Positions 1 to 64,000 of a DNA stretch of 64,000 nt are shown here, piece after piece; position 1 is the stretch's first letter, and each line of letters opens with the position of its first letter. The stretch comes from Alkalicella caledoniensis (GTDB taxonomy: Bacteria > Bacillota > Proteinivoracia > Proteinivoracales > Proteinivoracaceae): assembly GCF_014467015.1 (NCBI RefSeq), contig NZ_CP058559.1:3348001-3412000 (forward strand), given 5' to 3'. The notes under the pieces were generated by a model that was not told the origin of the DNA, searched no databases, and saw only the letters and a list, made by a program, of their open reading frames with translations. The translations under genes and the position numbers were made by a program.

Positions 1-1
1 T

Positions 2-280
2 ATTAAAAAAATAGCTATTTGTGGGGGAAGTGGTAGTTCTGTAATTCACCTAGCTAAGTACAATGGATGCCAGGCTTTAATAACAGGGGATGTTGACTAC
101 CATAAAGGTCAGATGGCTGTAGATCTAGGGTTAACGGTAATCGATGCTGGACATTATTACACAGAGGTGCCTGTATTAGAAGAGCTAAAAAGGTATCTTG
201 ACGGGGAGATTAAAGGGACTGAGACATTTGTTACAAATATAAACACATGTCCATATAAAATAGTATCAAAGCAGCTTTAA
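2..280 (+). CDS. Nif3-like dinuclear metal-centre protein, C-terminal part (cut by window start)
   Basis: The reading frame is open from base 2 and ends in TAA at 278-280, giving about 92 residues. It carries hallmarks of the Nif3/YqfO (GTP cyclohydrolase I type 2) family: a glycine/serine turn (GGSGSS) near the start, an ITGDVDYHKG segment resembling the family TGE-x-xHH metal region, and DAGHYYTE near the end, where His and Glu ligate the second metal. The molecular role of this family is poorly defined. The N-terminal part lies outside the window. The next gene starts 19 bp downstream on the same strand and may be co-transcribed. Confidence 0.85.
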   Translation: MKKIAICGGSGSSVIHLAKYNGCQALITGDVDYHKGQMAVDLGLTVIDAGHYYTEVPVLEELKRYLDGEIKGTETFVTNINTCPYKIVSKQL

Positions 281-299
281 GATCAATGGGGGGAGAAAA

Positions 300-833
300 A
301 TGCAGTTAGAAAAAAAGAGGTTATCAATAGCGCCCTTACTGCTACTTGTATTCCTTATATCAGTAGGATTTAGCTACATATTTACATACTCTCAGATAGT
401 TAAATGGGAATCAGAGTTTAATATGATAGTACCTGATGTTAACACTATTTTAAATAAAAGGATAAACTTACAGCACAAGTTATTAGATACCATTAGAGAG
501 CTAGATATTGACAGAAAAATTTCTTTTGATGGAGATATTGGGGACGTTTTTCTTGTGTTTGAAAGAATTGGGGATAAACCATTGGATCAACTTGCTGAAG
601 TGCTTAAGTTAGAGATGTACTTTATTCAGCTCTTAGATGAGTCTAGTAGAATCGAAGAGATTGGCCATGACCACAGATACGTATCTAAGGTTGAAGAAAT
701 TAAACAATTAGATACTTCTATTTTTAATGAATTTAACAAGAAAGTCCAAGTTTTTAACGAGAACATAGGATCTTTTCCATATAACTTCGTTGCTTGGTCC
801 ACGGGTACAAAAGGGAAATTAGCAATCAAGTAG
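300..833 (+). CDS. membrane-anchored protein of unknown function
   Basis: A 177-residue protein with a good ribosome site (GGGGGAG) just upstream. Residues about 11-32 form one hydrophobic segment (LLLLVFLISVGFSYIFTY) after a short basic N-terminus, so the protein is probably anchored with its helical, charged remainder outside. I recognise no family motif. It follows the Nif3-like gene by 19 bp and is closed by a hairpin at about 859-889, so the two look like the end of one operon. No function is assigned. Confidence 0.7.
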   Translation: MQLEKKRLSIAPLLLLVFLISVGFSYIFTYSQIVKWESEFNMIVPDVNTILNKRINLQHKLLDTIRELDIDRKISFDGDIGDVFLVFERIGDKPLDQLAEVLKLEMYFIQLLDESSRIEEIGHDHRYVSKVEEIKQLDTSIFNEFNKKVQVFNENIGSFPYNFVAWSTGTKGKLAIK

Positions 834-858
834 TATGATTTTGAGTTTATATGTAAGC

Positions 859-889
859 AAAAAAAAGTGGCTAATAGCCACTTTTTTTA
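859..889. terminator. bidirectional terminator between orf177 and rnpB
   Basis: An AAGTGGCT/AGCCACTT stem with an AAT loop, flanked by an A-run on the left and a T-run on the right, so it can work for the rightward protein gene and the leftward RNase P RNA. Nearly the same hairpin recurs at 10677 and 53775. Confidence 0.8.
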
Positions 890-904
890 ATATTAATCGA
901 TTAT

Positions 905-1275
905 GAGTAAACTTATAAGCCGAGTTCTGTACTTTCCAATAGAAAGTGATAGTCATCTATCTAGGATGTTAGTTACCTAACACCTCATGCGACCTTACCC
1001 GAGGGAGAGCGGGCAGCTCCTATATTCCCTCCTACTTGGTCTTGCTCCAGATGGGGTTTACCTAGCCAGTTAGTCGCCTAACTGCTGGTGCGCTCTTACC
1101 GCACCTTTCCATCCTTACCTAATAAATTAGGCGGTTTATTTCTGTGGCACTTTCCTTGAGGTTGCCCTCACTGGGTATTACCCAGCACCCTGCCCTATGG
1201 AGCTCGGACTTTCCTCAGATACGACCTTTCGGTACTTGTATCCGCGACTATCCCATTTACTCAAAATCGTTTATT
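905..1275 (-). ncRNA. rnpB: RNase P RNA (bacterial type A)
   Basis: Read on the minus strand this region holds the universal RNase P signatures: GAGGAAAGTCCGAGCTCC near the 5' side (complement of about 1200-1217), AGGGTGCTGGGTAA-type P-loop sequence, the ACAGAA(A) element, GGTAAGAGCGCACCAGC and GGTAAACCCC, and a 3' segment closing with a GAGTAAA/TTTACTC P1-like pairing. This RNA is the catalytic subunit that trims the 5' leader from pre-tRNAs. Length (about 370 nt) fits type A. The ends are estimated: the 5' end lies between the promoter (about 1285) and P1, the 3' end near 905. Confidence 0.95.
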
Positions 1276-1291
1276 AACTTACTAGAGTTAT

Positions 1292-1320
1292 ATTATATAA
1301 AGAATATGAACTAAAGTCAA
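1292..1320 (-). promoter_or_regulatory. promoter of rnpB
   Basis: On the minus strand TTGACT (complement of 1315-1320) is followed after exactly 17 bp by TATAAT (complement of 1292-1297), a near-perfect sigma-A promoter directly upstream of the RNase P RNA. Confidence 0.8.
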
Positions 1321-1584
1321 TTGAAAAATTTGGATAATCTTTTAGTAATAAGAATAAAACCGTACACTGTTTATAAATAATACAGTTACTAAAGAGATCG
1401 TTTGTAATAGTAACGGCTTATCTAAGATAAATGTCAATGTGAATAAGAAACTACTGTCCAACTAGTATGTGATTTTTATACTAATTTTGCAAATGTAATA
1501 TTTGCTATTTAGTATCATTCAGTATGATTTTCGTAAAAGTTGTTCTGTTGTTATTTTAAGTTTTAGTATTTTACTTATTAAAAA
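1321..1584. other. AT-rich intergenic stretch, nothing recognised
   Basis: Between the rnpB promoter and the ferritin terminator I see no ORF with a ribosome site and no strong hairpin on either strand. Confidence 0.5.
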
Positions 1585-1619
1585 GATAAAACACCAGCTG
1601 CTTACAACAACCGGTGTTA
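1585..1619 (-). terminator. ferritin terminator
   Basis: On the minus strand an AACACCGGTTG/CAGCTGGTGTT-type stem with a TTGTAAG loop is followed by TTTATCTTTT, a few bases after the ferritin stop codon. Confidence 0.7.
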
Positions 1620-1623
1620 GAAA

Positions 1624-2133
1624 CTATTCTGCTGCAGGTGGTGTGAAGGTTCTTTTTGCAAGCTCATCATCTAGCATATAGATACCTGGGTTGTCTTCAC
1701 CTAGCCTTTTGATTTTGCTAAGGATTTGGTTCATACTAGCTTCTTCTTCAACTTGTTCATCAACAAACCATTGTAGGAAGCTAATGGTTGGATAGTGCTT
1801 TTCTTGGTTAGCAAGATCTAATAGGGTATGTATTCTACCTGTAACAAACTGCTCGTGCTTTAGTGCTGCTGTAAAAACTTCCTCAAGGGATTGAAAGTCA
1901 TTTCTTGGATCTTCAAAACCGTAAATTTTCACTTTGCCACCTAAATCATTTATGAAATTGTAGAATTTCATGGCATGGAATCTCTCTTCATCGCCTTGAA
2001 TCATAAAGAAATGTGCAAAGCCACCTAAATCCTCAGAGGCGCAGTGTGCAGCCATAGCTAAGTAATAGTTAGCAGAAGCTAATTCGTGTTTAATTTGCAA
2101 GTTCAATTCATTTAATAGTTTTTCTGAGAGCAT
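1624..2133 (-). CDS. ftnA: non-haem ferritin
   Basis: A 169-residue four-helix ferritin of normal length. It oxidises Fe(II) and stores the mineral in a 24-subunit shell in the cytoplasm. The ferroxidase ligands fall exactly where expected for bacterial FtnA: Glu17, Glu50, His53, Glu94, Gln127 and Glu130, with Tyr24 beside the centre. The ribosome site AAGGAGGA precedes the ATG. It is a single gene with its own terminator and is divergent from the MATE exporter. A 17-bp inverted repeat at 2203-2219 sits in the shared upstream region. No Fur- or PerR-type box is evident there. Confidence 0.93.
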   Translation of the reverse strand: MLSEKLLNELNLQIKHELASANYYLAMAAHCASEDLGGFAHFFMIQGDEERFHAMKFYNFINDLGGKVKIYGFEDPRNDFQSLEEVFTAALKHEQFVTGRIHTLLDLANQEKHYPTISFLQWFVDEQVEEEASMNQILSKIKRLGEDNPGIYMLDDELAKRTFTPPAAE

Positions 2134-2202
2134 AAATAGTCCTCCTTTAGAAGATGTGATATATCATTATTCAAAAGAAAAGATTGTCAATTTAACCCAA
2201 CA

Positions 2203-2219
2203 GTTCCGTCAAACGGAAC
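2203..2219. promoter_or_regulatory. inverted repeat, possible operator between ferritin and MATE genes
   Basis: GTTCCGT-CAA-ACGGAAC is a perfect 7-bp inverted repeat with a 3-bp centre. It lies about 70 bp upstream of the ferritin start and 90 bp upstream of the MATE start. It has no T-run, so it is more like an operator than a terminator. I cannot assign the regulator. Confidence 0.4.
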
Positions 2220-2308
2220 ATTAGTTAACAAAAATTTAATTTAAAACCCTATTATATATTGCCCGTAAAAATGCTATAATATTTAGTGTAACAAGAGGGG
2301 GAATTTTT

Positions 2309-3712
2309 ATGAATAAAAATAGAGATTTAATACTCAATGGCAATATATCTAAAGTTTTGTTTAAATTGTCCTTGCCTATCATGCTAGGTAATCTTATTCA
2401 AACACTTTATCAATTAACAGATGCTTATTGGGTTGGAAAGCTAGGCACAGAGGAATTTGCGGCGACAGTTTTTGTCTGGCCCATAGTATTTGTAATGATG
2501 TCTTTTGGTATAGGTATGAACATAGCAGGAACCGCAATTATATCCCAGTATATAGGGGCAGATAACACAAAGGATGCCAAGAAGGTGGCAGGTCAAATAG
2601 TCGCATTTTCATTTGTTTTTTCCCTTGTTTTAGCAGTAGTTGGCAACGTATTTTCTCCAACGATTCTAAGGCTATTAGGAGCTGAAGGAGCAATGTTTAC
2701 ACATGCCAATACTTATTTAAGAATAGTTTTTACTGGTATGCCTACAATGTTTGTGTTTTTTGCTTATCAATGTGTGAAGCAAGGTCAAGGAGATACACTA
2801 ACCCCAATGATACTAAGTGGTATATCAGTTTTCAGTAACATGATTTTAGATCCAATATTTATCTTAGATGGTTATGGTGGGCTTGGTCTTGGCCTTGGTG
2901 TTGCTGGTGCTGCATGGGCCACAGTAATTAGTAGAGCAATAATCGCTGTATACGGTGTGTACATTCTCTTCTTTAAAGAGAAACTAATGCCGTTAAAACT
3001 CAGTGACCTTAAGCTAAACATACCAGTAATGAAGAGTATCATAAAAGTAGGGCTTCCGTCATCATTAGGTCAATCCATGGAAGGGCTAGGGTTTATGTTC
3101 CTCAATGCTTTTATCCTTGCATATGGTGATAGTACAATCACGGCATTTGGCATTGGTAACAAAATCAACTCTTTGGTCCTTATGCCTGCCATGGGCATAG
3201 GATCAGCTCTTGCCATGGTTATAGGACAAAACATTGGTGCTGATAATATGAAAAGGGTTAAGGAAGCTTTTCGTAGCAGTATTATGATTTCTTGTAGTAT
3301 ATTGATGTTTGGTGGTTTGATTATTTTTTCAGCTGCACCATATGTGGTAGGAATTTTTACTGAAGATCCTGTGGTTTTAGAACAAGGTGTATACTACTTA
3401 AAGCTCATTTCCATTACTATTCCTTTGATGGGAATTTTCCAGTCATTTATTGGGACATTTCAAGGGGCAGGGAAGACAACATGGGTCATGTTAATAACTG
3501 CTGGAAGACTATGGGCCATAAGGCTACCACTGATTTGGTATTTTGCTAAGTTTACTTCCTATGGAGAGAAAACAGTATGGTATTCCATGGTAGTAAGTAA
3601 TCTTATAACTTGCATTGTGGGATATGCATTTTACTTGAATAAAGGATGGCAGAAAAAAATTATTGAAGAGAATAACGACCCAGACAGAACTGAAAGACTC
3701 CAAGCTAGCTAA
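2309..3712 (+). CDS. MATE-family multidrug/metabolite exporter
   Basis: A 467-residue integral membrane protein with about 12 hydrophobic segments, the usual MATE length and layout. The N-terminal half begins SKVLFKLSLPIMLGNLIQTLYQL with the MATE helix-1 pattern, and the second half repeats it (VGLPSSLGQSMEGLGFMFLN). Members export cationic drugs and metabolites by sodium or proton antiport; the substrate here is unknown. An extended -10 (TGCTATAAT at 2272-2280) and a GAGGGGGA ribosome site lie just upstream. It has its own terminator and is divergent from ferritin. Confidence 0.92.
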   Translation: MNKNRDLILNGNISKVLFKLSLPIMLGNLIQTLYQLTDAYWVGKLGTEEFAATVFVWPIVFVMMSFGIGMNIAGTAIISQYIGADNTKDAKKVAGQIVAFSFVFSLVLAVVGNVFSPTILRLLGAEGAMFTHANTYLRIVFTGMPTMFVFFAYQCVKQGQGDTLTPMILSGISVFSNMILDPIFILDGYGGLGLGLGVAGAAWATVISRAIIAVYGVYILFFKEKLMPLKLSDLKLNIPVMKSIIKVGLPSSLGQSMEGLGFMFLNAFILAYGDSTITAFGIGNKINSLVLMPAMGIGSALAMVIGQNIGADNMKRVKEAFRSSIMISCSILMFGGLIIFSAAPYVVGIFTEDPVVLEQGVYYLKLISITIPLMGIFQSFIGTFQGAGKTTWVMLITAGRLWAIRLPLIWYFAKFTSYGEKTVWYSMVVSNLITCIVGYAFYLNKGWQKKIIEENNDPDRTERLQAS

Positions 3713-3727
3713 GCTTGAAGTCTTTTT
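3693..3727 (+). terminator. MATE gene terminator
   Basis: An imperfect 13-bp stem (AAGACTCCAAGCT with AGCTTGAAGTCTT) is followed by TTTTT. It overlaps the last codons of the MATE gene. Confidence 0.7.
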
Positions 3728-3812
3728 AATTTACAGGAAAGTATAGGCCCTATACATAATTCTCTCTTTCTATTAATAAAATGTACAAAACATTTGAAGA
3801 GAGGAAGTTAGT

Positions 3813-4826
3813 ATGAGTAAAATTATAGATATATCTTTTGTAACTTGGAGCCTCATGAAGGAAACGGCATTTTGGTTTTTGATAGGATTGATCATAGCTG
3901 GAATTATTCATCAATTTATACCCCAAAGATTTTTGCAGAAAATCCTTGGTGGTAGAGGTATCTTCCCTATATTTTGGGCAAGTGGATTAGGAGTACTCTT
4001 ACCTGTTTGTAGTTGTGGAATTATACCTGTGGCCGTAGCGCTACATAAGAAAGGTGTGGCAGTAGGCCCTGCCCTGGCACTTTGTGTTTCCGCACCTGCA
4101 GTCAATCCCGCAGCTTTTGGTTTAGCTCTTACAACCCTTGGTTATCCTGTAACAATGGGGTACTTACTAACAGTCATTGGAGCGGCACTAATCTTGGGTA
4201 TTGTTGCAAATAAAACTGTAGCTCCTGTTCAATACATATCGGAAAAAAAGAAATGTGGTTGCTGTAATAATGGCTCCCATGATAAACATAAAAGTAGCTT
4301 GCTAAATGGATTTAAGTGGTCATTTAACACATTGGCAGTGGAGCTGGCACCTGCTTTAGTCTATGGATTTTTAGTGGCTGGAGTGATGATGGTTATAATT
4401 CCAGAAGATATAATTAAATCTGCTCTAGGGTTCTCTGGAATAATTGCTTATCCATTAACAGCTTTTGTTGGTGTATTTATGTTTGTGTGCAATGTGGGGG
4501 CAATCCCCTTTGTTGCTTCTTTATTAAGCCAAGGTGCATTGCCAGGTATAGCTATTGTATTCTTAATAACAGGCCCTGCTACAAATACAGGCCAATTGTT
4601 CTTACTGAACAAGGCATTTGGAAGCAAAGCTATGCTGTTATACGCTTTTATTGTTCCGAGTATTTCAATACTGGGCGCCAGTATTTTTGGGATGGTAAAG
4701 CCCGATTTAGAGGTATCCATAAACTTAACCAATACAAGTGGCCATGATGGTACAGTGTGGGGGATATTATTTGTTTTTGTACTTATATTTGCTCTTCTTA
4801 AGGAAAACAGGAAACATAATCATTAG
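3813..4826 (+). CDS. permease of the YraQ/ArsP (UPF0718, DUF318) family
   Basis: A 337-residue membrane protein with roughly 8-10 transmembrane segments in two halves. Diagnostic family features are LLPVCSCGIIPVA near residues 62-74 and a matching second-half segment (VCNVGAIPFVASLL, then ITGPATNTGQLFLL). ArsP relatives export trivalent organoarsenicals and use these conserved cysteines. A polar loop near residue 148 contains CGCC followed by a His/Lys-rich stretch, which suggests soft-metal binding. It is preceded by a GAGAGGAAG ribosome site, and a small membrane protein follows 55 bp later on the same strand. The substrate is inferred only at the level of a thiol-reactive ion or organometal. 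Confidence 0.85.
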   Translation: MSKIIDISFVTWSLMKETAFWFLIGLIIAGIIHQFIPQRFLQKILGGRGIFPIFWASGLGVLLPVCSCGIIPVAVALHKKGVAVGPALALCVSAPAVNPAAFGLALTTLGYPVTMGYLLTVIGAALILGIVANKTVAPVQYISEKKKCGCCNNGSHDKHKSSLLNGFKWSFNTLAVELAPALVYGFLVAGVMMVIIPEDIIKSALGFSGIIAYPLTAFVGVFMFVCNVGAIPFVASLLSQGALPGIAIVFLITGPATNTGQLFLLNKAFGSKAMLLYAFIVPSISILGASIFGMVKPDLEVSINLTNTSGHDGTVWGILFVFVLIFALLKENRKHNH

Positions 4827-4881
4827 AATAATTTAAAAATAAGGCCAATTAGTGTATAATACAATAAAGGAGTGATTAAGT

Positions 4882-5109
4882 ATGAAGATTACTAAAAATC
4901 CATTTTTTACCTTACTATTCCTATCAAGTTTACTAGTCTTATTCTTAGCTTATACAGGGATTTCAGCAGCTTTAAAGCTCCCGACCTCCAGTGAAGTGAC
5001 AAGTATAATTACTTCAATTGGCTTGATAACAGGTATGGTTCCCATCATATGCTATTTAGTTGCAAAGTTTTATTCTTGTGAGAATCAACAGACAAATAAG
5101 AGGCTTTAA
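4882..5109 (+). CDS. small membrane protein of unknown function
   Basis: A 75-residue protein with two hydrophobic segments (about 8-30 and 42-65) and a short charged tail containing one Cys. AAAGGAGTGATT precedes the ATG at good spacing. It follows the YraQ-like permease by 55 bp and shares its terminator, so it may be an accessory subunit, though nothing in the sequence proves that. No family recognised. Confidence 0.6.
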   Translation: MKITKNPFFTLLFLSSLLVLFLAYTGISAALKLPTSSEVTSIITSIGLITGMVPIICYLVAKFYSCENQQTNKRL

Positions 5110-5115
5110 TGTTTG

Positions 5116-5165
5116 AAGAATATAGTTAAAGGACAAATGGATATCCTTTAACTATATTCTTCTTT
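5116..5165. terminator. strong bidirectional terminator
   Basis: A perfect 18-bp stem (5116-5133 with 5144-5161) around a 10-nt loop, with T-rich sequence on the right and A-rich on the left. It separates the convergent small membrane gene and the UroD-like gene. Confidence 0.85.
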
Positions 5166-5191
5166 TTAAGAAGTAATAATAAACAAAAATA

Positions 5192-6154
5192 CTAGGCATC
5201 AATGAAGGATTTTATGTTTTCCATAGGGGTTTTGTATGGTAATGTGCACCCTGTAGCAGGTATGAAATTGCTATATTGCTTCGTGTGCTTTAAAAGTTCT
5301 TTTGCTTCCAATTCAACATCAAAGGGTTGCTTATTTAACATTGTGCTTATGGGAGAAATGTTGCCTAGAATAACCTTTTCTGCAGGGGCATGTGTTAGTA
5401 CATTTTCTATATTAAGGGTTTCGTCCACGGAAATTCCTTGGGCTTTGACCATAAATACATTATTAAGAATTGAGTTTATATCTCCACAAATATGTAGAAT
5501 TGTCATGTCTTTAAATTGATTAAATATCTGATTAAGGGCAGGGAGTAGGAAGTTATTAAACTGACTGGGAGTTAGAAATGAAGCCACAGGATCCGAAACC
5601 ATAAGACAATGTGGTTTAATGGTATTTAATTGACTAACTAAATCTAGACTGAGATTTGTGATAATTTCAAGTAACAGCTTTATATTGTCAATATCGTTAT
5701 TTTTCATGAGATAACGAAAGTAATCTTGTGAAGTAAGGGATGCTAATATGGTTAAAGGCCCAGTAATTGAAGCAACCAAAGGAGTATCAGTCTGTTCTTT
5801 AACTTGCCTGTACGCTTCTTTATATATGAAAAATCTTTGGCTTTTATCTAACTTATATCTGACTTTTGCAATATCTAAATTGGAGTTAACTATGGGGCGG
5901 GAAATAAAAGGGTGGGACATTGGTGGAAAGTTAGTATATACCCCTAAAATTTCGCACTCGAAAACTAAGTCTGTAATGGTTCTAATGAAGTCAAGTTTAA
6001 ACAATGAGTCAAAATCTAGAGCTACTTTACTCATTTTATAAGGGTCTGTATAGGTTTCTTTGAAAGTGAAATTATTTAGTTTTATTCCAGGGAAGCTTCC
6101 TAAAACCATTTTCAATGGTCTTTCACTGTTTGAACAATACTCGTAAAGATTCAT
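5192..6154 (-). CDS. uroporphyrinogen-decarboxylase-family protein, MtaA/MtbA methyltransferase-like
   Basis: A 320-residue TIM-barrel protein of the UroD/MtaA-CmuA superfamily. Relatives transfer methyl groups between corrinoid proteins and a thiol using zinc held by His-x-Cys and a later Cys. Here HICGD (about residue 220) and ATGC near the C-terminus supply His, Cys and Cys. The haem-pathway UroD arginines are not evident, so a methyltransferase role is more likely than haem synthesis. No corrinoid protein or methyltransferase partner lies next to it. It is monocistronic. The substrate is unknown. Confidence 0.75.
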   Translation of the reverse strand: MNLYEYCSNSERPLKMVLGSFPGIKLNNFTFKETYTDPYKMSKVALDFDSLFKLDFIRTITDLVFECEILGVYTNFPPMSHPFISRPIVNSNLDIAKVRYKLDKSQRFFIYKEAYRQVKEQTDTPLVASITGPLTILASLTSQDYFRYLMKNNDIDNIKLLLEIITNLSLDLVSQLNTIKPHCLMVSDPVASFLTPSQFNNFLLPALNQIFNQFKDMTILHICGDINSILNNVFMVKAQGISVDETLNIENVLTHAPAEKVILGNISPISTMLNKQPFDVELEAKELLKHTKQYSNFIPATGCTLPYKTPMENIKSFIDA

Positions 6155-6243
6155 TAAAAGACCTCCAAAAAATTAGATTGTATGAGAAATTTATACATTT
6201 GCAAAAAAAAGTTATACTAATTATATATACTTTTAAGTGAAAA

Positions 6244-6272
6244 AGAGAAAAGTAGAATACCACTTTTCTCTA
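6244..6272 (-). terminator. terminator of DUF896 gene
   Basis: On the minus strand an AGAGAAAAGT/ACTTTTCTCT stem overlaps the stop codon and is followed by TTTTT. Confidence 0.7.
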
Positions 6273-6566
6273 GTGTACATGGTCACACCCACAATCATCG
6301 TGGTGTGTATGGTTTTTATTTTGGGAATGGCCGTTACACCCGCAACCACAATTTTTATGCTTGTAACTATGTTTTACTAAAATCTCGTTGCCTTCTTCAT
6401 TAACAAACTTTGTCCTATCAAGGGTAGATCTCACTTGCCCCCGTACTGCACCAAGATATTCTTGTCTCAAACTATGCTGTTCTCGCTCCTCTCCTGGTGT
6501 GAGGCCTTGTTCTTTCTTTTTTCTAGCTAAATAATTAATTCTATCAATTTTATCTTTAGTTAACAA
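6270..6566 (-). CDS. DUF896 (YnzC-like) protein with His/Cys-rich C-terminal tail
   Basis: Residues 1-65 match the DUF896/YnzC family (KIDRINYLARKKKEQGLT then a helical hairpin with EYLGAVRGQVRSTLD), which normally makes small proteins of about 60-80 residues. This one has 98 residues. Residues 70-98 are an extension with five Cys (73, 75, 77, 92, 94) and seven His (70, 80, 86, 88, 89, 96, 98), which looks like a metal-binding tail. The start is TTG with AGGAGGTG five bases upstream. YnzC sits in an SOS operon in Bacillus; here the gene stands alone, and no LexA-type box was recognised upstream. Confidence 0.85.
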   Translation of the reverse strand: MLTKDKIDRINYLARKKKEQGLTPGEEREQHSLRQEYLGAVRGQVRSTLDRTKFVNEEGNEILVKHSYKHKNCGCGCNGHSQNKNHTHHDDCGCDHVH

Positions 6567-6708
6567 ATAAACACCTCCTGATTAATTAATATTATAACCT
6601 AAAATAGGAAAAAAGAAAAAGTGAGTATTTTGAAAACATTAAGTTAACAGGAAAAATATTGTTATAATATAATAATCGACTAGATGCAATTGGAGGAATG
6701 AAGAGGAA

Positions 6709-7908
6709 ATGGTAAAAAAAGCAGTAATATTCCGAGTTAACTACTACATAGGATTAGGTGCTGCAAGATGCCTAGGGAGAAATAATATATGGGTCGTTGC
6801 AGCCATTGAAAATAATAGCAAAGTAAAGTATGGATTACATACTAAATATATTGACGAAAGAATAGATATAATCAATGTTAAGGAAAATCCGCAGAAAGCT
6901 TTCGAACAGTTAGTTCAGTATGCCAAAAGGCAAGATGCTAAGCCACTATTGATACCCACTACAGATCCTTACGTGGAGTTTGTTGATAGATTTTTAGATG
7001 AACTAAGAGAGTATTATTTACTTCCTCCAATTAAAAAAGGCTTATATACAAAATTAATGGATAAAGACCTTTTAAGTGTTCTAGCTAACCAAAATAATGT
7101 TCAAATCCCCAAAGTAATAGAACCTAATTCCCAAGACAACATAACTGAAACATTAGATAAAGTTGAACGAGAGATAGGTTTTCCGTGCCTTATAAAACCA
7201 GTCAATTCACATAAGTTCGTTGCTGTATTCAAAGAAAAGATGTTTATAGCTAACAATAGAGATGACATAATAAACGGTCTAAGTAAAGCCAATGAAAAAA
7301 AAATGGAAGTTTTCATCCAGCAATTGATTAAAGGGTTCGACGACCAGATGTATACGTTTGATTGCTATATTGATAAGAATGGTGAAATGACCCACTGGGC
7401 TACCTTTCAAAAACAAAGACAGTTTCCTATAAACTTTGGGGCATCTACTTATATTAAGCAAAGGTATGTACCTGAATTAGTTGAAATAGGGTCTAGATTT
7501 TTATTAGATATCGACTACAGAGGGTTTGCAGAAATTGAGTTTAAAAAAAATGCAAGGGATGGCCGTTTTTATCTAATTGAAGTAAATGTAAGAACAACTA
7601 ATTTTCATATACTACTTGAGAAATTAGGTATAAACACGCCACTTATTATGTTTAAAGACCTTAACAATGAGAAAATTGGTACTGAATTTATTAGAGAGGA
7701 CACTGAAATTCATTTTTGGTCTTGCTATGAAGATATTTCTGCAATCCGTGGGTATCTAAGAAAAAAACAGCTTACTTTACCAAATGTAATTAAGTCATTG
7801 TTATATAAAAAAGTGGAAGCTATTTGGGCTTTCGATGATCCATTGCCTGGCATATATTTTGTTTTAGAAAAAATTAAGAAATTTATCTACAAAAGATTCA
7901 GTAGATAG
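6709..7908 (+). CDS. ATP-grasp carboxylate-amine ligase, possibly D-aspartate ligase-like
   Basis: A 399-residue ATP-grasp enzyme. The N-terminal pre-ATP-grasp domain (about 1-105) is followed by an ATP-binding lid with FPCLIKPVNSH near 160 and by the metal-binding IEVNVRTTNF near 290. These enzymes join a carboxylate to an amine through an acyl-phosphate. It lies 14 bp ahead of an Asp/Glu racemase in a two-gene operon, as with the D-aspartate ligase/racemase pairs that build D-Asp cross-bridges in lactic acid bacteria. That role is inferred from context only; another amino-acid or peptide ligase is equally possible. Confidence 0.75.
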   Translation: MVKKAVIFRVNYYIGLGAARCLGRNNIWVVAAIENNSKVKYGLHTKYIDERIDIINVKENPQKAFEQLVQYAKRQDAKPLLIPTTDPYVEFVDRFLDELREYYLLPPIKKGLYTKLMDKDLLSVLANQNNVQIPKVIEPNSQDNITETLDKVEREIGFPCLIKPVNSHKFVAVFKEKMFIANNRDDIINGLSKANEKKMEVFIQQLIKGFDDQMYTFDCYIDKNGEMTHWATFQKQRQFPINFGASTYIKQRYVPELVEIGSRFLLDIDYRGFAEIEFKKNARDGRFYLIEVNVRTTNFHILLEKLGINTPLIMFKDLNNEKIGTEFIREDTEIHFWSCYEDISAIRGYLRKKQLTLPNVIKSLLYKKVEAIWAFDDPLPGIYFVLEKIKKFIYKRFSR

Positions 7909-7922
7909 TAAGGGGGGAGTAT

Positions 7923-8636
7923 ATGAAAAAAAAAGAAAATTTAAATGAAATACTTGGTATTTTAGGTGGTATGGGACCATTGGCAACGGCTGAATTTTAC
8001 CAGAAGATAATAAACAAAACAGACGCAAGGATTGATCAGGATCATTTAGATATATTTATATCTAGTTTAGCCTCAACTCCCGATAGAACTCAGTATATAT
8101 TGAATAATGGACCTAGCCCCGTGGAAAAACTTGTGGAGTGTGCTAAAAAGCTTGAGCATATAGGAGCAACTTATATAGCCATGCCCTGCAATACTTCACA
8201 CTTCTTCTATAATGACGTGATAAAACATATCAGTATACCTTTTTTGAATATGATTGAAGAAACTGCAAAACATATAAAGAAAAATAGACCTACAAAAAAT
8301 ATTCTGCTTTTAGCCACAAAAGGTACCATTTTTGGGAATGTATATAAGGATACTTTTATAAAATATGATCTAAAGTTAAATGTGCCAGATTATATTAATC
8401 AAAATATCACATCTGAGATTATTGATACTGTAAAAAGGGGTAATCTCAAAAATCTAAGCAGATATTCTGATTTCTTTTTAGACCTAGAAAGGCAATATCT
8501 TATTATTTTAGGCTGTACAGAGCTTTCTGTGGCAAAAGATTTTTTATCCATACAAGGGGGGTTTATTGACCCATTGGAGGTTCTAGTGGAAAGTGTGCTA
8601 AAATTTGCTAACAAAAAAATTAAAGAAACTAAGTAA
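7923..8636 (+). CDS. aspartate/glutamate racemase family protein
   Basis: A 237-residue cofactor-independent racemase. It begins with the family signature LGGMGPLATAEFYQKI, and both catalytic cysteines are present: MPCNTSH near residue 80 and LGCTELS near residue 199. Length fits RacX/YgeA-type enzymes. It interconverts L- and D-aspartate or a related amino acid. The gene starts after AAGGGGGGAG, 14 bp behind the ATP-grasp ligase, and ends with a terminator, so it probably supplies a D-amino acid to that ligase. The exact substrate cannot be read from the sequence. Confidence 0.88.
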   Translation: MKKKENLNEILGILGGMGPLATAEFYQKIINKTDARIDQDHLDIFISSLASTPDRTQYILNNGPSPVEKLVECAKKLEHIGATYIAMPCNTSHFFYNDVIKHISIPFLNMIEETAKHIKKNRPTKNILLLATKGTIFGNVYKDTFIKYDLKLNVPDYINQNITSEIIDTVKRGNLKNLSRYSDFFLDLERQYLIILGCTELSVAKDFLSIQGGFIDPLEVLVESVLKFANKKIKETK

Positions 8637-8668
8637 AACATGGATGGCAAAGGATCCATGTTTTTTTT
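8637..8668 (+). terminator. terminator of ligase-racemase operon
   Basis: An ACATGGAT/ATCCATGT stem around an 8-nt loop is followed by eight T. Confidence 0.85.
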
Positions 8669-8773
8669 GTTAGGATTAAAATTATAGCAAAATTTCATAG
8701 TTTCATTATTATAATCACAAAAGAATTTTTTTGTTCATATACTAGATATAAACATTTTTAAAGGGGGAGAACT

Positions 8774-10237
8774 ATGAAAAAAATCCCAAAGTGTATGAGT
8801 ACGCAACATCCGGATAATGTAAATACTCCTTTTTTTTGTGAAAATGGAGAGCTCAAAGGAGAAGATGAAGTAAAAGAGGCATACTATGTATATTCCCATT
8901 TAGGGTGTGGTGAACAGATGTGGGATTGTGAAGGAAAGGAAATTGACAATTACGTCATAAAAAAGCTTTTAACTAGTTACCCTTATCTTTTTAAAAAGAA
9001 AACATTAGGTGAAGAACTGTTCTTAACACTAAGGGTTCCTAACCCACAACTGGAGAAGGCAGAGGGAAAAATTCTACTTGAGACCCTTGAAAGTATACCA
9101 AGGTCCTTTGATATTGCGAAGATTTTTTATAAAGAAGATAAACCCCCCATTTACGAGGTAATACTCCCTATGACCTCTAGTGTAGAGGAAATAAATAGTA
9201 TTTATTATTATTATAGAGACTTTGTCATTGGTAAAGAAAATTCAACTTTTGTTTTTGATGGTAAAAAGAATATTAAAGATTGGGTTGGAGAATTTAAGCC
9301 TAAGACAGTGAATGTAATACCCCTATTTGAAGATAAAGATTCCATGCTAGAGTGTGACAATATATTGGAAGAATACCTCAAGGACAAAAAAATAACTAAT
9401 CAAAGGGTTTTTTTAGCGAGATCTGATCCTGCAATGAACTATGGATTTATTGGTGCAGTTTTACTAAATAAGATTGCCCTATGGAAAATAGATAGATTAG
9501 CTAAAAAAATCGGTGTTGATTTATTTCCTATAATAGGGGTTGGGTCTGCACCCTTTAGGGGAGGGTTGACACCTTATAGTGTAAAGCGAGTTACTGAAGA
9601 ATTTCCAAGTGTCCATACTTTCACAATTCAATCGGCATTTAAGTATGATTACCCTTTAAAGGACGTAAAGGACGGGATAGATTTCATAAATGCATTTAAA
9701 ACTGGGAAGGCAATTGAAATCGACGAACAAAAATCAATGGATATTATTGAGAAATGTGCCGTAAGCTATGGCAGGGACGTCATAGACCTTGCTACAACTA
9801 TCAACTCGTTTTCTAAATTTATACCAAGAAGAAGGAAGAGGAAGCTTCATATTGGACTGTTTGGCTACTCAAGAAAAAAAGGCGAACTGAAGCTACCAAG
9901 GGCTATAACATTTTGTGCTTCCCTCTATTCATTGGGAGTGCCTCCTGAAGTGCTAGGTATTAGTGTATTATCTTTAGAGGACTTGAACTTTATTAACCAA
10001 TTCTACCCTAGTTTTAAAGAAGATCTAAGGGATGCAGTAAAATTTTTAAATCCCCAAAGTCCATATTTACCTAAAGGAGTACTGGAAAAACTAAGTATTA
10101 TTTTAGAAAACTATGACGTTGATGAAGAACACAAACTAATAACAGACCAGATAATAACTGATTTTTCAAAGGATAATACTGAAGGATTACAGGAATTAAT
10201 TCTACAGGCTGCAAAAATAAGAAGCTTTTTAGGATAA
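8774..10237 (+). CDS. ppcA: phosphoenolpyruvate carboxylase, archaeal type
   Basis: A 487-residue protein starting MKKIPKCMSTQHPDNVNTP, the characteristic opening of archaeal-type PEP carboxylase, about half the size of the classical 900-residue bacterial enzyme. It carboxylates PEP to oxaloacetate, refilling the TCA branch and feeding aspartate. A conserved GSAPFRGGLTP segment lies near residue 260. AAGGGGGAG precedes the ATG, and the gene is monocistronic with its own terminator. This form is mostly archaeal and occurs in only some Firmicutes, which suggests old lateral transfer. Base composition and codon use look like the neighbours. Confidence 0.92.
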   Translation: MKKIPKCMSTQHPDNVNTPFFCENGELKGEDEVKEAYYVYSHLGCGEQMWDCEGKEIDNYVIKKLLTSYPYLFKKKTLGEELFLTLRVPNPQLEKAEGKILLETLESIPRSFDIAKIFYKEDKPPIYEVILPMTSSVEEINSIYYYYRDFVIGKENSTFVFDGKKNIKDWVGEFKPKTVNVIPLFEDKDSMLECDNILEEYLKDKKITNQRVFLARSDPAMNYGFIGAVLLNKIALWKIDRLAKKIGVDLFPIIGVGSAPFRGGLTPYSVKRVTEEFPSVHTFTIQSAFKYDYPLKDVKDGIDFINAFKTGKAIEIDEQKSMDIIEKCAVSYGRDVIDLATTINSFSKFIPRRRKRKLHIGLFGYSRKKGELKLPRAITFCASLYSLGVPPEVLGISVLSLEDLNFINQFYPSFKEDLRDAVKFLNPQSPYLPKGVLEKLSIILENYDVDEEHKLITDQIITDFSKDNTEGLQELILQAAKIRSFLG

Positions 10238-10282
10238 AAATTGATCCCCTTAAGTTTTCAACTAAAAGGGGATCAATTTTTC
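10236..10282. terminator. ppcA terminator
   Basis: An AAAATTGATCCCCTT/AAGGGGATCAATTTT stem with a 12-nt loop, ending in T-rich sequence directly after the ppcA stop. Confidence 0.85.
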
Positions 10283-10382
10283 TTATTTAATAATTTGTTA
10301 ATATTTTCATTGAAACTTTATAACAGTTTTATAGTCTAATATAAGTAGAAAATATAAGAATAAGTGTTAAGGGGGAGTTGAC

Positions 10383-10586
10383 GTGGGTATAGCATTAGTT
10401 CTATCAGTTACTATAGGGTTGTTTGCCATAATTCTAAGGCCTAAGATAGGATGGTTTATTTTAGAAGGATGGAGATACAAAAGCTTTGAGCCAAACGGGG
10501 AAGAGTTATTGTTAAGTAGGGTAAGTGCGGCAATAATTCTCTGTGTTATCTGGTTCGTATTTGTCCCTTTTGCTAGTATAGTCTAA
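10383..10586 (+). CDS. small two-helix membrane protein (DUF6199-like)
   Basis: A 67-residue protein with a GTG start and AAGGGGGAG seven bases upstream. It has two hydrophobic segments (about 2-17 and 46-66) joined by RPKIGWFILEGWRYKSFEPNGEELLLSR. This arrangement (P-x-x-x-W-x-x-E-x-W, then P, then R near the second helix) resembles the small DUF6199 membrane family. No function is known. It is monocistronic with a strong terminator. Confidence 0.6.
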   Translation: MGIALVLSVTIGLFAIILRPKIGWFILEGWRYKSFEPNGEELLLSRVSAAIILCVIWFVFVPFASIV

Positions 10587-10617
10587 CAAAAATATATATT
10601 TAATAACAAGATGCAAA

Positions 10618-10662
10618 TAATAAAACTCCTAGTGGGAAATTTTCCCTAGGAGTTTTATTATT
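10618..10662. terminator. strong terminator
   Basis: A long stem (about 20 bp, AATAAAACTCCTAG.../...CTAGGAGTTTTATT) that can serve the upstream small membrane gene. Confidence 0.8.
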
Positions 10663-10676
10663 TGTTGTAATAAAAT

Positions 10677-10703
10677 AAAAAAAAGTGGCTATTAAGCCAC
10701 TTA
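10677..10703 (-). terminator. terminator of the tRNA-Pro/tRNA-Thr unit
   Basis: On the minus strand AAGTGGCT-TAAT-AGCCACTT is followed by a T-run, just downstream of tRNA-Thr. Confidence 0.75.
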
Positions 10704-10712
10704 AATTTTAGT

Positions 10713-10789
10713 TGGAGCCGACGATGGGATTCGAACCCGCGACCTGCTGATTACAAGTCAGCTGCTCTGGCCAACTGAGCTACGTCGGC
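10713..10789 (-). tRNA. tRNA-Thr (anticodon TGT)
   Basis: A 77-nt cloverleaf on the minus strand with acceptor GCCGACG/CGTCGGC, discriminator T and an encoded CCA. The anticodon stem GCTGA/TCAGC closes the loop CTTGTAA, giving TGT. The T-arm carries GGTTCGAATCC. It is the second gene of a two-tRNA unit. Confidence 0.96.
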
Positions 10790-10798
10790 AAATATTTA

Positions 10799-10875
<77 letters not shown>

Positions 10876-10890
10876 TCAACCACAAGATTT

Positions 10891-10919
10891 ATTTTACGAT
10901 AAAATCGAGAATATGTCAA
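10891..10919 (-). promoter_or_regulatory. promoter of the tRNA-Pro/Thr unit
   Basis: TTGACA (complement of 10914-10919), a 17-bp spacer and TAAAAT (complement of 10891-10896), ending 15 bp before tRNA-Pro. Confidence 0.75.
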
Positions 10920-10947
10920 TACATTTTTTATTTTTTTTAAAAATAAT

Positions 10948-11439
10948 TTATCCACTGCTGTTTGAGCTTGATCTGCGTCTACTTTCTAAGTAACAATGAT
11001 AAGTAATAATGCTTAGTGCTGCAGCTAAAATTGCAGGAAAAGTGCCAGTATAGTTTATTGAAACATCAGAGCCAATTACATCACCACCCAAACGACCACT
11101 TAAATATCCTGCCTCTGAAGTTAAATTAACACTAAAACCTATAAATTGCCCACCGACCCTACCAGTAATATGCCTTTCTCCAGAGATTGATATATCATCT
11201 CCTATAACTTCACCACCAATTCTACCAGATAAAGAGTTTGAAGAATAGGCAAGGTCTACATCGTTTCCTATAATCATTCCACCTATCCTACCCTTAAGGG
11301 TACTGTCTGTATACTTAAGTCTAACACTCTTGCCCTGGATAGCTCCACCTATTCTTCCTTCAATGGTAGTTGAACTGATGCTACATTCAATACTGTAACC
11401 CATAATCTGACCGCCAACCCTACCCGATAAATTTCCCAT
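10948..11439 (-). CDS. six-repeat GR(I/V/L)GG protein, predicted beta-solenoid with C-terminal membrane segment
   Basis: I do not recognise this family. From the ATG at 11439 (GGAGGG six bases upstream; a start at 11493 without such a site is less likely) it encodes 163 residues. The motif GR(I/V/L)GG occurs six times, at residues 6, 28, 50, 72, 93 and 115, so the repeat is 22 residues (once 21). The consensus is roughly L-x-GRIGG-x-I-x-G-x-D-V-x-L plus a variable turn. Such hydrophobic alternation with glycine corners fits coils of a parallel beta-helix. After the repeats comes a hydrophobic stretch (134-151), then RRR and a Ser-rich tail. It lies 67 bp downstream of the MocR regulator on the same strand. 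Confidence 0.8.
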   Translation of the reverse strand: MGNLSGRVGGQIMGYSIECSISSTTIEGRIGGAIQGKSVRLKYTDSTLKGRIGGMIIGNDVDLAYSSNSLSGRIGGEVIGDDISISGERHITGRVGGQFIGFSVNLTSEAGYLSGRLGGDVIGSDVSINYTGTFPAILAAALSIITYHCYLESRRRSSSNSSG

Positions 11440-11506
11440 GTAGATCCCTCCGTTATTATTATATAAGTACATATTTAAGATATTCTGCAGCACATTAAAA
11501 ATTCCT

Positions 11507-12898
11507 CTATTTCAATGTTCCTTTGATGATGCTAGCTAATATTTCTATTCCTGCTTCGATATCTTTTTCAGCCATGGTGGTGAAACTTAATCTAAAAAAG
11601 TTTTGTTTCCTATCAATAAAAAAATCATCACCGGGGAGGATTCCAACACCATGTTGTTTGGCCAAATTTGCTATATCATCAGCGCAAATATGGGGAGGAA
11701 GCTGTATCCATACACACAAACCACCAGTTGGTTTTGTAAACATTACAGATGAAGGTAATCTTTTCTCAAGGGCAGATATTGTGGTTAAACATCTGGATTG
11801 ATAAACCTTTTTTACTTTATTAACATGCTCTTGCCACAGATCTTTTCTTAGATAAAGATCAAAGGCCCTTTGTAAAAAGCCAGAAGTGGAGATGTCTGAG
11901 AACTGTTTAGCCTCAATTAAAGGTGTGTTAAAGATTGGTGGAGCTACTAAAAGGGCTAGCCTTAACCCGGGCATAAAAACCTTTGAAAAAGACTTTATAT
12001 AGATTACTATATTTTCAGTATCTAAAGCTTTAAGGGGAGGGATTTTGTTAATTGAATAGTTTAAATCTGAAAAATGATCGTCTTCAACTATAAGTGTATT
12101 GTACTTAGAAGCAAGGTCTAATAGCTTTCTTCGATGGGCTAAATCATACTGATAGCCCGTTGGACTTTGGAAATCAGGCATTACATATATAAACTTTGGA
12201 TTAAACTTTTTCAACCTGTCCTCAAGGATTTGCAAATCCATGCCTTTATTGCGAACGGGGATACCAACCGTTTTAGCACCACGGGAAGAGAAGGTAGCCA
12301 TTGCACCAGGATAACAGGGCTCTTCAGTAAAAACAAAATCACCTTCAGATAAAAGGGTTTTAGCAATTATATCTAAACCTTGCTGCCCACCTGAAATTAT
12401 ATGAACATATTGATGGGGTACATTGATTTTGTACCCCTTTAATAACTCACGAAGACTTTGCCTGAGGGGTAAATATCCCCCTGCTTCTTGATAATTAAAA
12501 GCAAAACCCCCATCTCTCTCTAAAACGTCATTTAAAAGGCCCTTAAAGGCTTTAACTGGAAAGAAGGTGGGTGAAGGTGAGGAAGTGATGAAATCATACT
12601 TTACATCACCAAATACGGTGCTCTCAGAGTATCCTTCATTGGTATCTATAAGGTTATTATCTGCAATTACAAAAGTTCCGCTACCATGGATTGTATAGGC
12701 GTAACCATCTTGTTCTAAGGTTTTGTAGCAATTAACAATTGTTACATTATTTACATTTAAAAAGGTAGACAATTTCCTAATGGAAGGCAGCTTATAATGA
12801 TGGGGTAGGGAACCTTTTACAATTAAACTTTTAATATGATCTGTTAACTGTTTATACTTAGATTCGCTGTTTGTAAATTGCACATGAAATACATTCAT
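11507..12898 (-). CDS. MocR/PdxR-type GntR regulator with aminotransferase domain
   Basis: A 463-residue fusion. An N-terminal GntR winged helix (about 10-78, with KLPSIRKLSTFLNVNNVTIVNCYKTLEQDG and HGSGTFV) is joined to a fold-type I PLP aminotransferase domain (about 110-460). The PLP lysine is in IKSFSKVFMPGLRL near residue 304; other PLP contacts are SGGQQGLD and the DDHFSDL region. MocR proteins use the PLP domain as a ligand sensor, often for vitamin B6 or GABA metabolism, but no such gene is adjacent. GGGAGTG precedes the ATG. The repeat protein follows on the same strand and may be its target or a co-transcribed partner. Confidence 0.9.
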   Translation of the reverse strand: MNVFHVQFTNSESKYKQLTDHIKSLIVKGSLPHHYKLPSIRKLSTFLNVNNVTIVNCYKTLEQDGYAYTIHGSGTFVIADNNLIDTNEGYSESTVFGDVKYDFITSSPSPTFFPVKAFKGLLNDVLERDGGFAFNYQEAGGYLPLRQSLRELLKGYKINVPHQYVHIISGGQQGLDIIAKTLLSEGDFVFTEEPCYPGAMATFSSRGAKTVGIPVRNKGMDLQILEDRLKKFNPKFIYVMPDFQSPTGYQYDLAHRRKLLDLASKYNTLIVEDDHFSDLNYSINKIPPLKALDTENIVIYIKSFSKVFMPGLRLALLVAPPIFNTPLIEAKQFSDISTSGFLQRAFDLYLRKDLWQEHVNKVKKVYQSRCLTTISALEKRLPSSVMFTKPTGGLCVWIQLPPHICADDIANLAKQHGVGILPGDDFFIDRKQNFFRLSFTTMAEKDIEAGIEILASIIKGTLK

Positions 12899-12999
12899 AA
12901 AAACACTCCCGTATTATATTGTATGGATACAGTTAGAATACAACATATGGTGCTATCTTGCAAGGGCAAAATCACCTTTTAAACATACCCTTCAAAATA

Positions 13000-13029
13000 G
13001 AAAAAACAAGGAGCTTGACAGCTCCTTGT
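13000..13029 (-). terminator. leuS terminator
   Basis: On the minus strand ACAAGGAGCT-GTCA-AGCTCCTTGT is followed by TTTTTTC, three bases after the leuS stop. Confidence 0.85.
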
Positions 13030-13031
13030 CA

Positions 13032-15476
13032 CTAACCAACTACAATATTAACAATCCTACTTTTGATAACAATAACCTTGCGTATGGATTTACCTTCAAT
13101 ATAACCTTGCACTTTTTCATCTTCTAAAGCAAATTTTTCAATGGCTTTTTCGTCCATCTGTGAATCCACTTCGATTTTACCCCTTACTTTGCCATTAATC
13201 TGAACAGCTAGTTCTATGGTGTCTTTTACTAGAGCTGCTTCATCAAACTTTGGCCAAGCTTCTTTGAAAACAGAGTATTCAAAGCCTAATCTTTCCCACA
13301 TTTCTTCACTAAAGTGTGGAGCAAAGGGAGCTAAAATTGTAACAAACTTCTTTAAGGTTTCCTTTACAAAAGCCATGTTGGCAGTGGAGACATTGGAATG
13401 ATATTGATACAACCCATTTAATAGTTCCATCATTCTGGCTATAGATGTATTGAACTGGAATTTATCAGCATCTTGAGTAATTGACTTTATAGCGTTGTTT
13501 AAAATGAAGTTTAGTTCTTTTTCATCTTTGCCAATTTCATTTGTGGAAGGACCGTGTTCGGTCTCAGTGAATGTTTCGATAAACCTTTCAAGCCTGTCTA
13601 CAAAACGTACAATAGCCTTCATTCCATCATCGCTCCATGGACCACCCTCGGTGTAAGCAAATCCAAACATTAGATAAAGTCTAAAAACATCTGATCCGTG
13701 GTTTTGAATGTACTCATCGGGTGAAATAACATTACCCTTAGACTTACTCATTCGGTTTCCATCAGGTCCTAGTATTATACCTTGGTGGACCAATGAAGTA
13801 AAAGGCTCATCAAAGGTAATATAGCCCATGTCACGTAAAGCTTTGTTGATGAATCTAGCATAAAGCAAATGCATACAAGCATGCTCAGGTCCACCAACGT
13901 ATTTATCCACAGGACCCATCTTACTTAGCCACTCTTTGTCAAAGGGTTCGTTCACATTTTTATTATCAGGATACCTTAAGAAATACCAGCTTGAATCAAC
14001 GAAAGTATCTAAGGTATCAGATTCCCTTTTGGCCTTAGCTCCACATTTGGGACATATAGTATTGATAAAACCTTCGTGCTTGGCCAAAGGTGACTTGCCG
14101 TCGGGGGCAAAATCTACATCGTAAGGTAGCTCCACGGGAAGTTGATCTTCTGGCACCGGAACGGTACCACAGTTATCACAGTAAATGATAGGGATAGGTG
14201 CACCCCAATACCTCTGACGTGATACAAGCCAGTCTCTTAAACGGTAATTTACTTTATTTTCAGCCTTTTGTCTAGAAGATAAACTTTCTACTATTTGCTT
14301 TTTGCCTTGTTCCCAATCAAGGCCATCAAATTCCCCACTATTTACTAATTTACCTGGGCCAGTATATGGAAGCTGGTCATTATCCGTATATCCAGCTATA
14401 ACCCTATCAATTGGTAAATTGTATTTGCTGGCAAATTGAAAATCCCTTTCATCATGCCCTGGAACAGCCATTACGGAGCCAGTGCCATAAGAAAATAGTA
14501 CATAATCCGCTATCCAAATTGGTACCTCTTTGCCGTTTACTGGATTTATTGCGTAACTACCTGTAAAAACGCCAGTTTTTTCATTGGTAGTAGATAATCT
14601 ATCTATCTCTTTAAGTTTTTTTGTTTTTTCTTGATAGTTAATAACGGCTTCTTTATATTCAGGTAAAGTCAATTTTTCAACAAGGGGACTTTCCGGAGCA
14701 AGGACAACGTAGGTTACGCCAAATAATGTATCTGGCCTAGTTGTAAATACTTCCACCTTATCACTATGATTCTTAATATCAAAGGTTATTTGTGCACCAG
14801 TGGATTTTCCAATCCAGTTTTTTTGCATTAATTTGGTTTTTTCTGGCCAATCTAATCCATCTAATTTTTCTAAAAGTTCATCTGCATACTCCGTTATTTT
14901 GAAAAACCATTGTGTTAAGTTCTTTTTAGTAACCTCAGAACTACAACGTTCACATAATCCATCAAGAACTTGCTCGTTAGCCAAAACAGTATTGCAATCT
15001 GGGCACCAGTTGACAGGTGCTTCTTTTCTATATGCTAGCCCTTTTTCATATAGCTTAACAAATAACCACTGTGTCCATTTATAATAATCTGTATTACAGG
15101 TTATAACCTCATAGTCCCAATCAAACATAGCACCCATTTTCTTAAGCTGCTCTTCCATTGTGCGGATGTTTTCCATTGTGGAATCATAGGGATGAATTCC
15201 TGTTTTTATAGCATAATTCTCAGCTGGCAAACCGAAGGCATCAAAGCCCATGGGCTCGAATACTTCATATCCTTGCATGCCTTTAAACCTTGCCCAAGAA
15301 TCAGTAAGACCATAGTTATACCAATGGCCTACATGAAGTTTACTACCTGATGGGTAAGAAAACATTTCAAGACAGTATAGTTTTTTATCAACATTTTCTT
15401 TATTAAACTTATAAAGTTTAGTTTCATCCCATCTCTTTTGCCATTTCTCGTCTGTCTTAACAGAATAATTAGCCAT
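13032..15476 (-). CDS. leuS: leucyl-tRNA synthetase
   Basis: An 814-residue class Ia synthetase of normal length that charges tRNA-Leu. The HIGH-type motif is HVGH in [15 protein letters not shown] near residue 50, and the KMSKS motif is RMSKS in [11 protein letters not shown] near residue 580. Zinc-type cysteine pairs occur in NWCPDC...CERC and IYCDNC...ICPKC. The editing domain contains [19 protein letters not shown] and the conserved GHDERD. AAAGGAGTG precedes the ATG. The gene is preceded by a Leu T-box leader, so its expression responds to uncharged tRNA-Leu, and it ends in its own terminator. Confidence 0.98.
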
Positions 15477-15514
15477 TTCTAAACACTCCTTTTAAAAAGT
15501 TTGATTTTAAATAT

Positions 15515-15765
15515 AAAAAACCTCTCATCTCATAAATAGAGACGAAAGGTTAATTTCCGTGGTACCACTCTAATTGGATATGTAATATATCCCACTTGAA
15601 ACCATTTAACGGTGGTGAACCGTAAAATCCTACTTGGGGGTTCAGACTTTATTCTCAGGGGTGAGTTCAAGTTACTTTTTGTACCCTTTTACACCAAACA
15701 AGGGCTCTCTGTGACAAACAGTAAAAATACTAATCCCCATCAAAGAATTTATCTTTATTTAATAA
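15515..15765 (-). promoter_or_regulatory. T-box leader of leuS, leucine specifier
   Basis: On the minus strand the T-box sequence AGAGTGGTACCACGGAAATT lies at 15552-15571, followed by a terminator stem (about 15519-15551, AACCT.../...AGGTT then TTTTTT). The upstream stem I region shows an AGTA-type bulge followed by GAACTCACC, whose CTC (complement of 15663-15665) is the likely leucine specifier codon. Uncharged tRNA-Leu would pair with the specifier and the T-box bulge and favour antitermination. Confidence 0.92.
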
Positions 15766-15768
15766 TGA

Positions 15769-15797
15769 ATTATATAGAACAACAATACGGAAGTCAA
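15769..15797 (-). promoter_or_regulatory. promoter of the leuS T-box transcript
   Basis: TTGACT (complement of 15792-15797), a 17-bp spacer and TATAAT (complement of 15769-15774). Confidence 0.85.
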
Positions 15798-15936
15798 GAA
15801 AAAAAATAAAATTTAATAATATTTATCCAAGATTATATATAAGAGGTGAAAATCTACAATTTTAGTATTATCATTTATACTATAATATATACAAGTAGAG
15901 AGGGAGGGGGGAAGTCTAAAATAATTTAACTAACTC

Positions 15937-15967
15937 AAAGAGACAGTCATCTCAGACTGTCTCTTTT
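15937..15967. terminator. hairpin at the end of the SprT-like gene
   Basis: An AAAGAGACAGTC/GACTGTCTCTTT stem with a 7-nt loop overlaps the SprT-like stop codon. The T-run on the minus strand is short (TTTGAGTT), so it may be a weak terminator or a boundary hairpin. Confidence 0.5.
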
Positions 15968-16437
15968 AATGTAATCGTACCTTTACACTTACCACACCTG
16001 TATTTATTTGTGTTAATTTTTTTCATTCTGTGGAACGAGACTCCACAAGTAGAACAGGTATACACGTACTTATACTGTCTCATGGGTTTTGCATGCATTG
16101 GAGCATTTACTATCTTAACTAGAGCTATGAATTCTTTATCCCTATGCTTATAAGGAAGACCCATCTGATGCAAGTGATAGTGCGCAAGTTCATGCTTAAT
16201 GGTAGAAATTAAACCCTCTAAACCATATTTTTCATAATACTTAGGATTTAGCTCTATATTGCCTTGGTTTATGAAATACCTTCCTGCTGTAGTGCGCAAC
16301 CTGTTGTTGAAATATGCACTATGCTTGAAAGTAGTTTTGATATAGGGTAGGCCTTCAAAAAAATCACGGGAAATTTTTTGCACTAGATTTTGTAAATCTT
16401 CCCCTGAAAAAGAAATTAATTCTTGTTGTTTTTCCAT
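15952..16437 (-). CDS. SprT-like zinc metalloprotease-fold protein
   Basis: A 161-residue protein. The zinc protease motif HELAHYHLH is near residue 86 within IKHELAHYHLHQMG. The C-terminal zinc ribbon has CSTC near residue 128 and CGKC near residue 148. It matches the bacterial SprT-like (YdcK-type) family, related to the DNA-protein crosslink protease domain Spartan, although the bacterial role is unclear. The start codon lies inside the 3' end of typA (22-bp overlap), so translation is probably coupled to typA. Confidence 0.87.
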   Translation of the reverse strand: MEKQQELISFSGEDLQNLVQKISRDFFEGLPYIKTTFKHSAYFNNRLRTTAGRYFINQGNIELNPKYYEKYGLEGLISTIKHELAHYHLHQMGLPYKHRDKEFIALVKIVNAPMHAKPMRQYKYVYTCSTCGVSFHRMKKINTNKYRCGKCKGTITLKETV

Positions 16438-18242
16438 TCCCTTAACCTTTGTTTACTATCTAGTTGTTTCTTACGAAGTCTTATGTTTTTAGGTGTGATT
16501 TCAACTAATTCATCGTCATTGATAAACTCAAGAGCTTGCTCTAAACTAAGTTGAGTGTGTGGGGTTAGTGAAATGGCATCATCTGACCCACTAGCTCTCA
16601 TGTTAGTTACCTGCTTGCGTTTACAAACATTTACATCAATATCATTTGTTTTAGCATTTTCACCTACGATCATACCCACGTAAACTTTAGTTTGAGAAGG
16701 TATGAACATTCTACCACGGGCTTGTGCCTGGGACAGACCATAAGGTGAAGCATCACCAGGATCAGAAGCAACTAAAGAACCACGGCTACGGTAGTTGATT
16801 TCCCCTTTAAATGGTTCATAGCCTTCGAAAATATGGCTTAGTATACCGTTACCCTTGGTGTCTGTTAGCATTTCAGAACGGTAGCCAATAAGACCTCTAG
16901 CTGGAACTAGAAGCTCTAATCTTGTATGATCAGATGAAATATTGGTCATATCAACTAAGATACCTTTTCTTATACCAAGTTTTTCAATAACTGTACCACT
17001 AAATTCTTGGGGAACATCTATTGTAACACGTTCAATTGGTTCATGCTTTACACCATCAATATTTTTGAATATTACTTGGGGTTTACTTACCTGGAATTCG
17101 TAGCCTTCACGTCTCATTGTTTCAATTAGAATTGAAAGATGAAGCTCTCCACGTCCCCTAACTTCAAAGCTGTCAGTTTGGTCTGTTTCTTCTACCCTCA
17201 AACTAACATTAGTCTCCAGTTCTTTCATCAATCTATCCCTTAGGTGCCTTGATGTAACATACTTACCTTCGAGACCCGCAAAAGGGGAGTTATTCACGAT
17301 GAAATTCATTGCAATTGTGGGCTCATCTATTTTAACAAATGGGAGGGGCTGTGGATTTTCAATATCGCAGATGGTTTCACCGATGTTAATAGGATCGATA
17401 CCACTAACTGCATATATATCTCCATACTTTCCTTCAGTAATCTCCACTTTGTTTAAACCACGATAGGTATAAAGTTTTCCAATTTTTTGAGTTGTAAAAC
17501 CTTCGGGAGAATGAACTGTAACAGGTTGCCCTTGACGGATAATACCATTAACTAGTTTACCTACTGCAATCCTACCTACAAACTCATTGTACTCTATAGA
17601 GGTTACCATAAGTTGTAGGGGCTCTTCGTTACCAACTGGAGGATACACAGTATCTATCAGTAGATCGAAAAGAGGTTCAAGATTTTCACCTTTTTCGCCA
17701 GGAGTCAATGAAGCCCAGCCTTGAACAGCAGAACAATAAATAACTGGAAACTCCAACTGATCTTCATCTGCGTTTAAGCTGATGAACAAATCTAAGACCT
17801 CATCTACAACATCTTGTGGTCTAGCATCTGGTCTGTCAGCCTTGTTAACAACTACTATTGGCTTTAGGTTTAATTCCAATGCTTTTTTTAGAACAAACTT
17901 CGTCTGAGGCATAGGACCTTCAAAAGCATCCACCACAAGCAAAATGTTGTCAACCATCTTAAGTGTACGCTCAACCTCACCGCCGAAATCAGCATGACCC
18001 GGGGTATCAACTATATTAATTTTTACATCTTTATAAATAATAGATGTATTTTTTGCTAATATTGTTATCCCACGCTCTTTTTCTAAAGAGTTGGAGTCCA
18101 TTACTCTTTCTTCAACATGTTGGTTTTCCCTAAAAACACCACTTTGTCTTAGTAGACCGTCAACTAGGGTTGTTTTACCGTGGTCAACGTGAGCTACTAT
18201 AGCTACGTTTCGAATATCTTTTCTTATAACGTTATTATTCAA
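16416..18242 (-). CDS. typA: ribosome-binding GTPase TypA/BipA
   Basis: A translational GTPase of 608 residues from the preferred TTG at 18242. That start gives the usual family N-terminus (MNNNVIRKDIRNVAIVAHVDHGKTT), with AAGGGA about ten bases upstream. A TTG at 18284 would add 14 unrelated residues and lacks a ribosome site. Motifs: G1 AHVDHGKT, G2 RGITI, G3 DTPGHADFGG, G4 NKAD, then EF-Tu domain 2-like, EF-G domain III/V-like and the BipA-specific C-terminal domain (RASGSDDAISLTPH). BipA acts in 50S assembly and stress growth. Confidence 0.96.
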   Translation of the reverse strand: MNNNVIRKDIRNVAIVAHVDHGKTTLVDGLLRQSGVFRENQHVEERVMDSNSLEKERGITILAKNTSIIYKDVKINIVDTPGHADFGGEVERTLKMVDNILLVVDAFEGPMPQTKFVLKKALELNLKPIVVVNKADRPDARPQDVVDEVLDLFISLNADEDQLEFPVIYCSAVQGWASLTPGEKGENLEPLFDLLIDTVYPPVGNEEPLQLMVTSIEYNEFVGRIAVGKLVNGIIRQGQPVTVHSPEGFTTQKIGKLYTYRGLNKVEITEGKYGDIYAVSGIDPINIGETICDIENPQPLPFVKIDEPTIAMNFIVNNSPFAGLEGKYVTSRHLRDRLMKELETNVSLRVEETDQTDSFEVRGRGELHLSILIETMRREGYEFQVSKPQVIFKNIDGVKHEPIERVTIDVPQEFSGTVIEKLGIRKGILVDMTNISSDHTRLELLVPARGLIGYRSEMLTDTKGNGILSHIFEGYEPFKGEINYRSRGSLVASDPGDASPYGLSQAQARGRMFIPSQTKVYVGMIVGENAKTNDIDVNVCKRKQVTNMRASGSDDAISLTPHTQLSLEQALEFINDDELVEITPKNIRLRKKQLDSKQRLREWKNNKN

Positions 18243-18367
18243 CTTTTGTTTCTTCCCTTCTATATAAAAATGCAACGAACTCAATTATATCTTATTTTAC
18301 ATCTTTTGCAAATAAAATTCTAAAAATACGTTCTACTATTATTGTTCACTTTTTATTAAATCATAAT

Positions 18368-18398
18368 CAAAAAAATGGCTTATGCCATTTTTTTGTTA
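18368..18398. repeat. 31-bp terminator hairpin, left copy (identical to 20619-20649)
   Basis: The 31 bp containing AAAAATGGC-TTAT-GCCATTTTT are identical to 20619-20649. The right copy is the terminator of the symporter gene; the left copy lies beside the typA upstream region with no gene needing a terminator there. The pair flanks the IS110 region. Confidence 0.8.
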
Positions 18399-18478
18399 CA
18401 GCTTATAGACAAACCTCAGACAAAGTCATTGACCCTAGATGTGTATATTAAAAAGCAGTACAATTAATTCGAGGAGAT

Positions 18479-18588
18479 AGACTTAAGTTTTGTAGGGGAT
18501 GGTCTTGTACCATCCTGACATTCAAAAGCCCGCTAGTGCTTTCATACTGTCAGGGCCCTTCTGGAGTTTAGATAGAAGCCTTAAGTCT
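18479..18588 (+). ncRNA. candidate structured RNA upstream of the IS110 transposase (possible bridge/seek RNA)
   Basis: AGACTTAAG (18479-18487) pairs perfectly with CTTAAGTCT (18580-18588) and closes a 110-nt unit. Inside are GGATGGT-CTTGT-ACCATCC (18497-18515) and a longer hairpin CCTGACA...TGTCAGG (18514-18554) with an inner AAAGC/GCTTT stem. The segment is GC-richer than its surroundings and has no ORF. IS110-family elements encode a guide RNA in the non-coding end next to the transposase, so position and fold fit, but loop complementarity to target and donor has not been tested. The strand is assumed. Confidence 0.4.
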
Positions 18589-18608
18589 CGACGTAGAATT
18601 TTGCACAA

Positions 18609-18640
18609 AAAACCATAGAGTGATTTTCTCTATGGTTTTT
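18609..18640 (+). terminator. terminator-like hairpin upstream of IS110 transposase
   Basis: ACCATAGAG-TGATTTT-CTCTATGGT is followed by TTTT. It would end a short RNA started upstream, or insulate the transposase from outside transcription. Confidence 0.6.
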
Positions 18641-18796
18641 GGGGTTGTAGGGGTTCACCCCTGCCGTTTTCAGGAGTTACTATAGGGAGATTCCTGTAGT
18701 GAAGAAAATTTGAGCTTTGCAATAAATAAAACCTCGCATTAAAATGAAGTTATCACCTAGCTAGTGAAATAAAATCATTTTATTGGAGGTCTATAA

Positions 18797-20080
18797 ATGA
18801 ATTCTAACCAAAATCAGAAGATTAATCAAGTTAAGGAAGAAACAATTGTAATAGGGATAGACATAGCAAGTGAGTTACATTATGCCAGGGCTTTTGACTG
18901 GCGTGGGATAGAACTAGGTAAGGTATTTAAATTCTCAAACAGCGAAGAAGGATTTTGTAATTTATATGAGTGGATAGAGGACCTTAAAAAAGGGACCAGG
19001 AAGTCGGAGGTATTAGTAGGTGCCGAACCTACTGGTCACTATTGGTTAGGTCTTTCGGAAAGCCTAAAAAATAACAAAGTGCAACTGGTTTTTGTTAACC
19101 CTTTGCATGTTAAGAGGAGCAAAGAACTTGACGATAATCATCCTTCTAAAACAGATTCTAAAGATCCTAAGACGATAGCAAAACTTGTTATTGAAGGAAG
19201 GTTTAATGAGCCCAATGTACCTGAGGGTATATATGCTGAGTTAAGGATTGCTACTTTCACAAAAGAACGTATTGTGAAAGAAATCAATCAGATTAAGAAT
19301 CGAGTAGAACGATGGTTGAAAATATATTTTCCGGAGTACAAAGATGCATTTGCATCTTTTGACGGTATTGGAAGCCTGGTTGTTTTAGAAAATTGCCCAC
19401 TTCCTAAAGATGTTCTAGAGTTAGGTGCTGAAGGTGTTAACAAGTTGTGGAGAGATAGAAAGTTAAAATCCTCTGGTATGAATAAGGCAGTTATCTTATA
19501 TCAAGCTGCCAAGAGAAGCATAGGAGTAACGGAAGGATTAGAGGCAGCAAGATTTGAGCTAAACATGCTCATTGAAGATTATCGTAGTAAAGCCAGACAA
19601 TTAGAACTTGTGATGGTGAAGCTCCAAGGGTTATGTGATCAGATCCCTGAAGTTCAAAAAGTAATGGAGATTAAGGGGATAGGATTATCTACTATAGCTA
19701 ACTTCATAGCGGAAGTTGGAGACATAAGAAGGTTTGATTCTCCGAAACAAATACAAAAATTAGCTGGGCTTGCCATAACTGAGAGTAGTTCCGGTAAGCA
19801 TAAGGGAAAGACTTCCATAAGCAAGCGAGGAAGGAAAAGGTTAAGATGTGTGCTATTCCAAGCAGCCATTTCACTTGTAAGCAATAATGAAGAATTTCGT
19901 TCAGTTCACGAGTATTACACAACTAGAAAAAACAATCCATTAAAGAAAATTCAGTCCATAACAGCTATAAGTTGTAAGTTAATCAGGGTGTTATATGCAT
20001 TACTAACTAAGAATAAAAAATATGATCCTGAAAAACTTGTCAGCGATATAAAAAGACCTGAATTAATAGCTGTTGCATAG
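18797..20080 (+). CDS. IS110-family transposase (DEDD recombinase)
   Basis: A 427-residue protein of full length. The N-terminal RuvC-like DEDD domain shows GIDIASELHYA (Asp), GAEPTGHYW (Glu) and KTDSKDPKTIAKL (Asp pair). A coiled helical linker follows. The C-terminal Transposase_20 domain has IKGIGLSTIANFIAEVGD and the serine-bearing TESSSGKHKGKTSISKRG. Both domains look intact. The protein cuts and rejoins DNA through the C-terminal serine with a guide RNA from the element. AATTGGAGGT-type spacing (TTGGAGGT) supports the ATG start. It is the only CDS of the element. Confidence 0.95.
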   Translation: MNSNQNQKINQVKEETIVIGIDIASELHYARAFDWRGIELGKVFKFSNSEEGFCNLYEWIEDLKKGTRKSEVLVGAEPTGHYWLGLSESLKNNKVQLVFVNPLHVKRSKELDDNHPSKTDSKDPKTIAKLVIEGRFNEPNVPEGIYAELRIATFTKERIVKEINQIKNRVERWLKIYFPEYKDAFASFDGIGSLVVLENCPLPKDVLELGAEGVNKLWRDRKLKSSGMNKAVILYQAAKRSIGVTEGLEAARFELNMLIEDYRSKARQLELVMVKLQGLCDQIPEVQKVMEIKGIGLSTIANFIAEVGDIRRFDSPKQIQKLAGLAITESSSGKHKGKTSISKRGRKRLRCVLFQAAISLVSNNEEFRSVHEYYTTRKNNPLKKIQSITAISCKLIRVLYALLTKNKKYDPEKLVSDIKRPELIAVA

Positions 20081-20209
20081 GAAATGGTTTAGAATCTAGT
20101 TGTTTATAATTATAGATTTTGTCATTATCACAGTAAGGTTAGGAAAAGCGTCCGTACAATACGCCTAATCTTATTTAATAAAATATGTCAGTATTACTAA
20201 AGAAACAGC

Positions 20210-20425
20210 AGGTAGTCGATAGATCACCGTAAGAGCATGACTCGGCCTAGGAGAAAATAGACACCCATAACATGGATAGGCGGGACGAAGGAATTTAGGG
20301 CATGACCCTGGTAGATATGGGAGGTTCGTCGCCATGGTGTAAAGTGGGGGATACTGCTAATAAAGTCTAATGACGCTTTATTTGCTGACCCCATAAACTC
20401 CACTAGGGGCATAAAATGCAACCCT
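20210..20425. other. GC-richer non-coding segment downstream of IS110 transposase
   Basis: About 215 bp with a base composition unlike the AT-rich neighbourhood, no credible ORF with a ribosome site, and many short complementary words (for example TAGGG/CCCTA and GGCATGACC-type elements). In part of the IS110 family (IS1111 group) the guide RNA lies downstream of the transposase, so this is the alternative location for it. The fold was not computed. Confidence 0.35.
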
Positions 20426-20575
20426 TTATCCAGTTCTGTTTCTTTAGTAGTTTTTATAGATGTTAAAAAACTAAGCAATCAAGAGAAATTAGAAGAAAAA
20501 TTAAGTTACTATAGGGAGGGTGATCTTCTAAGGGATCCTAGGGTTCCATATAGAGGAGCTTTAGCGACGCTTTAA
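20319..20575 (+). pseudogene. possible remnant coding fragment (weak)
   Basis: After a TAG the + frame stays open for about 85 codons to TAA at 20575. The last part reads like protein (KKLSNQEKLEEKLSYYREG, then LLRDPRVPYRGALATL). There is no start codon with a ribosome site and I recognise no family. It could be the tail of a gene truncated by earlier element activity, or chance. Confidence 0.2.
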
Positions 20576-20618
20576 TATGCGACATTTCTAAAAAAATGAA
20601 TTTGTCATCAGTCTGATA

Positions 20619-20649
20619 CAAAAAAATGGCTTATGCCATTTTTTTGTTA
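20619..20649. terminator. terminator of symporter gene, right copy of the 31-bp repeat
   Basis: AAAAATGGC-TTAT-GCCATTTTT with A- and T-runs on both sides. It overlaps the symporter stop codon on the minus strand and is identical over 31 bp to 18368-18398. Confidence 0.8.
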
Positions 20650-22037
20650 GATAATAAGTTATTCGATTGGTATCCAGTAAAAAAGGTTATTACAACATAA
20701 ATAATTAAAGAAACCACAGATGCTCCTATTTCAACGGGAACGATACCAAATGAGAGTACATTGGTAACACCTAATAGGGCCATAGAGGAACCAACTATCA
20801 TGGAGCTAAGGGCTGCAAACTTAGTTCCCTTTGACCATAGAAGCCCCATAACAACGGGCACAAAAACACCAGCAGTAAACATTGTGTATGCATAGATTAA
20901 AGCAGTTATAATAGAGGGCAAAGACATGGCAACCATCAGTGATAAAAATCCTAAAACAACTGTTGAAAAAACTGTTAAGGCAAGGAGTTTTTTTCCTTCA
21001 TACTTCACTTTTTTCCCTGTTTTTAAATACAGGTCATTAATCAAATGTGATGACCCTGCACAAAGCAAAGAATCTGCAGTGGACATGACAGCTGCCATTA
21101 TGGCTGCTAAAACAATTCCACCTACCATCGGTGGGAAAATCTCTGTTACCAAGGTTGGGATAGCTGCCCTAGGATTATCAAGATATGGGAATTTAACTTG
21201 GGCTGCCATTCCTGCAATTACTGGGGCTAATGCTATTACAACAAGGAGTGTACCCGACAAAATACCTGATGTCCTAGCAGTTTTTTCATTTTTAGATGAA
21301 AATAATCTTTGTAAAAAGTCCTGTCCGATAAGGGTATACATAACTGTGGGTAGTAAAATCCATATTATTGAACTATATCCAATGGAAGAAACACTAAAGT
21401 ATCCCGGTATTTCCACACTACTTCTTATGGCAGAAAAACCTCCTAATTTAACCAATGACAATATTGAGGCAATAACTATACCACCACCAGCAATTATTAC
21501 CTGGATGAAATCCGTAACTGTAACTCCCCACATACCGGATATAGCAGTATAAACTATAAAGATACAAGTTACCACTATAGAGCTTATTCGTGGATTAAAA
21601 CCTAACATTACCATAATCCCTTCAGCAGCCTTTACTTGAGCTGCTAAGATGCCAACTATGGCAACCAATGAAAGAAGGGCAGTTAATATCCTAATTGTTT
21701 TACCACCATATCTTTCCTCAAGGTAATCAGAAACTGTTGTCAGTGATAAAGCTCTAAACTTTGAAGCGAATAATAATCCAAGTAAAAGTAGGCCAAGACC
21801 CGTTGAAGCACCATACCACACCCCTGAAATACCAGTCAAATATCCAGCCTCTCCACTACCTAGTATAAAACCTCCACCTAGGTGAGTAGCAGCTAAAGTT
21901 GCAGTACAAAGGACAACACCCAAAGAACGGCCCGCTAAGAAAAAATCAGTAACATTTTTGATTCTACGTGATAAAAATATACCTATAATTAGCATAAGTC
22001 CTAAGTAAACCACCATTATTGTTTGTAAAGTAAGCAT
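20631..22037 (-). CDS. sodium:solute symporter family (SSS) transporter
   Basis: A 468-residue membrane protein with about 13 hydrophobic segments, the length and topology of SSS/PutP-PanF transporters. Family features include DFFLAGRSLG near residue 32, the sodium-site region ATLAATHLGGGFILGSGEAGY, and AAIMAAVMSTADSLL near residue 315 with the Ser/Thr that bind sodium. The substrate is undetermined (pantothenate, proline and other carboxylates are all candidates). GGGAGG precedes the ATG. It lies at the end of a leftward series radical SAM - DUF1622 - NUDIX - symporter. Confidence 0.9.
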   Translation of the reverse strand: MLTLQTIMVVYLGLMLIIGIFLSRRIKNVTDFFLAGRSLGVVLCTATLAATHLGGGFILGSGEAGYLTGISGVWYGASTGLGLLLLGLLFASKFRALSLTTVSDYLEERYGGKTIRILTALLSLVAIVGILAAQVKAAEGIMVMLGFNPRISSIVVTCIFIVYTAISGMWGVTVTDFIQVIIAGGGIVIASILSLVKLGGFSAIRSSVEIPGYFSVSSIGYSSIIWILLPTVMYTLIGQDFLQRLFSSKNEKTARTSGILSGTLLVVIALAPVIAGMAAQVKFPYLDNPRAAIPTLVTEIFPPMVGGIVLAAIMAAVMSTADSLLCAGSSHLINDLYLKTGKKVKYEGKKLLALTVFSTVVLGFLSLMVAMSLPSIITALIYAYTMFTAGVFVPVVMGLLWSKGTKFAALSSMIVGSSMALLGVTNVLSFGIVPVEIGASVVSLIIYVVITFFTGYQSNNLLSNKKMA

Positions 22038-22123
22038 AAAAAAACCTCCCTAAATTATATTTACTTTAACATATTAGCACTTTAATTGATTAAAGTAAAT
22101 ACTTCTTGAGAAGTTTTTTTTAG

Positions 22124-22654
22124 CTATTTTTTTAAGTAATTCAATGCTTTTAATATTGATACAACAGATAGGGAGTGAACTATTTTTTCCGTCTCAATAT
22201 AGTTATTAAGATAATCCATATCCACCAGTACCACTTCAATATCTTCTGTATCATCTAAGTTTTGATTTGAGGTCTTCATACAGTTTTTTACTAGATAAAT
22301 ATGGCAGTAATTATTCTGAATTGCAGGGTTTGCTGCAACTTTTCCCAATGAGACAAAGTCTCCTTCATAACCTGTTTCTTCTAGGAGCTCCCTTCGGGCA
22401 GTGCTTATGGGAGATTCCCCTGGATCTACTACTCCTCCTGGAGTTTCTAGTGTATATTCCTCTAAGCCATGTCTATATTGCTTAACTAGTATTAGTTTAT
22501 TGTCTGATGTAATGGGAACGATATTTACCCAATTGGGGAAATCAATACAATAGAAATTGTGTTCGCCGAACTTTAGATTGCTACTTTGCTTTTCTGTAAG
22601 GGTTATAAATGGATTTTTAAAGATATCAACCCTATTTTTTACCTTCCACGTCAT
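22124..22654 (-). CDS. NUDIX hydrolase, ADP-ribose pyrophosphatase-like
   Basis: A protein of about 176 residues with a complete Nudix box, G-x5-E-x7-REUxEExGU, in GGVVDPGESPISTARRELLEETGY near residue 75. Upstream QYRHGLEEYTLETPGG is typical of ADP-sugar pyrophosphatases (NudF/YjhB side). It hydrolyses ADP-ribose or a similar nucleotide sugar. The start is taken at the ATG at 22654 because GAGGTG lies six bases before it; a GTG nine bases earlier would overlap that site. It lies 86 bp upstream of the symporter on the same strand. Confidence 0.9.
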   Translation of the reverse strand: MTWKVKNRVDIFKNPFITLTEKQSSNLKFGEHNFYCIDFPNWVNIVPITSDNKLILVKQYRHGLEEYTLETPGGVVDPGESPISTARRELLEETGYEGDFVSLGKVAANPAIQNNYCHIYLVKNCMKTSNQNLDDTEDIEVVLVDMDYLNNYIETEKIVHSLSVVSILKALNYLKK

Positions 22655-22697
22655 AAAATTCACCTCTACAACATTTTACCATATATTAACTAAGAAC

Positions 22698-23072
22698 TCA
22701 CTTTTCAAGTTTATTTTTCATATCCTTCAACTGACAATCCTCCCTTAGGCAACCCATTGTATGTTTGATCTCCCAATGGATTAGGATACTTAAACCGCCA
22801 CGTAAAATTATTATGGCTGCTAGTATCATTACATCATCGAAACTTCTTACAACAATTGTCCTTAATATTTCACCTGCTAAGGCAAATTCCAAGCCTAAGG
22901 CCAGGCCTCTAGCTAAGCCCAACCTTAATTTTTCTTCAGGTTTAAAAAGTGAAAACATATAACCAATTAACACGATACAAGAAACGATACCAATTACCAC
23001 TGCAGCAAAACCTTCAAGCATTATTGATAAAAAGATTATTATTTCATGGATTATATAGCCAAATAGGTCCAA
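22698..23072 (-). CDS. DUF1622 membrane protein
   Basis: A 124-residue protein with three hydrophobic segments and the conserved DUF1622 stretch (RLGLARGLALGLEFALAGEILRTIV, then AAIIILRGGLSILIHWEI). The function of the family is unknown. The start is TTG at 23072, six bases after AAAGGAGGG. That ribosome site is buried in the right arm of a perfect 15-bp hairpin at 23079-23112, so translation is likely controlled. It sits 48 bp after the radical SAM gene on the same strand. Confidence 0.85.
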   Translation of the reverse strand: MDLFGYIIHEIIIFLSIMLEGFAAVVIGIVSCIVLIGYMFSLFKPEEKLRLGLARGLALGLEFALAGEILRTIVVRSFDDVMILAAIIILRGGLSILIHWEIKHTMGCLREDCQLKDMKNKLEK

Positions 23073-23078
23073 AATAAT

Positions 23079-23112
23079 CCCTCCTTTACACACTATTGTG
23101 TGTAAAGGAGGG
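23079..23112 (-). promoter_or_regulatory. hairpin sequestering the DUF1622 ribosome site
   Basis: CCCTCCTTTACACAC and GTGTGTAAAGGAGGG form a perfect 15-bp stem with a 4-nt loop. In the minus-strand transcript the 3' arm contains AAAGGAGGG, six bases before the TTG start of the DUF1622 gene. No T-run follows the hairpin in that direction, so it is not an ordinary terminator. Confidence 0.7.
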
Positions 23113-23120
23113 AAAAAAAA

Positions 23121-24068
23121 TTACTTGTATTTAGCCTTAAATCCAGACCCACCTAGATAATTAAATAATCTGCCCTGAAAAGTATTCCGAACTTCCATTT
23201 CTCGCTCTATAGATTCCTTTATTTTCCACCAACTTGTGTTCCAATTACAATTTGCAGACACATCTGCAGGTGCACGACCGATCAATCTTTGTACTGTAAT
23301 TGATGGGTCTAAATGCTCTAAAAAGGCGATCACTCTTTTTATGTATTCTTCCATGGAAACCAATTCAAACTCACCAGATAAAAATTGATTTTCCATAATT
23401 GTGTTTTGAACTATAAACAACGAGTGAAGTTTTACTTGATGGGTTTTAAGGCTAGAAAGGATTTTGGCACTTTCAATGGAGTCAGAGATATTATCCCATG
23501 GAAGGTTTAATATCATATGTGTACATATCTCAAAGGGATATTGTTTTATCATCAAGACACAATCGATGTATTCTGCCAAAGTGTGTCCCCTATGGACTTG
23601 TTTAAGTGTATGATAATTGACTGTCTGAAGCCCTAGCTCAATGCTTATATCAATTTTATATGTATTTTTAATGTATAATAAATAATCCAAATGTTCATAT
23701 GTAACACAATCAGGGCGTGTAGATATGGCGATTTGAACAATGTCTTGATCTATAGCATCTTTGATATACTTTTTAAAATATTCCATGGGCATATATGTGT
23801 TAGAATAGTTCTGGAAATATGCGATGAATTTATGGGCATTATACTTTTTCTTTATCCTTTCACGAAGATCACTTAACTGAGATTTTACAGAAAGAACTGA
23901 TTCATTTCTTTCATAACCTGCGCCTCCTTCGTCACAAAAAGTACAACCGCCTGTACCACAAACCCCGTCTCTATTTGGGCAAGTTAGAGGGAGGTTAATT
24001 GATAGTTTATATACCTTTTCCCCATATTTTTCTACTAGGTATTTAGAATACTGATTATATAGTTCCAA
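23121..24068 (-). CDS. radical SAM protein, TIGR01212/YtqA family
   Basis: A protein of about 315 residues. The radical SAM cysteines are in CPNRDGVCGTGGCTFCDEGG (about 28-46), an atypical spacing characteristic of the TIGR01212 (YhcC/YtqA) family, followed by the YFQNYSNTY segment. The start is placed at TTG 24068, nine bases after AAGGAG; an ATG at 24131 would add 21 hydrophobic residues without a ribosome site. The substrate of the family is not established. It heads the leftward series ending with the symporter. Confidence 0.88.
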   Translation of the reverse strand: MELYNQYSKYLVEKYGEKVYKLSINLPLTCPNRDGVCGTGGCTFCDEGGAGYERNESVLSVKSQLSDLRERIKKKYNAHKFIAYFQNYSNTYMPMEYFKKYIKDAIDQDIVQIAISTRPDCVTYEHLDYLLYIKNTYKIDISIELGLQTVNYHTLKQVHRGHTLAEYIDCVLMIKQYPFEICTHMILNLPWDNISDSIESAKILSSLKTHQVKLHSLFIVQNTIMENQFLSGEFELVSMEEYIKRVIAFLEHLDPSITVQRLIGRAPADVSANCNWNTSWWKIKESIEREMEVRNTFQGRLFNYLGGSGFKAKYK

Positions 24069-24208
24069 AATAAATCGCTCCTTACTTAATACAAAATTAA
24101 CAAGTTTATAATATAATAAAAATAGTATCATATAGTTAAATACATATATTTCATATTTTATATTTTATATTTTTAGTTGATGTTGGTCAAATTGGAGGAG
24201 ATGAAGTA

Positions 24209-26266
24209 ATGAAGAAAGTCTTGATGGGGATTATTGTGTTAGTTATATTAGTTACGATAATGTTATTTACCTATAATTATTTACTGTCAGAGAAGTTAGT
24301 TGAGGAATTTTTACAGGACCTAAGGGAAGGAGCATCCTTTTTTGAGCATCCTCAGCATGAACTTTTAAAGGAGTTGGTTGAGTTAGAAATTGCTCGAGAA
24401 CTCTATGTTGTTTCTACTAAGAAGGGTTTAAAAGGAACTTCAGCAATTATTGGTCTAAAAAAAGGTGAGTTTGAGTTTACTTTTACAGTTGAAAGAAGCG
24501 TTACTGACACTTCCAAAACCATGAATGTTCACGGAATAGATATAGTAAATGGAATTATGATTCAAAAAGATGAAAATGAAGAAAACTATTTATATGTTTT
24601 TAAAATAGATGACAATGAAGTGGGTCTACCTTCACCACATGATTTTGAAATAAACTCAGGTGAAGTGAAGAGACTTGTTGTAATAGATGGAAAAATCGCT
24701 GCTTTATCCCCCCTAGATTTGGTTACTATTGATAAAGTGATGTTTTTCGATGGACAAAGTATCACAGGTGAGAAGAAAGGTAAATTTATTTTTTCAAAAG
24801 ATATAATGCGATACGGGGTGGAAGATGGACTGTATATAGGTCAGAAGGATATTGATCTATATCTTAGGAATAATATTGTGGTAGCTTTGGTAACAAGGGA
24901 AAAATTTGTACCTGATACAATAAGGGTTTTAATAAATGATACAGGATTTAAAAAAATATATCATGAAGAAATCGTGGTTTCAAGTACAGGTACTATTACA
25001 GTAAGTAGTATAGAAGATGGAAGCATCCTTGTGGCTAAAGATACACTAATTAAGGTTAACGTAGATGGAAATTCAACAAAACTGACAATAGGACAAAATG
25101 AATACAGTTATAATGGTAGAGTTTATTTAACAAGTGAAGAAAGAATATATTTTGAATCCATAAAAAGAGGAGCAGCTCTAAATTTAAAACCCGGCTATAG
25201 AGGAAGTTTTGAGATATATGCCAGTGAAAATAAACTATATCTGATAAACGAAGTAGCTTTAGAACAATATCTTTATGGTGTTGTTCCTAGCGAGATGCCT
25301 GTTAGTTTTGGGTTGCAAGCTCTAGAAATTCAGTCTATTGCTGCAAGGACATATGCAGTTAATAATATTTACAGTTCAAGGTTTAGAAATTATTCTGCCC
25401 ACGTTGTTGACAGTGTTTCAAGTCAAGTTTATAACAACACAGATGAGTACCAAATTACTAATCAAGCTGTTGACAATACAAATGGTAAAATCATTAAATA
25501 TCTAAATAAAGTTATCGATGCTAAATTTTTCTCCACATCTAGCGGATATACTGCAAAGGCAAATGAAGTATGGGGATTTAGTGATCAATTTCCAGGGCCA
25601 GAAATACCATACCTTAAATCTAAGGCACAAGGGCTCATGGGAAGGTACAGTATTAGTAACGAACAGGCATTTGCAGCCTTTATAAAAGATAAAAGTGTTG
25701 TTGGCTTCGACAGTGGTTCTCCCTTTTTTAGGTGGGAAATAAAGATTAGCGAAAAACAGTTGAGAAAATCCATAGAAGAAAATCTAAGCAATAGATTTAA
25801 TGCAGATCCAAACAGTGTACTAACATTAGAAGGTGATGTGTTTAAAATTCTGGAAATTTCAGAGAGCCCCCTTGGAGAGATAAAGGAATTAATTATTGTA
25901 AAAAGAGGGGAAGGGGGAAATATCATGGAGCTTGAAATTGTGGCTAAAAATGGTACCTATAGAATTCTCAAAGAATATAATATTCGATTTACTTTAAGGC
26001 CTATTTGCCAAGAAATTCCTGTAGAAATCCATAGGAAAGATGGTTCTATCTTATCTAATTATAGTATATTACCAAGTGCCTTTGTTTATTTTGATCAAAA
26101 ATATGAAGACAATAAGCTTACGGATATAATAATATACGGTGGGGGAAATGGTCATGGTGCAGGAATGAGTCAGTACGGTGTGCAGGGTATGTTAAAAGCG
26201 GGATACACTAAAGAGGACATAATTTCCCATTACTATGAAAATACTCAAATTTTTAAACTGTACTAA
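24209..26266 (+). CDS. SpoIID/LytB-domain protein, membrane anchored
   Basis: A 685-residue protein with an N-terminal membrane anchor or uncleaved signal (about 2-26). Residues about 30-340 are beta-rich with no recognised domain. The SpoIID/LytB domain (about 345-680) has VVPSEMP, LEIQSIAARTYAV and the closing GGGNGHGAGMSQYGVQGML. SpoIID cleaves glycan strands denuded of peptides, and LytB modulates an amidase. At 685 residues it is about twice the size of sporulation SpoIID, so a vegetative LytB-like role is more likely. GGAGGAGATG precedes the ATG, and its own terminator follows. Confidence 0.88.
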   Translation: MKKVLMGIIVLVILVTIMLFTYNYLLSEKLVEEFLQDLREGASFFEHPQHELLKELVELEIARELYVVSTKKGLKGTSAIIGLKKGEFEFTFTVERSVTDTSKTMNVHGIDIVNGIMIQKDENEENYLYVFKIDDNEVGLPSPHDFEINSGEVKRLVVIDGKIAALSPLDLVTIDKVMFFDGQSITGEKKGKFIFSKDIMRYGVEDGLYIGQKDIDLYLRNNIVVALVTREKFVPDTIRVLINDTGFKKIYHEEIVVSSTGTITVSSIEDGSILVAKDTLIKVNVDGNSTKLTIGQNEYSYNGRVYLTSEERIYFESIKRGAALNLKPGYRGSFEIYASENKLYLINEVALEQYLYGVVPSEMPVSFGLQALEIQSIAARTYAVNNIYSSRFRNYSAHVVDSVSSQVYNNTDEYQITNQAVDNTNGKIIKYLNKVIDAKFFSTSSGYTAKANEVWGFSDQFPGPEIPYLKSKAQGLMGRYSISNEQAFAAFIKDKSVVGFDSGSPFFRWEIKISEKQLRKSIEENLSNRFNADPNSVLTLEGDVFKILEISESPLGEIKELIIVKRGEGGNIMELEIVAKNGTYRILKEYNIRFTLRPICQEIPVEIHRKDGSILSNYSILPSAFVYFDQKYEDNKLTDIIIYGGGNGHGAGMSQYGVQGMLKAGYTKEDIISHYYENTQIFKLY

Positions 26267-26269
26267 ACA

Positions 26270-26302
26270 GTAAAGCAGGCTCCTTGAGCCTGCTTTAGTT
26301 TT
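26270..26302. terminator. bidirectional terminator
   Basis: TAAAGCAGGCT-CCTTG-AGCCTGCTTTA with a T-run on the right, between convergent genes. Confidence 0.85.
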
Positions 26303-26305
26303 TTC

Positions 26306-26827
26306 TTATGCTTTTTTTACTTTTTTAAGTTGAGATAATATACGACTAATTTCTTTTTCTCTTTCATCCCTAGTTATATTTACAAAATTCGGGGTAGTGT
26401 TACTAAGCCTTGATTTTTTCTTTGGTAATTTTATAGCTAAATTATGACCCAAAATATATCCGTACATTCCTATATTAACTAGTAAAAGTTCCACAGCTAC
26501 TGTGAAAAGCCCTGCTCCAAGGAGAATAATCACATAACTAAAACCTATAAATGAACCATTAAGACTAGGAATTACCGCCAATATAAACCATAGCCCTATG
26601 ATAGAGAGCAAAAACCATGGTAGTATCTTATATAGTTTTAGTTTAGAATTGTAATAGGAAAGATCTTTCTTTTTTATTCTTTCATTGCTAAATCTGCCAT
26701 CTCTTAAACCTACAAAAAACAAACACAAAATAGTTCCCAAAACTGTGAATACTACTAAACCAGTAAAAGTGCTAAATTGTATTAAAATATTCATTGTGGT
26801 TATATATCCGGTTTTTAAGATCTCCAC
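26306..26827 (-). CDS. four-helix membrane protein of unknown function
   Basis: A 173-residue protein with four hydrophobic segments (about 15-37, 53-80, 87-110 and 112-130 by eye) and a basic C-terminal tail. The GTG start at 26827 has GGGGAGG seven bases upstream. I recognise no family. It is convergent with the SpoIID-like gene and divergent from the MazG-like gene. Confidence 0.65.
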   Translation of the reverse strand: MEILKTGYITTMNILIQFSTFTGLVVFTVLGTILCLFFVGLRDGRFSNERIKKKDLSYYNSKLKLYKILPWFLLSIIGLWFILAVIPSLNGSFIGFSYVIILLGAGLFTVAVELLLVNIGMYGYILGHNLAIKLPKKKSRLSNTTPNFVNITRDEREKEISRILSQLKKVKKA

Positions 26828-27013
26828 TTTTAAACCTCCCCAATAGCTTGTAAATATATTATATAGTAATAAGTCAAATTTGTCTAAATTGTAGTTTAAC
26901 TATGACGGAATTCTATAGAGAAGTACTAAAATATAATTGAACAAAAACTACTAAAATAACATTAAACAATTTCAATGCATATGGTACAATAAATAAGGGA
27001 GGAGGAATCATTA

Positions 27014-27496
27014 ATGAAAATAGCACAATTGCAAGAAGGCATCAAAATTTTAATGGAAGAAAAGGGTTTTGCAAATGGTAAAGATAAGTTCATGGTTAAA
27101 GTTGTTTTACTACATACTGAAGTATCAGAGTTGGCAGATGCCATAAAAAAAGGTAGGGAAGAAGACTTTGGGCAAGAACTAGCTGATATAATTATAAGAT
27201 TATTAAATATGCCCCTTATGTTCCCTGAGTGGGGCGACATCTGGAAAGAAACAACCTTCGAATCTATCCCTGAAGTAAGGTTTCAAGACCCTTGGGAAGC
27301 TATGATGAACTTACATAAGGAAATTTCACTTTTGAGGGGAGTTCAAACAGATAAGGTGGGAATATTTAAAATTTTTGCCATGGTTAAAGGCTTAAGTTCT
27401 ATTATGCAGATAAACCTTTATGCTGAATGTATTAATAAAATGGAAGTTAATTGGGGTAGACCCTTTAGATATGGAACAGTTGATGAAAAAAAATAG
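27014..27496 (+). CDS. MazG-like all-alpha nucleotide pyrophosphohydrolase
   Basis: A 160-residue helical protein. The MazG-type metal motif is present as LHTEVSELADAI (ExxE) near residue 35, followed by QELADIIIRL (ExxD) near residue 57. The C-terminal half holds a weaker second helical unit. These enzymes hydrolyse NTPs or dNTPs, often in house-cleaning. GGAGGAGG precedes the ATG. It is monocistronic. Its terminator region appears to have been split by a 128-bp palindromic element. Confidence 0.8.
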   Translation: MKIAQLQEGIKILMEEKGFANGKDKFMVKVVLLHTEVSELADAIKKGREEDFGQELADIIIRLLNMPLMFPEWGDIWKETTFESIPEVRFQDPWEAMMNLHKEISLLRGVQTDKVGIFKIFAMVKGLSSIMQINLYAECINKMEVNWGRPFRYGTVDEKK

Positions 27497-27535
27497 AAGT
27501 GACTATAAGTGAAGCTCTGAAAAGTCATTTGACCT

Positions 27536-27663
27536 AACAGGCTGCTCAAAAGCCTTCAGATTAGAGGCACGAAAAAGCCCAAGAACCGCAGCGTATATTT
27601 AATACGTGAGGATTTTGGGCTTTTGAAGTAACAAAGAAGATGGAGGTTTTTCAGCGGCCTGAT
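27536..27663. repeat. MITE-like palindromic element inserted in a terminator
   Basis: About 128 bp. The ends AGGCTGCTCAAAA and TTTTCAGCGGCCT are inverted repeats (11 of 13 positions). Inside, AAAAGCCCAA...AGCGTAT and ATACGT...TTGGGCTTTT form a long imperfect stem. It has no ORF. The pattern resembles widely scattered small palindromic repeats with TTTTCAGC-GCCTG ends known from several bacterial genomes. On both sides lie the arms of a hairpin (AAAAAATAGAAGTGAC at 27488-27503 and GTCGCTTCTATTTTTT at 27668-27683), suggesting insertion into the loop of a terminator. Confidence 0.6.
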
Positions 27664-27682
27664 CTAAGTCGCTTCTATTTTT

Positions 27683-28516
27683 TTATAAGCTTATGTCACC
27701 TTTTATATCTGGGATTAATATGTGTATTTGATTCTTCATATCAAAATAACCGTTTTTTAAAACCTCTACTTGTAGCTCTAGTTCATACAAACCTTCATCA
27801 AAGTTATGATAATAATCTACAACCCTTTGATAATTTTTTGACCATTCTTCCCAAGAAGTTTCCACCTGTTCAATCTCCTTTGTAGTTATTGATTGTTCCA
27901 GATGTGTTGTTTTATAATGCATTTCAGTGGGAAAAAGGGAATAAGCAATAGTTAACTTAAAGCTTTCCTTGATATCCTCAGTTATAAATGGATAGTCCAA
28001 CCCTTGAACTTCTTCTTTAAAGTTTATAAACTCACGTTTTCTCTCATAATATAACTCCATTAAATCTGTTTCCTTATCAAAATTATCTTCAATTAGAACT
28101 TCAACAGCCAAATTATGAAAATCATAAATATCAGCAAGGATATTATATGAAGGATGTAGAAATTTCTCTTGATATTCTTTTGCCAAATTAAGAATTTCTA
28201 ATTCCTCCTGGTAAGCTATTTGAGCTTTGTTCAACCTTTCTAAAACTAATATTAAACTTTTAGTTTTAACTGAAAGACTACCACTAGTGATTTTACTCTC
28301 TATACTCTTATAGAAATCTAAGGCTTCTTTGTATTTAGATTCATCTAAAAGTTTATATCCTTCTTGGAAAAGTATTTGCTCATCTGATGTTACAGGTTGT
28401 TCTTCTGGGACATCAACTACGCCAGTAGTAGTGGTGAAAATGGGATAATTAAAGATCAGAAAGCTGATAATAGATAATAGCAGAATTGCAAAAGAATATA
28501 TAACAGTTTTTTTCAT
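27683..28516 (-). CDS. membrane-anchored coiled-coil protein of unknown function
   Basis: A 277-residue protein with one N-terminal hydrophobic segment (about 5-25), then a Pro/acidic stretch and long charged helices rich in Glu, Lys and Leu. Residues about 50-115 look TPR-like (EGYKLLDESKYKEALDFYKSIE). No lipobox cysteine is present. AAGGGAGG precedes the ATG. I recognise no specific family; a surface or wall-associated scaffold is possible but unproven. Confidence 0.65.
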   Translation of the reverse strand: MKKTVIYSFAILLLSIISFLIFNYPIFTTTTGVVDVPEEQPVTSDEQILFQEGYKLLDESKYKEALDFYKSIESKITSGSLSVKTKSLILVLERLNKAQIAYQEELEILNLAKEYQEKFLHPSYNILADIYDFHNLAVEVLIEDNFDKETDLMELYYERKREFINFKEEVQGLDYPFITEDIKESFKLTIAYSLFPTEMHYKTTHLEQSITTKEIEQVETSWEEWSKNYQRVVDYYHNFDEGLYELELQVEVLKNGYFDMKNQIHILIPDIKGDISL

Positions 28517-28578
28517 GGTAGCCTCCCTTAGTATGTAATAATTGTATTATAAATTTAGACTAACTTCAACACCTTCCG

Positions 28579-28593
28579 TGTGATTACAGTCAC
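28579..28593. promoter_or_regulatory. CRP/FNR-like palindrome upstream of ferredoxin gene
   Basis: TGTGA-TTACAG-TCAC matches the half-sites and 6-bp spacing used by CRP-family regulators. It lies about 60 bp upstream of the ferredoxin start. No regulator gene of this family is in the window. Confidence 0.4.
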
Positions 28594-28651
28594 TGTTCCA
28601 AATTTAGGAAAAGTGTAAAATGTAATTAGAAAATAAATTGGAGGTGTTCTT

Positions 28652-28843
28652 ATGAAAGTTAAAGTAAATAAAGACCTATGTATAGGTTGTGGATTATGTG
28701 AAGGAATATGCCCTAAAGTGTTTAAAATGAATGAGGAAAATGTTGCCATGGTTTTAGTGGATACTGTGCCTGAGGAAGAAATGGAAAATGTTAAAGAAGC
28801 ATTGGAATGCTGTCCAGTATCTGCAATTGAATTTAGCGAATAA
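28652..28843 (+). CDS. ferredoxin, single [4Fe-4S]
   Basis: A 63-residue protein. Cluster ligands are Cys10, Cys13 and Cys16 (CIGCGLC) plus Cys54 (CCP). Cys20 and Cys53 are extra and could form a disulfide, as in some single-cluster ferredoxins. It is a soluble low-potential electron carrier and could feed the ferredoxin-type thioredoxin reductase at 52914, though that is inference. TTGGAGGTG precedes the ATG. A methyltransferase gene follows after 23 bp. Confidence 0.95.
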   Translation: MKVKVNKDLCIGCGLCEGICPKVFKMNEENVAMVLVDTVPEEEMENVKEALECCPVSAIEFSE

Positions 28844-28866
28844 TAAAAATAAAGGAGGGCTTAAAA

Positions 28867-29568
28867 ATGGATTTTTATAGTCGTTTTAGTCAATATTATG
28901 ATTTGATTTTCCCACCACAAAAAGCTCAAGGAAAATTCTTAAGTAAGTATTATAATGATCATAAATGTGTTTTAGATATAGCCTGTGGCACTGGGAGTTA
29001 TACCAAAGAAATAGCTAGAAATTCCCATGTTGAGGTCATTGGTATAGATCTTGATTCAGATATGATAATTAAGGCTAGGGAAAAAAGCAAGGATCTAGGA
29101 AATATTAGATTTTTGGAACTTAACATGCTAGATATAGATAAATTAGAAAAAAAATTTGACCTGATATACTGTATTGGAAATTCTTTGCCCCATCTAAAAC
29201 CCTATGAAATAAAAGAAGCCTTAAAAATGATATATAACACCCTCAACTCCAAGGGCAACCTAGTAATCCAAACAGTAAATTATGACAGAAGACCTGAAAA
29301 ATTGCCAACGATTATAAATGAAGAACATAATATTACATTCACAAGGGATTACTCCTACAGTGGGCAAAGTGTTGAATTTTGCACAGTGCTACAGGGACAA
29401 GATTTTAAAGTGGAAGGAAAGGTATCATTATACCCCATTAGAAGCACAGAGTTAATTCAATGGCTAAAGGAAATAGGATTTGTTAATATCCAACTTTTTG
29501 GTGATTTTAATGAAGGAGAATATAAACCCACGGAAAGTACTTCTTTAGTGGTTGTAGCTTCAAGATAG
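28867..29568 (+). CDS. class I SAM-dependent methyltransferase
   Basis: A 233-residue Rossmann-fold methyltransferase. Motif I is VLDIACGTGSYTKEIA near residue 37. An acidic motif II (VIGIDLDSDMI) and the post-motif FDLIYCIGNSLPHL follow. The substrate is unknown; the family includes small-molecule and quinone methyltransferases. AAAGGAGGG precedes the ATG. It is probably co-transcribed with the ferredoxin 23 bp upstream and lies 97 bp ahead of the prenyl synthase. Confidence 0.88.
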   Translation: MDFYSRFSQYYDLIFPPQKAQGKFLSKYYNDHKCVLDIACGTGSYTKEIARNSHVEVIGIDLDSDMIIKAREKSKDLGNIRFLELNMLDIDKLEKKFDLIYCIGNSLPHLKPYEIKEALKMIYNTLNSKGNLVIQTVNYDRRPEKLPTIINEEHNITFTRDYSYSGQSVEFCTVLQGQDFKVEGKVSLYPIRSTELIQWLKEIGFVNIQLFGDFNEGEYKPTESTSLVVVASR

Positions 29569-29665
29569 TAATTTAAATATTACGCCTTTAACTGTATTTT
29601 GTTATATAAAATTCAAATATTTGGGAATGATATGTGTAGACAATCAGATAAAGGCGGGGAAAAAA

Positions 29666-30643
29666 TTGCAAAAAACAAAATATACTATTTCAACTTCAGA
29701 ACCAGTGGAAGATGTTTTAAATATAGTCCAGAAAAAACTACTTTCAATTAGTGAAAGTGAAAGTAAACATTCCAATTACATCACTCAATACCTGATATTT
29801 AGAGGAGGAAAGAGATTAAGACCATTATTGGTAACTCTCTCTTCCTTAGAACAGGCAGATGTGGACGATATAGCAAACATAGGAGCAGCAGCTGAACTTA
29901 TTCATACAGCTTCTTTAGTACACGATGATATTGTAGACGACTCAAAGCTTCGTCGGGGTGTGCAAACTATAAATAGTAAATGGAACAATAGTGTGGCAGT
30001 TTTAGTTGGGGATTTTCTTTTCGCAAAAGCATTTGAAATTCTTGGGCAATACAAAGATAGAAATATAATAGATCAGTATACAGGTGCTATTAGCATGATG
30101 AGTATTGGAGAGCTTGAACAACTAAAAAACAGATATAATCATCGAAAGTCAATAAGCCAGTATTATAAAGAAATACGAGGTAAAACAGGGAAGCTTATTT
30201 CTGTATGTTGTAAGTCTGGTGCAATGCTAGCTGAAATGCAAGAAACAGACATTGAACAAATCGAAAATTATGGATTAGAGGTTGGGTACGCGTTTCAGAT
30301 AATAGATGACATGCTTGATATTACTGGAAGCCCATCGAGTTTAGGAAAACCTGTATTTAAAGACCTAGTAGAAGGTAATATAACCCTACCTATGATTCTT
30401 TTGTTAGAGCATAGTAACCAGAGAAGCCTTTTAGAAGAAATTATTATTACTAGAGACTTTAGTGATGTGAATATGAAACTGATATACAAAGCCATGGGGG
30501 ATAATCAAATACCAGAAATTATTTTTGAAATCGCTAAAGAGCATATTGCAAATGCATTAGCATCCTTAGAGAACACAAGTAATTTTTATGGAAAAGATAG
30601 ATATAAAACCCTCGCTGAATTTGTATTAAAAAGGAAAAAATAG
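29666..30643 (+). CDS. long-chain polyprenyl diphosphate synthase
   Basis: A trans-isoprenyl diphosphate synthase of about 325 residues. Both aspartate-rich motifs are present: HDDIVDDSKLRRG (FARM) and QIIDDMLDITG (SARM). GGKRLRP near the N-terminus binds the diphosphate. Length suits the large subunit of heptaprenyl or octaprenyl synthases. The start is set at TTG 29666 because AAGGCGGGG lies six bases before it; an ATG at 29621 lacks such a site. It faces a YtpB-like C35 terpene synthase across a shared terminator, so heptaprenyl diphosphate is a plausible product. Confidence 0.9.
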   Translation: MQKTKYTISTSEPVEDVLNIVQKKLLSISESESKHSNYITQYLIFRGGKRLRPLLVTLSSLEQADVDDIANIGAAAELIHTASLVHDDIVDDSKLRRGVQTINSKWNNSVAVLVGDFLFAKAFEILGQYKDRNIIDQYTGAISMMSIGELEQLKNRYNHRKSISQYYKEIRGKTGKLISVCCKSGAMLAEMQETDIEQIENYGLEVGYAFQIIDDMLDITGSPSSLGKPVFKDLVEGNITLPMILLLEHSNQRSLLEEIIITRDFSDVNMKLIYKAMGDNQIPEIIFEIAKEHIANALASLENTSNFYGKDRYKTLAEFVLKRKK

Positions 30644-30650
30644 ACTCTTC

Positions 30651-30695
30651 AACTATAAAAGTGACGGCCAAGGCTAGGCCGTCACTTTTATAGTT
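30651..30695. terminator. strong bidirectional terminator
   Basis: A perfect 19-bp stem (30651-30669 with 30677-30695) with a 7-nt loop, between convergent genes. Confidence 0.9.
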
Positions 30696-31737
30696 TGTTT
30701 TTTTTTCTAAGTGTGATACATGCTTTATACATGGCTTTTGTATCTGAACCTGCAAAATTCAGTAGATCCATTGCCAGGGACTCAAGATTATCTTGTTTCA
30801 CTTTGGGATCTGAAAGGTACATGGCAAGAAGGCCTTTGACAACTGTTTCATGGAAGTTGTTATTAGGTAAAGACCTTACTTTTTCTAGGCTATTTTTAAT
30901 AAAATAACAAAGTCTTTGTTTTAACTGATTTTCAGTTTCATAATAGCTAACAAAGTTTAGATCACCACCAATTTCATCCTCTTTTTTATCTATGAAATAG
31001 TCTAAGAGAATATGAAGTCCTGCCACATAAGGGAAATATGCTTCATATACTTTTTTTGCATATTCGCTAGTCAAATCCTTTTTCGCAGCCTCTCTAATTA
31101 AGGCAAATGTTGGCAAAGTAGAGCCCGTAGCTGCCGAGAATTCCCACCAATATAATTCGGGGGCTAATGTTGCCTGATGAGAATCTGCCCAACTAATCAA
31201 TTTATCTTCCCTAACAGTAGGATCTAAATGTTTGAAAACTTGTAGATCTTTATATAGTTCTGTTAACTTAAGTGTATACTGTCTAACTATGGGAAAAGAA
31301 GGCAATGTTTCTATGGTATGCTGGCAGTTTTCAACTAAATGGGCTAAATAACCGCCATCACCTTTAAGTGGATAGTTTTCGTAATAGTCAGGGGTAAACT
31401 TAGTTGGAGATAGAGCATCCAACATTGATTTATGGAGGATTCTAAAGCCTTCTTCGTCACAAACTCCAGCTCTATCACAAAGGTTATCAAGATAATCACT
31501 TATTGTTTGGAATGAAGTTATAAAGGGGAGTACTTTTTTGCAGCCCAATCCATAGACCCCCCCACCTAAGCTATGGAAATCCTTATTTTCGATACTTAGA
31601 CATGCCTGATTAGTTAACTCAGAATTTGGGCATTGATTCAAATAGTCTTTATATGTTTTTAAGTTCTTTTTAACCTCAGGAAATATGGAGAGAACATAGG
31701 GTGTTAACATTAAAAATTTGTAAAAGGATTTTATCAT
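30688..31737 (-). CDS. YtpB-like (DUF2600) large terpene synthase
   Basis: A 349-residue helical protein with the DUF2600 pattern: SDYLDNLCDRAGVCDEE near residue 80 (aspartate-rich, likely metal-diphosphate binding), GDGGYLAHLV, and YVAGLHILLDYFIDKKEDE near residue 247. In Bacillus, YtpB converts heptaprenyl diphosphate to tetraprenyl-beta-curcumene, the precursor of C35 terpenes (sesquarterpenes). The polyprenyl synthase next door could supply its substrate. No squalene-hopene-type cyclase is in the window. It is monocistronic on the minus strand. Confidence 0.85.
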   Translation of the reverse strand: MIKSFYKFLMLTPYVLSIFPEVKKNLKTYKDYLNQCPNSELTNQACLSIENKDFHSLGGGVYGLGCKKVLPFITSFQTISDYLDNLCDRAGVCDEEGFRILHKSMLDALSPTKFTPDYYENYPLKGDGGYLAHLVENCQHTIETLPSFPIVRQYTLKLTELYKDLQVFKHLDPTVREDKLISWADSHQATLAPELYWWEFSAATGSTLPTFALIREAAKKDLTSEYAKKVYEAYFPYVAGLHILLDYFIDKKEDEIGGDLNFVSYYETENQLKQRLCYFIKNSLEKVRSLPNNNFHETVVKGLLAMYLSDPKVKQDNLESLAMDLLNFAGSDTKAMYKACITLRKKNKL

Positions 31738-31863
31738 AGCGCTAGCCCTCTTTTAAATTATTATTTTTCAATTAATTTTTAGTTTACCCATAACTTAACA
31801 GGGTATGAATTTTATTAATTACAAAAACTATAATGACAAAATTTAAAAGGAGGAATTTATTTA

Positions 31864-32529
31864 ATGGATATGTATAATAAAGATGTAAATCCAAACGTTA
31901 ATTATAACGATCCTGGTATGCAGCCTGATCACTATATGGTCAAAAGACAGGAGCCTCACACAGTTAAAGGTTCTGGTATAAACTTACCCCATGTAGTTAG
32001 AATGGAGATGGCTAAATTATTAGATGAGCATAACTGTGCATTACACGTAGCCATGCATCAATATAATAAACATCATTGGCTAACTGAAGGTCCTGAATCA
32101 TTTTTATCTTTACATCATCTTTTAGACGAACATGTTGAAAAAACCATTAAGCATATAGATATGATAGGTGAGAGAATCGCAAGACTAGGTGGTATACCTA
32201 CAGGGCATCCAGTGACACAACACGAGCTTTCTTATATAAAACATGAAGCAGAAGGTAGATATACCATGAGGGATATGTTAAGAAATGATTTAGAGCATGA
32301 GATGAAAATGCAAGATATGATGAGAAAGCAAATAGATAGAGCTCATCAACTAAAAGATTTTGGAACTGTGGAAGTTTTAGAAGAGGTGTTATTAACAAGG
32401 GAAGATCTAGCATATCACCTTTATAGCGTTTTAGAAGATGACTCCTTAATAAGAGGTCTATCTAGAAACGTAGTTCTAGGCCACAAAATGGATCAAAACA
32501 GAAAAGCAGATAACGAATATAGACACTAA
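31864..32529 (+). CDS. dps: Dps-family ferritin-like protein
   Basis: A 221-residue protein. The Dps core (about 45-195) shows the H-x-x-HHW motif (HVAMHQYNKHHWLTEGP) and LHHLLDEHVEKTIKHIDMIGERI, where Asp and Glu ligate iron at the dimer interface. Dps forms 12-subunit cages that oxidise iron with peroxide and protect DNA. The first 45 residues are a polar, Asn/Pro-rich extension longer than in E. coli Dps. AAAGGAGG precedes the ATG. The gene stands alone. Confidence 0.88.
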   Translation: MDMYNKDVNPNVNYNDPGMQPDHYMVKRQEPHTVKGSGINLPHVVRMEMAKLLDEHNCALHVAMHQYNKHHWLTEGPESFLSLHHLLDEHVEKTIKHIDMIGERIARLGGIPTGHPVTQHELSYIKHEAEGRYTMRDMLRNDLEHEMKMQDMMRKQIDRAHQLKDFGTVEVLEEVLLTREDLAYHLYSVLEDDSLIRGLSRNVVLGHKMDQNRKADNEYRH

Positions 32530-32578
32530 AAAAAGGCCCATGCACTTTTACGTATCTAACAGTAAAAGTGCATGGGCT
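32527..32578 (-). terminator. terminator of pyrB-pyrI
   Basis: A perfect 16-bp stem (GCCCATGCACTTTTAC/GTAAAAGTGCATGGGC, 10-nt loop) followed on the minus strand by seven T. Its polarity fits the leftward pyrBI operon rather than dps. Confidence 0.8.
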
Positions 32579-32654
32579 ACTCCTATGCTTCTGTAGGATT
32601 TGAGTTTGTAAAGGTGCTATATGGAACAAAAAATCATAGGGGTCACCGATATTC

Positions 32655-33080
32655 TTACAGTTCTATCTGATCAAGGCGTGTTGTCTCTTCACAGTAATTG
32701 CAGCTGTAACCGTCAACACTTGAATTAAGCTTAAATTCCGGTGTTACAAACTCAGTTTCAAAGCTTATACAGCGGGGATTTTTACAGTTAATTATACCCT
32801 TTACATAATTAGGAAGAGTCATCGCTACTTTTTTTATAACTTTTTCATCTTTTATATAGTTGACTGTTATAGAATTGTCTAAGATCCCGAATAATTCTAG
32901 TGGGATTTCAAACAAGTTCTCTATTTTAATTACATCTTTACGTTTTGAATTTCTGCCCTCAATATTTTTCATTAATATCACTGGTTGATCCATGTTGTCT
33001 AGGTCAAGTTTTTCGTAAATCCTTATTCCTTTTCCTAAGCTTATATGGTCTATAACTATACCATTTTTTATTTTTAACAT
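32655..33080 (-). CDS. pyrI: aspartate carbamoyltransferase regulatory subunit
   Basis: A 141-residue regulatory chain that binds nucleotides and bridges catalytic trimers of ATCase. The N-terminal allosteric domain begins MLKIKNGIVIDHI. The C-terminal zinc domain carries CKNPRC near residue 108 and CNYC near residue 130, the four zinc ligands. It overlaps the last codons of pyrB by 7 bp, as expected for a pyrBI operon. Because pyrB is split by an insertion upstream, this gene is now separated from its normal promoter. Confidence 0.93.
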   Translation of the reverse strand: MLKIKNGIVIDHISLGKGIRIYEKLDLDNMDQPVILMKNIEGRNSKRKDVIKIENLFEIPLELFGILDNSITVNYIKDEKVIKKVAMTLPNYVKGIINCKNPRCISFETEFVTPEFKLNSSVDGYSCNYCEETTRLDQIEL

Positions 33081-33311
33081 TTACCTTCCTCCTTTAATAA
33101 GCTATGGATCAATGCCATCCTGATGTATACTCCTAAACGAGCCTGTTCAAAATACCCAGCCCTTGGGTCGTTATCCACATCTGGGTGAATTTCACTTACC
33201 CTTGGCAGTGGATGTAATACAAGTAAGTTTTCCTTTGCGTCTGATAACAAATCCCTCTTCAAAAGAAAGCTATCTTTAAGTTTTAAATAATCTTCCTCAT
33301 TGAAGAAACGT
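33074..33311 (-). pseudogene. pyrB: pyrB, C-terminal fragment (interrupted by IS1182-type element)
   Basis: The minus-strand frame reads RFFNEEDYLKLKDSF, then HPLPRVSEIHPDVDNDPRAGYF and QARLGVYIRMALI, the conserved C-terminal part of the ATCase catalytic chain (HPLPR binds carbamoyl phosphate). It joins in frame with the N-terminal fragment ending ...TRIQKER once the element and one ACGT copy are removed. An isolated ATG at 33262 would give only 62 residues and no activity. Confidence 0.95.
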
Positions 33312-33322
33312 CAGACTGTGTG
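33312..33322 (+). repeat. left terminal inverted repeat of the IS1182-type element
   Basis: CAGACTGTGTG, perfect inverted match of 34958-34968. Confidence 0.9.
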
Positions 33323-33434
33323 AGAATTAAACAATAATATATGTCTAAAATGCCTACAAAGTACTGTAAATACAGTACTTTTCCCTTTTTCTGTAGTATA
33401 ATTAAGTTATAGAATATCGGAGAGGGGATTTTAA

Positions 33435-34934
33435 ATGTCATTTATACAAGGTACAGATAGAAAGCAAAAAACAATGTTTCCTGACTGCATAGAAGATTAC
33501 ATAGGTGAGGATAATCCCGTTAGGGTAATTGATGAATACGTAAAACTGGTCAATATGAGTGCATTCACTAAATCAAAGGAACACCGCAGAGGTGCACCAG
33601 GATATCATCCCTCTGTTTTATTGAAGTTATATCTATATGGGTATGTAAATGGCATAAGATCATCTAGAAAGCTAGAAACAGAATCTCACAGGAATATAGA
33701 AGTGGTTTGGCTATTACAAAAACTAAAACCTGATTTTAAAACAATAGCTGATTTCAGGAAAGAAAATAAAACTCAGCTAAAACAAGTTTTCAAGGATTTT
33801 ACTAAGTTGTGTAAGGATCTCAAACTATTAGGCGAGGAATTCATAGCAATAGATGGGACTAAAATTCAAGCTAATAATTCAAAGAAGAATAATTTCTCAA
33901 AGAAAAAAATACAAAGACACAAACAATATATCGAAGATAAGGTTAATTCCTATCTAGATTTGTTAGAAAGCAGTGACAAAGACGATTCACCTAAACTTAA
34001 GTATACACCTGAAGAAATTCAGCAAAAAATTGAAAAACTCAAGGAGCGTAAAATTAAATTTGAAGAGTTGGAAAAAAAACTACAGGATAGCGAAAGTAAT
34101 GAAATATCTACAGTTGACGAAGATGCTAGGCTTATGGACAACAAAAACAATGGTGTTACTGTAGCATATAACATACAAACAGCTGTAGACTCTAAGCATA
34201 GTATTATAGTGGCATATGATGTTACAAACAATCCCGCAGATCAAGGTAATCTAAATTCACTTGCAGAAAAGGCTAAAGATATATTTGGAAAAAGGAAACT
34301 TGAAGTAGCAGCAGATAAAGGCTATTACCAAGCAGACGACCTTATGAAATGTGAGAGAAACGAAACAACAGTCTATTTGCCAAAACAGTCGTATTCTAAC
34401 GCCACAGGAGACAAAGATTTCTACGGAGATAAATTTACTTATGTGCCTGAAAAAGACTTATATATTTGTCCTTTGGGCCATGAATTACGCAGAATAAACC
34501 ACAAATCAAAAGAACCAAAAAGAATAAAATATAGAAACTACGATGCCTGTAAAAACTGTGAATCAAAAAGCAAATGCACCACTGCAGCCAAAGGCAGGAT
34601 AATAAATCGGTCACCTAACCAAGATTTTTTGGATACTATAGATGCTAGAACAGAAGCAAACATGGACAAATACCTACAAAGGCAGATGATTGTTGAGCAT
34701 CCTTATGGAACCATCAAAAGGACAATGAATGCTGGGTATTTTTTAACAAGAGGGATGGATTCTGTAACTACAGAGACAGCCCTAGTTTTGCTAGCCTATA
34801 ATTTTAAAAGAGTAATAAATATTATAGGAGTGAAAGAACTACTAAGGATATTAGTAGCTCTTAGACCCACTTTATCATTGTATTTTTATATGTTTAAGTC
34901 ATATTGCACCAAAAGACAGGAAATTTACGGCTAA
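33435..34934 (+). CDS. IS1182-family transposase (DDE)
   Basis: A 499-residue protein of full length. It begins FIQGTDRKQKTMFPDCIEDYIGEDNPVR, typical of IS1182. The catalytic residues sit in AIDGTKIQANNS (first Asp, near residue 140), VAADKGYYQADD (second Asp, near 294) and the C-terminal EHPYGTIKR region (Glu, near 420). A Cys-x-Cys-type insert with CPLGHELRR, CKNCESKSKC lies between them. GAGAGGGG precedes the ATG. No frameshift or stop is seen, so the element should be active. Confidence 0.96.
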   Translation: MSFIQGTDRKQKTMFPDCIEDYIGEDNPVRVIDEYVKLVNMSAFTKSKEHRRGAPGYHPSVLLKLYLYGYVNGIRSSRKLETESHRNIEVVWLLQKLKPDFKTIADFRKENKTQLKQVFKDFTKLCKDLKLLGEEFIAIDGTKIQANNSKKNNFSKKKIQRHKQYIEDKVNSYLDLLESSDKDDSPKLKYTPEEIQQKIEKLKERKIKFEELEKKLQDSESNEISTVDEDARLMDNKNNGVTVAYNIQTAVDSKHSIIVAYDVTNNPADQGNLNSLAEKAKDIFGKRKLEVAADKGYYQADDLMKCERNETTVYLPKQSYSNATGDKDFYGDKFTYVPEKDLYICPLGHELRRINHKSKEPKRIKYRNYDACKNCESKSKCTTAAKGRIINRSPNQDFLDTIDARTEANMDKYLQRQMIVEHPYGTIKRTMNAGYFLTRGMDSVTTETALVLLAYNFKRVINIIGVKELLRILVALRPTLSLYFYMFKSYCTKRQEIYG

Positions 34935-34957
34935 TCTTTGAGTTTTTAGAGATTAGC
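34929..34957. terminator. hairpin at the right end of the IS1182-type element
   Basis: GGCTAATCT and AGATTAGCC pair around a T-rich loop immediately after the transposase stop. It can end transposase transcription and block read-through between element and pyrB. Confidence 0.6.
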
Positions 34958-34968
34958 CACACAGTCTG
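34958..34968 (-). repeat. right terminal inverted repeat of the IS1182-type element
   Basis: CACACAGTCTG, perfect inverted match of 33312-33322. Confidence 0.9.
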
Positions 34969-35664
34969 ACGTTCCTTTTGAATTCTTGTCATGTAGAGAA
35001 TATCAATGCTATTTAAGTCTCTTAGGCTAGTTTTTACTTTAATTTCACAACCAAGACCTAGGAGCTGATTTGCTAAATATTTAGGAATTTGTAGCTCATT
35101 AGGTGATATGAGAGTGAACTTATTATTATCATATCTACTAAGTGCTAGGAGTAGGGAGTGAACAGTTCTGCCATGTTTCAAATCCCCACATAGGGCAATA
35201 TTTAAATTATCTAACCTTCCAAACTTGGTTTTGATGGTAAACAAATCAGTTAACGTTTGTGTTGGATGTTGATGACCTCCATCTCCACCATTGATTACTG
35301 GGACATTTGAACATTGACTGGCCAGTAATGCGGAACCTTCTTTTGGATGCCTCATGACCATGATGTCACAATAGCTTGCCATTACCTTGATTGTGTCTTG
35401 CAGGCTCTCACCTTTTGAGGTTGAACTCTGGGCAGAGTCAGAAAAACCCAACACCTGACCACCTAACCTTTGCATAGCACTCTCAAAGCTTAGTCTAGTC
35501 CTTGTACTGGGTTCAAAAAACAATGTTCCTAATATATTCCCTTGACAACTCAATGAATATTCCTTAGGTCTCTTTTCCATTTTTGATGCTAACTCAAATA
35601 AAAAGTCTAATTCTTGGGTACTTAAATCTAAAGAATGGCATAGGTGTTTAATGTTTAATTGCAT
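34969..35664 (-). pseudogene. pyrB: pyrB, N-terminal fragment (aspartate carbamoyltransferase catalytic chain, interrupted)
   Basis: From the ATG at 35664 (AAGGAGG ten bases upstream) the frame encodes about 232 genuine ATCase residues: FFEPSTRTRLSFESAM (the carbamoyl-phosphate loop STRTR), DGGHQHPTQTLTDL and GDLKHGRTVHSLL. It ends at ...LYMTRIQKER, where the insertion begins; the frame then runs 24 codons into the element. The remaining third, with HPLPR, lies at 33074-33311. The leader carries a PyrR-type hairpin beside the ribosome site. Confidence 0.95.
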
Positions 35665-35682
35665 AAAAAAATACCTCCTTGT

Positions 35683-35698
35683 TAGTCTCCCTGGACTA
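35683..35698 (-). promoter_or_regulatory. PyrR-type binding hairpin next to the pyrB ribosome site
   Basis: The minus-strand RNA reads TAGTC-CAGGGA-GACTA, a 5-bp stem with the conserved CC-x-G-x-GA loop of PyrR sites (Bacillus consensus ARUCCNGNGAGGYU). Only two bases separate it from AAGGAGG of pyrB, so bound PyrR could block translation. The pyrR gene is not in this window. Confidence 0.65.
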
Positions 35699-35755
35699 TT
35701 TTTAAAGGATTAACCTTGAAAGTAGAATAACATTAAAAAATATCAAAGTCAACGG

Positions 35756-35784
35756 TTGACAAAGAAAAAAAAACAATGTAAAGT
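35756..35784 (+). promoter_or_regulatory. promoter of pyrC operon
   Basis: TTGACA at 35756-35761, a 17-bp spacer and TAAAGT at 35779-35784 as a moderate -10. It would start transcription just before the PyrR-type attenuator. Confidence 0.55.
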
Positions 35785-35806
35785 ATAGGGAAATTAAACC
35801 TTTAAA

Positions 35807-35899
35807 TCAGTCCGGGAGACTGAAAAGGAACGAAAGAATGCTCTATGAGCACTCTTATATTTTGCCATGCGAGGTCTCCCAAAAGGAGACCTTTTTTTT
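35807..35899 (+). promoter_or_regulatory. PyrR-type transcription attenuator of the pyrC operon
   Basis: Three mutually exclusive pairings are visible. The anti-antiterminator TCAGTC-CGGGA-GACTGA (35807-35823) carries the PyrR-like loop. The terminator AGGTCTCC-CAAAA-GGAGACCT is followed by seven T (35872-35899). The antiterminator GGGAGAC (35814-35820) is perfectly complementary to GTCTCCC (35874-35880). PyrR with UMP would stabilise the first and cause termination, the known Bacillus pyr mechanism. Confidence 0.85.
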
Positions 35900-35939
35900 A
35901 CCTTTAATTATGTCCTGTGAGACGAAAAGGAGGAGAGAA

Positions 35940-37226
35940 ATGAGAAAAAAAATTTTACTAAAAGGTGGAAGTATCTATTCAAATGGAAAGTTGATTTTAA
36001 GGGATGTTTTGATTGATGGAGAAACTATAAAAGAAGTAGCACAAACCCTCATAGATAGTAAGGCAGAGGTACTAGATCTAAGAGGGAAAATAATTAGTCC
36101 AGGATTTTTAGATATGCACTGTCATATTAGAACACCGGGCCAAGAATACAAAGAAGATATAGTTTCAGCAACAAATGCTGCCATAAAAGGTGGTTACACC
36201 GCAATTGTAGCCATGGCCAATACCTCTCCGGTTATAGATAACTTAAAAGAGGTAAATAACCTACAAGGTAGGATTAAAAGCCAAGCAGTATGCCATGTAC
36301 ACATACTAGGTGCTGTAACAAAAGGGCTAAAGGGCGAGGAACTTGTAGACTACACCAAAATGCAAGAATATGTGGTTGCATTTTCCGACGATGGTGTGGG
36401 TATACAGTCCGAGGGCATTATGGAGAAGGCACTGAAACAATTAAAAGAAGTAGACAAATTGATAATAAGTCATTGTGAGTATGATATGCCTGAAAAAGGT
36501 GTGATTAACCAAGGGGAATTCTCTAAGGCTTTAGGAGTAAATGGCATAGACAATAGCTCTGAATGGGCTATGGTTAAAAGGGATTTACAGCTGGCCCAAA
36601 TGCACGATGCAAGGATTCATATAGCCCATGTTAGTACAAAGGAAAGTGTAAAGATAATCCAAGAAGCTAAAGAAAATGGATTAAAAGTTACAGCAGAGGC
36701 ATGTCCACACCACTTTCTCTTAACTGACTCTGAGGTGGAAAAATTACAAGCAATTGCAAAAGTAAATCCACCCTTGCGATCTGAGGAGGACCGCCTAGCT
36801 GTTCTAAAGGGACTTAAGGAAGGAGTAATTGACTGTATAGCCACAGATCATGCACCACATAGTGAAAAGGAAAAAGGATTATCTCTGTATGAATCACCCT
36901 TTGGGATGGTTGGATTAGAAACTGCAGTTAGCTTGTGTTTAGACCTTGTAAAAAAAGAAATTCTTAGCATAGAAAGGGTGATAGAAGCCTTAGGTGTTTT
37001 GCCGTACAAAATCTTGAGGTTAGAAGGTGGAGCAATTGAGGTGGGGAAAAAAGCCAATTTAACAGTTGTGGACCTAAACGAAGAATTTTGTATAGATAAA
37101 GAGGCTTTTTTGTCAAAGGGAAAGAACACCCCCTTTAATGGCTATAGGGGAAAAGGTGTTGTTAGTATGACCATTGTAAATGGTGTAATCAAATACAAAA
37201 AAGGTGGGATCAAATCATGTTTGTAG
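35940..37226 (+). CDS. pyrC: dihydroorotase
   Basis: A 428-residue amidohydrolase of the usual class I length that closes carbamoyl-aspartate to dihydroorotate. Zinc ligands include DMHCHIR near residue 58, later His residues in SHCE and IAHVST, and the catalytic Asp in ATDHAPH. The start is the ATG at 35940, seven bases after AGGAGGAG; an ATG at 35838 lies inside the attenuator and would add 34 spurious residues. First gene of the rightward pyr operon; pyrF overlaps its end by 10 bp. Confidence 0.97.
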   Translation: MRKKILLKGGSIYSNGKLILRDVLIDGETIKEVAQTLIDSKAEVLDLRGKIISPGFLDMHCHIRTPGQEYKEDIVSATNAAIKGGYTAIVAMANTSPVIDNLKEVNNLQGRIKSQAVCHVHILGAVTKGLKGEELVDYTKMQEYVVAFSDDGVGIQSEGIMEKALKQLKEVDKLIISHCEYDMPEKGVINQGEFSKALGVNGIDNSSEWAMVKRDLQLAQMHDARIHIAHVSTKESVKIIQEAKENGLKVTAEACPHHFLLTDSEVEKLQAIAKVNPPLRSEEDRLAVLKGLKEGVIDCIATDHAPHSEKEKGLSLYESPFGMVGLETAVSLCLDLVKKEILSIERVIEALGVLPYKILRLEGGAIEVGKKANLTVVDLNEEFCIDKEAFLSKGKNTPFNGYRGKGVVSMTIVNGVIKYKKGGIKSCL

Positions 37227-38110
37227 ATAGATTGATAAGTAGTATTAAGAGTAAATCAAATTCCTGCGTGGTAGGTCTAGATCCCACTTTGGAAATGATT
37301 CCAGAGCATATTCGCAAAAGACATATAGTAAGGGGTACAAACAAGGAAATAGCAAAGGCTTTTTGGGAATTTAATAAAGGGGTAATAGATGGAGTTTTTG
37401 ATCTTGCACCTGCCATTAAAGTTCAAGTGGCTTTTTACGAGCTTTTGGGTTTAGACGGTTTAGAAGTTTTTTATAAAACCCTAAACTACTCAAAAGAAAA
37501 GGGTCTTATTACAATAGCCGATGTAAAAAGGGGAGATATAGGAAGTACTGCCGACGCATACGCTAAGGCTTACTTGCGAAACTCGGATATTGACAGTATA
37601 ACTGTCAACCCATACTTCGGTAGTGACGGACTTAATCCATTCATAAAAGAAAGTATAGAAAACGAAAAGGGGTTATTTATACTTGTCAAGACATCTAATC
37701 CTTCGTCAGCAGAAATTCAGGATTTAAAGACAGAAACAGGTTTTATATACGAGAAGGTTGCTCAGTTAGTATCTACCCTAGAAGAAAATACCACAGGATT
37801 TTCAAATATTGGAACAGTAATAGGTGGGACACACCCCGAACACATAAAAAAACTTAGGAGTAAACTTAAGGGATTTATCCTAGTCCCGGGCTACGGAGCA
37901 CAAGGGGCAAAAGCTGAAGATATAAGCCATGGGTTCTTAGATGAATCACTAGGAGCTTTAATTTGTTCTTCTAGGAGTATTACAGCAGCCTACAAAAAAT
38001 ACGGTGAAGGTAATAGATATCAAAGGGATGCTCGAAGAGCACTTAGAAATATGATTGATGATATAAATAGACATGCAAAAATAGGAGGCAAGACAAAATG
38101 GCAAACTTAG
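37217..38110 (+). CDS. pyrF: orotidine 5'-phosphate decarboxylase (type 2)
   Basis: A 297-residue enzyme of the longer PyrF subgroup. It makes UMP from OMP. The catalytic D-x-K-x-x-D motif is DVKRGDIGSTADAYAKAY near residue 99, and the N-terminus has CVVGLDPTLEMIP. The C-terminal VPGYGAQGA binds phosphate. The start overlaps pyrC by 10 bp and the end overlaps carA by 13 bp, indicating translational coupling. Confidence 0.97.
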   Translation: MFVDRLISSIKSKSNSCVVGLDPTLEMIPEHIRKRHIVRGTNKEIAKAFWEFNKGVIDGVFDLAPAIKVQVAFYELLGLDGLEVFYKTLNYSKEKGLITIADVKRGDIGSTADAYAKAYLRNSDIDSITVNPYFGSDGLNPFIKESIENEKGLFILVKTSNPSSAEIQDLKTETGFIYEKVAQLVSTLEENTTGFSNIGTVIGGTHPEHIKKLRSKLKGFILVPGYGAQGAKAEDISHGFLDESLGALICSSRSITAAYKKYGEGNRYQRDARRALRNMIDDINRHAKIGGKTKWQT

Positions 38111-39123
38111 TGATGAAAAATGGAGCTGTTTTTCCTGGGGAGACAACAGGTAATCTAAATAAAATAGTAGGGGAAGTTGTTTTTAATACATCAATAGTTG
38201 GATATGAGGAAGTGTTAACAGACCCGTCTTACAAGGGACAAATAGTTGTTTTTACTTATCCATCCATAGGTAACTATGGCTTTGAGATGATTAAGGGTAA
38301 AAATATATACCCAAAGGCAATAGTAATTCAAAATAGTTGGGTAAATGAAGATATCTTTGAAGAAATAAACCAATTGCCTATTGTTATAATAAGGGGTGTA
38401 GATACAAGAAAAATAGCTGAGCTAATTAGAGACGAAGGTACAATGCTAGGTGCTATTATAAAAAGCAATAAATTTGAAGAAACCGTTAAATATCTCAACA
38501 CAACTACTATTTGTAATCCTGTAGCACAGGTTACATGTGAGAGTAAATATACAATCAAACCAAATATAAAAAAAGTGGCAGTGTTAGACTTTGGAATAAA
38601 GGAAGGTATCCTTAATCATTTGATTAAAAGAAATCTTAACCTTGAAGTCTTTCCTGCCTTTTCTAATGCCAAGGAAATCTTAGACTCAGATCCTGATGGG
38701 ATATTACTATCCAATGGCCCTGGAGACCCTAGAGAACTCCAGTCAGTAATCGATACAATTAAAGAGTTAATTGGAAAAGTTCCAATCATGGGTATATGCT
38801 TAGGACATCAACTATTGTCCCTTAGTTTAGGATGTGAAGTTGAAAAAATGAAATATGGTCATAGGGGTGGTAATCATGGTGTTAAAGACTTAAAGCTAGA
38901 TAAAACTTTCATAACTGCACAAAATCATGGATACGTGGTTAAAAAAGAGAGTGTTCTAGAAAACGACCAGCTAGAAATATCCCACATAAATATAAACGAC
39001 GGCAGTATTGAAGGAATATGCCATAAAAAGCTACCAGTCCTTTCCATACAGTTCCACCCTGAAGGGTCGCCAGGAACACAAGAGACGGAGTATCTTTTCC
39101 AAAAATTTATAAATTTACTATAG
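38098..39123 (+). CDS. carA: carbamoyl-phosphate synthase small subunit
   Basis: A 341-residue glutamine amidotransferase subunit that passes ammonia to CarB. The N-terminal CarA domain is at about 1-150. The class I GATase domain has GICLGHQLL with the catalytic Cys near residue 230 and FHPEGSPG with the catalytic His near residue 322. It overlaps pyrF by 13 bp, with AGGAGG just before its ATG, and is followed 12 bp later by carB. Confidence 0.97.
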   Translation: MANLVMKNGAVFPGETTGNLNKIVGEVVFNTSIVGYEEVLTDPSYKGQIVVFTYPSIGNYGFEMIKGKNIYPKAIVIQNSWVNEDIFEEINQLPIVIIRGVDTRKIAELIRDEGTMLGAIIKSNKFEETVKYLNTTTICNPVAQVTCESKYTIKPNIKKVAVLDFGIKEGILNHLIKRNLNLEVFPAFSNAKEILDSDPDGILLSNGPGDPRELQSVIDTIKELIGKVPIMGICLGHQLLSLSLGCEVEKMKYGHRGGNHGVKDLKLDKTFITAQNHGYVVKKESVLENDQLEISHININDGSIEGICHKKLPVLSIQFHPEGSPGTQETEYLFQKFINLL

Positions 39124-39135
39124 GGGGCAAAAATA

Positions 39136-42100
39136 ATGCTAAATGTTGAAGGAAAAAAGGTGTTAGTACTAGGTTCAGGTCCAATTGTTATAGGTCAAGG
39201 TGCAGAATTTGACTATGGTGGAAGTCAAGGGTGTAAAGTGTTAAAAGAAAATAAAGCCCATGTAGTATTAGTCAATAATAATCCAGCTACTGTAATGACA
39301 GATAGTGATATGGCAGACAAGATTTACTTTGAATATACAGATCCTAAAACCGTAAAAAAGATTATAAAAAAGGAAAAACCTGAATATGTATTAGCTTCCC
39401 TAGGTGGGCAATCAGGTTTAAATACAGTAACAGAGCTATGGGATGAGGGATTTTTACAAAAACATAAAGTAACTCTTTTAGGCTCTAATATTGACACCAT
39501 AAAAAAAGGTGAAGATAGGTTTTTATTTAAAGAGCTGATGGATAAGGTAGATGTACCCACCATTGATGGAAAGACTGTTCAAGAAATCCAAGAAGGGCTA
39601 AAAGTAGCTGAGGAATTTGGGTATCCCGTTGTAGTACGCCCTGCATACACATTAGGTGGAAAAGGTGGGGGGGTGGCTGAAAACCCCAACCAATTAAAAA
39701 GTATTCTGAAAGACGGGCTGGCAAGTAGTTTTCGAAATCAGGTTCTAATTGAAAAAAGTATATCTGGATACAGAGAAATTGAATTCGAAGTTGTTAGGGA
39801 TCGAGTAGGTAACAAACTGACCGTTTGCAGTATGGAAAACTTTGACCCTGTAGGTGTGCATACTGGGGATAGTATAGTGGTAGCTCCATGTCAAACCCTT
39901 AATGATAAAGAATACCAGTACATGCGATTTAAAGCACTGGAGATTATTGAAGAAATGAAAATAGTAGGTGCATGTAATATTCAATTTGCAGTAAGTCCCG
40001 AAGGAGAGGATTTCCACTATTATATCATTGAAGTAAATCCAAGGGTGAGCCGATCTAGTGCATTAGCTTCAAAAGCTACGGGCTACCCAATTGCTAAATT
40101 CGCAACACTTTTAGCCCTTGATTACAGGTTAGATGAGATAACTAATTTTATAACTAAAAAAACAAGTGGATTCTTTGAACCAGTTTTAGATTATTTAGTT
40201 GTGAAAATACCCCGCTGGCCTTTTGATAAATTTGATGAAGGTTGTAGGTCTTTGGGTACTAAAATGAAAGCAACAGGTGAAGTGATGTCCATAGACAAAA
40301 ACTTTGCAGCTGGGCTGTTGAAGGGGATACGGGGCTTAGAGTTAGGTTATGAGCACATACTGATAGACAAGTATAAGGATATACCAATAGAAGATCTTAT
40401 GGAGCAACTAAGTAAACCTGACGACCTTAGGATTTTTAAAATAGCCCAGTGCCTAAAAAGGGGGATAACAGTAGAGCAAATAAGAAAAATAACAAAAATA
40501 CACACATATTTCCTTAAAATACTGAGCTCTATAATTACAGTAGATATGGATTTACAAAAAACAAAATTAAACCATTTAACTAAAAAACAGATACTAAAGG
40601 CAAAGATTATGGGTTTTGGTGATAAGTACTTATCACAACTTTATAAAATGGACTTAATAAAATGGATGAACTACCGAGCAAAGGATTTGGGTATTACACC
40701 CTACTTCGGAGTTGTTGACACCTGCGGTGGTGAGTTCTTAGCAAATACACCTTATTATTACAACACTTACTCCAAAACCTTTGAAGACTTGAAAAATAGT
40801 TTAGAAAACAATGTATTAGTAATTGGATCAGGACCAATAAGAATAGGTCAAGGGGTAGAATTTGATTACTGTACTGTACGGGGAATAAAAGCACTGCAAG
40901 AACTTGGCTATAATGCAATAATTCTTAACAACAACCCCGAAACCGTAAGTACCGACTTTGATGTTGCAGATCTTCTTCTTTTTGAATCCATAACAGAGGA
41001 GGAAGTTTACAATATCACTAAGCTTGTAGGTGTATCAGGAGCTATCCTACAGTTAGGTGGTCAAACTGCTATTAAACTAGGAAGTTTCCTGGAAAACTTA
41101 GATGTAAACATCCTTGGCACCAGTTTCAACAGTATTGATTTTTTAGAAGATAGGGATAAATTCTATCAGATTCTTACAGAAATTGGTGTAAATAAAACTG
41201 AAGGTAAATTTATAAGTAATTGGGAAGTGGATAAAAATAGCATAGCAGAAGGGGAGCTACCCATGATTGTAAGACCATCATATGTCCTAGGTGGTCAAGG
41301 GATGGAAGTAGTTTGGACCTTAGAAGAGCTTAAAAGGTACATTAACAAAGCTGAAAATACAGGTACAACACCAGTTTTGGTTGAGAGATTTTTAACTGGA
41401 ACAGAGGTTGAAGTAGACGCCATAGCAGATGGTAAGGATATTACAATAATAGGGATTATGGAACACGTAGAGCGAGCGGGAATTCACTCAGGTGATAGTA
41501 TAGGGGTATATCCAGCTCGGAATATAAACAAGGATATAAAAAATAGCCTTTATAATATAACCCAAAAGATAGTGGAAAAATTACAAATTAGAGGCTTAAT
41601 TAACCTACAATACTGCATATCTGATGGCGAAATATACTGCTTAGAAGCAAACCCTAGGGCAAGTAGAACAATACCTTTCCTATCAAAAGCTTTAGGGATG
41701 GATGTTGTAAATAAGGCGGTGAATCTAATGCTTGGAAAGACCATAAGTGACATAGATATGCAGTCAGGAATTTTAGAGGAACCCTTGAAAACTTATATAA
41801 AAGCCCCCATATTCAGTATGGATAAACTAAAGGATGTGGAGACTGCACTAAGCCCTGAGATGAAATCCACAGGTGAGATAATGGTTGTAGGTAATACATT
41901 AGAAGAAGGGTTTAGTAAATTATTTGGGAAAGTAAAAAAGAAAACAGTGCTTTTTGCCCTAGCCGATAAAGAAAAAAATACAAAACTACCACTAAACTTG
42001 GTGGAAGAGTTTATTAAACTAAACTATGATGTATACGCAACAGGAAATACTGCAATCTATTTATCCAACACAGGATTGAAGATAAATGTGGTTGGAAAAA

Positions 42101-42318
42101 ATGCGATCTTAGAAAATCTAAATGAAATAGGAATAGTAGTTAATACACCTACAAAAGGTAAAATTCTTGATACCTTTGGTTTCAAACTTAGAAGAATAGC
42201 AACAGAGCTTGGATTACTATGTTTCACATCACTAGACACAGCAAAGGTGTTCCTAGAAGGGGAAAAAAATAATAATACAGAAGTATATTGTTGGGAAGGG
42301 GAAAAAAAATGGAGTTAA
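39136..42318 (+). CDS. carB: carbamoyl-phosphate synthase large subunit
   Basis: A 1060-residue enzyme of normal length with two homologous ATP-grasp halves (about 1-400 and 550-930), a helical oligomerisation domain between them, and a C-terminal allosteric domain (about 930-1060). Both halves begin VLGSGPIVIGQGAEFDY or VIGSGPIRIGQGVEFDY. It makes carbamoyl phosphate for pyrimidine and arginine synthesis. AGGGGGC precedes the ATG. The last 10 bp overlap pyrK. Confidence 0.98.
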   Translation: MLNVEGKKVLVLGSGPIVIGQGAEFDYGGSQGCKVLKENKAHVVLVNNNPATVMTDSDMADKIYFEYTDPKTVKKIIKKEKPEYVLASLGGQSGLNTVTELWDEGFLQKHKVTLLGSNIDTIKKGEDRFLFKELMDKVDVPTIDGKTVQEIQEGLKVAEEFGYPVVVRPAYTLGGKGGGVAENPNQLKSILKDGLASSFRNQVLIEKSISGYREIEFEVVRDRVGNKLTVCSMENFDPVGVHTGDSIVVAPCQTLNDKEYQYMRFKALEIIEEMKIVGACNIQFAVSPEGEDFHYYIIEVNPRVSRSSALASKATGYPIAKFATLLALDYRLDEITNFITKKTSGFFEPVLDYLVVKIPRWPFDKFDEGCRSLGTKMKATGEVMSIDKNFAAGLLKGIRGLELGYEHILIDKYKDIPIEDLMEQLSKPDDLRIFKIAQCLKRGITVEQIRKITKIHTYFLKILSSIITVDMDLQKTKLNHLTKKQILKAKIMGFGDKYLSQLYKMDLIKWMNYRAKDLGITPYFGVVDTCGGEFLANTPYYYNTYSKTFEDLKNSLENNVLVIGSGPIRIGQGVEFDYCTVRGIKALQELGYNAIILNNNPETVSTDFDVADLLLFESITEEEVYNITKLVGVSGAILQLGGQTAIKLGSFLENLDVNILGTSFNSIDFLEDRDKFYQILTEIGVNKTEGKFISNWEVDKNSIAEGELPMIVRPSYVLGGQGMEVVWTLEELKRYINKAENTGTTPVLVERFLTGTEVEVDAIADGKDITIIGIMEHVERAGIHSGDSIGVYPARNINKDIKNSLYNITQKIVEKLQIRGLINLQYCISDGEIYCLEANPRASRTIPFLSKALGMDVVNKAVNLMLGKTISDIDMQSGILEEPLKTYIKAPIFSMDKLKDVETALSPEMKSTGEIMVVGNTLEEGFSKLFGKVKKKTVLFALADKEKNTKLPLNLVEEFIKLNYDVYATGNTAIYLSNTGLKINVVGKNAILENLNEIGIVVNTPTKGKILDTFGFKLRRIATELGLLCFTSLDTAKVFLEGEKNNNTEVYCWEGEKKWS

Positions 42319-43043
42319 AAGGCCTAGTAAAGAGTAATGAGTTTCTAACTAGTCAAAGGGATGTGTTTCAACTAAGAATAGAACTGAATAGGGAATTTGA
42401 GTTTAAGCCAGGTCAATTCATAAATGTATATTGCCCAAACAAGGTACTTCCTAGGCCCATAAGTATAGCTGATAAAGAAGGCAACATAATTACATTGCTT
42501 GTAAGGATTGTGGGAGAAGGAACGGATTTCTTAAGCAAAACAAAGATAGGGGATAGAGTTAAGGTTATCGGTCCGCTAGGTAAGGGATTTAACACAAGTC
42601 ATGGAATGGACAAAAAAGTTGCGATAATTGGTGGGGGGATTGGGGTTGCGCCATTATTGGGATTAAGAAAAGCAAATTTTAAAGATGCTAAGTATTACCT
42701 CGGCTTTAATAGTGAAGGAATCTTAGTAGAGGAATTTAAAAAGGTATATCCAACAACTATAACATACCTAACAGAAGACACAACCGTACTAGAAGCTTTC
42801 GAAGAAAGCTTGAAAACTGAAGTTTACAATTTCGTATATGCATGTGGACCAGAAGGGATGTTAAAAAAACTCCAAGATATATTGCAGAAAAATAAAATAC
42901 CAGGGGAATTATCCGTTGAAAAGAAAATGGCGTGTGGTGTTGGTGGATGCTTAATATGTACTTGTGAAACTACAAAAGGTAAGAAGAGAGTTTGTAAAGA
43001 AGGTCCTGTTTTTGACAGTCAGGAGGTGCTTTTCAGTGAATAA
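42309..43043 (+). CDS. pyrK: dihydroorotate dehydrogenase electron-transfer subunit
   Basis: A 244-residue iron-sulfur flavoprotein that passes electrons from PyrD to NAD. It has an FAD domain with PRPISIADKEG, an NAD domain with IGGGIGVAPLLG near residue 105, and [2Fe-2S] cysteines in ACGVGGCLICTC plus RVCKEGPVF. The ATG at 42309 with AAGGGG upstream is preferred over an ATG at 42288. It overlaps both carB (10 bp) and pyrD (8 bp). Confidence 0.95.
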   Translation: MELKGLVKSNEFLTSQRDVFQLRIELNREFEFKPGQFINVYCPNKVLPRPISIADKEGNIITLLVRIVGEGTDFLSKTKIGDRVKVIGPLGKGFNTSHGMDKKVAIIGGGIGVAPLLGLRKANFKDAKYYLGFNSEGILVEEFKKVYPTTITYLTEDTTVLEAFEESLKTEVYNFVYACGPEGMLKKLQDILQKNKIPGELSVEKKMACGVGGCLICTCETTKGKKRVCKEGPVFDSQEVLFSE

Positions 43044-43965
43044 ACTGCATACAGAAGTTTTCGGTATTACACTTAAAAACCCCATCACTGTTGGCTCTGG
43101 GACCTACGGTTTTGGGGAAAACTACAAAGAATTTTATAGTCCAACGGAACTAGGTGCAATAACAGTTAAGGGAATGACAATGCTTCCTCGGGAAGGGAAC
43201 AGTGGAACAAGGGGGGCAGAGACTCCCGGTGGGATGTTAAACTGTGTTGGTCTTCAAAACCCAGGAATTGATGTATTTATAAAAGATTATTTACCAAAGC
43301 TCAAAAACGAGGGAAATATAGTTTTTGCAAACATAGCTGGAAAAGATATTGAAGAATTCGTGGAAATGGCAATTAAACTTGAAAATAGCCAAGTGGATTT
43401 AATTGAGCTGAATCTTTCCTGCCCAAATGTTAAAGAAGGTGGAATAGCCTTCGGAACATCTGGGGAGATGGTTGGATTGATTACTAGAAAAGTAAAAGAG
43501 GTAACTGGGAAACCTGTGGTGGTAAAACTTACGCCAAATGTTACTGATATTGTTTCCATTGCAGTGGCAGCGGAACAAAATGGAGCAGATGGTCTGACAC
43601 TGATCAATACCCTTTTAGGTATGGCCATTGATGTGGATACAGGTAACCCTATCTTAGGAAATGTCTTTGGAGGTTTATCAGGACCTGCAATCAAACCCGT
43701 TGCATTAAAAATGGTATACCAAGTTTACAAGCATGTAAAGATACCCATAATAGGTATGGGTGGAATAGTTAATGAAAGGGATGCTTTGGAGTTTTTCATG
43801 GCAGGTGCTTCCATGATAGGTGTAGGTACAGGGAACTTTATTGATCCTATGTGTCCTTTAAAAATAAAGGAAGGTCTAGAGAGATACCTAGATATAAAAG
43901 GTATTGGAAAAATAACAGAAATAGTCGGCTTAGCTCACAGAGGGGGTTTAACTGATGGAAAATAG
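43036..43965 (+). CDS. pyrD: dihydroorotate dehydrogenase catalytic subunit (class 1B)
   Basis: A 309-residue FMN TIM barrel starting at GTG 43036, eight bases after AGGAGGTG and overlapping the pyrK stop. This gives the normal N-terminus (VNKLHTEVFGITLKNPITVGSGT). The catalytic cysteine is in ELNLSCPNVKEGG near residue 133. FMN-phosphate contacts are GGLSGPAIKP and GMGGIVNERDALEF. With PyrK it forms the NAD-linked class 1B enzyme typical of Firmicutes. It overlaps pyrE by 11 bp. Confidence 0.96.
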   Translation: MNKLHTEVFGITLKNPITVGSGTYGFGENYKEFYSPTELGAITVKGMTMLPREGNSGTRGAETPGGMLNCVGLQNPGIDVFIKDYLPKLKNEGNIVFANIAGKDIEEFVEMAIKLENSQVDLIELNLSCPNVKEGGIAFGTSGEMVGLITRKVKEVTGKPVVVKLTPNVTDIVSIAVAAEQNGADGLTLINTLLGMAIDVDTGNPILGNVFGGLSGPAIKPVALKMVYQVYKHVKIPIIGMGGIVNERDALEFFMAGASMIGVGTGNFIDPMCPLKIKEGLERYLDIKGIGKITEIVGLAHRGGLTDGK

Positions 43966-44563
43966 GATTAAAGAGATACTAACTGAAAGTGGTGTACTTC
44001 AAAGCGGGCATTTTGTACTAACATCTGGTAAACATAGTGAAGAGTATATGCAATGTGCAAAGGTATTCCAATATCCTCACTTTACTAAGGAACTATCAGA
44101 GATGATAGCAGCTAAATTTAAAAATAGTGAAGTAGATATGGTGATTGGACCAGCAGTAGGTGGGATAATCCTATCATATCAAGTGGCAGAATCCTTAGGT
44201 GTCATGAATGTATTCGCAGAAAGGGAACAGGGTAAAATGACATTAAGGAGAGGCTTTGGAATCAAAGAGGGGCAGCGTATTTTAGTTGTGGAAGATGTGG
44301 TGACAACTGGTGGTTCAGTAAAAGAAGTTATAAATTTAGTGAAATCTCGGGGAGCTATAGTGGTGGGTGTTGCTTGCTTAGTTGATAGGAGTTCTAACAA
44401 TAAAGTTTTTGAAGAGGAATTATATGGTCTTTATCATGTCAACATCACAACATATGAATCAGATAGCTGTCCATTATGTGTTAAAGGATTGCCAATTACT
44501 AAACCAGGTAGTAGAAACTTAGTTGAAAAGGAGAGCTATTATGAAAGAAATAGAAAGTTTTAA
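43955..44563 (+). CDS. pyrE: orotate phosphoribosyltransferase
   Basis: A 202-residue PRTase that joins orotate to PRPP. The PRPP motif is RILVVEDVVTTGGSV near residue 110, with HFVLTSGKHSEEYMQCAKV at the N-terminus. It overlaps pyrD by 11 bp. Its last 23 bp overlap luxS, so the pyrimidine operon runs directly into luxS. Confidence 0.96.
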   Translation: MENRIKEILTESGVLQSGHFVLTSGKHSEEYMQCAKVFQYPHFTKELSEMIAAKFKNSEVDMVIGPAVGGIILSYQVAESLGVMNVFAEREQGKMTLRRGFGIKEGQRILVVEDVVTTGGSVKEVINLVKSRGAIVVGVACLVDRSSNNKVFEEELYGLYHVNITTYESDSCPLCVKGLPITKPGSRNLVEKESYYERNRKF

Positions 44564-44990
44564 GCTGGATCATACCCAGGTAATCGCACCCTATATACGT
44601 CATGCGGGGCGTCTAAAAGGTCCAGTGGGTGACGTAGTATGTAAGTATGATATACGTTTGATCCAACCAAATGTAGGGGCGATTCCCACATCATCCCTTC
44701 ATACACTAGAACACCTTTTTGCAGTATATAGTAGGGACTATCTTGAAGAGGAAATAATAGATATATCTCCTATGGGTTGTAGGACGGGCTTTTATCTCAT
44801 AATATTTGGAGAAAAAGATGTCGTAGAGATTCAAAGAATCGTTATAGAAATTTTAAAACGTATAATAGATACTGATAAAATACCTGCCACAACGGCTAAG
44901 GAATGTGGAAACTATAGGGATCACTCCTTATTTGGTGCTAAAGAATATGCAAGGGAAGTTTTAGAGAAATATCAAGGTAAGAAAGTATAA
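44541..44990 (+). CDS. luxS: S-ribosylhomocysteine lyase
   Basis: A 149-residue enzyme of normal length that splits S-ribosylhomocysteine into homocysteine and DPD, the AI-2 precursor. Metal ligands are the two His in SLHTLEHLF and the Cys in AKECGNYRDHSL. The catalytic Cys is in MGCRTGFY. The start is the ATG at 44541 with AAGGAGAG upstream, inside the end of pyrE; an ATG 18 bases earlier has no such site. It is unusually placed as last gene of the pyr operon. Confidence 0.95.
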   Translation: MKEIESFKLDHTQVIAPYIRHAGRLKGPVGDVVCKYDIRLIQPNVGAIPTSSLHTLEHLFAVYSRDYLEEEIIDISPMGCRTGFYLIIFGEKDVVEIQRIVIEILKRIIDTDKIPATTAKECGNYRDHSLFGAKEYAREVLEKYQGKKV

Positions 44991-45030
44991 ATAAAGAACC
45001 TAAGGAGTAATTTCCTTAGGTTCTTTATTT
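44989..45030. terminator. terminator of the pyr-luxS operon (bidirectional)
   Basis: An AATAAAGAACCTAAGGA/TCCTTAGGTTCTTTATT stem of about 17 bp with a 5-nt loop, between convergent luxS and the flippase-like gene. Confidence 0.9.
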
Positions 45031-45935
45031 AAAAATTGCTTTATAAGTAAGTATATTCCACTTCCTAATACAACTAACCAGAAGGTGAAGAATCTTGTTA
45101 TCATCGATACACCTAGGGCTATATCCAAGGGTACCTTGTTTAGTGTCAGTAGCATGGCCATGGTTCCTTCATATGTTCCTATGCTTCCAGGTGTCGTGGG
45201 TAGCATACTAACCCCGTATGTTATAAATATGATGCCTGATAGTTGAAAGAAGCTTAATTGAACATCAAAGGCCGAAGAAACAATATATAGTTTTAACGGA
45301 TATCCTAGCCAGACTATTAAATTATTTACTAATAACTGGTAGAATAACTTATTATCCTGTCTTATAAGGTCTAAGTTTTCTTTGACCTTTTTTAAGAATT
45401 GAGTAGTTTTAGCTTTATATTTTTTAGGAAATAGGTAATATAGAGTTATTCCCAAAATTAAAAGTATACCTAAAAAAAGGAAACAGCTTTGATAACTAAG
45501 TGTAAACTTGAAGTCTAAGCAAATAATGGAAATGAGAAAATATAGAAAGAAGACGCCGGCACTAACCACTTTTTGAGCAATTATAACGGATAATCCCTCA
45601 TTATACTCCATGGAGAAGTATTGTTTTAGTAATAACAGTTTTACCCCTTCACCCCCTGATTTTACAGCAGGGGTGATGGACTCAGTAAAAGTTCCAATGA
45701 TATTTAGCTCAACAATTTTTAATAAGTTTACTTTTGTGTGAAATTTTTGTATTATAGATTGCCATTGTAAAGCTATTATAACTATTGATAAACACTGTAA
45801 CAAAATAAGAAATGCTACTTTCCAGAGGGATAGAGACTTTAAGTGGTTAAGAATATTAAAATCTATTTTTCTAACGGTGTATAAAAACAAAACTATAACT
45901 AAAAAGTAGAAAGACCATTTAAAAAACTTTTTCAT
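45000..45935 (-). CDS. lysylphosphatidylglycerol-synthase-TM/YbhN-type membrane protein
   Basis: A 311-residue protein with about eight transmembrane segments and the family features ESITPAVKSGGEGVKLLLLK near residue 85 and SMLPTTPGSIGTYEGTMAMLL near residue 250. It matches the UPF0104/LPG-synthase transmembrane (flippase-like) domain without the catalytic synthase domain. Such proteins move or handle lipids; the substrate is unknown. The ATG at 45935 overlaps the stop of the preceding gene by 4 bp (ATGA). It is the last gene of the feo operon. Confidence 0.85.
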   Translation of the reverse strand: MKKFFKWSFYFLVIVLFLYTVRKIDFNILNHLKSLSLWKVAFLILLQCLSIVIIALQWQSIIQKFHTKVNLLKIVELNIIGTFTESITPAVKSGGEGVKLLLLKQYFSMEYNEGLSVIIAQKVVSAGVFFLYFLISIICLDFKFTLSYQSCFLFLGILLILGITLYYLFPKKYKAKTTQFLKKVKENLDLIRQDNKLFYQLLVNNLIVWLGYPLKLYIVSSAFDVQLSFFQLSGIIFITYGVSMLPTTPGSIGTYEGTMAMLLTLNKVPLDIALGVSMITRFFTFWLVVLGSGIYLLIKQFLNKEPKEITP

Positions 45936-46498
45936 AATAGAATTTTCCCGCAATCAAAACAGATAACTTTATCGAAGGTTAGCTGTTTTATGTTTTTCAA
46001 GGTATACTCCTTCACAGGTAATTCATCTAAAGATGTATAAACACTGTTAAACGATTTTTTGGGTATTCGCATTATGATTTTGGTATGACCACAAGATTGC
46101 TTCTTTATGTTTTTTAAGATAATTGTTTTAGGTTCCGCTTGCAAGGGTATAAATACAGCTGTATAAGGTGATGTATTCAAATCTTCAGCTTTACTATGGT
46201 CTAAGGTTATGTTAGTGATTCCTAATTTTGTGATTAATTTTTTTGCCAGTTTTGTTGAACACAAATCTCGATCAATAACAGTAATATGCTTAACAAACTT
46301 AGATAATATAATAGCACTATATGGTATTGCTCCACCACCAACAAAAAGCAAATGGTCTTGGGTATCTAAGTTAGCTAGCTTTGCCTCGTCCAAAACTGCA
46401 CTTTTATAAAAACCGCAATATAGTTGACATAGTGCTGGTATCTTTACTATCAACTTTTCGAAAAAGTTGGTTGATTTGTGAATACCGCTTACAGACAT
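45932..46498 (-). CDS. SAM-methyltransferase-fold protein, nicotianamine-synthase-like motif I
   Basis: A 188-residue protein with a Rossmann SAM-binding start, DHLLFVGGGAIPYSAIILSK near residue 47, then HITVIDRD and a later acidic segment. The VGGGAIP-YSA pattern is closer to nicotianamine-synthase-like enzymes than to common methyltransferases, but the protein is shorter than plant or archaeal NAS (about 260-300). The C-terminus has CFDCG. It starts inside the feoB stop (TAATG) and is coupled to it, so an iron-related role is likely. The reaction cannot be stated from the sequence. Confidence 0.65.
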   Translation of the reverse strand: MSVSGIHKSTNFFEKLIVKIPALCQLYCGFYKSAVLDEAKLANLDTQDHLLFVGGGAIPYSAIILSKFVKHITVIDRDLCSTKLAKKLITKLGITNITLDHSKAEDLNTSPYTAVFIPLQAEPKTIILKNIKKQSCGHTKIIMRIPKKSFNSVYTSLDELPVKEYTLKNIKQLTFDKVICFDCGKILL

Positions 46499-48303
46499 TA
46501 TATTATACCTATTAAACTTAGAAGATTGGCAAAGTGGTTTACTAAGCCTCCCAGTAAAAATGCTACTGAAGTAGTTAACAAGGCTATAAATAGTGCGAAT
46601 TTAAACTTAAACTCCTGGGCTAGAACACCAAAAACTGCTATGCAAGGCATGTAGAACATAGCAACAGTTGCACCTACCATCAACTGAACTGTGGAAAGTC
46701 CCATTTCCATCATAGGTAGTACAGCCAACTCCCGTCTTATAATACCTAGTATAAGCAGTAAGCTAGCCTCTTTAGGAAGCCCTAACCATGTTACAACAAG
46801 GGGTTGCATAACATCCCCTAAACGATTAAGAAGACCGAACTCAAATACAACAGCTGCAAATAATATGGCTAAAATCATAGGTAGTTCAGCTTCTACAATA
46901 AAGTTCTTAATCCTAATCCAAACTTTTCGGACCAAAGTTTTTCCGTTTGGCTTTAAAAGATTAGGGACTTCCAATATTATAGGGTCAATCTTACCTGGTA
47001 TAATTCTAGTTAGAATGTTACCTGTTATAAACATCACAATAAATGATAAAAGGATCATAAATATGACTAAGAAGAATGAATGGTTACCAAGTAGAGAAAT
47101 AAATGCACCTGTCTGTGAAATACATGGGACACTTAATGCAACAATAGTAGCAATTATTTTACGCTCCTTCATGGATGTGGAAGCACGAGTACCTAAAATG
47201 GCTGGAACTGCGCACCCGTACCCTAGAAACACAGGGATTAAGTTACCCCCTTGCAGACCCATTTTCTTCATGACCCCATCTACTAATATACCTAAGCGAG
47301 GTAGTAGACCGCTATCTTCTAAAAATGATAGTACAATATAAAAAAGGAAAACATAAGGTAGAACTAATGTAATAGGCCATTCAACACCTTTTATCAGTAC
47401 ACCAAACTCTCCAACGAGAACATTTTGAATAATATTTATATCAACTATTGAACCAATTGAATTTTGAATAAAATTTAAACTAAGTATATTTCCAACAATT
47501 CGTTCCACAAAGGGGACGAAATAGCCATTAAAAAGTGGGAGTAAAATACCTCCCCTTAAAGCTTTACCACCACCCACAACAAATCCCATGGCCAAAAGTA
47601 GTAAACCCATAGTAATTGGTAATCCAGGCCAAGGTTTAACTGTTAGATCATCAAGGGCTTCCATAAAACCTAAGGTATTAGAAGTGTTGGTTTTCTTTTG
47701 AACCTTTTTAGTTATATCAGCAGCTATTTGCCATTTATCATCTTTTTGAGAGAATTTAATAACTTCTTGGCTGCTATCTTTCGCTACACTCCAACTTGTG
47801 CTTAGTAGCTGGTTTAAACCTTGCCCTAGCACTGCAATTTGAGGTATAACAGGAGCTCCAAGAAGTTCTTCTAATAAATCTACCTTTATACTGATCCCTT
47901 TACGGTCTGCCACATCTAGCATGTTAAGTACAAAAACTGTAGGGATTTTATATTCTAATACCTGCAGTGCCAGATTCAAATTTCGTTCTAGATTTGTGGC
48001 ATCTAAAACAAATATTATGGCATTTGCTCCTTGGTTTAAGAAGTCCTGAGCTATTTTTTCGGCTTCAGATGTAACATCTAGTGAATATGTTCCAGGAACG
48101 TCAATTAGGGTAGCAGTTTCACCTTTGAATTTTACTGTACCCATGGTATATGATACAGTGGTACCAGGATAGTTGGCAGCCAATGCATTAAGACCAGTTA
48201 ATTTTGAAAAAATTACACTTTTACCTACATTTGGGTTGCCCATAAGTAAAAACTTAAATCTACTATCTGGTGATAAAACATGTTGTGTATTGTGACAATC
48301 CAT
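46498..48303 (-). CDS. feoB: ferrous iron transporter FeoB
   Basis: A 601-residue inner-membrane transporter. The N-terminal GTPase has GNPNVGKSVIFSKLTG (G1, near residue 22), VIDVPGTYSL (G3) and NMLD (G4). A helical GDI-like linker follows, then about 8-10 transmembrane segments from residue 225 with two gate-type repeats (LGYGCAVPAILGTR and GATVAMFYMPCIAVFG, both with Cys). At 601 residues it is shorter than the common 650-770-residue forms. It follows feoA directly and overlaps the next gene by 1 bp. Confidence 0.97.
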   Translation of the reverse strand: MDCHNTQHVLSPDSRFKFLLMGNPNVGKSVIFSKLTGLNALAANYPGTTVSYTMGTVKFKGETATLIDVPGTYSLDVTSEAEKIAQDFLNQGANAIIFVLDATNLERNLNLALQVLEYKIPTVFVLNMLDVADRKGISIKVDLLEELLGAPVIPQIAVLGQGLNQLLSTSWSVAKDSSQEVIKFSQKDDKWQIAADITKKVQKKTNTSNTLGFMEALDDLTVKPWPGLPITMGLLLLAMGFVVGGGKALRGGILLPLFNGYFVPFVERIVGNILSLNFIQNSIGSIVDINIIQNVLVGEFGVLIKGVEWPITLVLPYVFLFYIVLSFLEDSGLLPRLGILVDGVMKKMGLQGGNLIPVFLGYGCAVPAILGTRASTSMKERKIIATIVALSVPCISQTGAFISLLGNHSFFLVIFMILLSFIVMFITGNILTRIIPGKIDPIILEVPNLLKPNGKTLVRKVWIRIKNFIVEAELPMILAILFAAVVFEFGLLNRLGDVMQPLVVTWLGLPKEASLLLILGIIRRELAVLPMMEMGLSTVQLMVGATVAMFYMPCIAVFGVLAQEFKFKFALFIALLTTSVAFLLGGLVNHFANLLSLIGII

Positions 48304-48537
48304 TTAACTAACCTCCAGTATTTCAGCTGCTTCAGAGACTTCAATGGTCTCAGCAATATCTTTATCTATGGCTACTTTTCTATCATCAATCTGAATTACC
48401 ATAGGTCCACCAAAGGGCTGTCTCACTTTACATTCAAAGCACTTGCCACAACGAACACCTAAAGCATTCAACAAGGTATTGTCTGGTGTTGACACAATTA
48501 CCCCTTTGCGGTTGTTTTTCATACTATATAATGTCAT
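48304..48537 (-). CDS. feoA: FeoA domain protein
   Basis: A 77-residue SH3-fold protein required with FeoB for Fe(II) uptake. It shows the FeoA core (LLNALGVRCGKCFECKVRQPFGGPMVIQID) and two CxxC-type cysteines (CGKC, then FEC) near residue 33. AGGTGT precedes the start. It is the first gene of the Fur-box operon feoA-feoB-methyltransferase-like-flippase-like; its stop abuts the feoB start. Confidence 0.93.
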   Translation of the reverse strand: MTLYSMKNNRKGVIVSTPDNTLLNALGVRCGKCFECKVRQPFGGPMVIQIDDRKVAIDKDIAETIEVSEAAEILEVS

Positions 48538-48551
48538 TTAAACACCTCCGA

Positions 48552-48572
48552 AATTGATAATTATTATCAATT
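48552..48572. promoter_or_regulatory. Fur box upstream of feoAB
   Basis: A perfect 21-bp palindrome with 10-bp arms (AATTGATAAT and ATTATCAATT) about a central T. It contains the classic 7-1-7 Fur core TGATAAT-T-ATTATCA. It lies 15 bp upstream of feoA, so Fe-Fur would repress the feo operon. The murE gene begins 170 bp on the other side. Confidence 0.92.
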
Positions 48573-48739
48573 GTAAATAAAAAAATAAATGAAAATTGTT
48601 CTCACAAACCTATTGTAAAATGTTGACTATAAAAAGTCAATAGTGAAATAAAAAACTTTTTAAATGTCAAACTTTTATTTTGATGTAATATGTGTATAAT
48701 AATTATTTATAGATCAAAAACTGAGGAGATGAAGTTAAA

Positions 48740-50218
48740 ATGTTGTTATCAACTTTAGTTGCAGGATTAAAAGGAAAGCTAATTGGAGACAATGATACTA
48801 AAGATATTTACATAGAAAATATTTGTTACGATTCTAGAAAAGTGTTAAAAGATAGCCTTTTTGTTTGCATTGAGGGTTACCATAGTGATGGACACCAGTT
48901 TGCAATGGATGCAGTAAATAAAGGGGCTTCAGCCTTGATAGTGGAAAAAGAACTTGATGTTCCTTGTGTTCAAATAAAAGCAGATAATTCTAGGGCTGCT
49001 TTAGCTTATGTTTCTTCTATTTTTTACAATAAGCCCAGTGATAAACTGAAAATGATTGGTGTAACAGGAACTAATGGTAAAACCACCATAACACATATGC
49101 TTAAAAGTATTATTGATAAAAAAGAAGCAACAGGCTTAATTGGCACAGTAGGTATACAAATAGGTGATGATGATTATTTGCCTGTAAATAATACTAGCCC
49201 TGAATCATTAGAATTTCAACACACCCTAGATAAAATGGTTAAGGCAGGAATTAATACTGTAGTTTCTGAAGTGTCTTCCCACGGCTTGGAAGAACATAGG
49301 GTTGATTATTGTGATTTTGATGTGGCCGTTTTTGCAAACCTTTCTCAGGATCATCTAGATTTTCATAAAAATATGGAAAGTTACTTTAACTCTAAGGCTA
49401 AATTATTCAATAAACTGAAAGACAAAAATTCTTGTTCAGTCATCAACATTGATGACCAGTACGGATCGAGATTAGTTAATATAGTCACTAGTAATGTGAT
49501 TACATACGCACTGGAAGATCGAACAGCCCATGTGGTAGGTGCAATCACTGAAAGGAATAAGCAAGGGACACAGTTTACTGTATCATTTCAAAAACAAAAT
49601 ATAGCCATAAACCTACCCATGACAGGGGATTTCAATGTATCAAATGCTCTAGCTGCTTGTGCAGTTGCCCTAAGTTTGGGTTATGATTTACATAGTATTA
49701 AAAGGGGATTGGAAGATTTAAAACAAATACCCGGTAGGTTGGAAAAAATAGATTTAGGGCAGAAATTTAGTATATATATAGACTTTGCCCATACTCCAGA
49801 TGGTTTAGAAAAAGTTCTCTCTAATCTTAGCAGAATCAAAGAGAACAATTTGATTACTGTTTTTGGCTGTCCTGGCAATAGTGATGTGGAAAAAAGACCT
49901 ATCATGGCGAAGATAGCCCAGAGGTATTCAGATAAAGTAATTGTAACCATGGATAATCCTAAATACGAGGACCCCGAAGAAATAGTAGCTGATATTGTTA
50001 AGGGGTTTGAAAAAAATATATATGAGACCATAACAGACAGAGAAAAGGCTATAATGTTTACATTGGAAAAGGCTAAAGCAAATGACATAGTTTTATTAGC
50101 TGGGAAAGGTCATGAAAATTATCAACTTATAAAGGGTGAAAAAATACCATATAGCGATAAAGAAGTAGTCTATAAATTTTTCGCCAAAGGTTGGAAATCT
50201 GAGGTGGCATCAGAATAA
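48740..50218 (+). CDS. murE: UDP-MurNAc-tripeptide synthetase
   Basis: A 492-residue Mur ligase that adds the third amino acid to the peptidoglycan precursor. The ATP loop GTNGKTT is at 110-116 and the carbamylated Lys region SKAKLF is near 219. The specificity motif is DNPK (405-408) followed by YEDP, where DAP-adding enzymes have DNPR and S. aureus (Lys) has DNPA. The third residue is therefore uncertain. GAGGAGATG lies ahead of the ATG, and TATAAT is near 48696. It sits far from mraZ-rsmH, so it may be a stand-alone or second copy. Confidence 0.93.
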   Translation: MLLSTLVAGLKGKLIGDNDTKDIYIENICYDSRKVLKDSLFVCIEGYHSDGHQFAMDAVNKGASALIVEKELDVPCVQIKADNSRAALAYVSSIFYNKPSDKLKMIGVTGTNGKTTITHMLKSIIDKKEATGLIGTVGIQIGDDDYLPVNNTSPESLEFQHTLDKMVKAGINTVVSEVSSHGLEEHRVDYCDFDVAVFANLSQDHLDFHKNMESYFNSKAKLFNKLKDKNSCSVINIDDQYGSRLVNIVTSNVITYALEDRTAHVVGAITERNKQGTQFTVSFQKQNIAINLPMTGDFNVSNALAACAVALSLGYDLHSIKRGLEDLKQIPGRLEKIDLGQKFSIYIDFAHTPDGLEKVLSNLSRIKENNLITVFGCPGNSDVEKRPIMAKIAQRYSDKVIVTMDNPKYEDPEEIVADIVKGFEKNIYETITDREKAIMFTLEKAKANDIVLLAGKGHENYQLIKGEKIPYSDKEVVYKFFAKGWKSEVASE

Positions 50219-50260
50219 AAATAGGATTTAGGAGTACATCACTCCTAAATCCTATTTTTT
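50217..50260. terminator. bidirectional terminator of murE and the SpoVB-like gene
   Basis: A perfect 18-bp stem (AAAATAGGATTTAGGAGT and its complement) with a 5-nt loop. Confidence 0.9.
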
Positions 50261-51784
50261 AATTAATTTTATTGTATTAGACAATTCACTTTTGCTAAAT
50301 GTTGTGGATAATAATATGGCTAATATAAAGAATACTGAGGTTAGGAGAATATTCATAATTGTTGTCGGAACACTGAAACTGTACACATTTAAAAAAGTTG
50401 TAGCTAATTTGTAGGCTGTCAGCAGAGCGATGCCTGGTTTAATAAGCCAGTTTACCACATCAATTTTTATATGTATTATCGTACGTATTGTGGACAGATC
50501 TATGATGAAAGCAAGTATGTTTACAATTATAAAAGTGTATGCTGCACCAATAATTCCGAACCTTGACACTAGAATCAAAAGACTTACTAAGTTAGCCACG
50601 GTGAAAATCACAAGATTCCTTAAAGCGAGGGAAGGTCTACCTAACCCCTGTAAGATAGCAGTAAAAATCTGTTGAGGGTATAAAAACAGAGCGCTATAAG
50701 CTAGGACCGAAACCATATATCCAGCACTTTTGTAACCAAATATCATGAAAGGTAGTTGATCACTGTAAATTTTTAATATTAAAGTTATGTAAAAACCTAG
50801 TACTATGGTAAACTTGGTGGCCAGATTTATTCTTTGCTTTACTAGAGCATTATTACCCACGGCCATGGCCTCCGAAACACCAGGTAAAAGACTCAAGGCA
50901 ATTGGAAATGTAAAGACAGTGGGGAAGAATAGAAGGGGCATAGCCATACCAGAAAAATAACCTAAAGACTCAACAGCAAACTCCTTTGTAAAACCAGCAA
51001 TCATCATAGCCCTTGGGATAATAAGTGTTGATAATGAATAGTTAACTGTTGAGACTAAACTGCCAAAGCCAATGGGAAGGGCTATTAATAATAACGACTT
51101 CAACAACATAGGACTACTGATGGTTTTTGTGTAACTACTATGAACCCTTGATTTCCTTTTAGATAATATGAAAAATGATATTAGTACAACTAATCCTGTA
51201 AATTCTGCAACTCCCATACCTAAAATTGCCCCAGATGTTGCCGCAACAACACCCTTTTGTAGAAGGGGTATAACAACAATATATATTGATAGAATCCTGA
51301 TAATTTGCTCAAGTATTTGTGAGGTTGCAGTGGGTAACATGTTTTTTTGCCCTTGAAAGTACCCTTGGAAGACTTGTGATATGGCAACGGACATGATAGC
51401 TACTATTAGTAATCTAAAAGGTAGTATCAATCTGTTATCGTCATATAGATACTGAGCTAGCTTTGGTGCACTTAAAAAGATAAAAATGCATATGGTAGTC
51501 GAAGTTATAAGGACTAGGGTAAGGGCTATATTTAATTTTTTACGGGCATTTTTTGTATCACCCTTTGCTAAAAACTCAGATGTAAATTTAGATATACTTT
51601 GTGATAAGCCTGCAGAAGCTAAAGTTAGAGCTGCCATGTAGATAGTAAAGGTCATTTGATACAGTCCTAATCCTTGTGGTCCTATTGTTCTTGATAATAA
51701 TGTCTGGTAAATAAGGCCTAAGAATCTAGCTAAAAGACTAGCTATCATAAGTAAAAATGTTTGTTTCATCAACGAATTAGCCAA
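50252..51784 (-). CDS. SpoVB/MurJ-like polysaccharide-lipid flippase (MOP family)
   Basis: A 510-residue membrane protein with about 14 hydrophobic segments. The N-terminus ASLLARFLGLIYQTLLSRTIGPQGLGLYQM is the signature of SpoVB/YkvU-type polysaccharide biosynthesis transporters, which flip lipid-linked wall precursors during sporulation or growth. It is convergent with murE across a shared terminator, a suggestive wall-synthesis pair. Which lipid-linked substrate it carries is unknown. Confidence 0.9.
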   Translation of the reverse strand: MANSLMKQTFLLMIASLLARFLGLIYQTLLSRTIGPQGLGLYQMTFTIYMAALTLASAGLSQSISKFTSEFLAKGDTKNARKKLNIALTLVLITSTTICIFIFLSAPKLAQYLYDDNRLILPFRLLIVAIMSVAISQVFQGYFQGQKNMLPTATSQILEQIIRILSIYIVVIPLLQKGVVAATSGAILGMGVAEFTGLVVLISFFILSKRKSRVHSSYTKTISSPMLLKSLLLIALPIGFGSLVSTVNYSLSTLIIPRAMMIAGFTKEFAVESLGYFSGMAMPLLFFPTVFTFPIALSLLPGVSEAMAVGNNALVKQRINLATKFTIVLGFYITLILKIYSDQLPFMIFGYKSAGYMVSVLAYSALFLYPQQIFTAILQGLGRPSLALRNLVIFTVANLVSLLILVSRFGIIGAAYTFIIVNILAFIIDLSTIRTIIHIKIDVVNWLIKPGIALLTAYKLATTFLNVYSFSVPTTIMNILLTSVFFILAILLSTTFSKSELSNTIKLIKK

Positions 51785-51876
51785 AAAATCTCCTCCTAGT
51801 TATATGTATTAAAAAAGGGTTTTCACACTTCTTTGTTGAATTCTATGTTAAATATAATGCAAAGAGGTGTAAAAAA

Positions 51877-52551
51877 ATGCTTAAGATATATGATGTTTTT
51901 GGAAATCAGTTGGGGTTGATAGTGGGTGAATATGATAAAGAACTTCTTGTATGGCTAGGAAATCACTCCATAGAATATTTTGATGGCCACTGCGTTGACT
52001 TTGCAAAAATTGAACTTAGATGCGCAAAAAAACTACATATAACCAGTGTGGAGCAAAGAAAGATTGAAAAGGAGCTAAAAGTCTGGTGGTCTAAAAAATT
52101 CGGGGAAATTGGTTATCAATATCACAGAGCTGTACTGCTATTTAATATAAGTAAAAAGGACTGGACAGGTATAGATTTCTTATCTAAAATCCCCCAAGGT
52201 GTTTTCACTTTGATTAACTATAAATATTTGGAGCCTAATAAAAGGGTTTCATATGATAGAAGTGACTTTTCCCCAGAAATTATAAAAGATGGTAAATATT
52301 TATCCATGATAATAGAAGATCATCCACATATAGTTACTTATGACAAATTAAAGCCATGGGAAACAATAAAAAAAGACAGTGGAGTATATACTCAACTGTC
52401 TCTAAGATGTGGCGAAAAAATTCTCAACAAAAAACTTCCCTATTTTGTACAAGGGAAAAAAGGGGATCAGCTATTACTGGAGATAACTGACCATCTTGTA
52501 GTGCCCAAAGTATTTGTTAATGGTATGAAGTATAGCTACATGAAGGGTTAG
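51877..52551 (+). CDS. protein of unknown function
   Basis: A 224-residue soluble protein with no signal or membrane segment. AGAGGTGT precedes the ATG. Visible features are a Trp-rich helix (KELKVWWSKKFGEIGYQYH) near residue 72 and two scattered cysteines. I recognise no family. It stands alone between the SpoVB-like gene and a zinc-ribbon microprotein. Confidence 0.65.
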   Translation: MLKIYDVFGNQLGLIVGEYDKELLVWLGNHSIEYFDGHCVDFAKIELRCAKKLHITSVEQRKIEKELKVWWSKKFGEIGYQYHRAVLLFNISKKDWTGIDFLSKIPQGVFTLINYKYLEPNKRVSYDRSDFSPEIIKDGKYLSMIIEDHPHIVTYDKLKPWETIKKDSGVYTQLSLRCGEKILNKKLPYFVQGKKGDQLLLEITDHLVVPKVFVNGMKYSYMKG

Positions 52552-52696
52552 GGTGTTATTTATAACATATAAACAAAAAACACATGCTAAATAAGTATTA
52601 AGTTTGATTTTTTGGAAATATTATTTAGATAATTTAGAAGGAATTTTATAGGAGAGTATCGAAAAGATATAGTAATTTAAGTGGGAGGTGCTAAAA

Positions 52697-52804
52697 ATGG
52701 CAGTATTTAAATGTACAAACTGTGGTTTTGAAAAAGAAGGTAGATGTAAACCTAGAAAATGTCCAGAGTGTGAAGGACAATCAACATTTGAGAAAAAAGA
52801 GTAA
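52697..52804 (+). CDS. RCKP-type rubredoxin-like zinc microprotein
   Basis: A 35-residue protein preceded by GGGAGGTG at good spacing. CTNC (residues 6-9) and CPEC (22-25) form a rubredoxin-like metal site, and the segment GRCKPRKCPEC carries the RCKP signature of a known small family. It may bind zinc or iron. It has its own terminator and is probably monocistronic. Confidence 0.85.
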   Translation: MAVFKCTNCGFEKEGRCKPRKCPECEGQSTFEKKE

Positions 52805-52805
52805 C

Positions 52806-52842
52806 AATAGCGCATCCAAAAATGGGTGCGTTATTTTTTTTG
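52806..52842 (+). terminator. terminator of the RCKP microprotein gene
   Basis: AATAGCGCATCC pairs with GGGTGCGTTATT (two G-U pairs) and is followed by eight T. Confidence 0.85.
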
Positions 52843-52913
52843 TCAGTGTCAATGTATTTGCAATCATATTCTGCAGCTAAATAGCTAAAAATAGTTTCAA
52901 AGGAGGGTTTTTA

Positions 52914-53777
52914 ATGTATGACATAGCCATAATTGGAGCAGGTCCCGCAGGTTTATCAGCGGCAATAAATTGCAAAATTAGGAACAAGAATGTGGTTATT
53001 TTTGGTGGGGCCATAGAAAGTACTGATCTGCTTAAGGCATCACATATGGATAACTATTTAGGCTTCCCAGATAGTACAGGAATAGTTCTTCAGGAAAAGT
53101 TTTTACAACATGTTGCTAAATTCTCCATTGAGATAAAAAAAGAAAAAATCTTAGCTATTTATGACTATGGTGATCAGTTTCAGTTGACTACTAAGGAAGG
53201 TGAATACATTTCAAGGGGTTTGATAATTGCTACAGGTATACCAAAGACTAAGACAGTGGAAGGGGAAAGGGAATTACTAGGAAAAGGTGTAGGATATTGT
53301 GCCACATGCGATGGCCCACTTTATAAAGGGAAAATAGTGGCTATTGTAGCAGACACTGAGGAAGGGGAAGAGGAGTGTGAATTTCTATCAGAGCTATGTA
53401 GTAAAGTATATTACATACCAAAGTACAAACAAGAGATAGAATTCAAAAGTGATAACATAGAAATCCTTTATGAGAAAGTTGAAAGAGTAATAGGAGAAAA
53501 GAAGGTAGAAGCCCTTAAATTAGAAACAAGGACATTAGAACTAGATGGAGTCTTTTTCTTAAAGAAGAATGTTCCTCCTTCCCAGTTGATTACAGATCTT
53601 AGGATAGAAAACAAGTTTATTGGAGTCGATCGTAACATGGCAACAAATATAGCTGGTATATTTGCTGCAGGTGACTGTACAGGTAAGCCATTTCAGGTAG
53701 CTAAAGCTGTGGGAGAAGGAACAGTGGCAGGTTTAAGTTGTGTGAGTTATATCGATAAATTAAAGAAAAGTAATTAA
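52914..53777 (+). CDS. thioredoxin-reductase-like flavoprotein lacking the NADPH site (FFTR-like)
   Basis: A 287-residue protein. The FAD motif GAGPAG is at 8-13 and the redox pair CATC at 129-132. The C-terminal FAD motif TNIAGIFAAGDC is intact. In the second dinucleotide domain the usual GGGNSA and HRR-x-x-x-R motifs of NADPH enzymes are replaced by AIVADTEEGEEE and YIPKYKQE. Ferredoxin-dependent flavin thioredoxin reductases of clostridia show this loss, so reduced ferredoxin is the likelier donor. AAAGGAGGG precedes the ATG. No thioredoxin gene is adjacent. Confidence 0.85.
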   Translation: MYDIAIIGAGPAGLSAAINCKIRNKNVVIFGGAIESTDLLKASHMDNYLGFPDSTGIVLQEKFLQHVAKFSIEIKKEKILAIYDYGDQFQLTTKEGEYISRGLIIATGIPKTKTVEGERELLGKGVGYCATCDGPLYKGKIVAIVADTEEGEEECEFLSELCSKVYYIPKYKQEIEFKSDNIEILYEKVERVIGEKKVEALKLETRTLELDGVFFLKKNVPPSQLITDLRIENKFIGVDRNMATNIAGIFAAGDCTGKPFQVAKAVGEGTVAGLSCVSYIDKLKKSN

Positions 53778-53803
53778 AAAAAGTGGCTATAAGCCACTTT
53801 TTG
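53775..53803 (+). terminator. terminator of the FFTR-like gene
   Basis: AAGTGGCT-ATA-AGCCACTT then TTTT, the same hairpin family as at 859 and 10677. Confidence 0.8.
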
Positions 53804-53813
53804 ACGTGAGGAG

Positions 53814-53909
53814 TTATCTGCGATTTATTGCTTTACCAAGCACAAAAGCTGCTACAGGTATCATGTACATTAACCATGACTTTTTACGCATTTTCTTTTT
53901 ATGGAACAT
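53814..53909 (-). CDS. 31-residue basic membrane microprotein
   Basis: ATG at 53909 with GAGGAGGG seven to eight bases upstream. The peptide is very basic at the N-terminus (HKKKMRKKS), then has a hydrophobic stretch (WLMYMIPVAAFVLG) and ends KAINRR. It is too short for ordinary gene finders. No family recognised. A positively charged single-span peptide could be a membrane microprotein or a type I toxin-like peptide, but there is no visible antisense RNA evidence. Confidence 0.55.
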   Translation of the reverse strand: MFHKKKMRKKSWLMYMIPVAAFVLGKAINRR

Positions 53910-53971
53910 AATTATCCCTCCTCATTATTATTGTTGCATACGAAGTAGATAACTATGCAGTTCATATAGTA

Positions 53972-55015
53972 CTAAAATTTAGTTAAATAGTTATAAAGTA
54001 ACTGTGCAGTTGCTACTAGGGACTCAATGTGTGTTCTTTCATAGCTATGGGAATCCAGTACTCCTGGTCCTATTAAACCAGCTCTTATGTTATTTCCAGC
54101 CCTTAAGGCTGCACTGGCGTCTGATCCATAATAGGGGAAAATATCAATTTTATAAGGGATACTATTATTTTTGCAAATAGTTTCCAAGTTTTTTCTGATG
54201 CCTAGATCGTAAGGTCCACTGGAATCCTTTGCACATATTGAAACATGGAACTCTGTTCCCTGCTGGTTACCTCCCACGACGCCCATATCCACTGCTATAA
54301 TTTCCGATGTATTTTCTGGTATAAAACTTGATCCATGGCCTACCTCTTCATAGTTACTTATTAAAAAGTGAACTGGATTTTTAGGTAGGATATCCTTCTC
54401 TAGTAAGTCTTTTAATACTGAAAGCATGACAGCTACTCCAGCCTTGTCATCAAGATGTCTACTTTTTATAAAACCACTATCAGTAAAAACCACCCTAGGA
54501 TCAAAGGAAATAAAATCACCTACAGATATTCCCAATTTCTGTACATCCTCTTTACTGGAAACATTTTCATCGATTCTAACCTCAATGGAGTTTTGATCTC
54601 GTGGGGATTTGGACGATTCACCACCATAGACATGTACAGAAGTTTTGTTTAAAACGATAGTTCCTGTAAAGTCTTTTTCACCATGTACTATGCAATTTTC
54701 TCCTTCTATGCTATGCCAGTCATATCCACCTATCTGAGTGATTTCGAGGCGACCATTTCCTTTAATGGAATTAACCATTGCTCCAAGTGTATCAACGTGT
54801 CCTGATACCGTTATAGCATTCTCACTGGTTTGTCCTTTTAGGGTTATTATTAAACCACCCTTATTGTTTTTATTCAAAATTAGGTTAGAGTGACCTGTAC
54901 TTTGGGCTACTTCCTTTTCGATAAATTTTATTACCTGTTCAGTATTTCCTGTTACTGAAGGAATTTTTAAAAGACTTTCCAAACAACTAAGTAGATACTC
55001 CCTTTGATTGAACAT
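53972..55015 (-). CDS. M42-family metalloaminopeptidase
   Basis: A 347-residue di-zinc peptidase. Metal ligands appear in VSGHVDTLGA (His near residue 65), HLDDKAGVAVML (Asp), NYEEVGHGSSF (Glu pair with catalytic Glu) and the closing SHSYERTHIESL (His). It trims N-terminal residues from peptides in large tetrahedral assemblies. The ATG at 55015 has GGAGGTGG seven bases upstream; a longer reading from 55060 adds 15 hydrophobic residues without a site. Single gene. Confidence 0.92.
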   Translation of the reverse strand: MFNQREYLLSCLESLLKIPSVTGNTEQVIKFIEKEVAQSTGHSNLILNKNNKGGLIITLKGQTSENAITVSGHVDTLGAMVNSIKGNGRLEITQIGGYDWHSIEGENCIVHGEKDFTGTIVLNKTSVHVYGGESSKSPRDQNSIEVRIDENVSSKEDVQKLGISVGDFISFDPRVVFTDSGFIKSRHLDDKAGVAVMLSVLKDLLEKDILPKNPVHFLISNYEEVGHGSSFIPENTSEIIAVDMGVVGGNQQGTEFHVSICAKDSSGPYDLGIRKNLETICKNNSIPYKIDIFPYYGSDASAALRAGNNIRAGLIGPGVLDSHSYERTHIESLVATAQLLYNYLTKF

Positions 55016-55124
55016 AAATACCACCTCCATATTTAAAATTAATACTATCATAAATTGCAATATTTTGAAATATATTCTCTTTCACATGGGGGGAATTGCA
55101 GTGGATAAAATTTCAGCATATGTT

Positions 55125-55162
55125 TAAAAAAAATAAACCTCGTAATTATTAATCGAGGTTTA
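55125..55162 (-). terminator. terminator of the 64-residue ORF
   Basis: On the minus strand TAAACCTCG/CGAGGTTTA pair and are followed by eight T. Confidence 0.75.
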
Positions 55163-55200
55163 CTAAGATAGAAAAAATCATTTATATTAATACGCTTTTT

Positions 55201-55395
55201 CTAAATATCTTCAGGTAGATTTTTGATAACTGGTCTAAAAAAACCACGTTGATGACTGTGACTTGCCCTTTGCATCTTTTTATGAAAACTTTGATCAAAG
55301 TCGAATAAATGGCCAAACTCAGTGTCCTGGTAAGTGTAATAACCGATATCTTTACACTTAGCTTTAAATCTATTGATTTGTCTTTTGTGAGTCAA
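55201..55395 (-). CDS. small basic protein of unknown function
   Basis: A 64-residue protein with a TTG start at 55395, GGAAGGTG upstream and a terminator downstream. It is rich in Lys, His and aromatic residues (RFKAKCKDIGYYTYQ and a HSHQRG segment). No family recognised and no membrane segment. Confidence 0.55.
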   Translation of the reverse strand: MTHKRQINRFKAKCKDIGYYTYQDTEFGHLFDFDQSFHKKMQRASHSHQRGFFRPVIKNLPEDI

Positions 55396-55519
55396 AGCTA
55401 TTCACCTTCCTTTTTTTTAGTTTTGCATAAGTTTAGATCTTTTATTCTTATGGATAGGAGAATAGAAAATCATTGATAGGTAAAAATAAAATTGGTATGT
55501 TTAAAGAGGAGGTGTTGTA

Positions 55520-56206
55520 ATGGTTATGTTAGAGACTTTTTTAAGGACTATATTCATTTATGGCGCAGTATTATTTATGATGAGGTTGATGGGTAAAAGG
55601 GAGATAGGACAATTATCCTTGTTCGACTTGGTTGTAGCAATTATGATAGCTGAACTAGCAGCTATACCCATGGATGACCTCAGTGTGCCGCTGCATATTG
55701 GATTAATACCTATTGCAACACTAGTTGGAGCCGAAATATTGCTATCTTTTATTGCATTAAAAAGTCAACGGGCTCGGGCAATAATTGAGGGTACTCCTAG
55801 TATAGTTGTGGAAAATGGTAAATTTTTAAGTGATGAAATGCGAAGGTTAAGATATAGCGTTACAGACTTTATTTCTCAGTTAAGGGAGCAAGGAATTTCA
55901 AATATCGAAGACGTGGAGTACGCTATTTTAGAAACAAACGGTAAATTGAGCGTAATTTTGAAATCAGACCGTAGACCTATTATGCCAAACGACTTAGGTA
56001 TAAAACCAGCATACGAAGGTCTCCCTACTCCATTAATACTAGATGGTCTAGTGCAGCATGAAGGATTAAGTAGAATTAAAAAGGATGAAAAATGGTTAGA
56101 GGACGTGATCTTAAAATATGGATATCATATAAACGAAATAATTTTTGCACAGCAAGATAGCAGAGGATCCATATATGTCTGCCCTAAACATGTGAAAAAA
56201 AAGTAA
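55520..56206 (+). CDS. DUF421 (YetF/YcaP) membrane protein
   Basis: A 228-residue protein with three N-terminal transmembrane segments (about 8-25, 33-52 and 58-80) and a cytoplasmic domain. It carries the family motif MRLMGKREIGQLSLFDLVVAIMIAELAA and IEGTPSIVVENGKF. Function is not established; family members are spore- or membrane-associated in Bacillus. AGAGGAGGTG precedes the ATG. Monocistronic with its own terminator. Confidence 0.9.
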   Translation: MVMLETFLRTIFIYGAVLFMMRLMGKREIGQLSLFDLVVAIMIAELAAIPMDDLSVPLHIGLIPIATLVGAEILLSFIALKSQRARAIIEGTPSIVVENGKFLSDEMRRLRYSVTDFISQLREQGISNIEDVEYAILETNGKLSVILKSDRRPIMPNDLGIKPAYEGLPTPLILDGLVQHEGLSRIKKDEKWLEDVILKYGYHINEIIFAQQDSRGSIYVCPKHVKKK

Positions 56207-56233
56207 GCGCCCTTAGCTAATTGGGCGCTTTTT
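56205..56233 (+). terminator. DUF421 gene terminator
   Basis: AAGCGCCC-TTAGCTAATT-GGGCGCTT followed by TTT, overlapping the stop codon. Confidence 0.75.
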
Positions 56234-56312
56234 GGTATGATATTATAGACTAAATCCTGTATTATGAAAAGGGTTAAAGAATTCAAATGAGAACAAGCCA
56301 CGTTAACTGAAG

Positions 56313-56387
56313 TGGCGCGCCTACCAGGAATCGAACCTGGGCTCCCGGCTCCGGAAACCGGTGCTCTATCCCCTGAGCTATAGGCGC
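56313..56387 (-). tRNA. tRNA-Arg (anticodon CCG)
   Basis: A 75-nt cloverleaf on the minus strand with acceptor GCGCCTA/TAGGCGC, discriminator G and an encoded CCA. The anticodon stem CCGGT/GCCGG closes the loop TTCCGGA, giving CCG. The T-arm carries GGTTCGATTCC. Confidence 0.96.
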
Positions 56388-56440
56388 AAAACTACTTTTT
56401 AAAGTATAACACAAATAATATATTTTTCAAGGAGAATAAT

Positions 56441-56887
56441 TTACCTAGCCAATAATTTTGCCCCTATTACCATCAACAATGTTCCCACGATCCTTACTGT
56501 ATCAACGGGGATACGTTCTAAGGTAAAGATCCCGAAGTGGTCTAGAACTACCGCAGAAACAAGTTGCGCAATTAAAATAATAGAGATTCCAAAAGCTGCT
56601 CCTGTTCTAGAAATAGTATAAGCAACCCCTGCAACTATCACAACACCTAATATACCTCCAAGTAAGGAATAGTATGGAACATCCCTTAAAGTACTAATCT
56701 TAGGAAAAGTGCCCCAAAAAAATACACAGAGTATACTTACAGCTAGACCTATTACATGAACGACCACTGAAGTTTCAATAACACCAATTTTTTTCCCAAG
56801 AGCTGAATTGAAAGTTCCCTGGAATGTCATAGCCATACCACTAAGTGCAGCCATTATTATAGGTAGAAAGTTTTTAATGATATTCAA
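56441..56887 (-). CDS. DUF606 (YdcZ-like) DMT-superfamily membrane protein
   Basis: A 148-residue protein with five hydrophobic segments and a DUF606 start (AALSGMAMTFQGTFNSALGKKIG). Family members are half-size drug/metabolite transporter relatives that may work as pairs. Only one copy is present here. AAAGGAGG precedes the start. Substrate unknown. Confidence 0.85.
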   Translation of the reverse strand: MNIIKNFLPIIMAALSGMAMTFQGTFNSALGKKIGVIETSVVVHVIGLAVSILCVFFWGTFPKISTLRDVPYYSLLGGILGVVIVAGVAYTISRTGAAFGISIILIAQLVSAVVLDHFGIFTLERIPVDTVRIVGTLLMVIGAKLLAR

Positions 56888-56982
56888 GAAAATCCTCCTT
56901 TCTTAATATTTTACTATTTTAAAGAATAGTTCATTATAGTATTATCTAATTAGTGGTAAAATATTTTTAGGAGGGTGAAATC

Positions 56983-57387
56983 ATGGATAAAATGAAAACA
57001 ACTGTTAAATGGAAAAATGGAATGAAGTTTGTAGGAGTAAATGAACACAACACTGAAGTATTAATGGATATTGATGACATAACTGGAGTGAGACCTATGC
57101 AAATGGCACTTATGTCCATAGGTGGCTGCACTGCAGTGGATGTAATAAGTACCTTAGAGAAGATGAGACAAAATGTAGAGGGTATGGAAATTGAAATAGA
57201 GGGTTTAAGAAGAGACGAACATCCCCGTTATTTTGAAGAAATAGTGATTGTTTATAAATTTAAAGGGGACTTAGATGGAGATAAGGTTGAAAGAGCAATA
57301 AAACTATCAAAGGATAAATACTGTAGTGTATCAAATATGTTTGAACCAAAAGCTAAGATTAGTTTTAGGTTTGAGATTAATAAATAA
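56983..57387 (+). CDS. OsmC-family protein
   Basis: A 134-residue OsmC/Ohr-fold protein. The first redox Cys is in SIGGCTAVDVISTL near residue 47, and a second is in DKYCSVSNMF near residue 110, as in peroxiredoxin-like OsmC enzymes that reduce organic hydroperoxides with thiols. GGAGGGTG precedes the ATG. It lies 69 bp upstream of the Rrf2 gene with a separate promoter between them. Confidence 0.88.
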   Translation: MDKMKTTVKWKNGMKFVGVNEHNTEVLMDIDDITGVRPMQMALMSIGGCTAVDVISTLEKMRQNVEGMEIEIEGLRRDEHPRYFEEIVIVYKFKGDLDGDKVERAIKLSKDKYCSVSNMFEPKAKISFRFEINK

Positions 57388-57388
57388 T

Positions 57389-57417
57389 TTGACATATATT
57401 ATTTATTAATCTAATAT
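57389..57417 (+). promoter_or_regulatory. promoter of the rrf2-cysK-lgt operon
   Basis: TTGACA at 57389-57394, a 17-bp spacer and TAATAT at 57412-57417. The region is AT-rich enough to hold an operator for the Rrf2 regulator itself, but no clear palindrome was recognised. Confidence 0.6.
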
Positions 57418-57455
57418 ACTACTATATAGATAGAAAAAGTAGAGAAGGTGGTCTT

Positions 57456-57893
57456 TTGAAAATATCTGCCAAAGGTGATTATGCATGCAAGGCAGTGTTG
57501 GAGTTAGCTATAAATCATCATGAGGGTAAGCCTATCCAAATTGGTGAAATCGCTGAAAAACAAAATATTCCCATTAAGTTTCTTGAGCAAATACTAATAC
57601 TCCTTAAGCAAGGGGGTATCACAAAAAGTAAGAGAGGTGCAGTAGGGGGCTACTTTCTAGCAAAGGACCCAAAGGATATAACAGTGGCGAATATAATCTC
57701 CTTGACAGACGGCCCTTTTGTACATGCTCCATGTATACCTGAAAAAAAAGAATGTGAGAAATCTGATAGTTGTCTTTTTCATCCCCTTTGGAAAGAAGTT
57801 GAAGTTAGTATCTCAAACATACTGGGCAGTGTAAATTTTGAAGAGCTTAGTGAAAAAGCAAGACAAACAGAGCAAATAATGTACTACATATAA
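57456..57893 (+). CDS. Rrf2-family regulator with cluster-type cysteines
   Basis: A 145-residue winged-helix regulator with a TTG start after GAAGGTGG. The N-terminal DNA-binding domain (about 1-70) has the Rrf2 wing GAVGGYFLAK. In the dimerisation region Cys93, Cys100 and Cys106 (spacing close to the three [2Fe-2S] ligands of IscR) precede the conserved LFHPLW. It lies 19 bp ahead of cysK, so it probably controls cysteine or Fe-S metabolism. Unlike Bacillus CymR, which lacks this triad, it may sense a cluster. Confidence 0.85.
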   Translation: MKISAKGDYACKAVLELAINHHEGKPIQIGEIAEKQNIPIKFLEQILILLKQGGITKSKRGAVGGYFLAKDPKDITVANIISLTDGPFVHAPCIPEKKECEKSDSCLFHPLWKEVEVSISNILGSVNFEELSEKARQTEQIMYYI

Positions 57894-57912
57894 TTAGAAA
57901 GGGTGAAAGAGT

Positions 57913-58830
57913 ATGATATATGAAAACATTGCACAATTAATTGGCAAGACACCACTAGTTAGGGTAAGTGAAAATAACTACTTAGCTGAGATTTTAGTTA
58001 AATTAGAGTACTTTAATCCAGGGGGAAGTGTTAAAGATCGAATAGCCCAGAATATGGTAGAGTTTTCTGAAAAGGAAGGCCTAGTAAATGAAGGTACTAC
58101 TATAATCGAGCCAACCAGTGGGAATACAGGAATAGGGCTAGCCCTAGTTTGTGCTTCTAAAGGCTATAAGCTTATCCTTACCATGCCTGATACAATGAGT
58201 GTAGAAAGAAGGAAACTTTTAAAGGCTTACGGTGCTGAGCTTGTACTTACCCCTGGAGCAGAAGGTATGAAAGGGGCCATTGCAAAGGCTAGTGAATTAA
58301 ATGAGCAGGTAGACAACTCAATTGTTTTGCAACAGTTTATGAATAAAGCAAACCCTGATGTACACAGGAAAACTACAGCTGAAGAAATTTTAGCTGATAC
58401 TAAAGGTGACATTGATATTTTTGTTGCAGGAGTTGGTACTGGCGGTACTGTAACAGGAGTAGGGGAAATCTTAAAAAAACATAACTCAGATATAAAAATT
58501 GTTGCTGTGGAGCCTGAAGATTCTCCTGTTTTATCTGGAGGAAACCCTGGACCTCACAAGATTCAAGGGATAGGTGCGGGATTCATTCCAGAAATACTAA
58601 ATAAAGAGATAGTAGATGAGATTGCTAAGGTACGCAATGAAGAAGCATTTGTGGCCAGTAGAAAACTTGCCAAAGAACACGGAATTTTAGTTGGGATTTC
58701 ATCTGGTGCTGCTTTCGTTGCTGCAGAAAAATTAGCGGTACTGCCAGAAAATAAGGGGAAAAGAATAGTTGTTATGTTACCTGACAATGGAGAGAGATAC
58801 CTTTCTACCCCCCTGTATGAAGAGGTTTAG
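57913..58830 (+). CDS. cysK: cysteine synthase A
   Basis: A 305-residue PLP enzyme that forms cysteine from O-acetylserine and sulfide. The PLP lysine is in [10 protein letters not shown] near residue 43. The substrate loop TSGNTG is near residue 71, and [10 protein letters not shown] binds the PLP phosphate near residue 176. The length is normal. GAAAGGGTG precedes the ATG. It lies in an operon between the Rrf2 regulator and lgt. Confidence 0.95.
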
Positions 58831-58841
58831 GAGGACTATGT

Positions 58842-59579
58842 ATGAACCCAGTAGCTTTTAACGTAGGTCCCATTCCAATTTATTGGTATGGGATTATTAT
58901 TGCAAGTGGTATTCTTTTAGGCATGTTTTTTGCAAAGAAGCATGCAAAACTTAAGGGCATTAACCCAGAGTTCATCGATGAATTTGTAATAGTTGTCATA
59001 CCCTTAGCAATTCTAGGAGCTAGGTTATATTATGTAATTTTTGAGTTAGATAAGTATATGGGTGACCCCAGAAAAATATTTGCAATTTGGGAGGGAGGCC
59101 TTGCCATCCATGGAGGAGTCCTCGCAGGTATCATAGTTGCATATATATTTAGTAAGGTTAAAAAGATTAGCTTCTTTGAGTTTACAGACATAGTGGCACC
59201 CAGTTTGATACTTGGTCAGGCCATAGGGCGTTGGGGAAACTATGTGAATCAGGAGGCATATGGTAGGGAAACAGACCTGCCTTGGGCGATACTTGTAGAC
59301 GGAAAATATGTTCATCCAACTTTTTTTTACGAATCAGTTTGGAACCTGATAGTGTTTGGTGCATTAGTATACTTGCTACGTAGAGCAAAATTAAAAGATG
59401 GGTCAATTATGGCTTTGTACCTTATAGGATATTCCTTTGGTAGAGTTTTCATTGAAGGATTGAGAACAGATAGCCTAATGCTAGGACCTTTCAGAGTAGC
59501 TCAATTAATTAGTGGTGTATTTATTTTAGCTGGAGGATTTTTGCTGTATTATCTAAACAGAAAAAAATTGCAAGAATAA
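58842..59579 (+). CDS. lgt: prolipoprotein diacylglyceryl transferase
   Basis: A 245-residue membrane enzyme with seven hydrophobic segments that attaches diacylglycerol to the lipobox Cys of prelipoproteins. Conserved motifs: IYWYGIIIASGILLG, WEGGLAIHGGVLAG (with the essential His) and the Lgt signature IGRWGNYVNQEAYGRETDLPW, near residue 130. AGGAGG precedes the ATG 11 bp after cysK. An additional Arg-rich GRVFIEGLRTDSL follows near residue 205. Terminator downstream. Confidence 0.96.
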   Translation: MNPVAFNVGPIPIYWYGIIIASGILLGMFFAKKHAKLKGINPEFIDEFVIVVIPLAILGARLYYVIFELDKYMGDPRKIFAIWEGGLAIHGGVLAGIIVAYIFSKVKKISFFEFTDIVAPSLILGQAIGRWGNYVNQEAYGRETDLPWAILVDGKYVHPTFFYESVWNLIVFGALVYLLRRAKLKDGSIMALYLIGYSFGRVFIEGLRTDSLMLGPFRVAQLISGVFILAGGFLLYYLNRKKLQE

Positions 59580-59586
59580 TCTATCA

Positions 59587-59626
59587 AAAGCCTAGCATCT
59601 ATCTTCTTTAGAGATGCTAGGCTTTA
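59587..59626 (+). terminator. lgt terminator
   Basis: AAAGCCTAGCATCT/AGATGCTAGGCTTT stem with an 11-nt loop. Confidence 0.8.
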
Positions 59627-59768
59627 GTTATTAAATATGTTAGATAAGAGTCATTTACGAACCAGCAACATAAAAGAATCTATAATTTTTTCAAATATTG
59701 ACAAAAATATTACTAGCATATATCATTGAATTAATGAATATACCTATTAGGGGTAGGAGGTAATGAAA

Positions 59769-60029
59769 ATGGGTTGTAACCACGATGTACAAAGTAGATT
59801 AAAAAAAATAGAAGGACAGGTTCGTGGCATTCAAAAGATGGTTGAAGATGAGCGATACTGTGTGGACATTTTGACCCAATTAGCGGCAGTACGTGCAGCT
59901 GTCAATAAAGTTGGTATCATGGTTTTAGAAGGTCATACAAAGGGCTGTATGTCAGAAGCTCTTTCAAGTGATAATAAAGAAGAAAAAGTAGAAGAACTAA
60001 TGGGTGTTTTATCTAAATTCTTAAAATAA
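59769..60029 (+). CDS. csoR: CsoR-family metal-sensing repressor
   Basis: An 86-residue four-helix repressor. It has the CsoR W-x-Y-Z copper fingerprint: Cys in ERYCVDIL, His and Cys in LEGHTKGCM (Cys-His-Cys), plus RLKKIEGQVRGIQKMVE at the N-terminus. Copper(I) binding releases DNA. The ATG at 59769 is chosen because AGGAGGT lies seven bases upstream; the ATG at 59763 is only one base from it. It heads the CopZ-CcdA-TlpA cluster. Confidence 0.9.
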   Translation: MGCNHDVQSRLKKIEGQVRGIQKMVEDERYCVDILTQLAAVRAAVNKVGIMVLEGHTKGCMSEALSSDNKEEKVEELMGVLSKFLK

Positions 60030-60044
60030 AAGGAGGTTTTTAAT

Positions 60045-60248
60045 ATGGTTGTAATGGAACTAAATGTATCTGGGATGTCATGTGGGCATTGTAAAGCTTC
60101 AGTGGAGAAAGCGCTAAAGGAATTGGGAGTAAATGATGTTTCAGTGGAATTAGCAACAGGTGTTGTTAAAGTGTCTTATGAAGACTCCCATATTACTCGT
60201 GAAATGATTATAAATACCATAGATGACGCTGGCTACACAGTGCTTTAG
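60045..60248 (+). CDS. copZ: CopZ-like heavy-metal-associated copper chaperone
   Basis: A 67-residue HMA domain with the metal motif GMSCGHC near residue 12 and the usual ferredoxin-like fold pattern. It carries Cu(I) or another soft metal. AAAGGAGG precedes the ATG. It lies 15 bp after csoR and is followed by a hairpin terminator. No CopA ATPase is in the window. Confidence 0.93.
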   Translation: MVVMELNVSGMSCGHCKASVEKALKELGVNDVSVELATGVVKVSYEDSHITREMIINTIDDAGYTVL

Positions 60249-60273
60249 GACCTAAATTTTTAGGTCCTTTTTT
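60247..60273 (+). terminator. copZ terminator
   Basis: AGGACCTAAA-TT-TTTAGGTCCT followed by TTTTT, overlapping the copZ stop. It separates csoR-copZ from ccdA, perhaps partially. Confidence 0.75.
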
Positions 60274-60288
60274 CAAGGAGGTACAAGT

Positions 60289-60963
60289 ATGGAAATCAAC
60301 TTTTATATAGCCTTTGGTGCTGGTGTAGTGTCAATCTTATCCCCTTGCATTTTTCCCCTACTACCTAGCCTTTTTGCTCAGATGGTGGCATTTAATCCAA
60401 GGGGAAAGAAACTGATTCTTTTTTTCAACACGGTAAGTTTTATTTTGGGTTTTTCCATAATATTCATACTCCTGGGAGGTAGTGCTTCCATACTAGGAAG
60501 GGTAATATATAATACATTAGGGGTTCTTAGAAGAATAGGTGGTATGTTTATAGTTTTAATGGGCCTGAATATGGTGGGAATAATAAACCTAAATTTGTTT
60601 CCTGTACGGTCAAGAGTTATAAAGAAGCATAATAGCTATGGAGGATCCTTTCTTTTAGGTGTTGTTCTAGCAGGAGGGTGGTTGCCCTGCGTAGGGCCTG
60701 TTTTAGCATCGATTTTGGTACTTGGATCCAATAGTGCCACGGTTTATGAGGGAATGTTTTTATTAAGTTTTTACTGCCTGGGATTTTCTCTGCCAATATT
60801 TGTATCTATGATGTTCTTTGGTAGCATACTAAATATATCTAAATTAAACAAATACCTTCCTCTAATTCAAAGGATAAGTGGAATTATTCTTATAGTAGTT
60901 GGAATTTTAGTTTTTTTTGATTACCTGTCAATAATATCAATATGGTTAGGAGGTATATGGTAG
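60289..60963 (+). CDS. ccdA: cytochrome c biogenesis protein CcdA
   Basis: A 224-residue protein with six transmembrane segments. The redox cysteines are in LSPCIFPLLPSLF near residue 20 and GGWLPCVGPVLAS near residue 128. CcdA carries reducing equivalents across the membrane to extracytoplasmic thiol proteins. It starts after CAAGGAGGT. Its stop overlaps the GTG of the thioredoxin-like gene, so the pair is translationally coupled. Confidence 0.92.
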   Translation: MEINFYIAFGAGVVSILSPCIFPLLPSLFAQMVAFNPRGKKLILFFNTVSFILGFSIIFILLGGSASILGRVIYNTLGVLRRIGGMFIVLMGLNMVGIINLNLFPVRSRVIKKHNSYGGSFLLGVVLAGGWLPCVGPVLASILVLGSNSATVYEGMFLLSFYCLGFSLPIFVSMMFFGSILNISKLNKYLPLIQRISGIILIVVGILVFFDYLSIISIWLGGIW

Positions 60964-61517
60964 TGAAGTCTAAAAAATTAAGTGTATTTTTGTTAATTAT
61001 AATAGTAAGCATAACTGGATATTTTTTAGTACAAGACTATATTTTTTCAAAGGATGTAGGCAGTACAGGAGATAACTTGAAAAATAAAAATGTAGAAACT
61101 GGTATCAATGTAGGACAATTAGCCCCAAACTTCAAGTTGAACAGTTTATCAGGTGAAAGTTATGAACTCTCAGATTTTAAAGGAAAAATAGTCATGCTAA
61201 ATTTTTGGAGCATAACCTGTCCTCCATGCATCGAGGAAATGCCCCACATGCAAGAAGTGTATAATGACTATAAAGATAGTGACTTTGAAATTTTGGCTGT
61301 AAACTTAGACCGAAATATGAAGGAAGTTGAACTTTATGTGGATCACTTTGATTATGATTTTTTAGTGCTAGAAGGTGATGGTGATATAGAAAGGACTTTC
61401 ATGGTGAGATTTATACCAAAAACACTATTTATTGATCCTCACGGTATAATATACTATGAACATGTAGGTGCCATGGATTATGAGCAAATAGTGAAAAAAA
61501 TTAAAGAGATAAGATAG
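60963..61517 (+). CDS. TlpA/ResA-like extracytoplasmic thioredoxin
   Basis: A 184-residue protein with one N-terminal anchor (about 5-24) and an external thioredoxin domain. The active site is TCPPC in NFWSITCPPCIEEMP, and the cis-proline region is FIPKTLFIDPHG near the end. The GTG at 60963 is preferred (AGGAGGT eight bases upstream, in the end of ccdA) over an ATG at 60942. CcdA would keep it reduced. No c-type cytochrome gene is nearby. Confidence 0.9.
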   Translation: MKSKKLSVFLLIIIVSITGYFLVQDYIFSKDVGSTGDNLKNKNVETGINVGQLAPNFKLNSLSGESYELSDFKGKIVMLNFWSITCPPCIEEMPHMQEVYNDYKDSDFEILAVNLDRNMKEVELYVDHFDYDFLVLEGDGDIERTFMVRFIPKTLFIDPHGIIYYEHVGAMDYEQIVKKIKEIR

Positions 61518-61595
61518 TAAAATAACCATTTATAATCTAAAATATAGAAACCTTTGGAAATACTTAGGTTCTTAAAACTCACCAAATCTCCATTA

Positions 61596-61620
61596 AAAGC
61601 GCTTACATGCGCTTTTTTTG
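61596..61620 (+). terminator. terminator of ccdA-tlpA
   Basis: AAAGCGC-TTACAT-GCGCTTT followed by TTTTG. Confidence 0.85.
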
Positions 61621-61679
61621 TTCTAAGATCTAAAATATATCAATAAATATATAAAAAAAGCTGAGAAGGGGGTTTTTTT

Positions 61680-62564
61680 GTGGGTCAACATTTTTTTGCT
61701 GTTGTACGTTTAGATAAGAGCAAAATCATACTAGGAGCCATTGTGGCTATATTGGTTATAGCCATAGCTATTTTCTCTATTGTGAAATTATCAGGGGCTT
61801 TATTTTCTTCACAGGAGCCAGACTATATTACACTACAATTCGAAAAGATAGTAGATGAAAAAGAGTTTTCTAAGGAGTTACATACCATGTTTCCAAGATA
61901 CTTTATTGCAGGCGGTGAAAGTTACGACTTATCCATTTTAGAAAATCACGGTATAGAAGCAATGGCTATACCAGAAGCTAACATTAATCATTTTGAGAAA
62001 ATTGGAGTTTATACAATTAAAGCCAGCGTAGAACAAATTCGTTATTATAAAGATGATAGTATTGTACACATTTATGTGGATACAAACGATTCAGGCTACG
62101 AAATGGTGACATTCAGTAAAGAAAAGCTTAAAGAAGGAACAATTACATATCACTTTGTAAACAACCTAGGGGAAACCATAACCATGGAAGAAGACTATAT
62201 ATATTCCACACCGGTGAATTATAGTATTTTAGATGAGGGAGAGAAGTATCTAGCATCTCAAGGGTTAGACCAATTTGTTATGGTAGATAGCGAGGTTAAG
62301 CCTGTTATCTCATCAGCGGGCTATGACATTGAGATTTTGGAAAACCTAGAAGATAATCAAATAGGCCTATATGTATTTGGCGCTCAGATATTAACCATAC
62401 AAAAGCAAGGTGACAACCTGCGAGTTTATTTCAAAGAGTCTGAAGGCTATCAGGCCATAAGCTTTGATACAACTGGCTTAAGGGAAGGGCAAAATTTTGC
62501 TAAATTCGTTAGAGATAGCGACTTAAAGGAAGTAGAGACAATTAGTTTTTGGATTAACAGATAA
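61680..62564 (+). CDS. membrane-anchored protein of unknown function
   Basis: A 294-residue protein with a GTG start after GAGAAGGGGG. One hydrophobic anchor (about residues 15-42) is followed by an external region that is rich in beta-type segments and acidic residues. Two halves look loosely repeated (YFIAGGESYDLSILENHGIEAM and SAGYDIEILENLEDNQIGLYVF). I recognise no family. It lies between the thiol cluster and the mraZ leader. Confidence 0.7.
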   Translation: MGQHFFAVVRLDKSKIILGAIVAILVIAIAIFSIVKLSGALFSSQEPDYITLQFEKIVDEKEFSKELHTMFPRYFIAGGESYDLSILENHGIEAMAIPEANINHFEKIGVYTIKASVEQIRYYKDDSIVHIYVDTNDSGYEMVTFSKEKLKEGTITYHFVNNLGETITMEEDYIYSTPVNYSILDEGEKYLASQGLDQFVMVDSEVKPVISSAGYDIEILENLEDNQIGLYVFGAQILTIQKQGDNLRVYFKESEGYQAISFDTTGLREGQNFAKFVRDSDLKEVETISFWINR

Positions 62565-62713
62565 TTTAAGTTCAAAAAGAATAAACTGTTCCACATAAGG
62601 ATATAATAGAATAAATTAAATTATATAAATATTCCAAATTAAAGAAGGGATTTTAAAAAATTTGGAGAATTATTAAAAAAGAATAAAACTTATTTAAGGG
62701 AGGCGGTATTTTA

Positions 62714-62863
62714 ATGAATACTGTGGATGCCATCGAATTTATATGTTTGGGTTGTGGTCTACAAGGTATGGTACAACTAGAAGGTAAGTTTGATTGTCCT
62801 AAGTGTGGTCAAAGAGTAATAAGTACTCTCAAAGAAAGTGATGCCTCCGGAGTCACCGCATAA
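62714..62863 (+). CDS. 49-residue zinc-ribbon microprotein
   Basis: ATG at 62714 with AAGGGAGGCGGT upstream. Two CxxC knuckles (CLGC at 11-14 and CPKC at 28-31) form a small zinc ribbon, followed by a Ser/Asp-rich tail. Own terminator downstream. No family name assigned. Confidence 0.75.
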   Translation: MNTVDAIEFICLGCGLQGMVQLEGKFDCPKCGQRVISTLKESDASGVTA

Positions 62864-62882
62864 CAATAGTAGTTTTGGACTT

Positions 62883-62911
62883 GCAGCCTTTAACAAGGGC
62901 TGCTTTTTTTT
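62883..62911 (+). terminator. terminator of the zinc-ribbon gene
   Basis: GCAGCC/GGCTGC stem with flanking TT/AA pairs followed by nine T. Confidence 0.8.
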
Positions 62912-63014
62912 TAGGTCTTTTGGTTTAAGCCTTAATAATACTTTAGTCTTATTAAGGGGAAAATAACAAAAAAAGTTAATTATTAAGCAGGAATTTAAAG
63001 AAAAAGGTAGAAAC

Positions 63015-63053
63015 TATAATTAAGTGGTAATTAGTGGGGGAAAGTGGGGGGTA
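63015..63053 (+). promoter_or_regulatory. mraZ -10 and MraZ-binding boxes
   Basis: TATAAT at 63015-63020 is followed by three GTGG units at 63024, 63034 and 63044, an exact 10-bp period with TGG(G/T) cores. This fits the known MraZ operator (TGGGN units about 10 bp apart) and implies autorepression of the division cluster. Confidence 0.8.
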
Positions 63054-63056
63054 AAA

Positions 63057-63488
63057 ATGTTTTTAGGTGAATTTCAACATAACCTTGATACTAAAGGCAG
63101 AATTATTGTCCCTGCTAAATTTAGAGATGACTTGGGAGAAAAATTTATTTTAACCCGAGGACTTGATAATTGCTTATTCGTATACCCTCACAATGAATGG
63201 GCAATAATGGAAGAAAAGCTAAAGAAGCTTCCTCTTACAAAAGCTGACGCCAGAGCCTTTGTTAGGTTTTTCTTTTCTGGGGCTACTGAGTGTGAACTGG
63301 ACAAACAAGGTCGTATACTAATTCCAGCAAATTTACGTGAATATAGTAAGATAGATAAAGATGCTGTAATAATCGGGGTATCTAACAGGGTTGAAATATG
63401 GAGTAAAGAAAACTGGGAAAAATATAGCTTAACTGCTGAAGAATCATTTGAAGAAATTGCAGAAAAAATTGTAGACTTCGATATCTAG
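63057..63488 (+). CDS. mraZ: transcriptional regulator MraZ
   Basis: A 143-residue protein from the ATG at 63057 (GTGGGGGGT ahead), the normal MraZ length; an in-frame GTG at 63024 would add 11 residues from the operator. It has two AbrB-like halves with [17 protein letters not shown] (about 12) and [16 protein letters not shown] (about 83). It binds its own promoter boxes at 63024-63053 and controls the dcw cluster. rsmH follows 13 bp later. Confidence 0.97.
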
Positions 63489-63501
63489 GAGGGTATAAAA
63501 T

Positions 63502-64000
63502 ATGGAATTCGATCACACCACAGTGCTGTTAAAGGAAACAATAGATGGCCTAAACTTAAAAACCAATGGAGTTTATGTGGATTGTACCCTTGGTGGTGGT
63601 GGACACACCAAAGAAATTTTTCATAGACTTGATGGCCAGTGTAAAGTCATTGGTATAGATCAGGATCAATATGCACTTGATTACAACAAAAATCAGCTCC
63701 AAATTTTTGGAAATAACTTTATACCATATAAATCAAACTTTTCTAATCTGAAAGATGTTCTTGAGGATATAGGAATTGAGAAAGTGGATGGGATAGTTTT
63801 TGATCTAGGGGTTTCTTCCCCGCAATTGGATTTAGGTGAAAGAGGCTTTAGCTACAACCACGACGCACCACTGGACATGAGAATGGACAGAGGAAACAAT
63901 TTAACGGCTATGGAAGTAGTTAACAATTGGAAGGAACAAGAGATTTTCGAAATTATCAGAGACTATGGTGAAGAAAAATGGGCAAAGAGAATAGCTCAGT
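63502..64000 (+). CDS. rsmH: 16S rRNA C1402 N4-methyltransferase (cut by window end)
   Basis: The first 166 residues of RsmH/MraW, from the ATG at 63502 after AGGAGG. It has DHTTVLLKETIDGL at the start, the SAM motif CTLGGGGHTKEI near residue 28, IDQDQYAL near residue 52, and DLGVSSPQLDLGERGFSYN with PLDMRMDR near residue 95. It methylates N4 of C1402 in 16S rRNA. The full protein is about 310 residues; the rest lies beyond the window. Confidence 0.96.
   Translation, partial: MEFDHTTVLLKETIDGLNLKTNGVYVDCTLGGGGHTKEIFHRLDGQCKVIGIDQDQYALDYNKNQLQIFGNNFIPYKSNFSNLKDVLEDIGIEKVDGIVFDLGVSSPQLDLGERGFSYNHDAPLDMRMDRGNNLTAMEVVNNWKEQEIFEIIRDYGEEKWAKRIAQ

Follow-up and report, generated by a model that had tools for sequence, protein, structure and literature searches.

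A minus-strand gene at 10948..11439 of a 64,000-nucleotide stretch of the Alkalicella caledoniensis genome (contig NZ_CP058559.1; this whole stretch is hereafter called the window) encodes a protein made of six glycine-rich repeats and raises two questions: which fold do these repeats build, and what might such a protein do? The gene is complete and codes for 163 amino acids (P0001). Minus is the sole open strand, a point left unstated in the preliminary description of the locus. The ATG is located at 11439 and the stop codon at 10948-10950, and a putative ribosome-binding site, GGAGGG, can be read 6 nt upstream of the ATG (11446..11451, minus strand). A longer open reading frame beginning with GTG was considered mechanical because most homologues start at the same methionine as the six-repeat protein, usually within M-G-x-(I/V/L). 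The gene is intact in relatives at 29-58% identity.

The motif GR(I/V/L)GG recurs at residues 6, 28, 50, 72, 93 and 115, exactly the positions given in the preliminary description. When the 163-residue protein was shuffled 20,000 times with its composition preserved, the motif occurred at most twice per shuffle; these shuffles, together with conservation in the family, rule out a chance or low-complexity repeat. The 20-residue cores of the repeats share 30-60% identity at the protein level (mean 42%) and 40-58% at the DNA level (mean 50%), so their DNA has diverged as had been claimed, and the six-unit array is common to the 41-row family alignment, in agreement with the proposal that it is old and kept by selection. 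Pooling the units of the 41 members gave the consensus phi-x-G-R-phi-G-G-x-phi-x-G-x-[D/S]-phi-x-phi-x-phi, followed by a short variable loop. Arginine is found at all six motif sites in 39 of the 41 members, and D, N, S, T or E at all six Arg-partner sites in 39 of the 41. Two aromatic positions distinguish individual units: Phe stands at residue 102 of unit 5 in 35/41 members, and either Tyr or Phe at residue 15 of unit 1 in 32/40. They occupy the equivalent local position in their respective units and are conserved unit-specifically, so the units are not interchangeable. The best repeat match between homologues falls at the same position in 39% of cases against 17% expected, while repeats within one protein are hardly more alike than repeats at different positions in different proteins. 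These two observations indicate that the six-unit array predates the radiation of the family.

The six-repeat protein belongs to a real, broad and unnamed family that is absent from Pfam and NCBIfam. Searches of Pfam, NCBIfam and PDB sequences returned no significant match to this family, as anticipated by the statement that no known family could be recognised. A search of the genomes of 61 relatives gave some match in 12, strong in eight of them. Within the phylum, the family was detected in 44 of the 398 sampled genomes, spread over the phylum with E-values down to 1e-75, some of these genomes containing only remnants; a 40-row profile returned the same count (44/398), and a scan of genome contigs with the single protein as query gave no match. 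This unnamed gene, or a remnant of it, is present in roughly one of every nine genomes sampled from the phylum. Homologues are also carried by plasmids of four Deinococcus species, where they are annotated 'hypothetical protein'. In full-length members (about 150-175 amino acids), the six units are followed by a hydrophobic segment, which is conserved, and by a short polar tail in which Ser, Gly, His or Asn abound. In one genome with two tandem gene copies (G348, L087:7714-8720), both keep six repeats and the second has a complete C-terminal segment. Elsewhere the gene is damaged: the G008 member (L017, around 8034-8513) presents a frameshift within the first repeat, which could reflect either a pseudogene or a faulty assembly, the G044 copy is interrupted by stops, and G157, G182, G207 and G231 carry fragments. 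Such broken or partial copies indicate that the gene is dispensable in places and patchily kept. Several other assignments were rejected. A DNA methyltransferase match (phrog_1277, E 2.6e-4) was partial, covered a glycine-rich stretch and had no Pfam or NCBIfam support, and a search for the phrog_1277 family in 11 Bacillota genomes found nothing. DUF6629 and other Pfam matches (E 0.06-0.5) concerned one member each and fell below the cut-off, PADLOC gave a single stray defence-system match (E 0.067), and a phage origin was discarded as no relative was encoded in the phage records or viral contigs searched.

The fold of the repeats was addressed with two AlphaFold2 models, which differ. The first, computed from the single sequence, was solenoid-like with about three short strands per repeat and an unresolved C-terminus (pLDDT 71.6, pTM 0.70). 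Its Foldseek neighbours were CsgA (curli), FapC, LpxA-type enzymes and bactofilin, all weak (E >= 0.3). Both the strand pattern and these neighbours would suit the beta-solenoid predicted in the preliminary description. In such a parallel rod, each repeat would form one 22-residue coil and Arg/Asp ladders would run along the rod, with a C-terminal membrane anchor and a structural role similar to that of bactofilin or an adhesin stalk. The second model was based on alignment A4, made of eight sequences drawn from the window and from other loci. It showed twelve strands, two per repeat, followed by a helix at residues 135-158, with a higher pLDDT of 77.9 and a pTM of 0.70. The predicted hairpins, all on the minus strand, comprise residues 2-21 (11377..11436; strands 2-8 and 15-21, with the conserved inward aromatic at residue 15), 25-43 (11311..11367), 47-66 (11242..11301), 69-86 (11182..11235), 90-109 (11113..11172; residue 102, mostly Phe) and 112-131 (11047..11106). 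Residues 15 and 102 both face inward in this hairpin model. The structure prediction proposed as a check on residues 1-163 thus yielded a solenoid-like shape from the single sequence only and a hairpin meander with the alignment.

The top PDB matches of the alignment-based model were antiparallel up-and-down lipid-binding barrels of the CRBP2/FABP type, with weak scores (E 0.07-0.24, probability up to 0.85, TM about 0.4). They could be taken to mean that the protein is a fatty-acid- or retinoid-binding-like barrel holding a hydrophobic ligand, the helix serving as a lid and not as a permanent plug. This seems quite improbable to us: even the best of these matches is weak (E about 0.07), the matched barrels are 10-stranded and most probably reflect a shared meander topology, and a ligand would have to compete with the conserved helix. 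No Foldseek match reached E <= 0.001 for either model, no Tubby-like entry appeared among the 50 matches listed, and nothing significant was found against viral models.

Because neither Foldseek search was significant, the two topologies were tested on the sequences themselves. The hairpin register pairs residue 51 with 60 (Arg/Asp) and 49 with 62, while the solenoid register stacks residue i on i+22. Opposite-charge coupling was pronounced within hairpins at outward positions (z -5.3). It was weaker towards the next hairpin, with z -2.0 overall and -3.2 for the closest pairs, the latter value being also reached by one non-contact control class (B strand to the A strand of the previous repeat). 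Equal positions of successive repeats displayed no charge complementarity (z 0.3), which argues against stacked coils. The top mutual-information offsets included hairpin pairs. Equal positions in consecutive repeats likewise had elevated mutual information, as a solenoid predicts, but shared ancestry of the repeats could be an alternative cause. Covariation expected from barrel closure, between hairpins 6 and 1, was not significant in either charge coupling or mutual information. The copy number, fixed at six in both Bacillota and Deinococcus, is as expected of a closed barrel; solenoids usually vary in their number of repeats. The absence of a signal peptide also speaks against the solenoid, as does the comparison with bactofilin (PF04519). 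Bactofilin is likewise a small, repetitive beta protein of Bacillota with a hydrophobic core, but forms a parallel beta-helix of about 98 residues devoid of GRxGG; there is no profile similarity (hhalign probability 0.4% over 10 columns), and the bactofilin of this genome is encoded by a separate gene, so that identity with bactofilin was rejected. The higher-pLDDT model is made of six hairpins and a C-terminal helix, and it is the hairpin pairs that the charge coupling follows. The beta-solenoid is therefore probably a misreading, and we regard it as a doubtful alternative. A hairpin-barrel fold appears reasonably probable for the six-repeat protein. The case also illustrates how assigning a fold by eye, or on the basis of one sequence, may confuse a hairpin barrel with a solenoid.

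The end of the protein bears on how such a barrel would be filled. The hydrophobic C-terminal segment, the RRR and the Ser tail of the preliminary description are all present, and the hydrophobic segment is conserved in the family, with a pattern of about P-P-(I/L)-(L/V)-A-A-L...T-Y-Y-Y-Y. The predicted helix (residues 135-158) corresponds to 10966..11037 on the minus strand and could be a barrel plug or a membrane segment; the end of the Ser-rich polar tail (residues 159-163) and the stop codon follow at 10948..10965. A membrane attachment had been suggested from these features. In a tail-anchored protein, the six-hairpin domain would be cytosolic, residues at about 136-152 would cross the membrane and the polar tail would lie outside. 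The conserved stretch of about 17 hydrophobic residues, ending in aromatics and followed by a polar, weakly basic tail, is in line with this arrangement, and the C-terminal helix of phospholipid scramblases presents the same ambiguity between a buried and a membrane position. Yet the mean Kyte-Doolittle hydropathy of the segment over 17 residues, 1.23 (range 0.21-1.76), is low for a transmembrane helix, and the segment is as long as a barrel of seven-residue strands is high. We therefore consider tail anchoring rather unlikely. The moderate hydrophobicity fits a buried helix more than a transmembrane one, and the helix may be buried in the barrel.

A barrel of this kind invites comparison with known folds. 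Sixfold beta-flowers (Pfam PF21784, PF21785 and PF21786, clan CL0395; Durairaj et al. 2023, PMC10584680) resemble the six-repeat protein as predicted here, judging from the text of that paper, in being bacterial and in having hairpin petals arranged sixfold, 12 short strands, inward aromatics at strand edges and short loops. The 12 short antiparallel strands forming six hairpins are predicted here by AlphaFold2 (pTM 0.70), with charge coupling supporting the antiparallel pairing, and a C-terminal hydrophobic helix, which many beta-flowers enclose, is both predicted in the model (135-158) and conserved in the family. The inward aromatics 15 and 102 and the Tyr-rich end of the helix also recall the network of aromatic residues that PMC10584680 describes in beta-flowers and Tubby. 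The resemblance has its limits. The semiconserved tip motif [DNEQ]xxG of beta-flowers occurs in 4/6 repeats of this protein and in 64/246 (26%) of those of the family, the Gly itself being invariant. GRxGG in every petal is a feature of the six-repeat family that is not described for beta-flowers (PMC10584680), and the six-repeat protein, unlike beta-flowers, lacks a lipoprotein signal. The three Pfam beta-flower models gave no match to 40 members even at E <= 10, and no beta-flower match exceeded the curated cut-off in the genomes searched.

The Tubby C-terminal, phospholipid scramblase and LOR (YxjI) domains are 12-stranded barrels closed around a C-terminal hydrophobic helix, as predicted here, but they lack a sixfold sequence repeat, unlike the six-repeat family. 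Compared to beta-flowers, their strands and loops are longer and the first strand is circularly permuted (PMC10584680). A 2025 study (PMC12095923) gives the common core of clan CL0395 as 12 strands that form a barrel around a central helix. The Tubby-like clan members PF01167, PF03803 and PF04525 were not matched in the Pfam scan, and hhalign of the family against two aligned LOR proteins gave a probability of 0.1%. A LOR/YxjI-type protein of 162 amino acids is encoded in the same genome (PF04525, E 4e-14; L113:1492-1980; G000:C1:2538310-2538753, plus strand), LOR proteins being found in only two of the 61 genomes searched. It has the length and layout of the six-repeat protein, and BLASTP between the two was negative. 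MORN and other glycine-rich hairpin repeats are also glycine-rich and, with about 22-23 residues, resemble the units of the six-repeat family. PMC10584680 remarks that certain beta-flowers carry MORN-variant annotations. The six-repeat family differs from MORN by its fixed six copies and its hydrophobic helix, and none of its members matched MORN in Pfam. The nearest kind for the six-repeat protein is the sixfold beta-flower or Tubby-like barrel, although it is not filed as a member; it probably works like the CL0395 superfamily and may belong to it.

On this basis, the explanation that we favour, with about even chances of being correct as a whole, is a cytosolic and autonomous six-hairpin barrel with a C-terminal helix plug. 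Six 22-residue beta-hairpins would curve round into a closed, shallow barrel of 12 antiparallel strands with approximate sixfold symmetry. Each hairpin would carry G-R-phi-G-G on its first strand, its Arg being paired across the strands with an Asp (or Ser), and the Arg/Asp pairs would make up a belt of salt bridges around the outer surface of the barrel. Judging from the register, the glycines would leave room inside for a helix. The conserved C-terminal hydrophobic helix would most likely plug the barrel, as in Tubby, scramblase, LOR and sixfold beta-flowers, and the product of this single gene would remain cytosolic and act alone. By analogy, it might bind membranes peripherally, or else lipids or other ligands, with a helix that leaves or stays in the barrel, a role that we find conceivable but not probable; an anionic lipid or another ligand could be bound via the Arg belt or upon helix release, a guess drawn from Tubby-like proteins. 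Should the fold prove right, one more family would join the beta-flower/Tubby-like superfamily, in which no function is known for the bacterial members. The six petals are still 30-60% identical, so that the link proposed between simple hairpin repeats and Tubby/scramblase domains becomes testable, and such a small, natural, near-sixfold-symmetric barrel would suit structure determination and design. We propose more tentatively, at somewhat less than even chances, that this is a new widespread prokaryotic family whose closed, helix-plugged Tubby-like barrel shows its origin from six tandem hairpin copies, with six near-invariant arginines as a belt. If true, it would provide evidence that the fold arose by hairpin multiplication, and the protein would found a new Pfam family within clan CL0395.

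The distribution of the family in Bacillota suggested another role, that of a spore-associated protein of the coat, the forespore or germination. The sporulation gene spoIVA is present in 42/44 family-positive genomes compared to 294/354 others (one-sided Fisher test without control for phylogeny, p = 0.019), but 83% of the family-negative genomes are also those of spore-formers. Moreover, matches to sigma-E, F, G or K promoters upstream of the gene were not enriched over controls, no sporulation-gene neighbours were found around the loci, and homologues are present in Deinococcus, which does not sporulate. A spore function is thus very unlikely in our view.

The genomic context was then considered. 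A MocR-type GntR/aminotransferase regulator gene (11507-12898, same strand) lies upstream, 67 nt from the ATG of the six-repeat gene, and the two are probably co-transcribed here. The MocR neighbour noted in the preliminary description does adjoin the gene in this genome, but this adjacency is not conserved across the 48 loci compared: MocR/aminotransferase proteins were found in 7 of them and next to the gene only here, so they were rejected as a conserved operon partner. Clustering of the open reading frames around the 48 loci revealed no neighbour shared beyond related lineages, only lineage-specific synteny, and hence no conserved neighbour that would back a particular function. The tRNA-Pro and tRNA-Thr genes downstream of the six-repeat gene are not conserved with it. 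On two Deinococcus plasmids (L056 and L057, around 7400-9800), the gene begins inside a cyclase-family gene, whose end it overlaps by 4 bases, and is located beside kynU in a kynurenine-pathway cluster. A plasmid of Deinococcus taeanensis (L058:7602-8468) encodes the only fusion seen, a 289-residue protein with an N-terminal DUF7662 (E 3e-16) joined to the family domain, and this fusion may be a pointer to function. Elsewhere in the window, on the plus strand, the region 6709-8636 comprises, as judged from sequence, a gene for an ATP-grasp-like enzyme and, 14 nt further on, an aspartate/glutamate-racemase-like gene, which may together form an amino-acid ligase pair, and 8774-10237 encodes a 487-residue protein starting MKKIPKCMSTQHPDN, which by eye resembles an archaeal-type PEP carboxylase.
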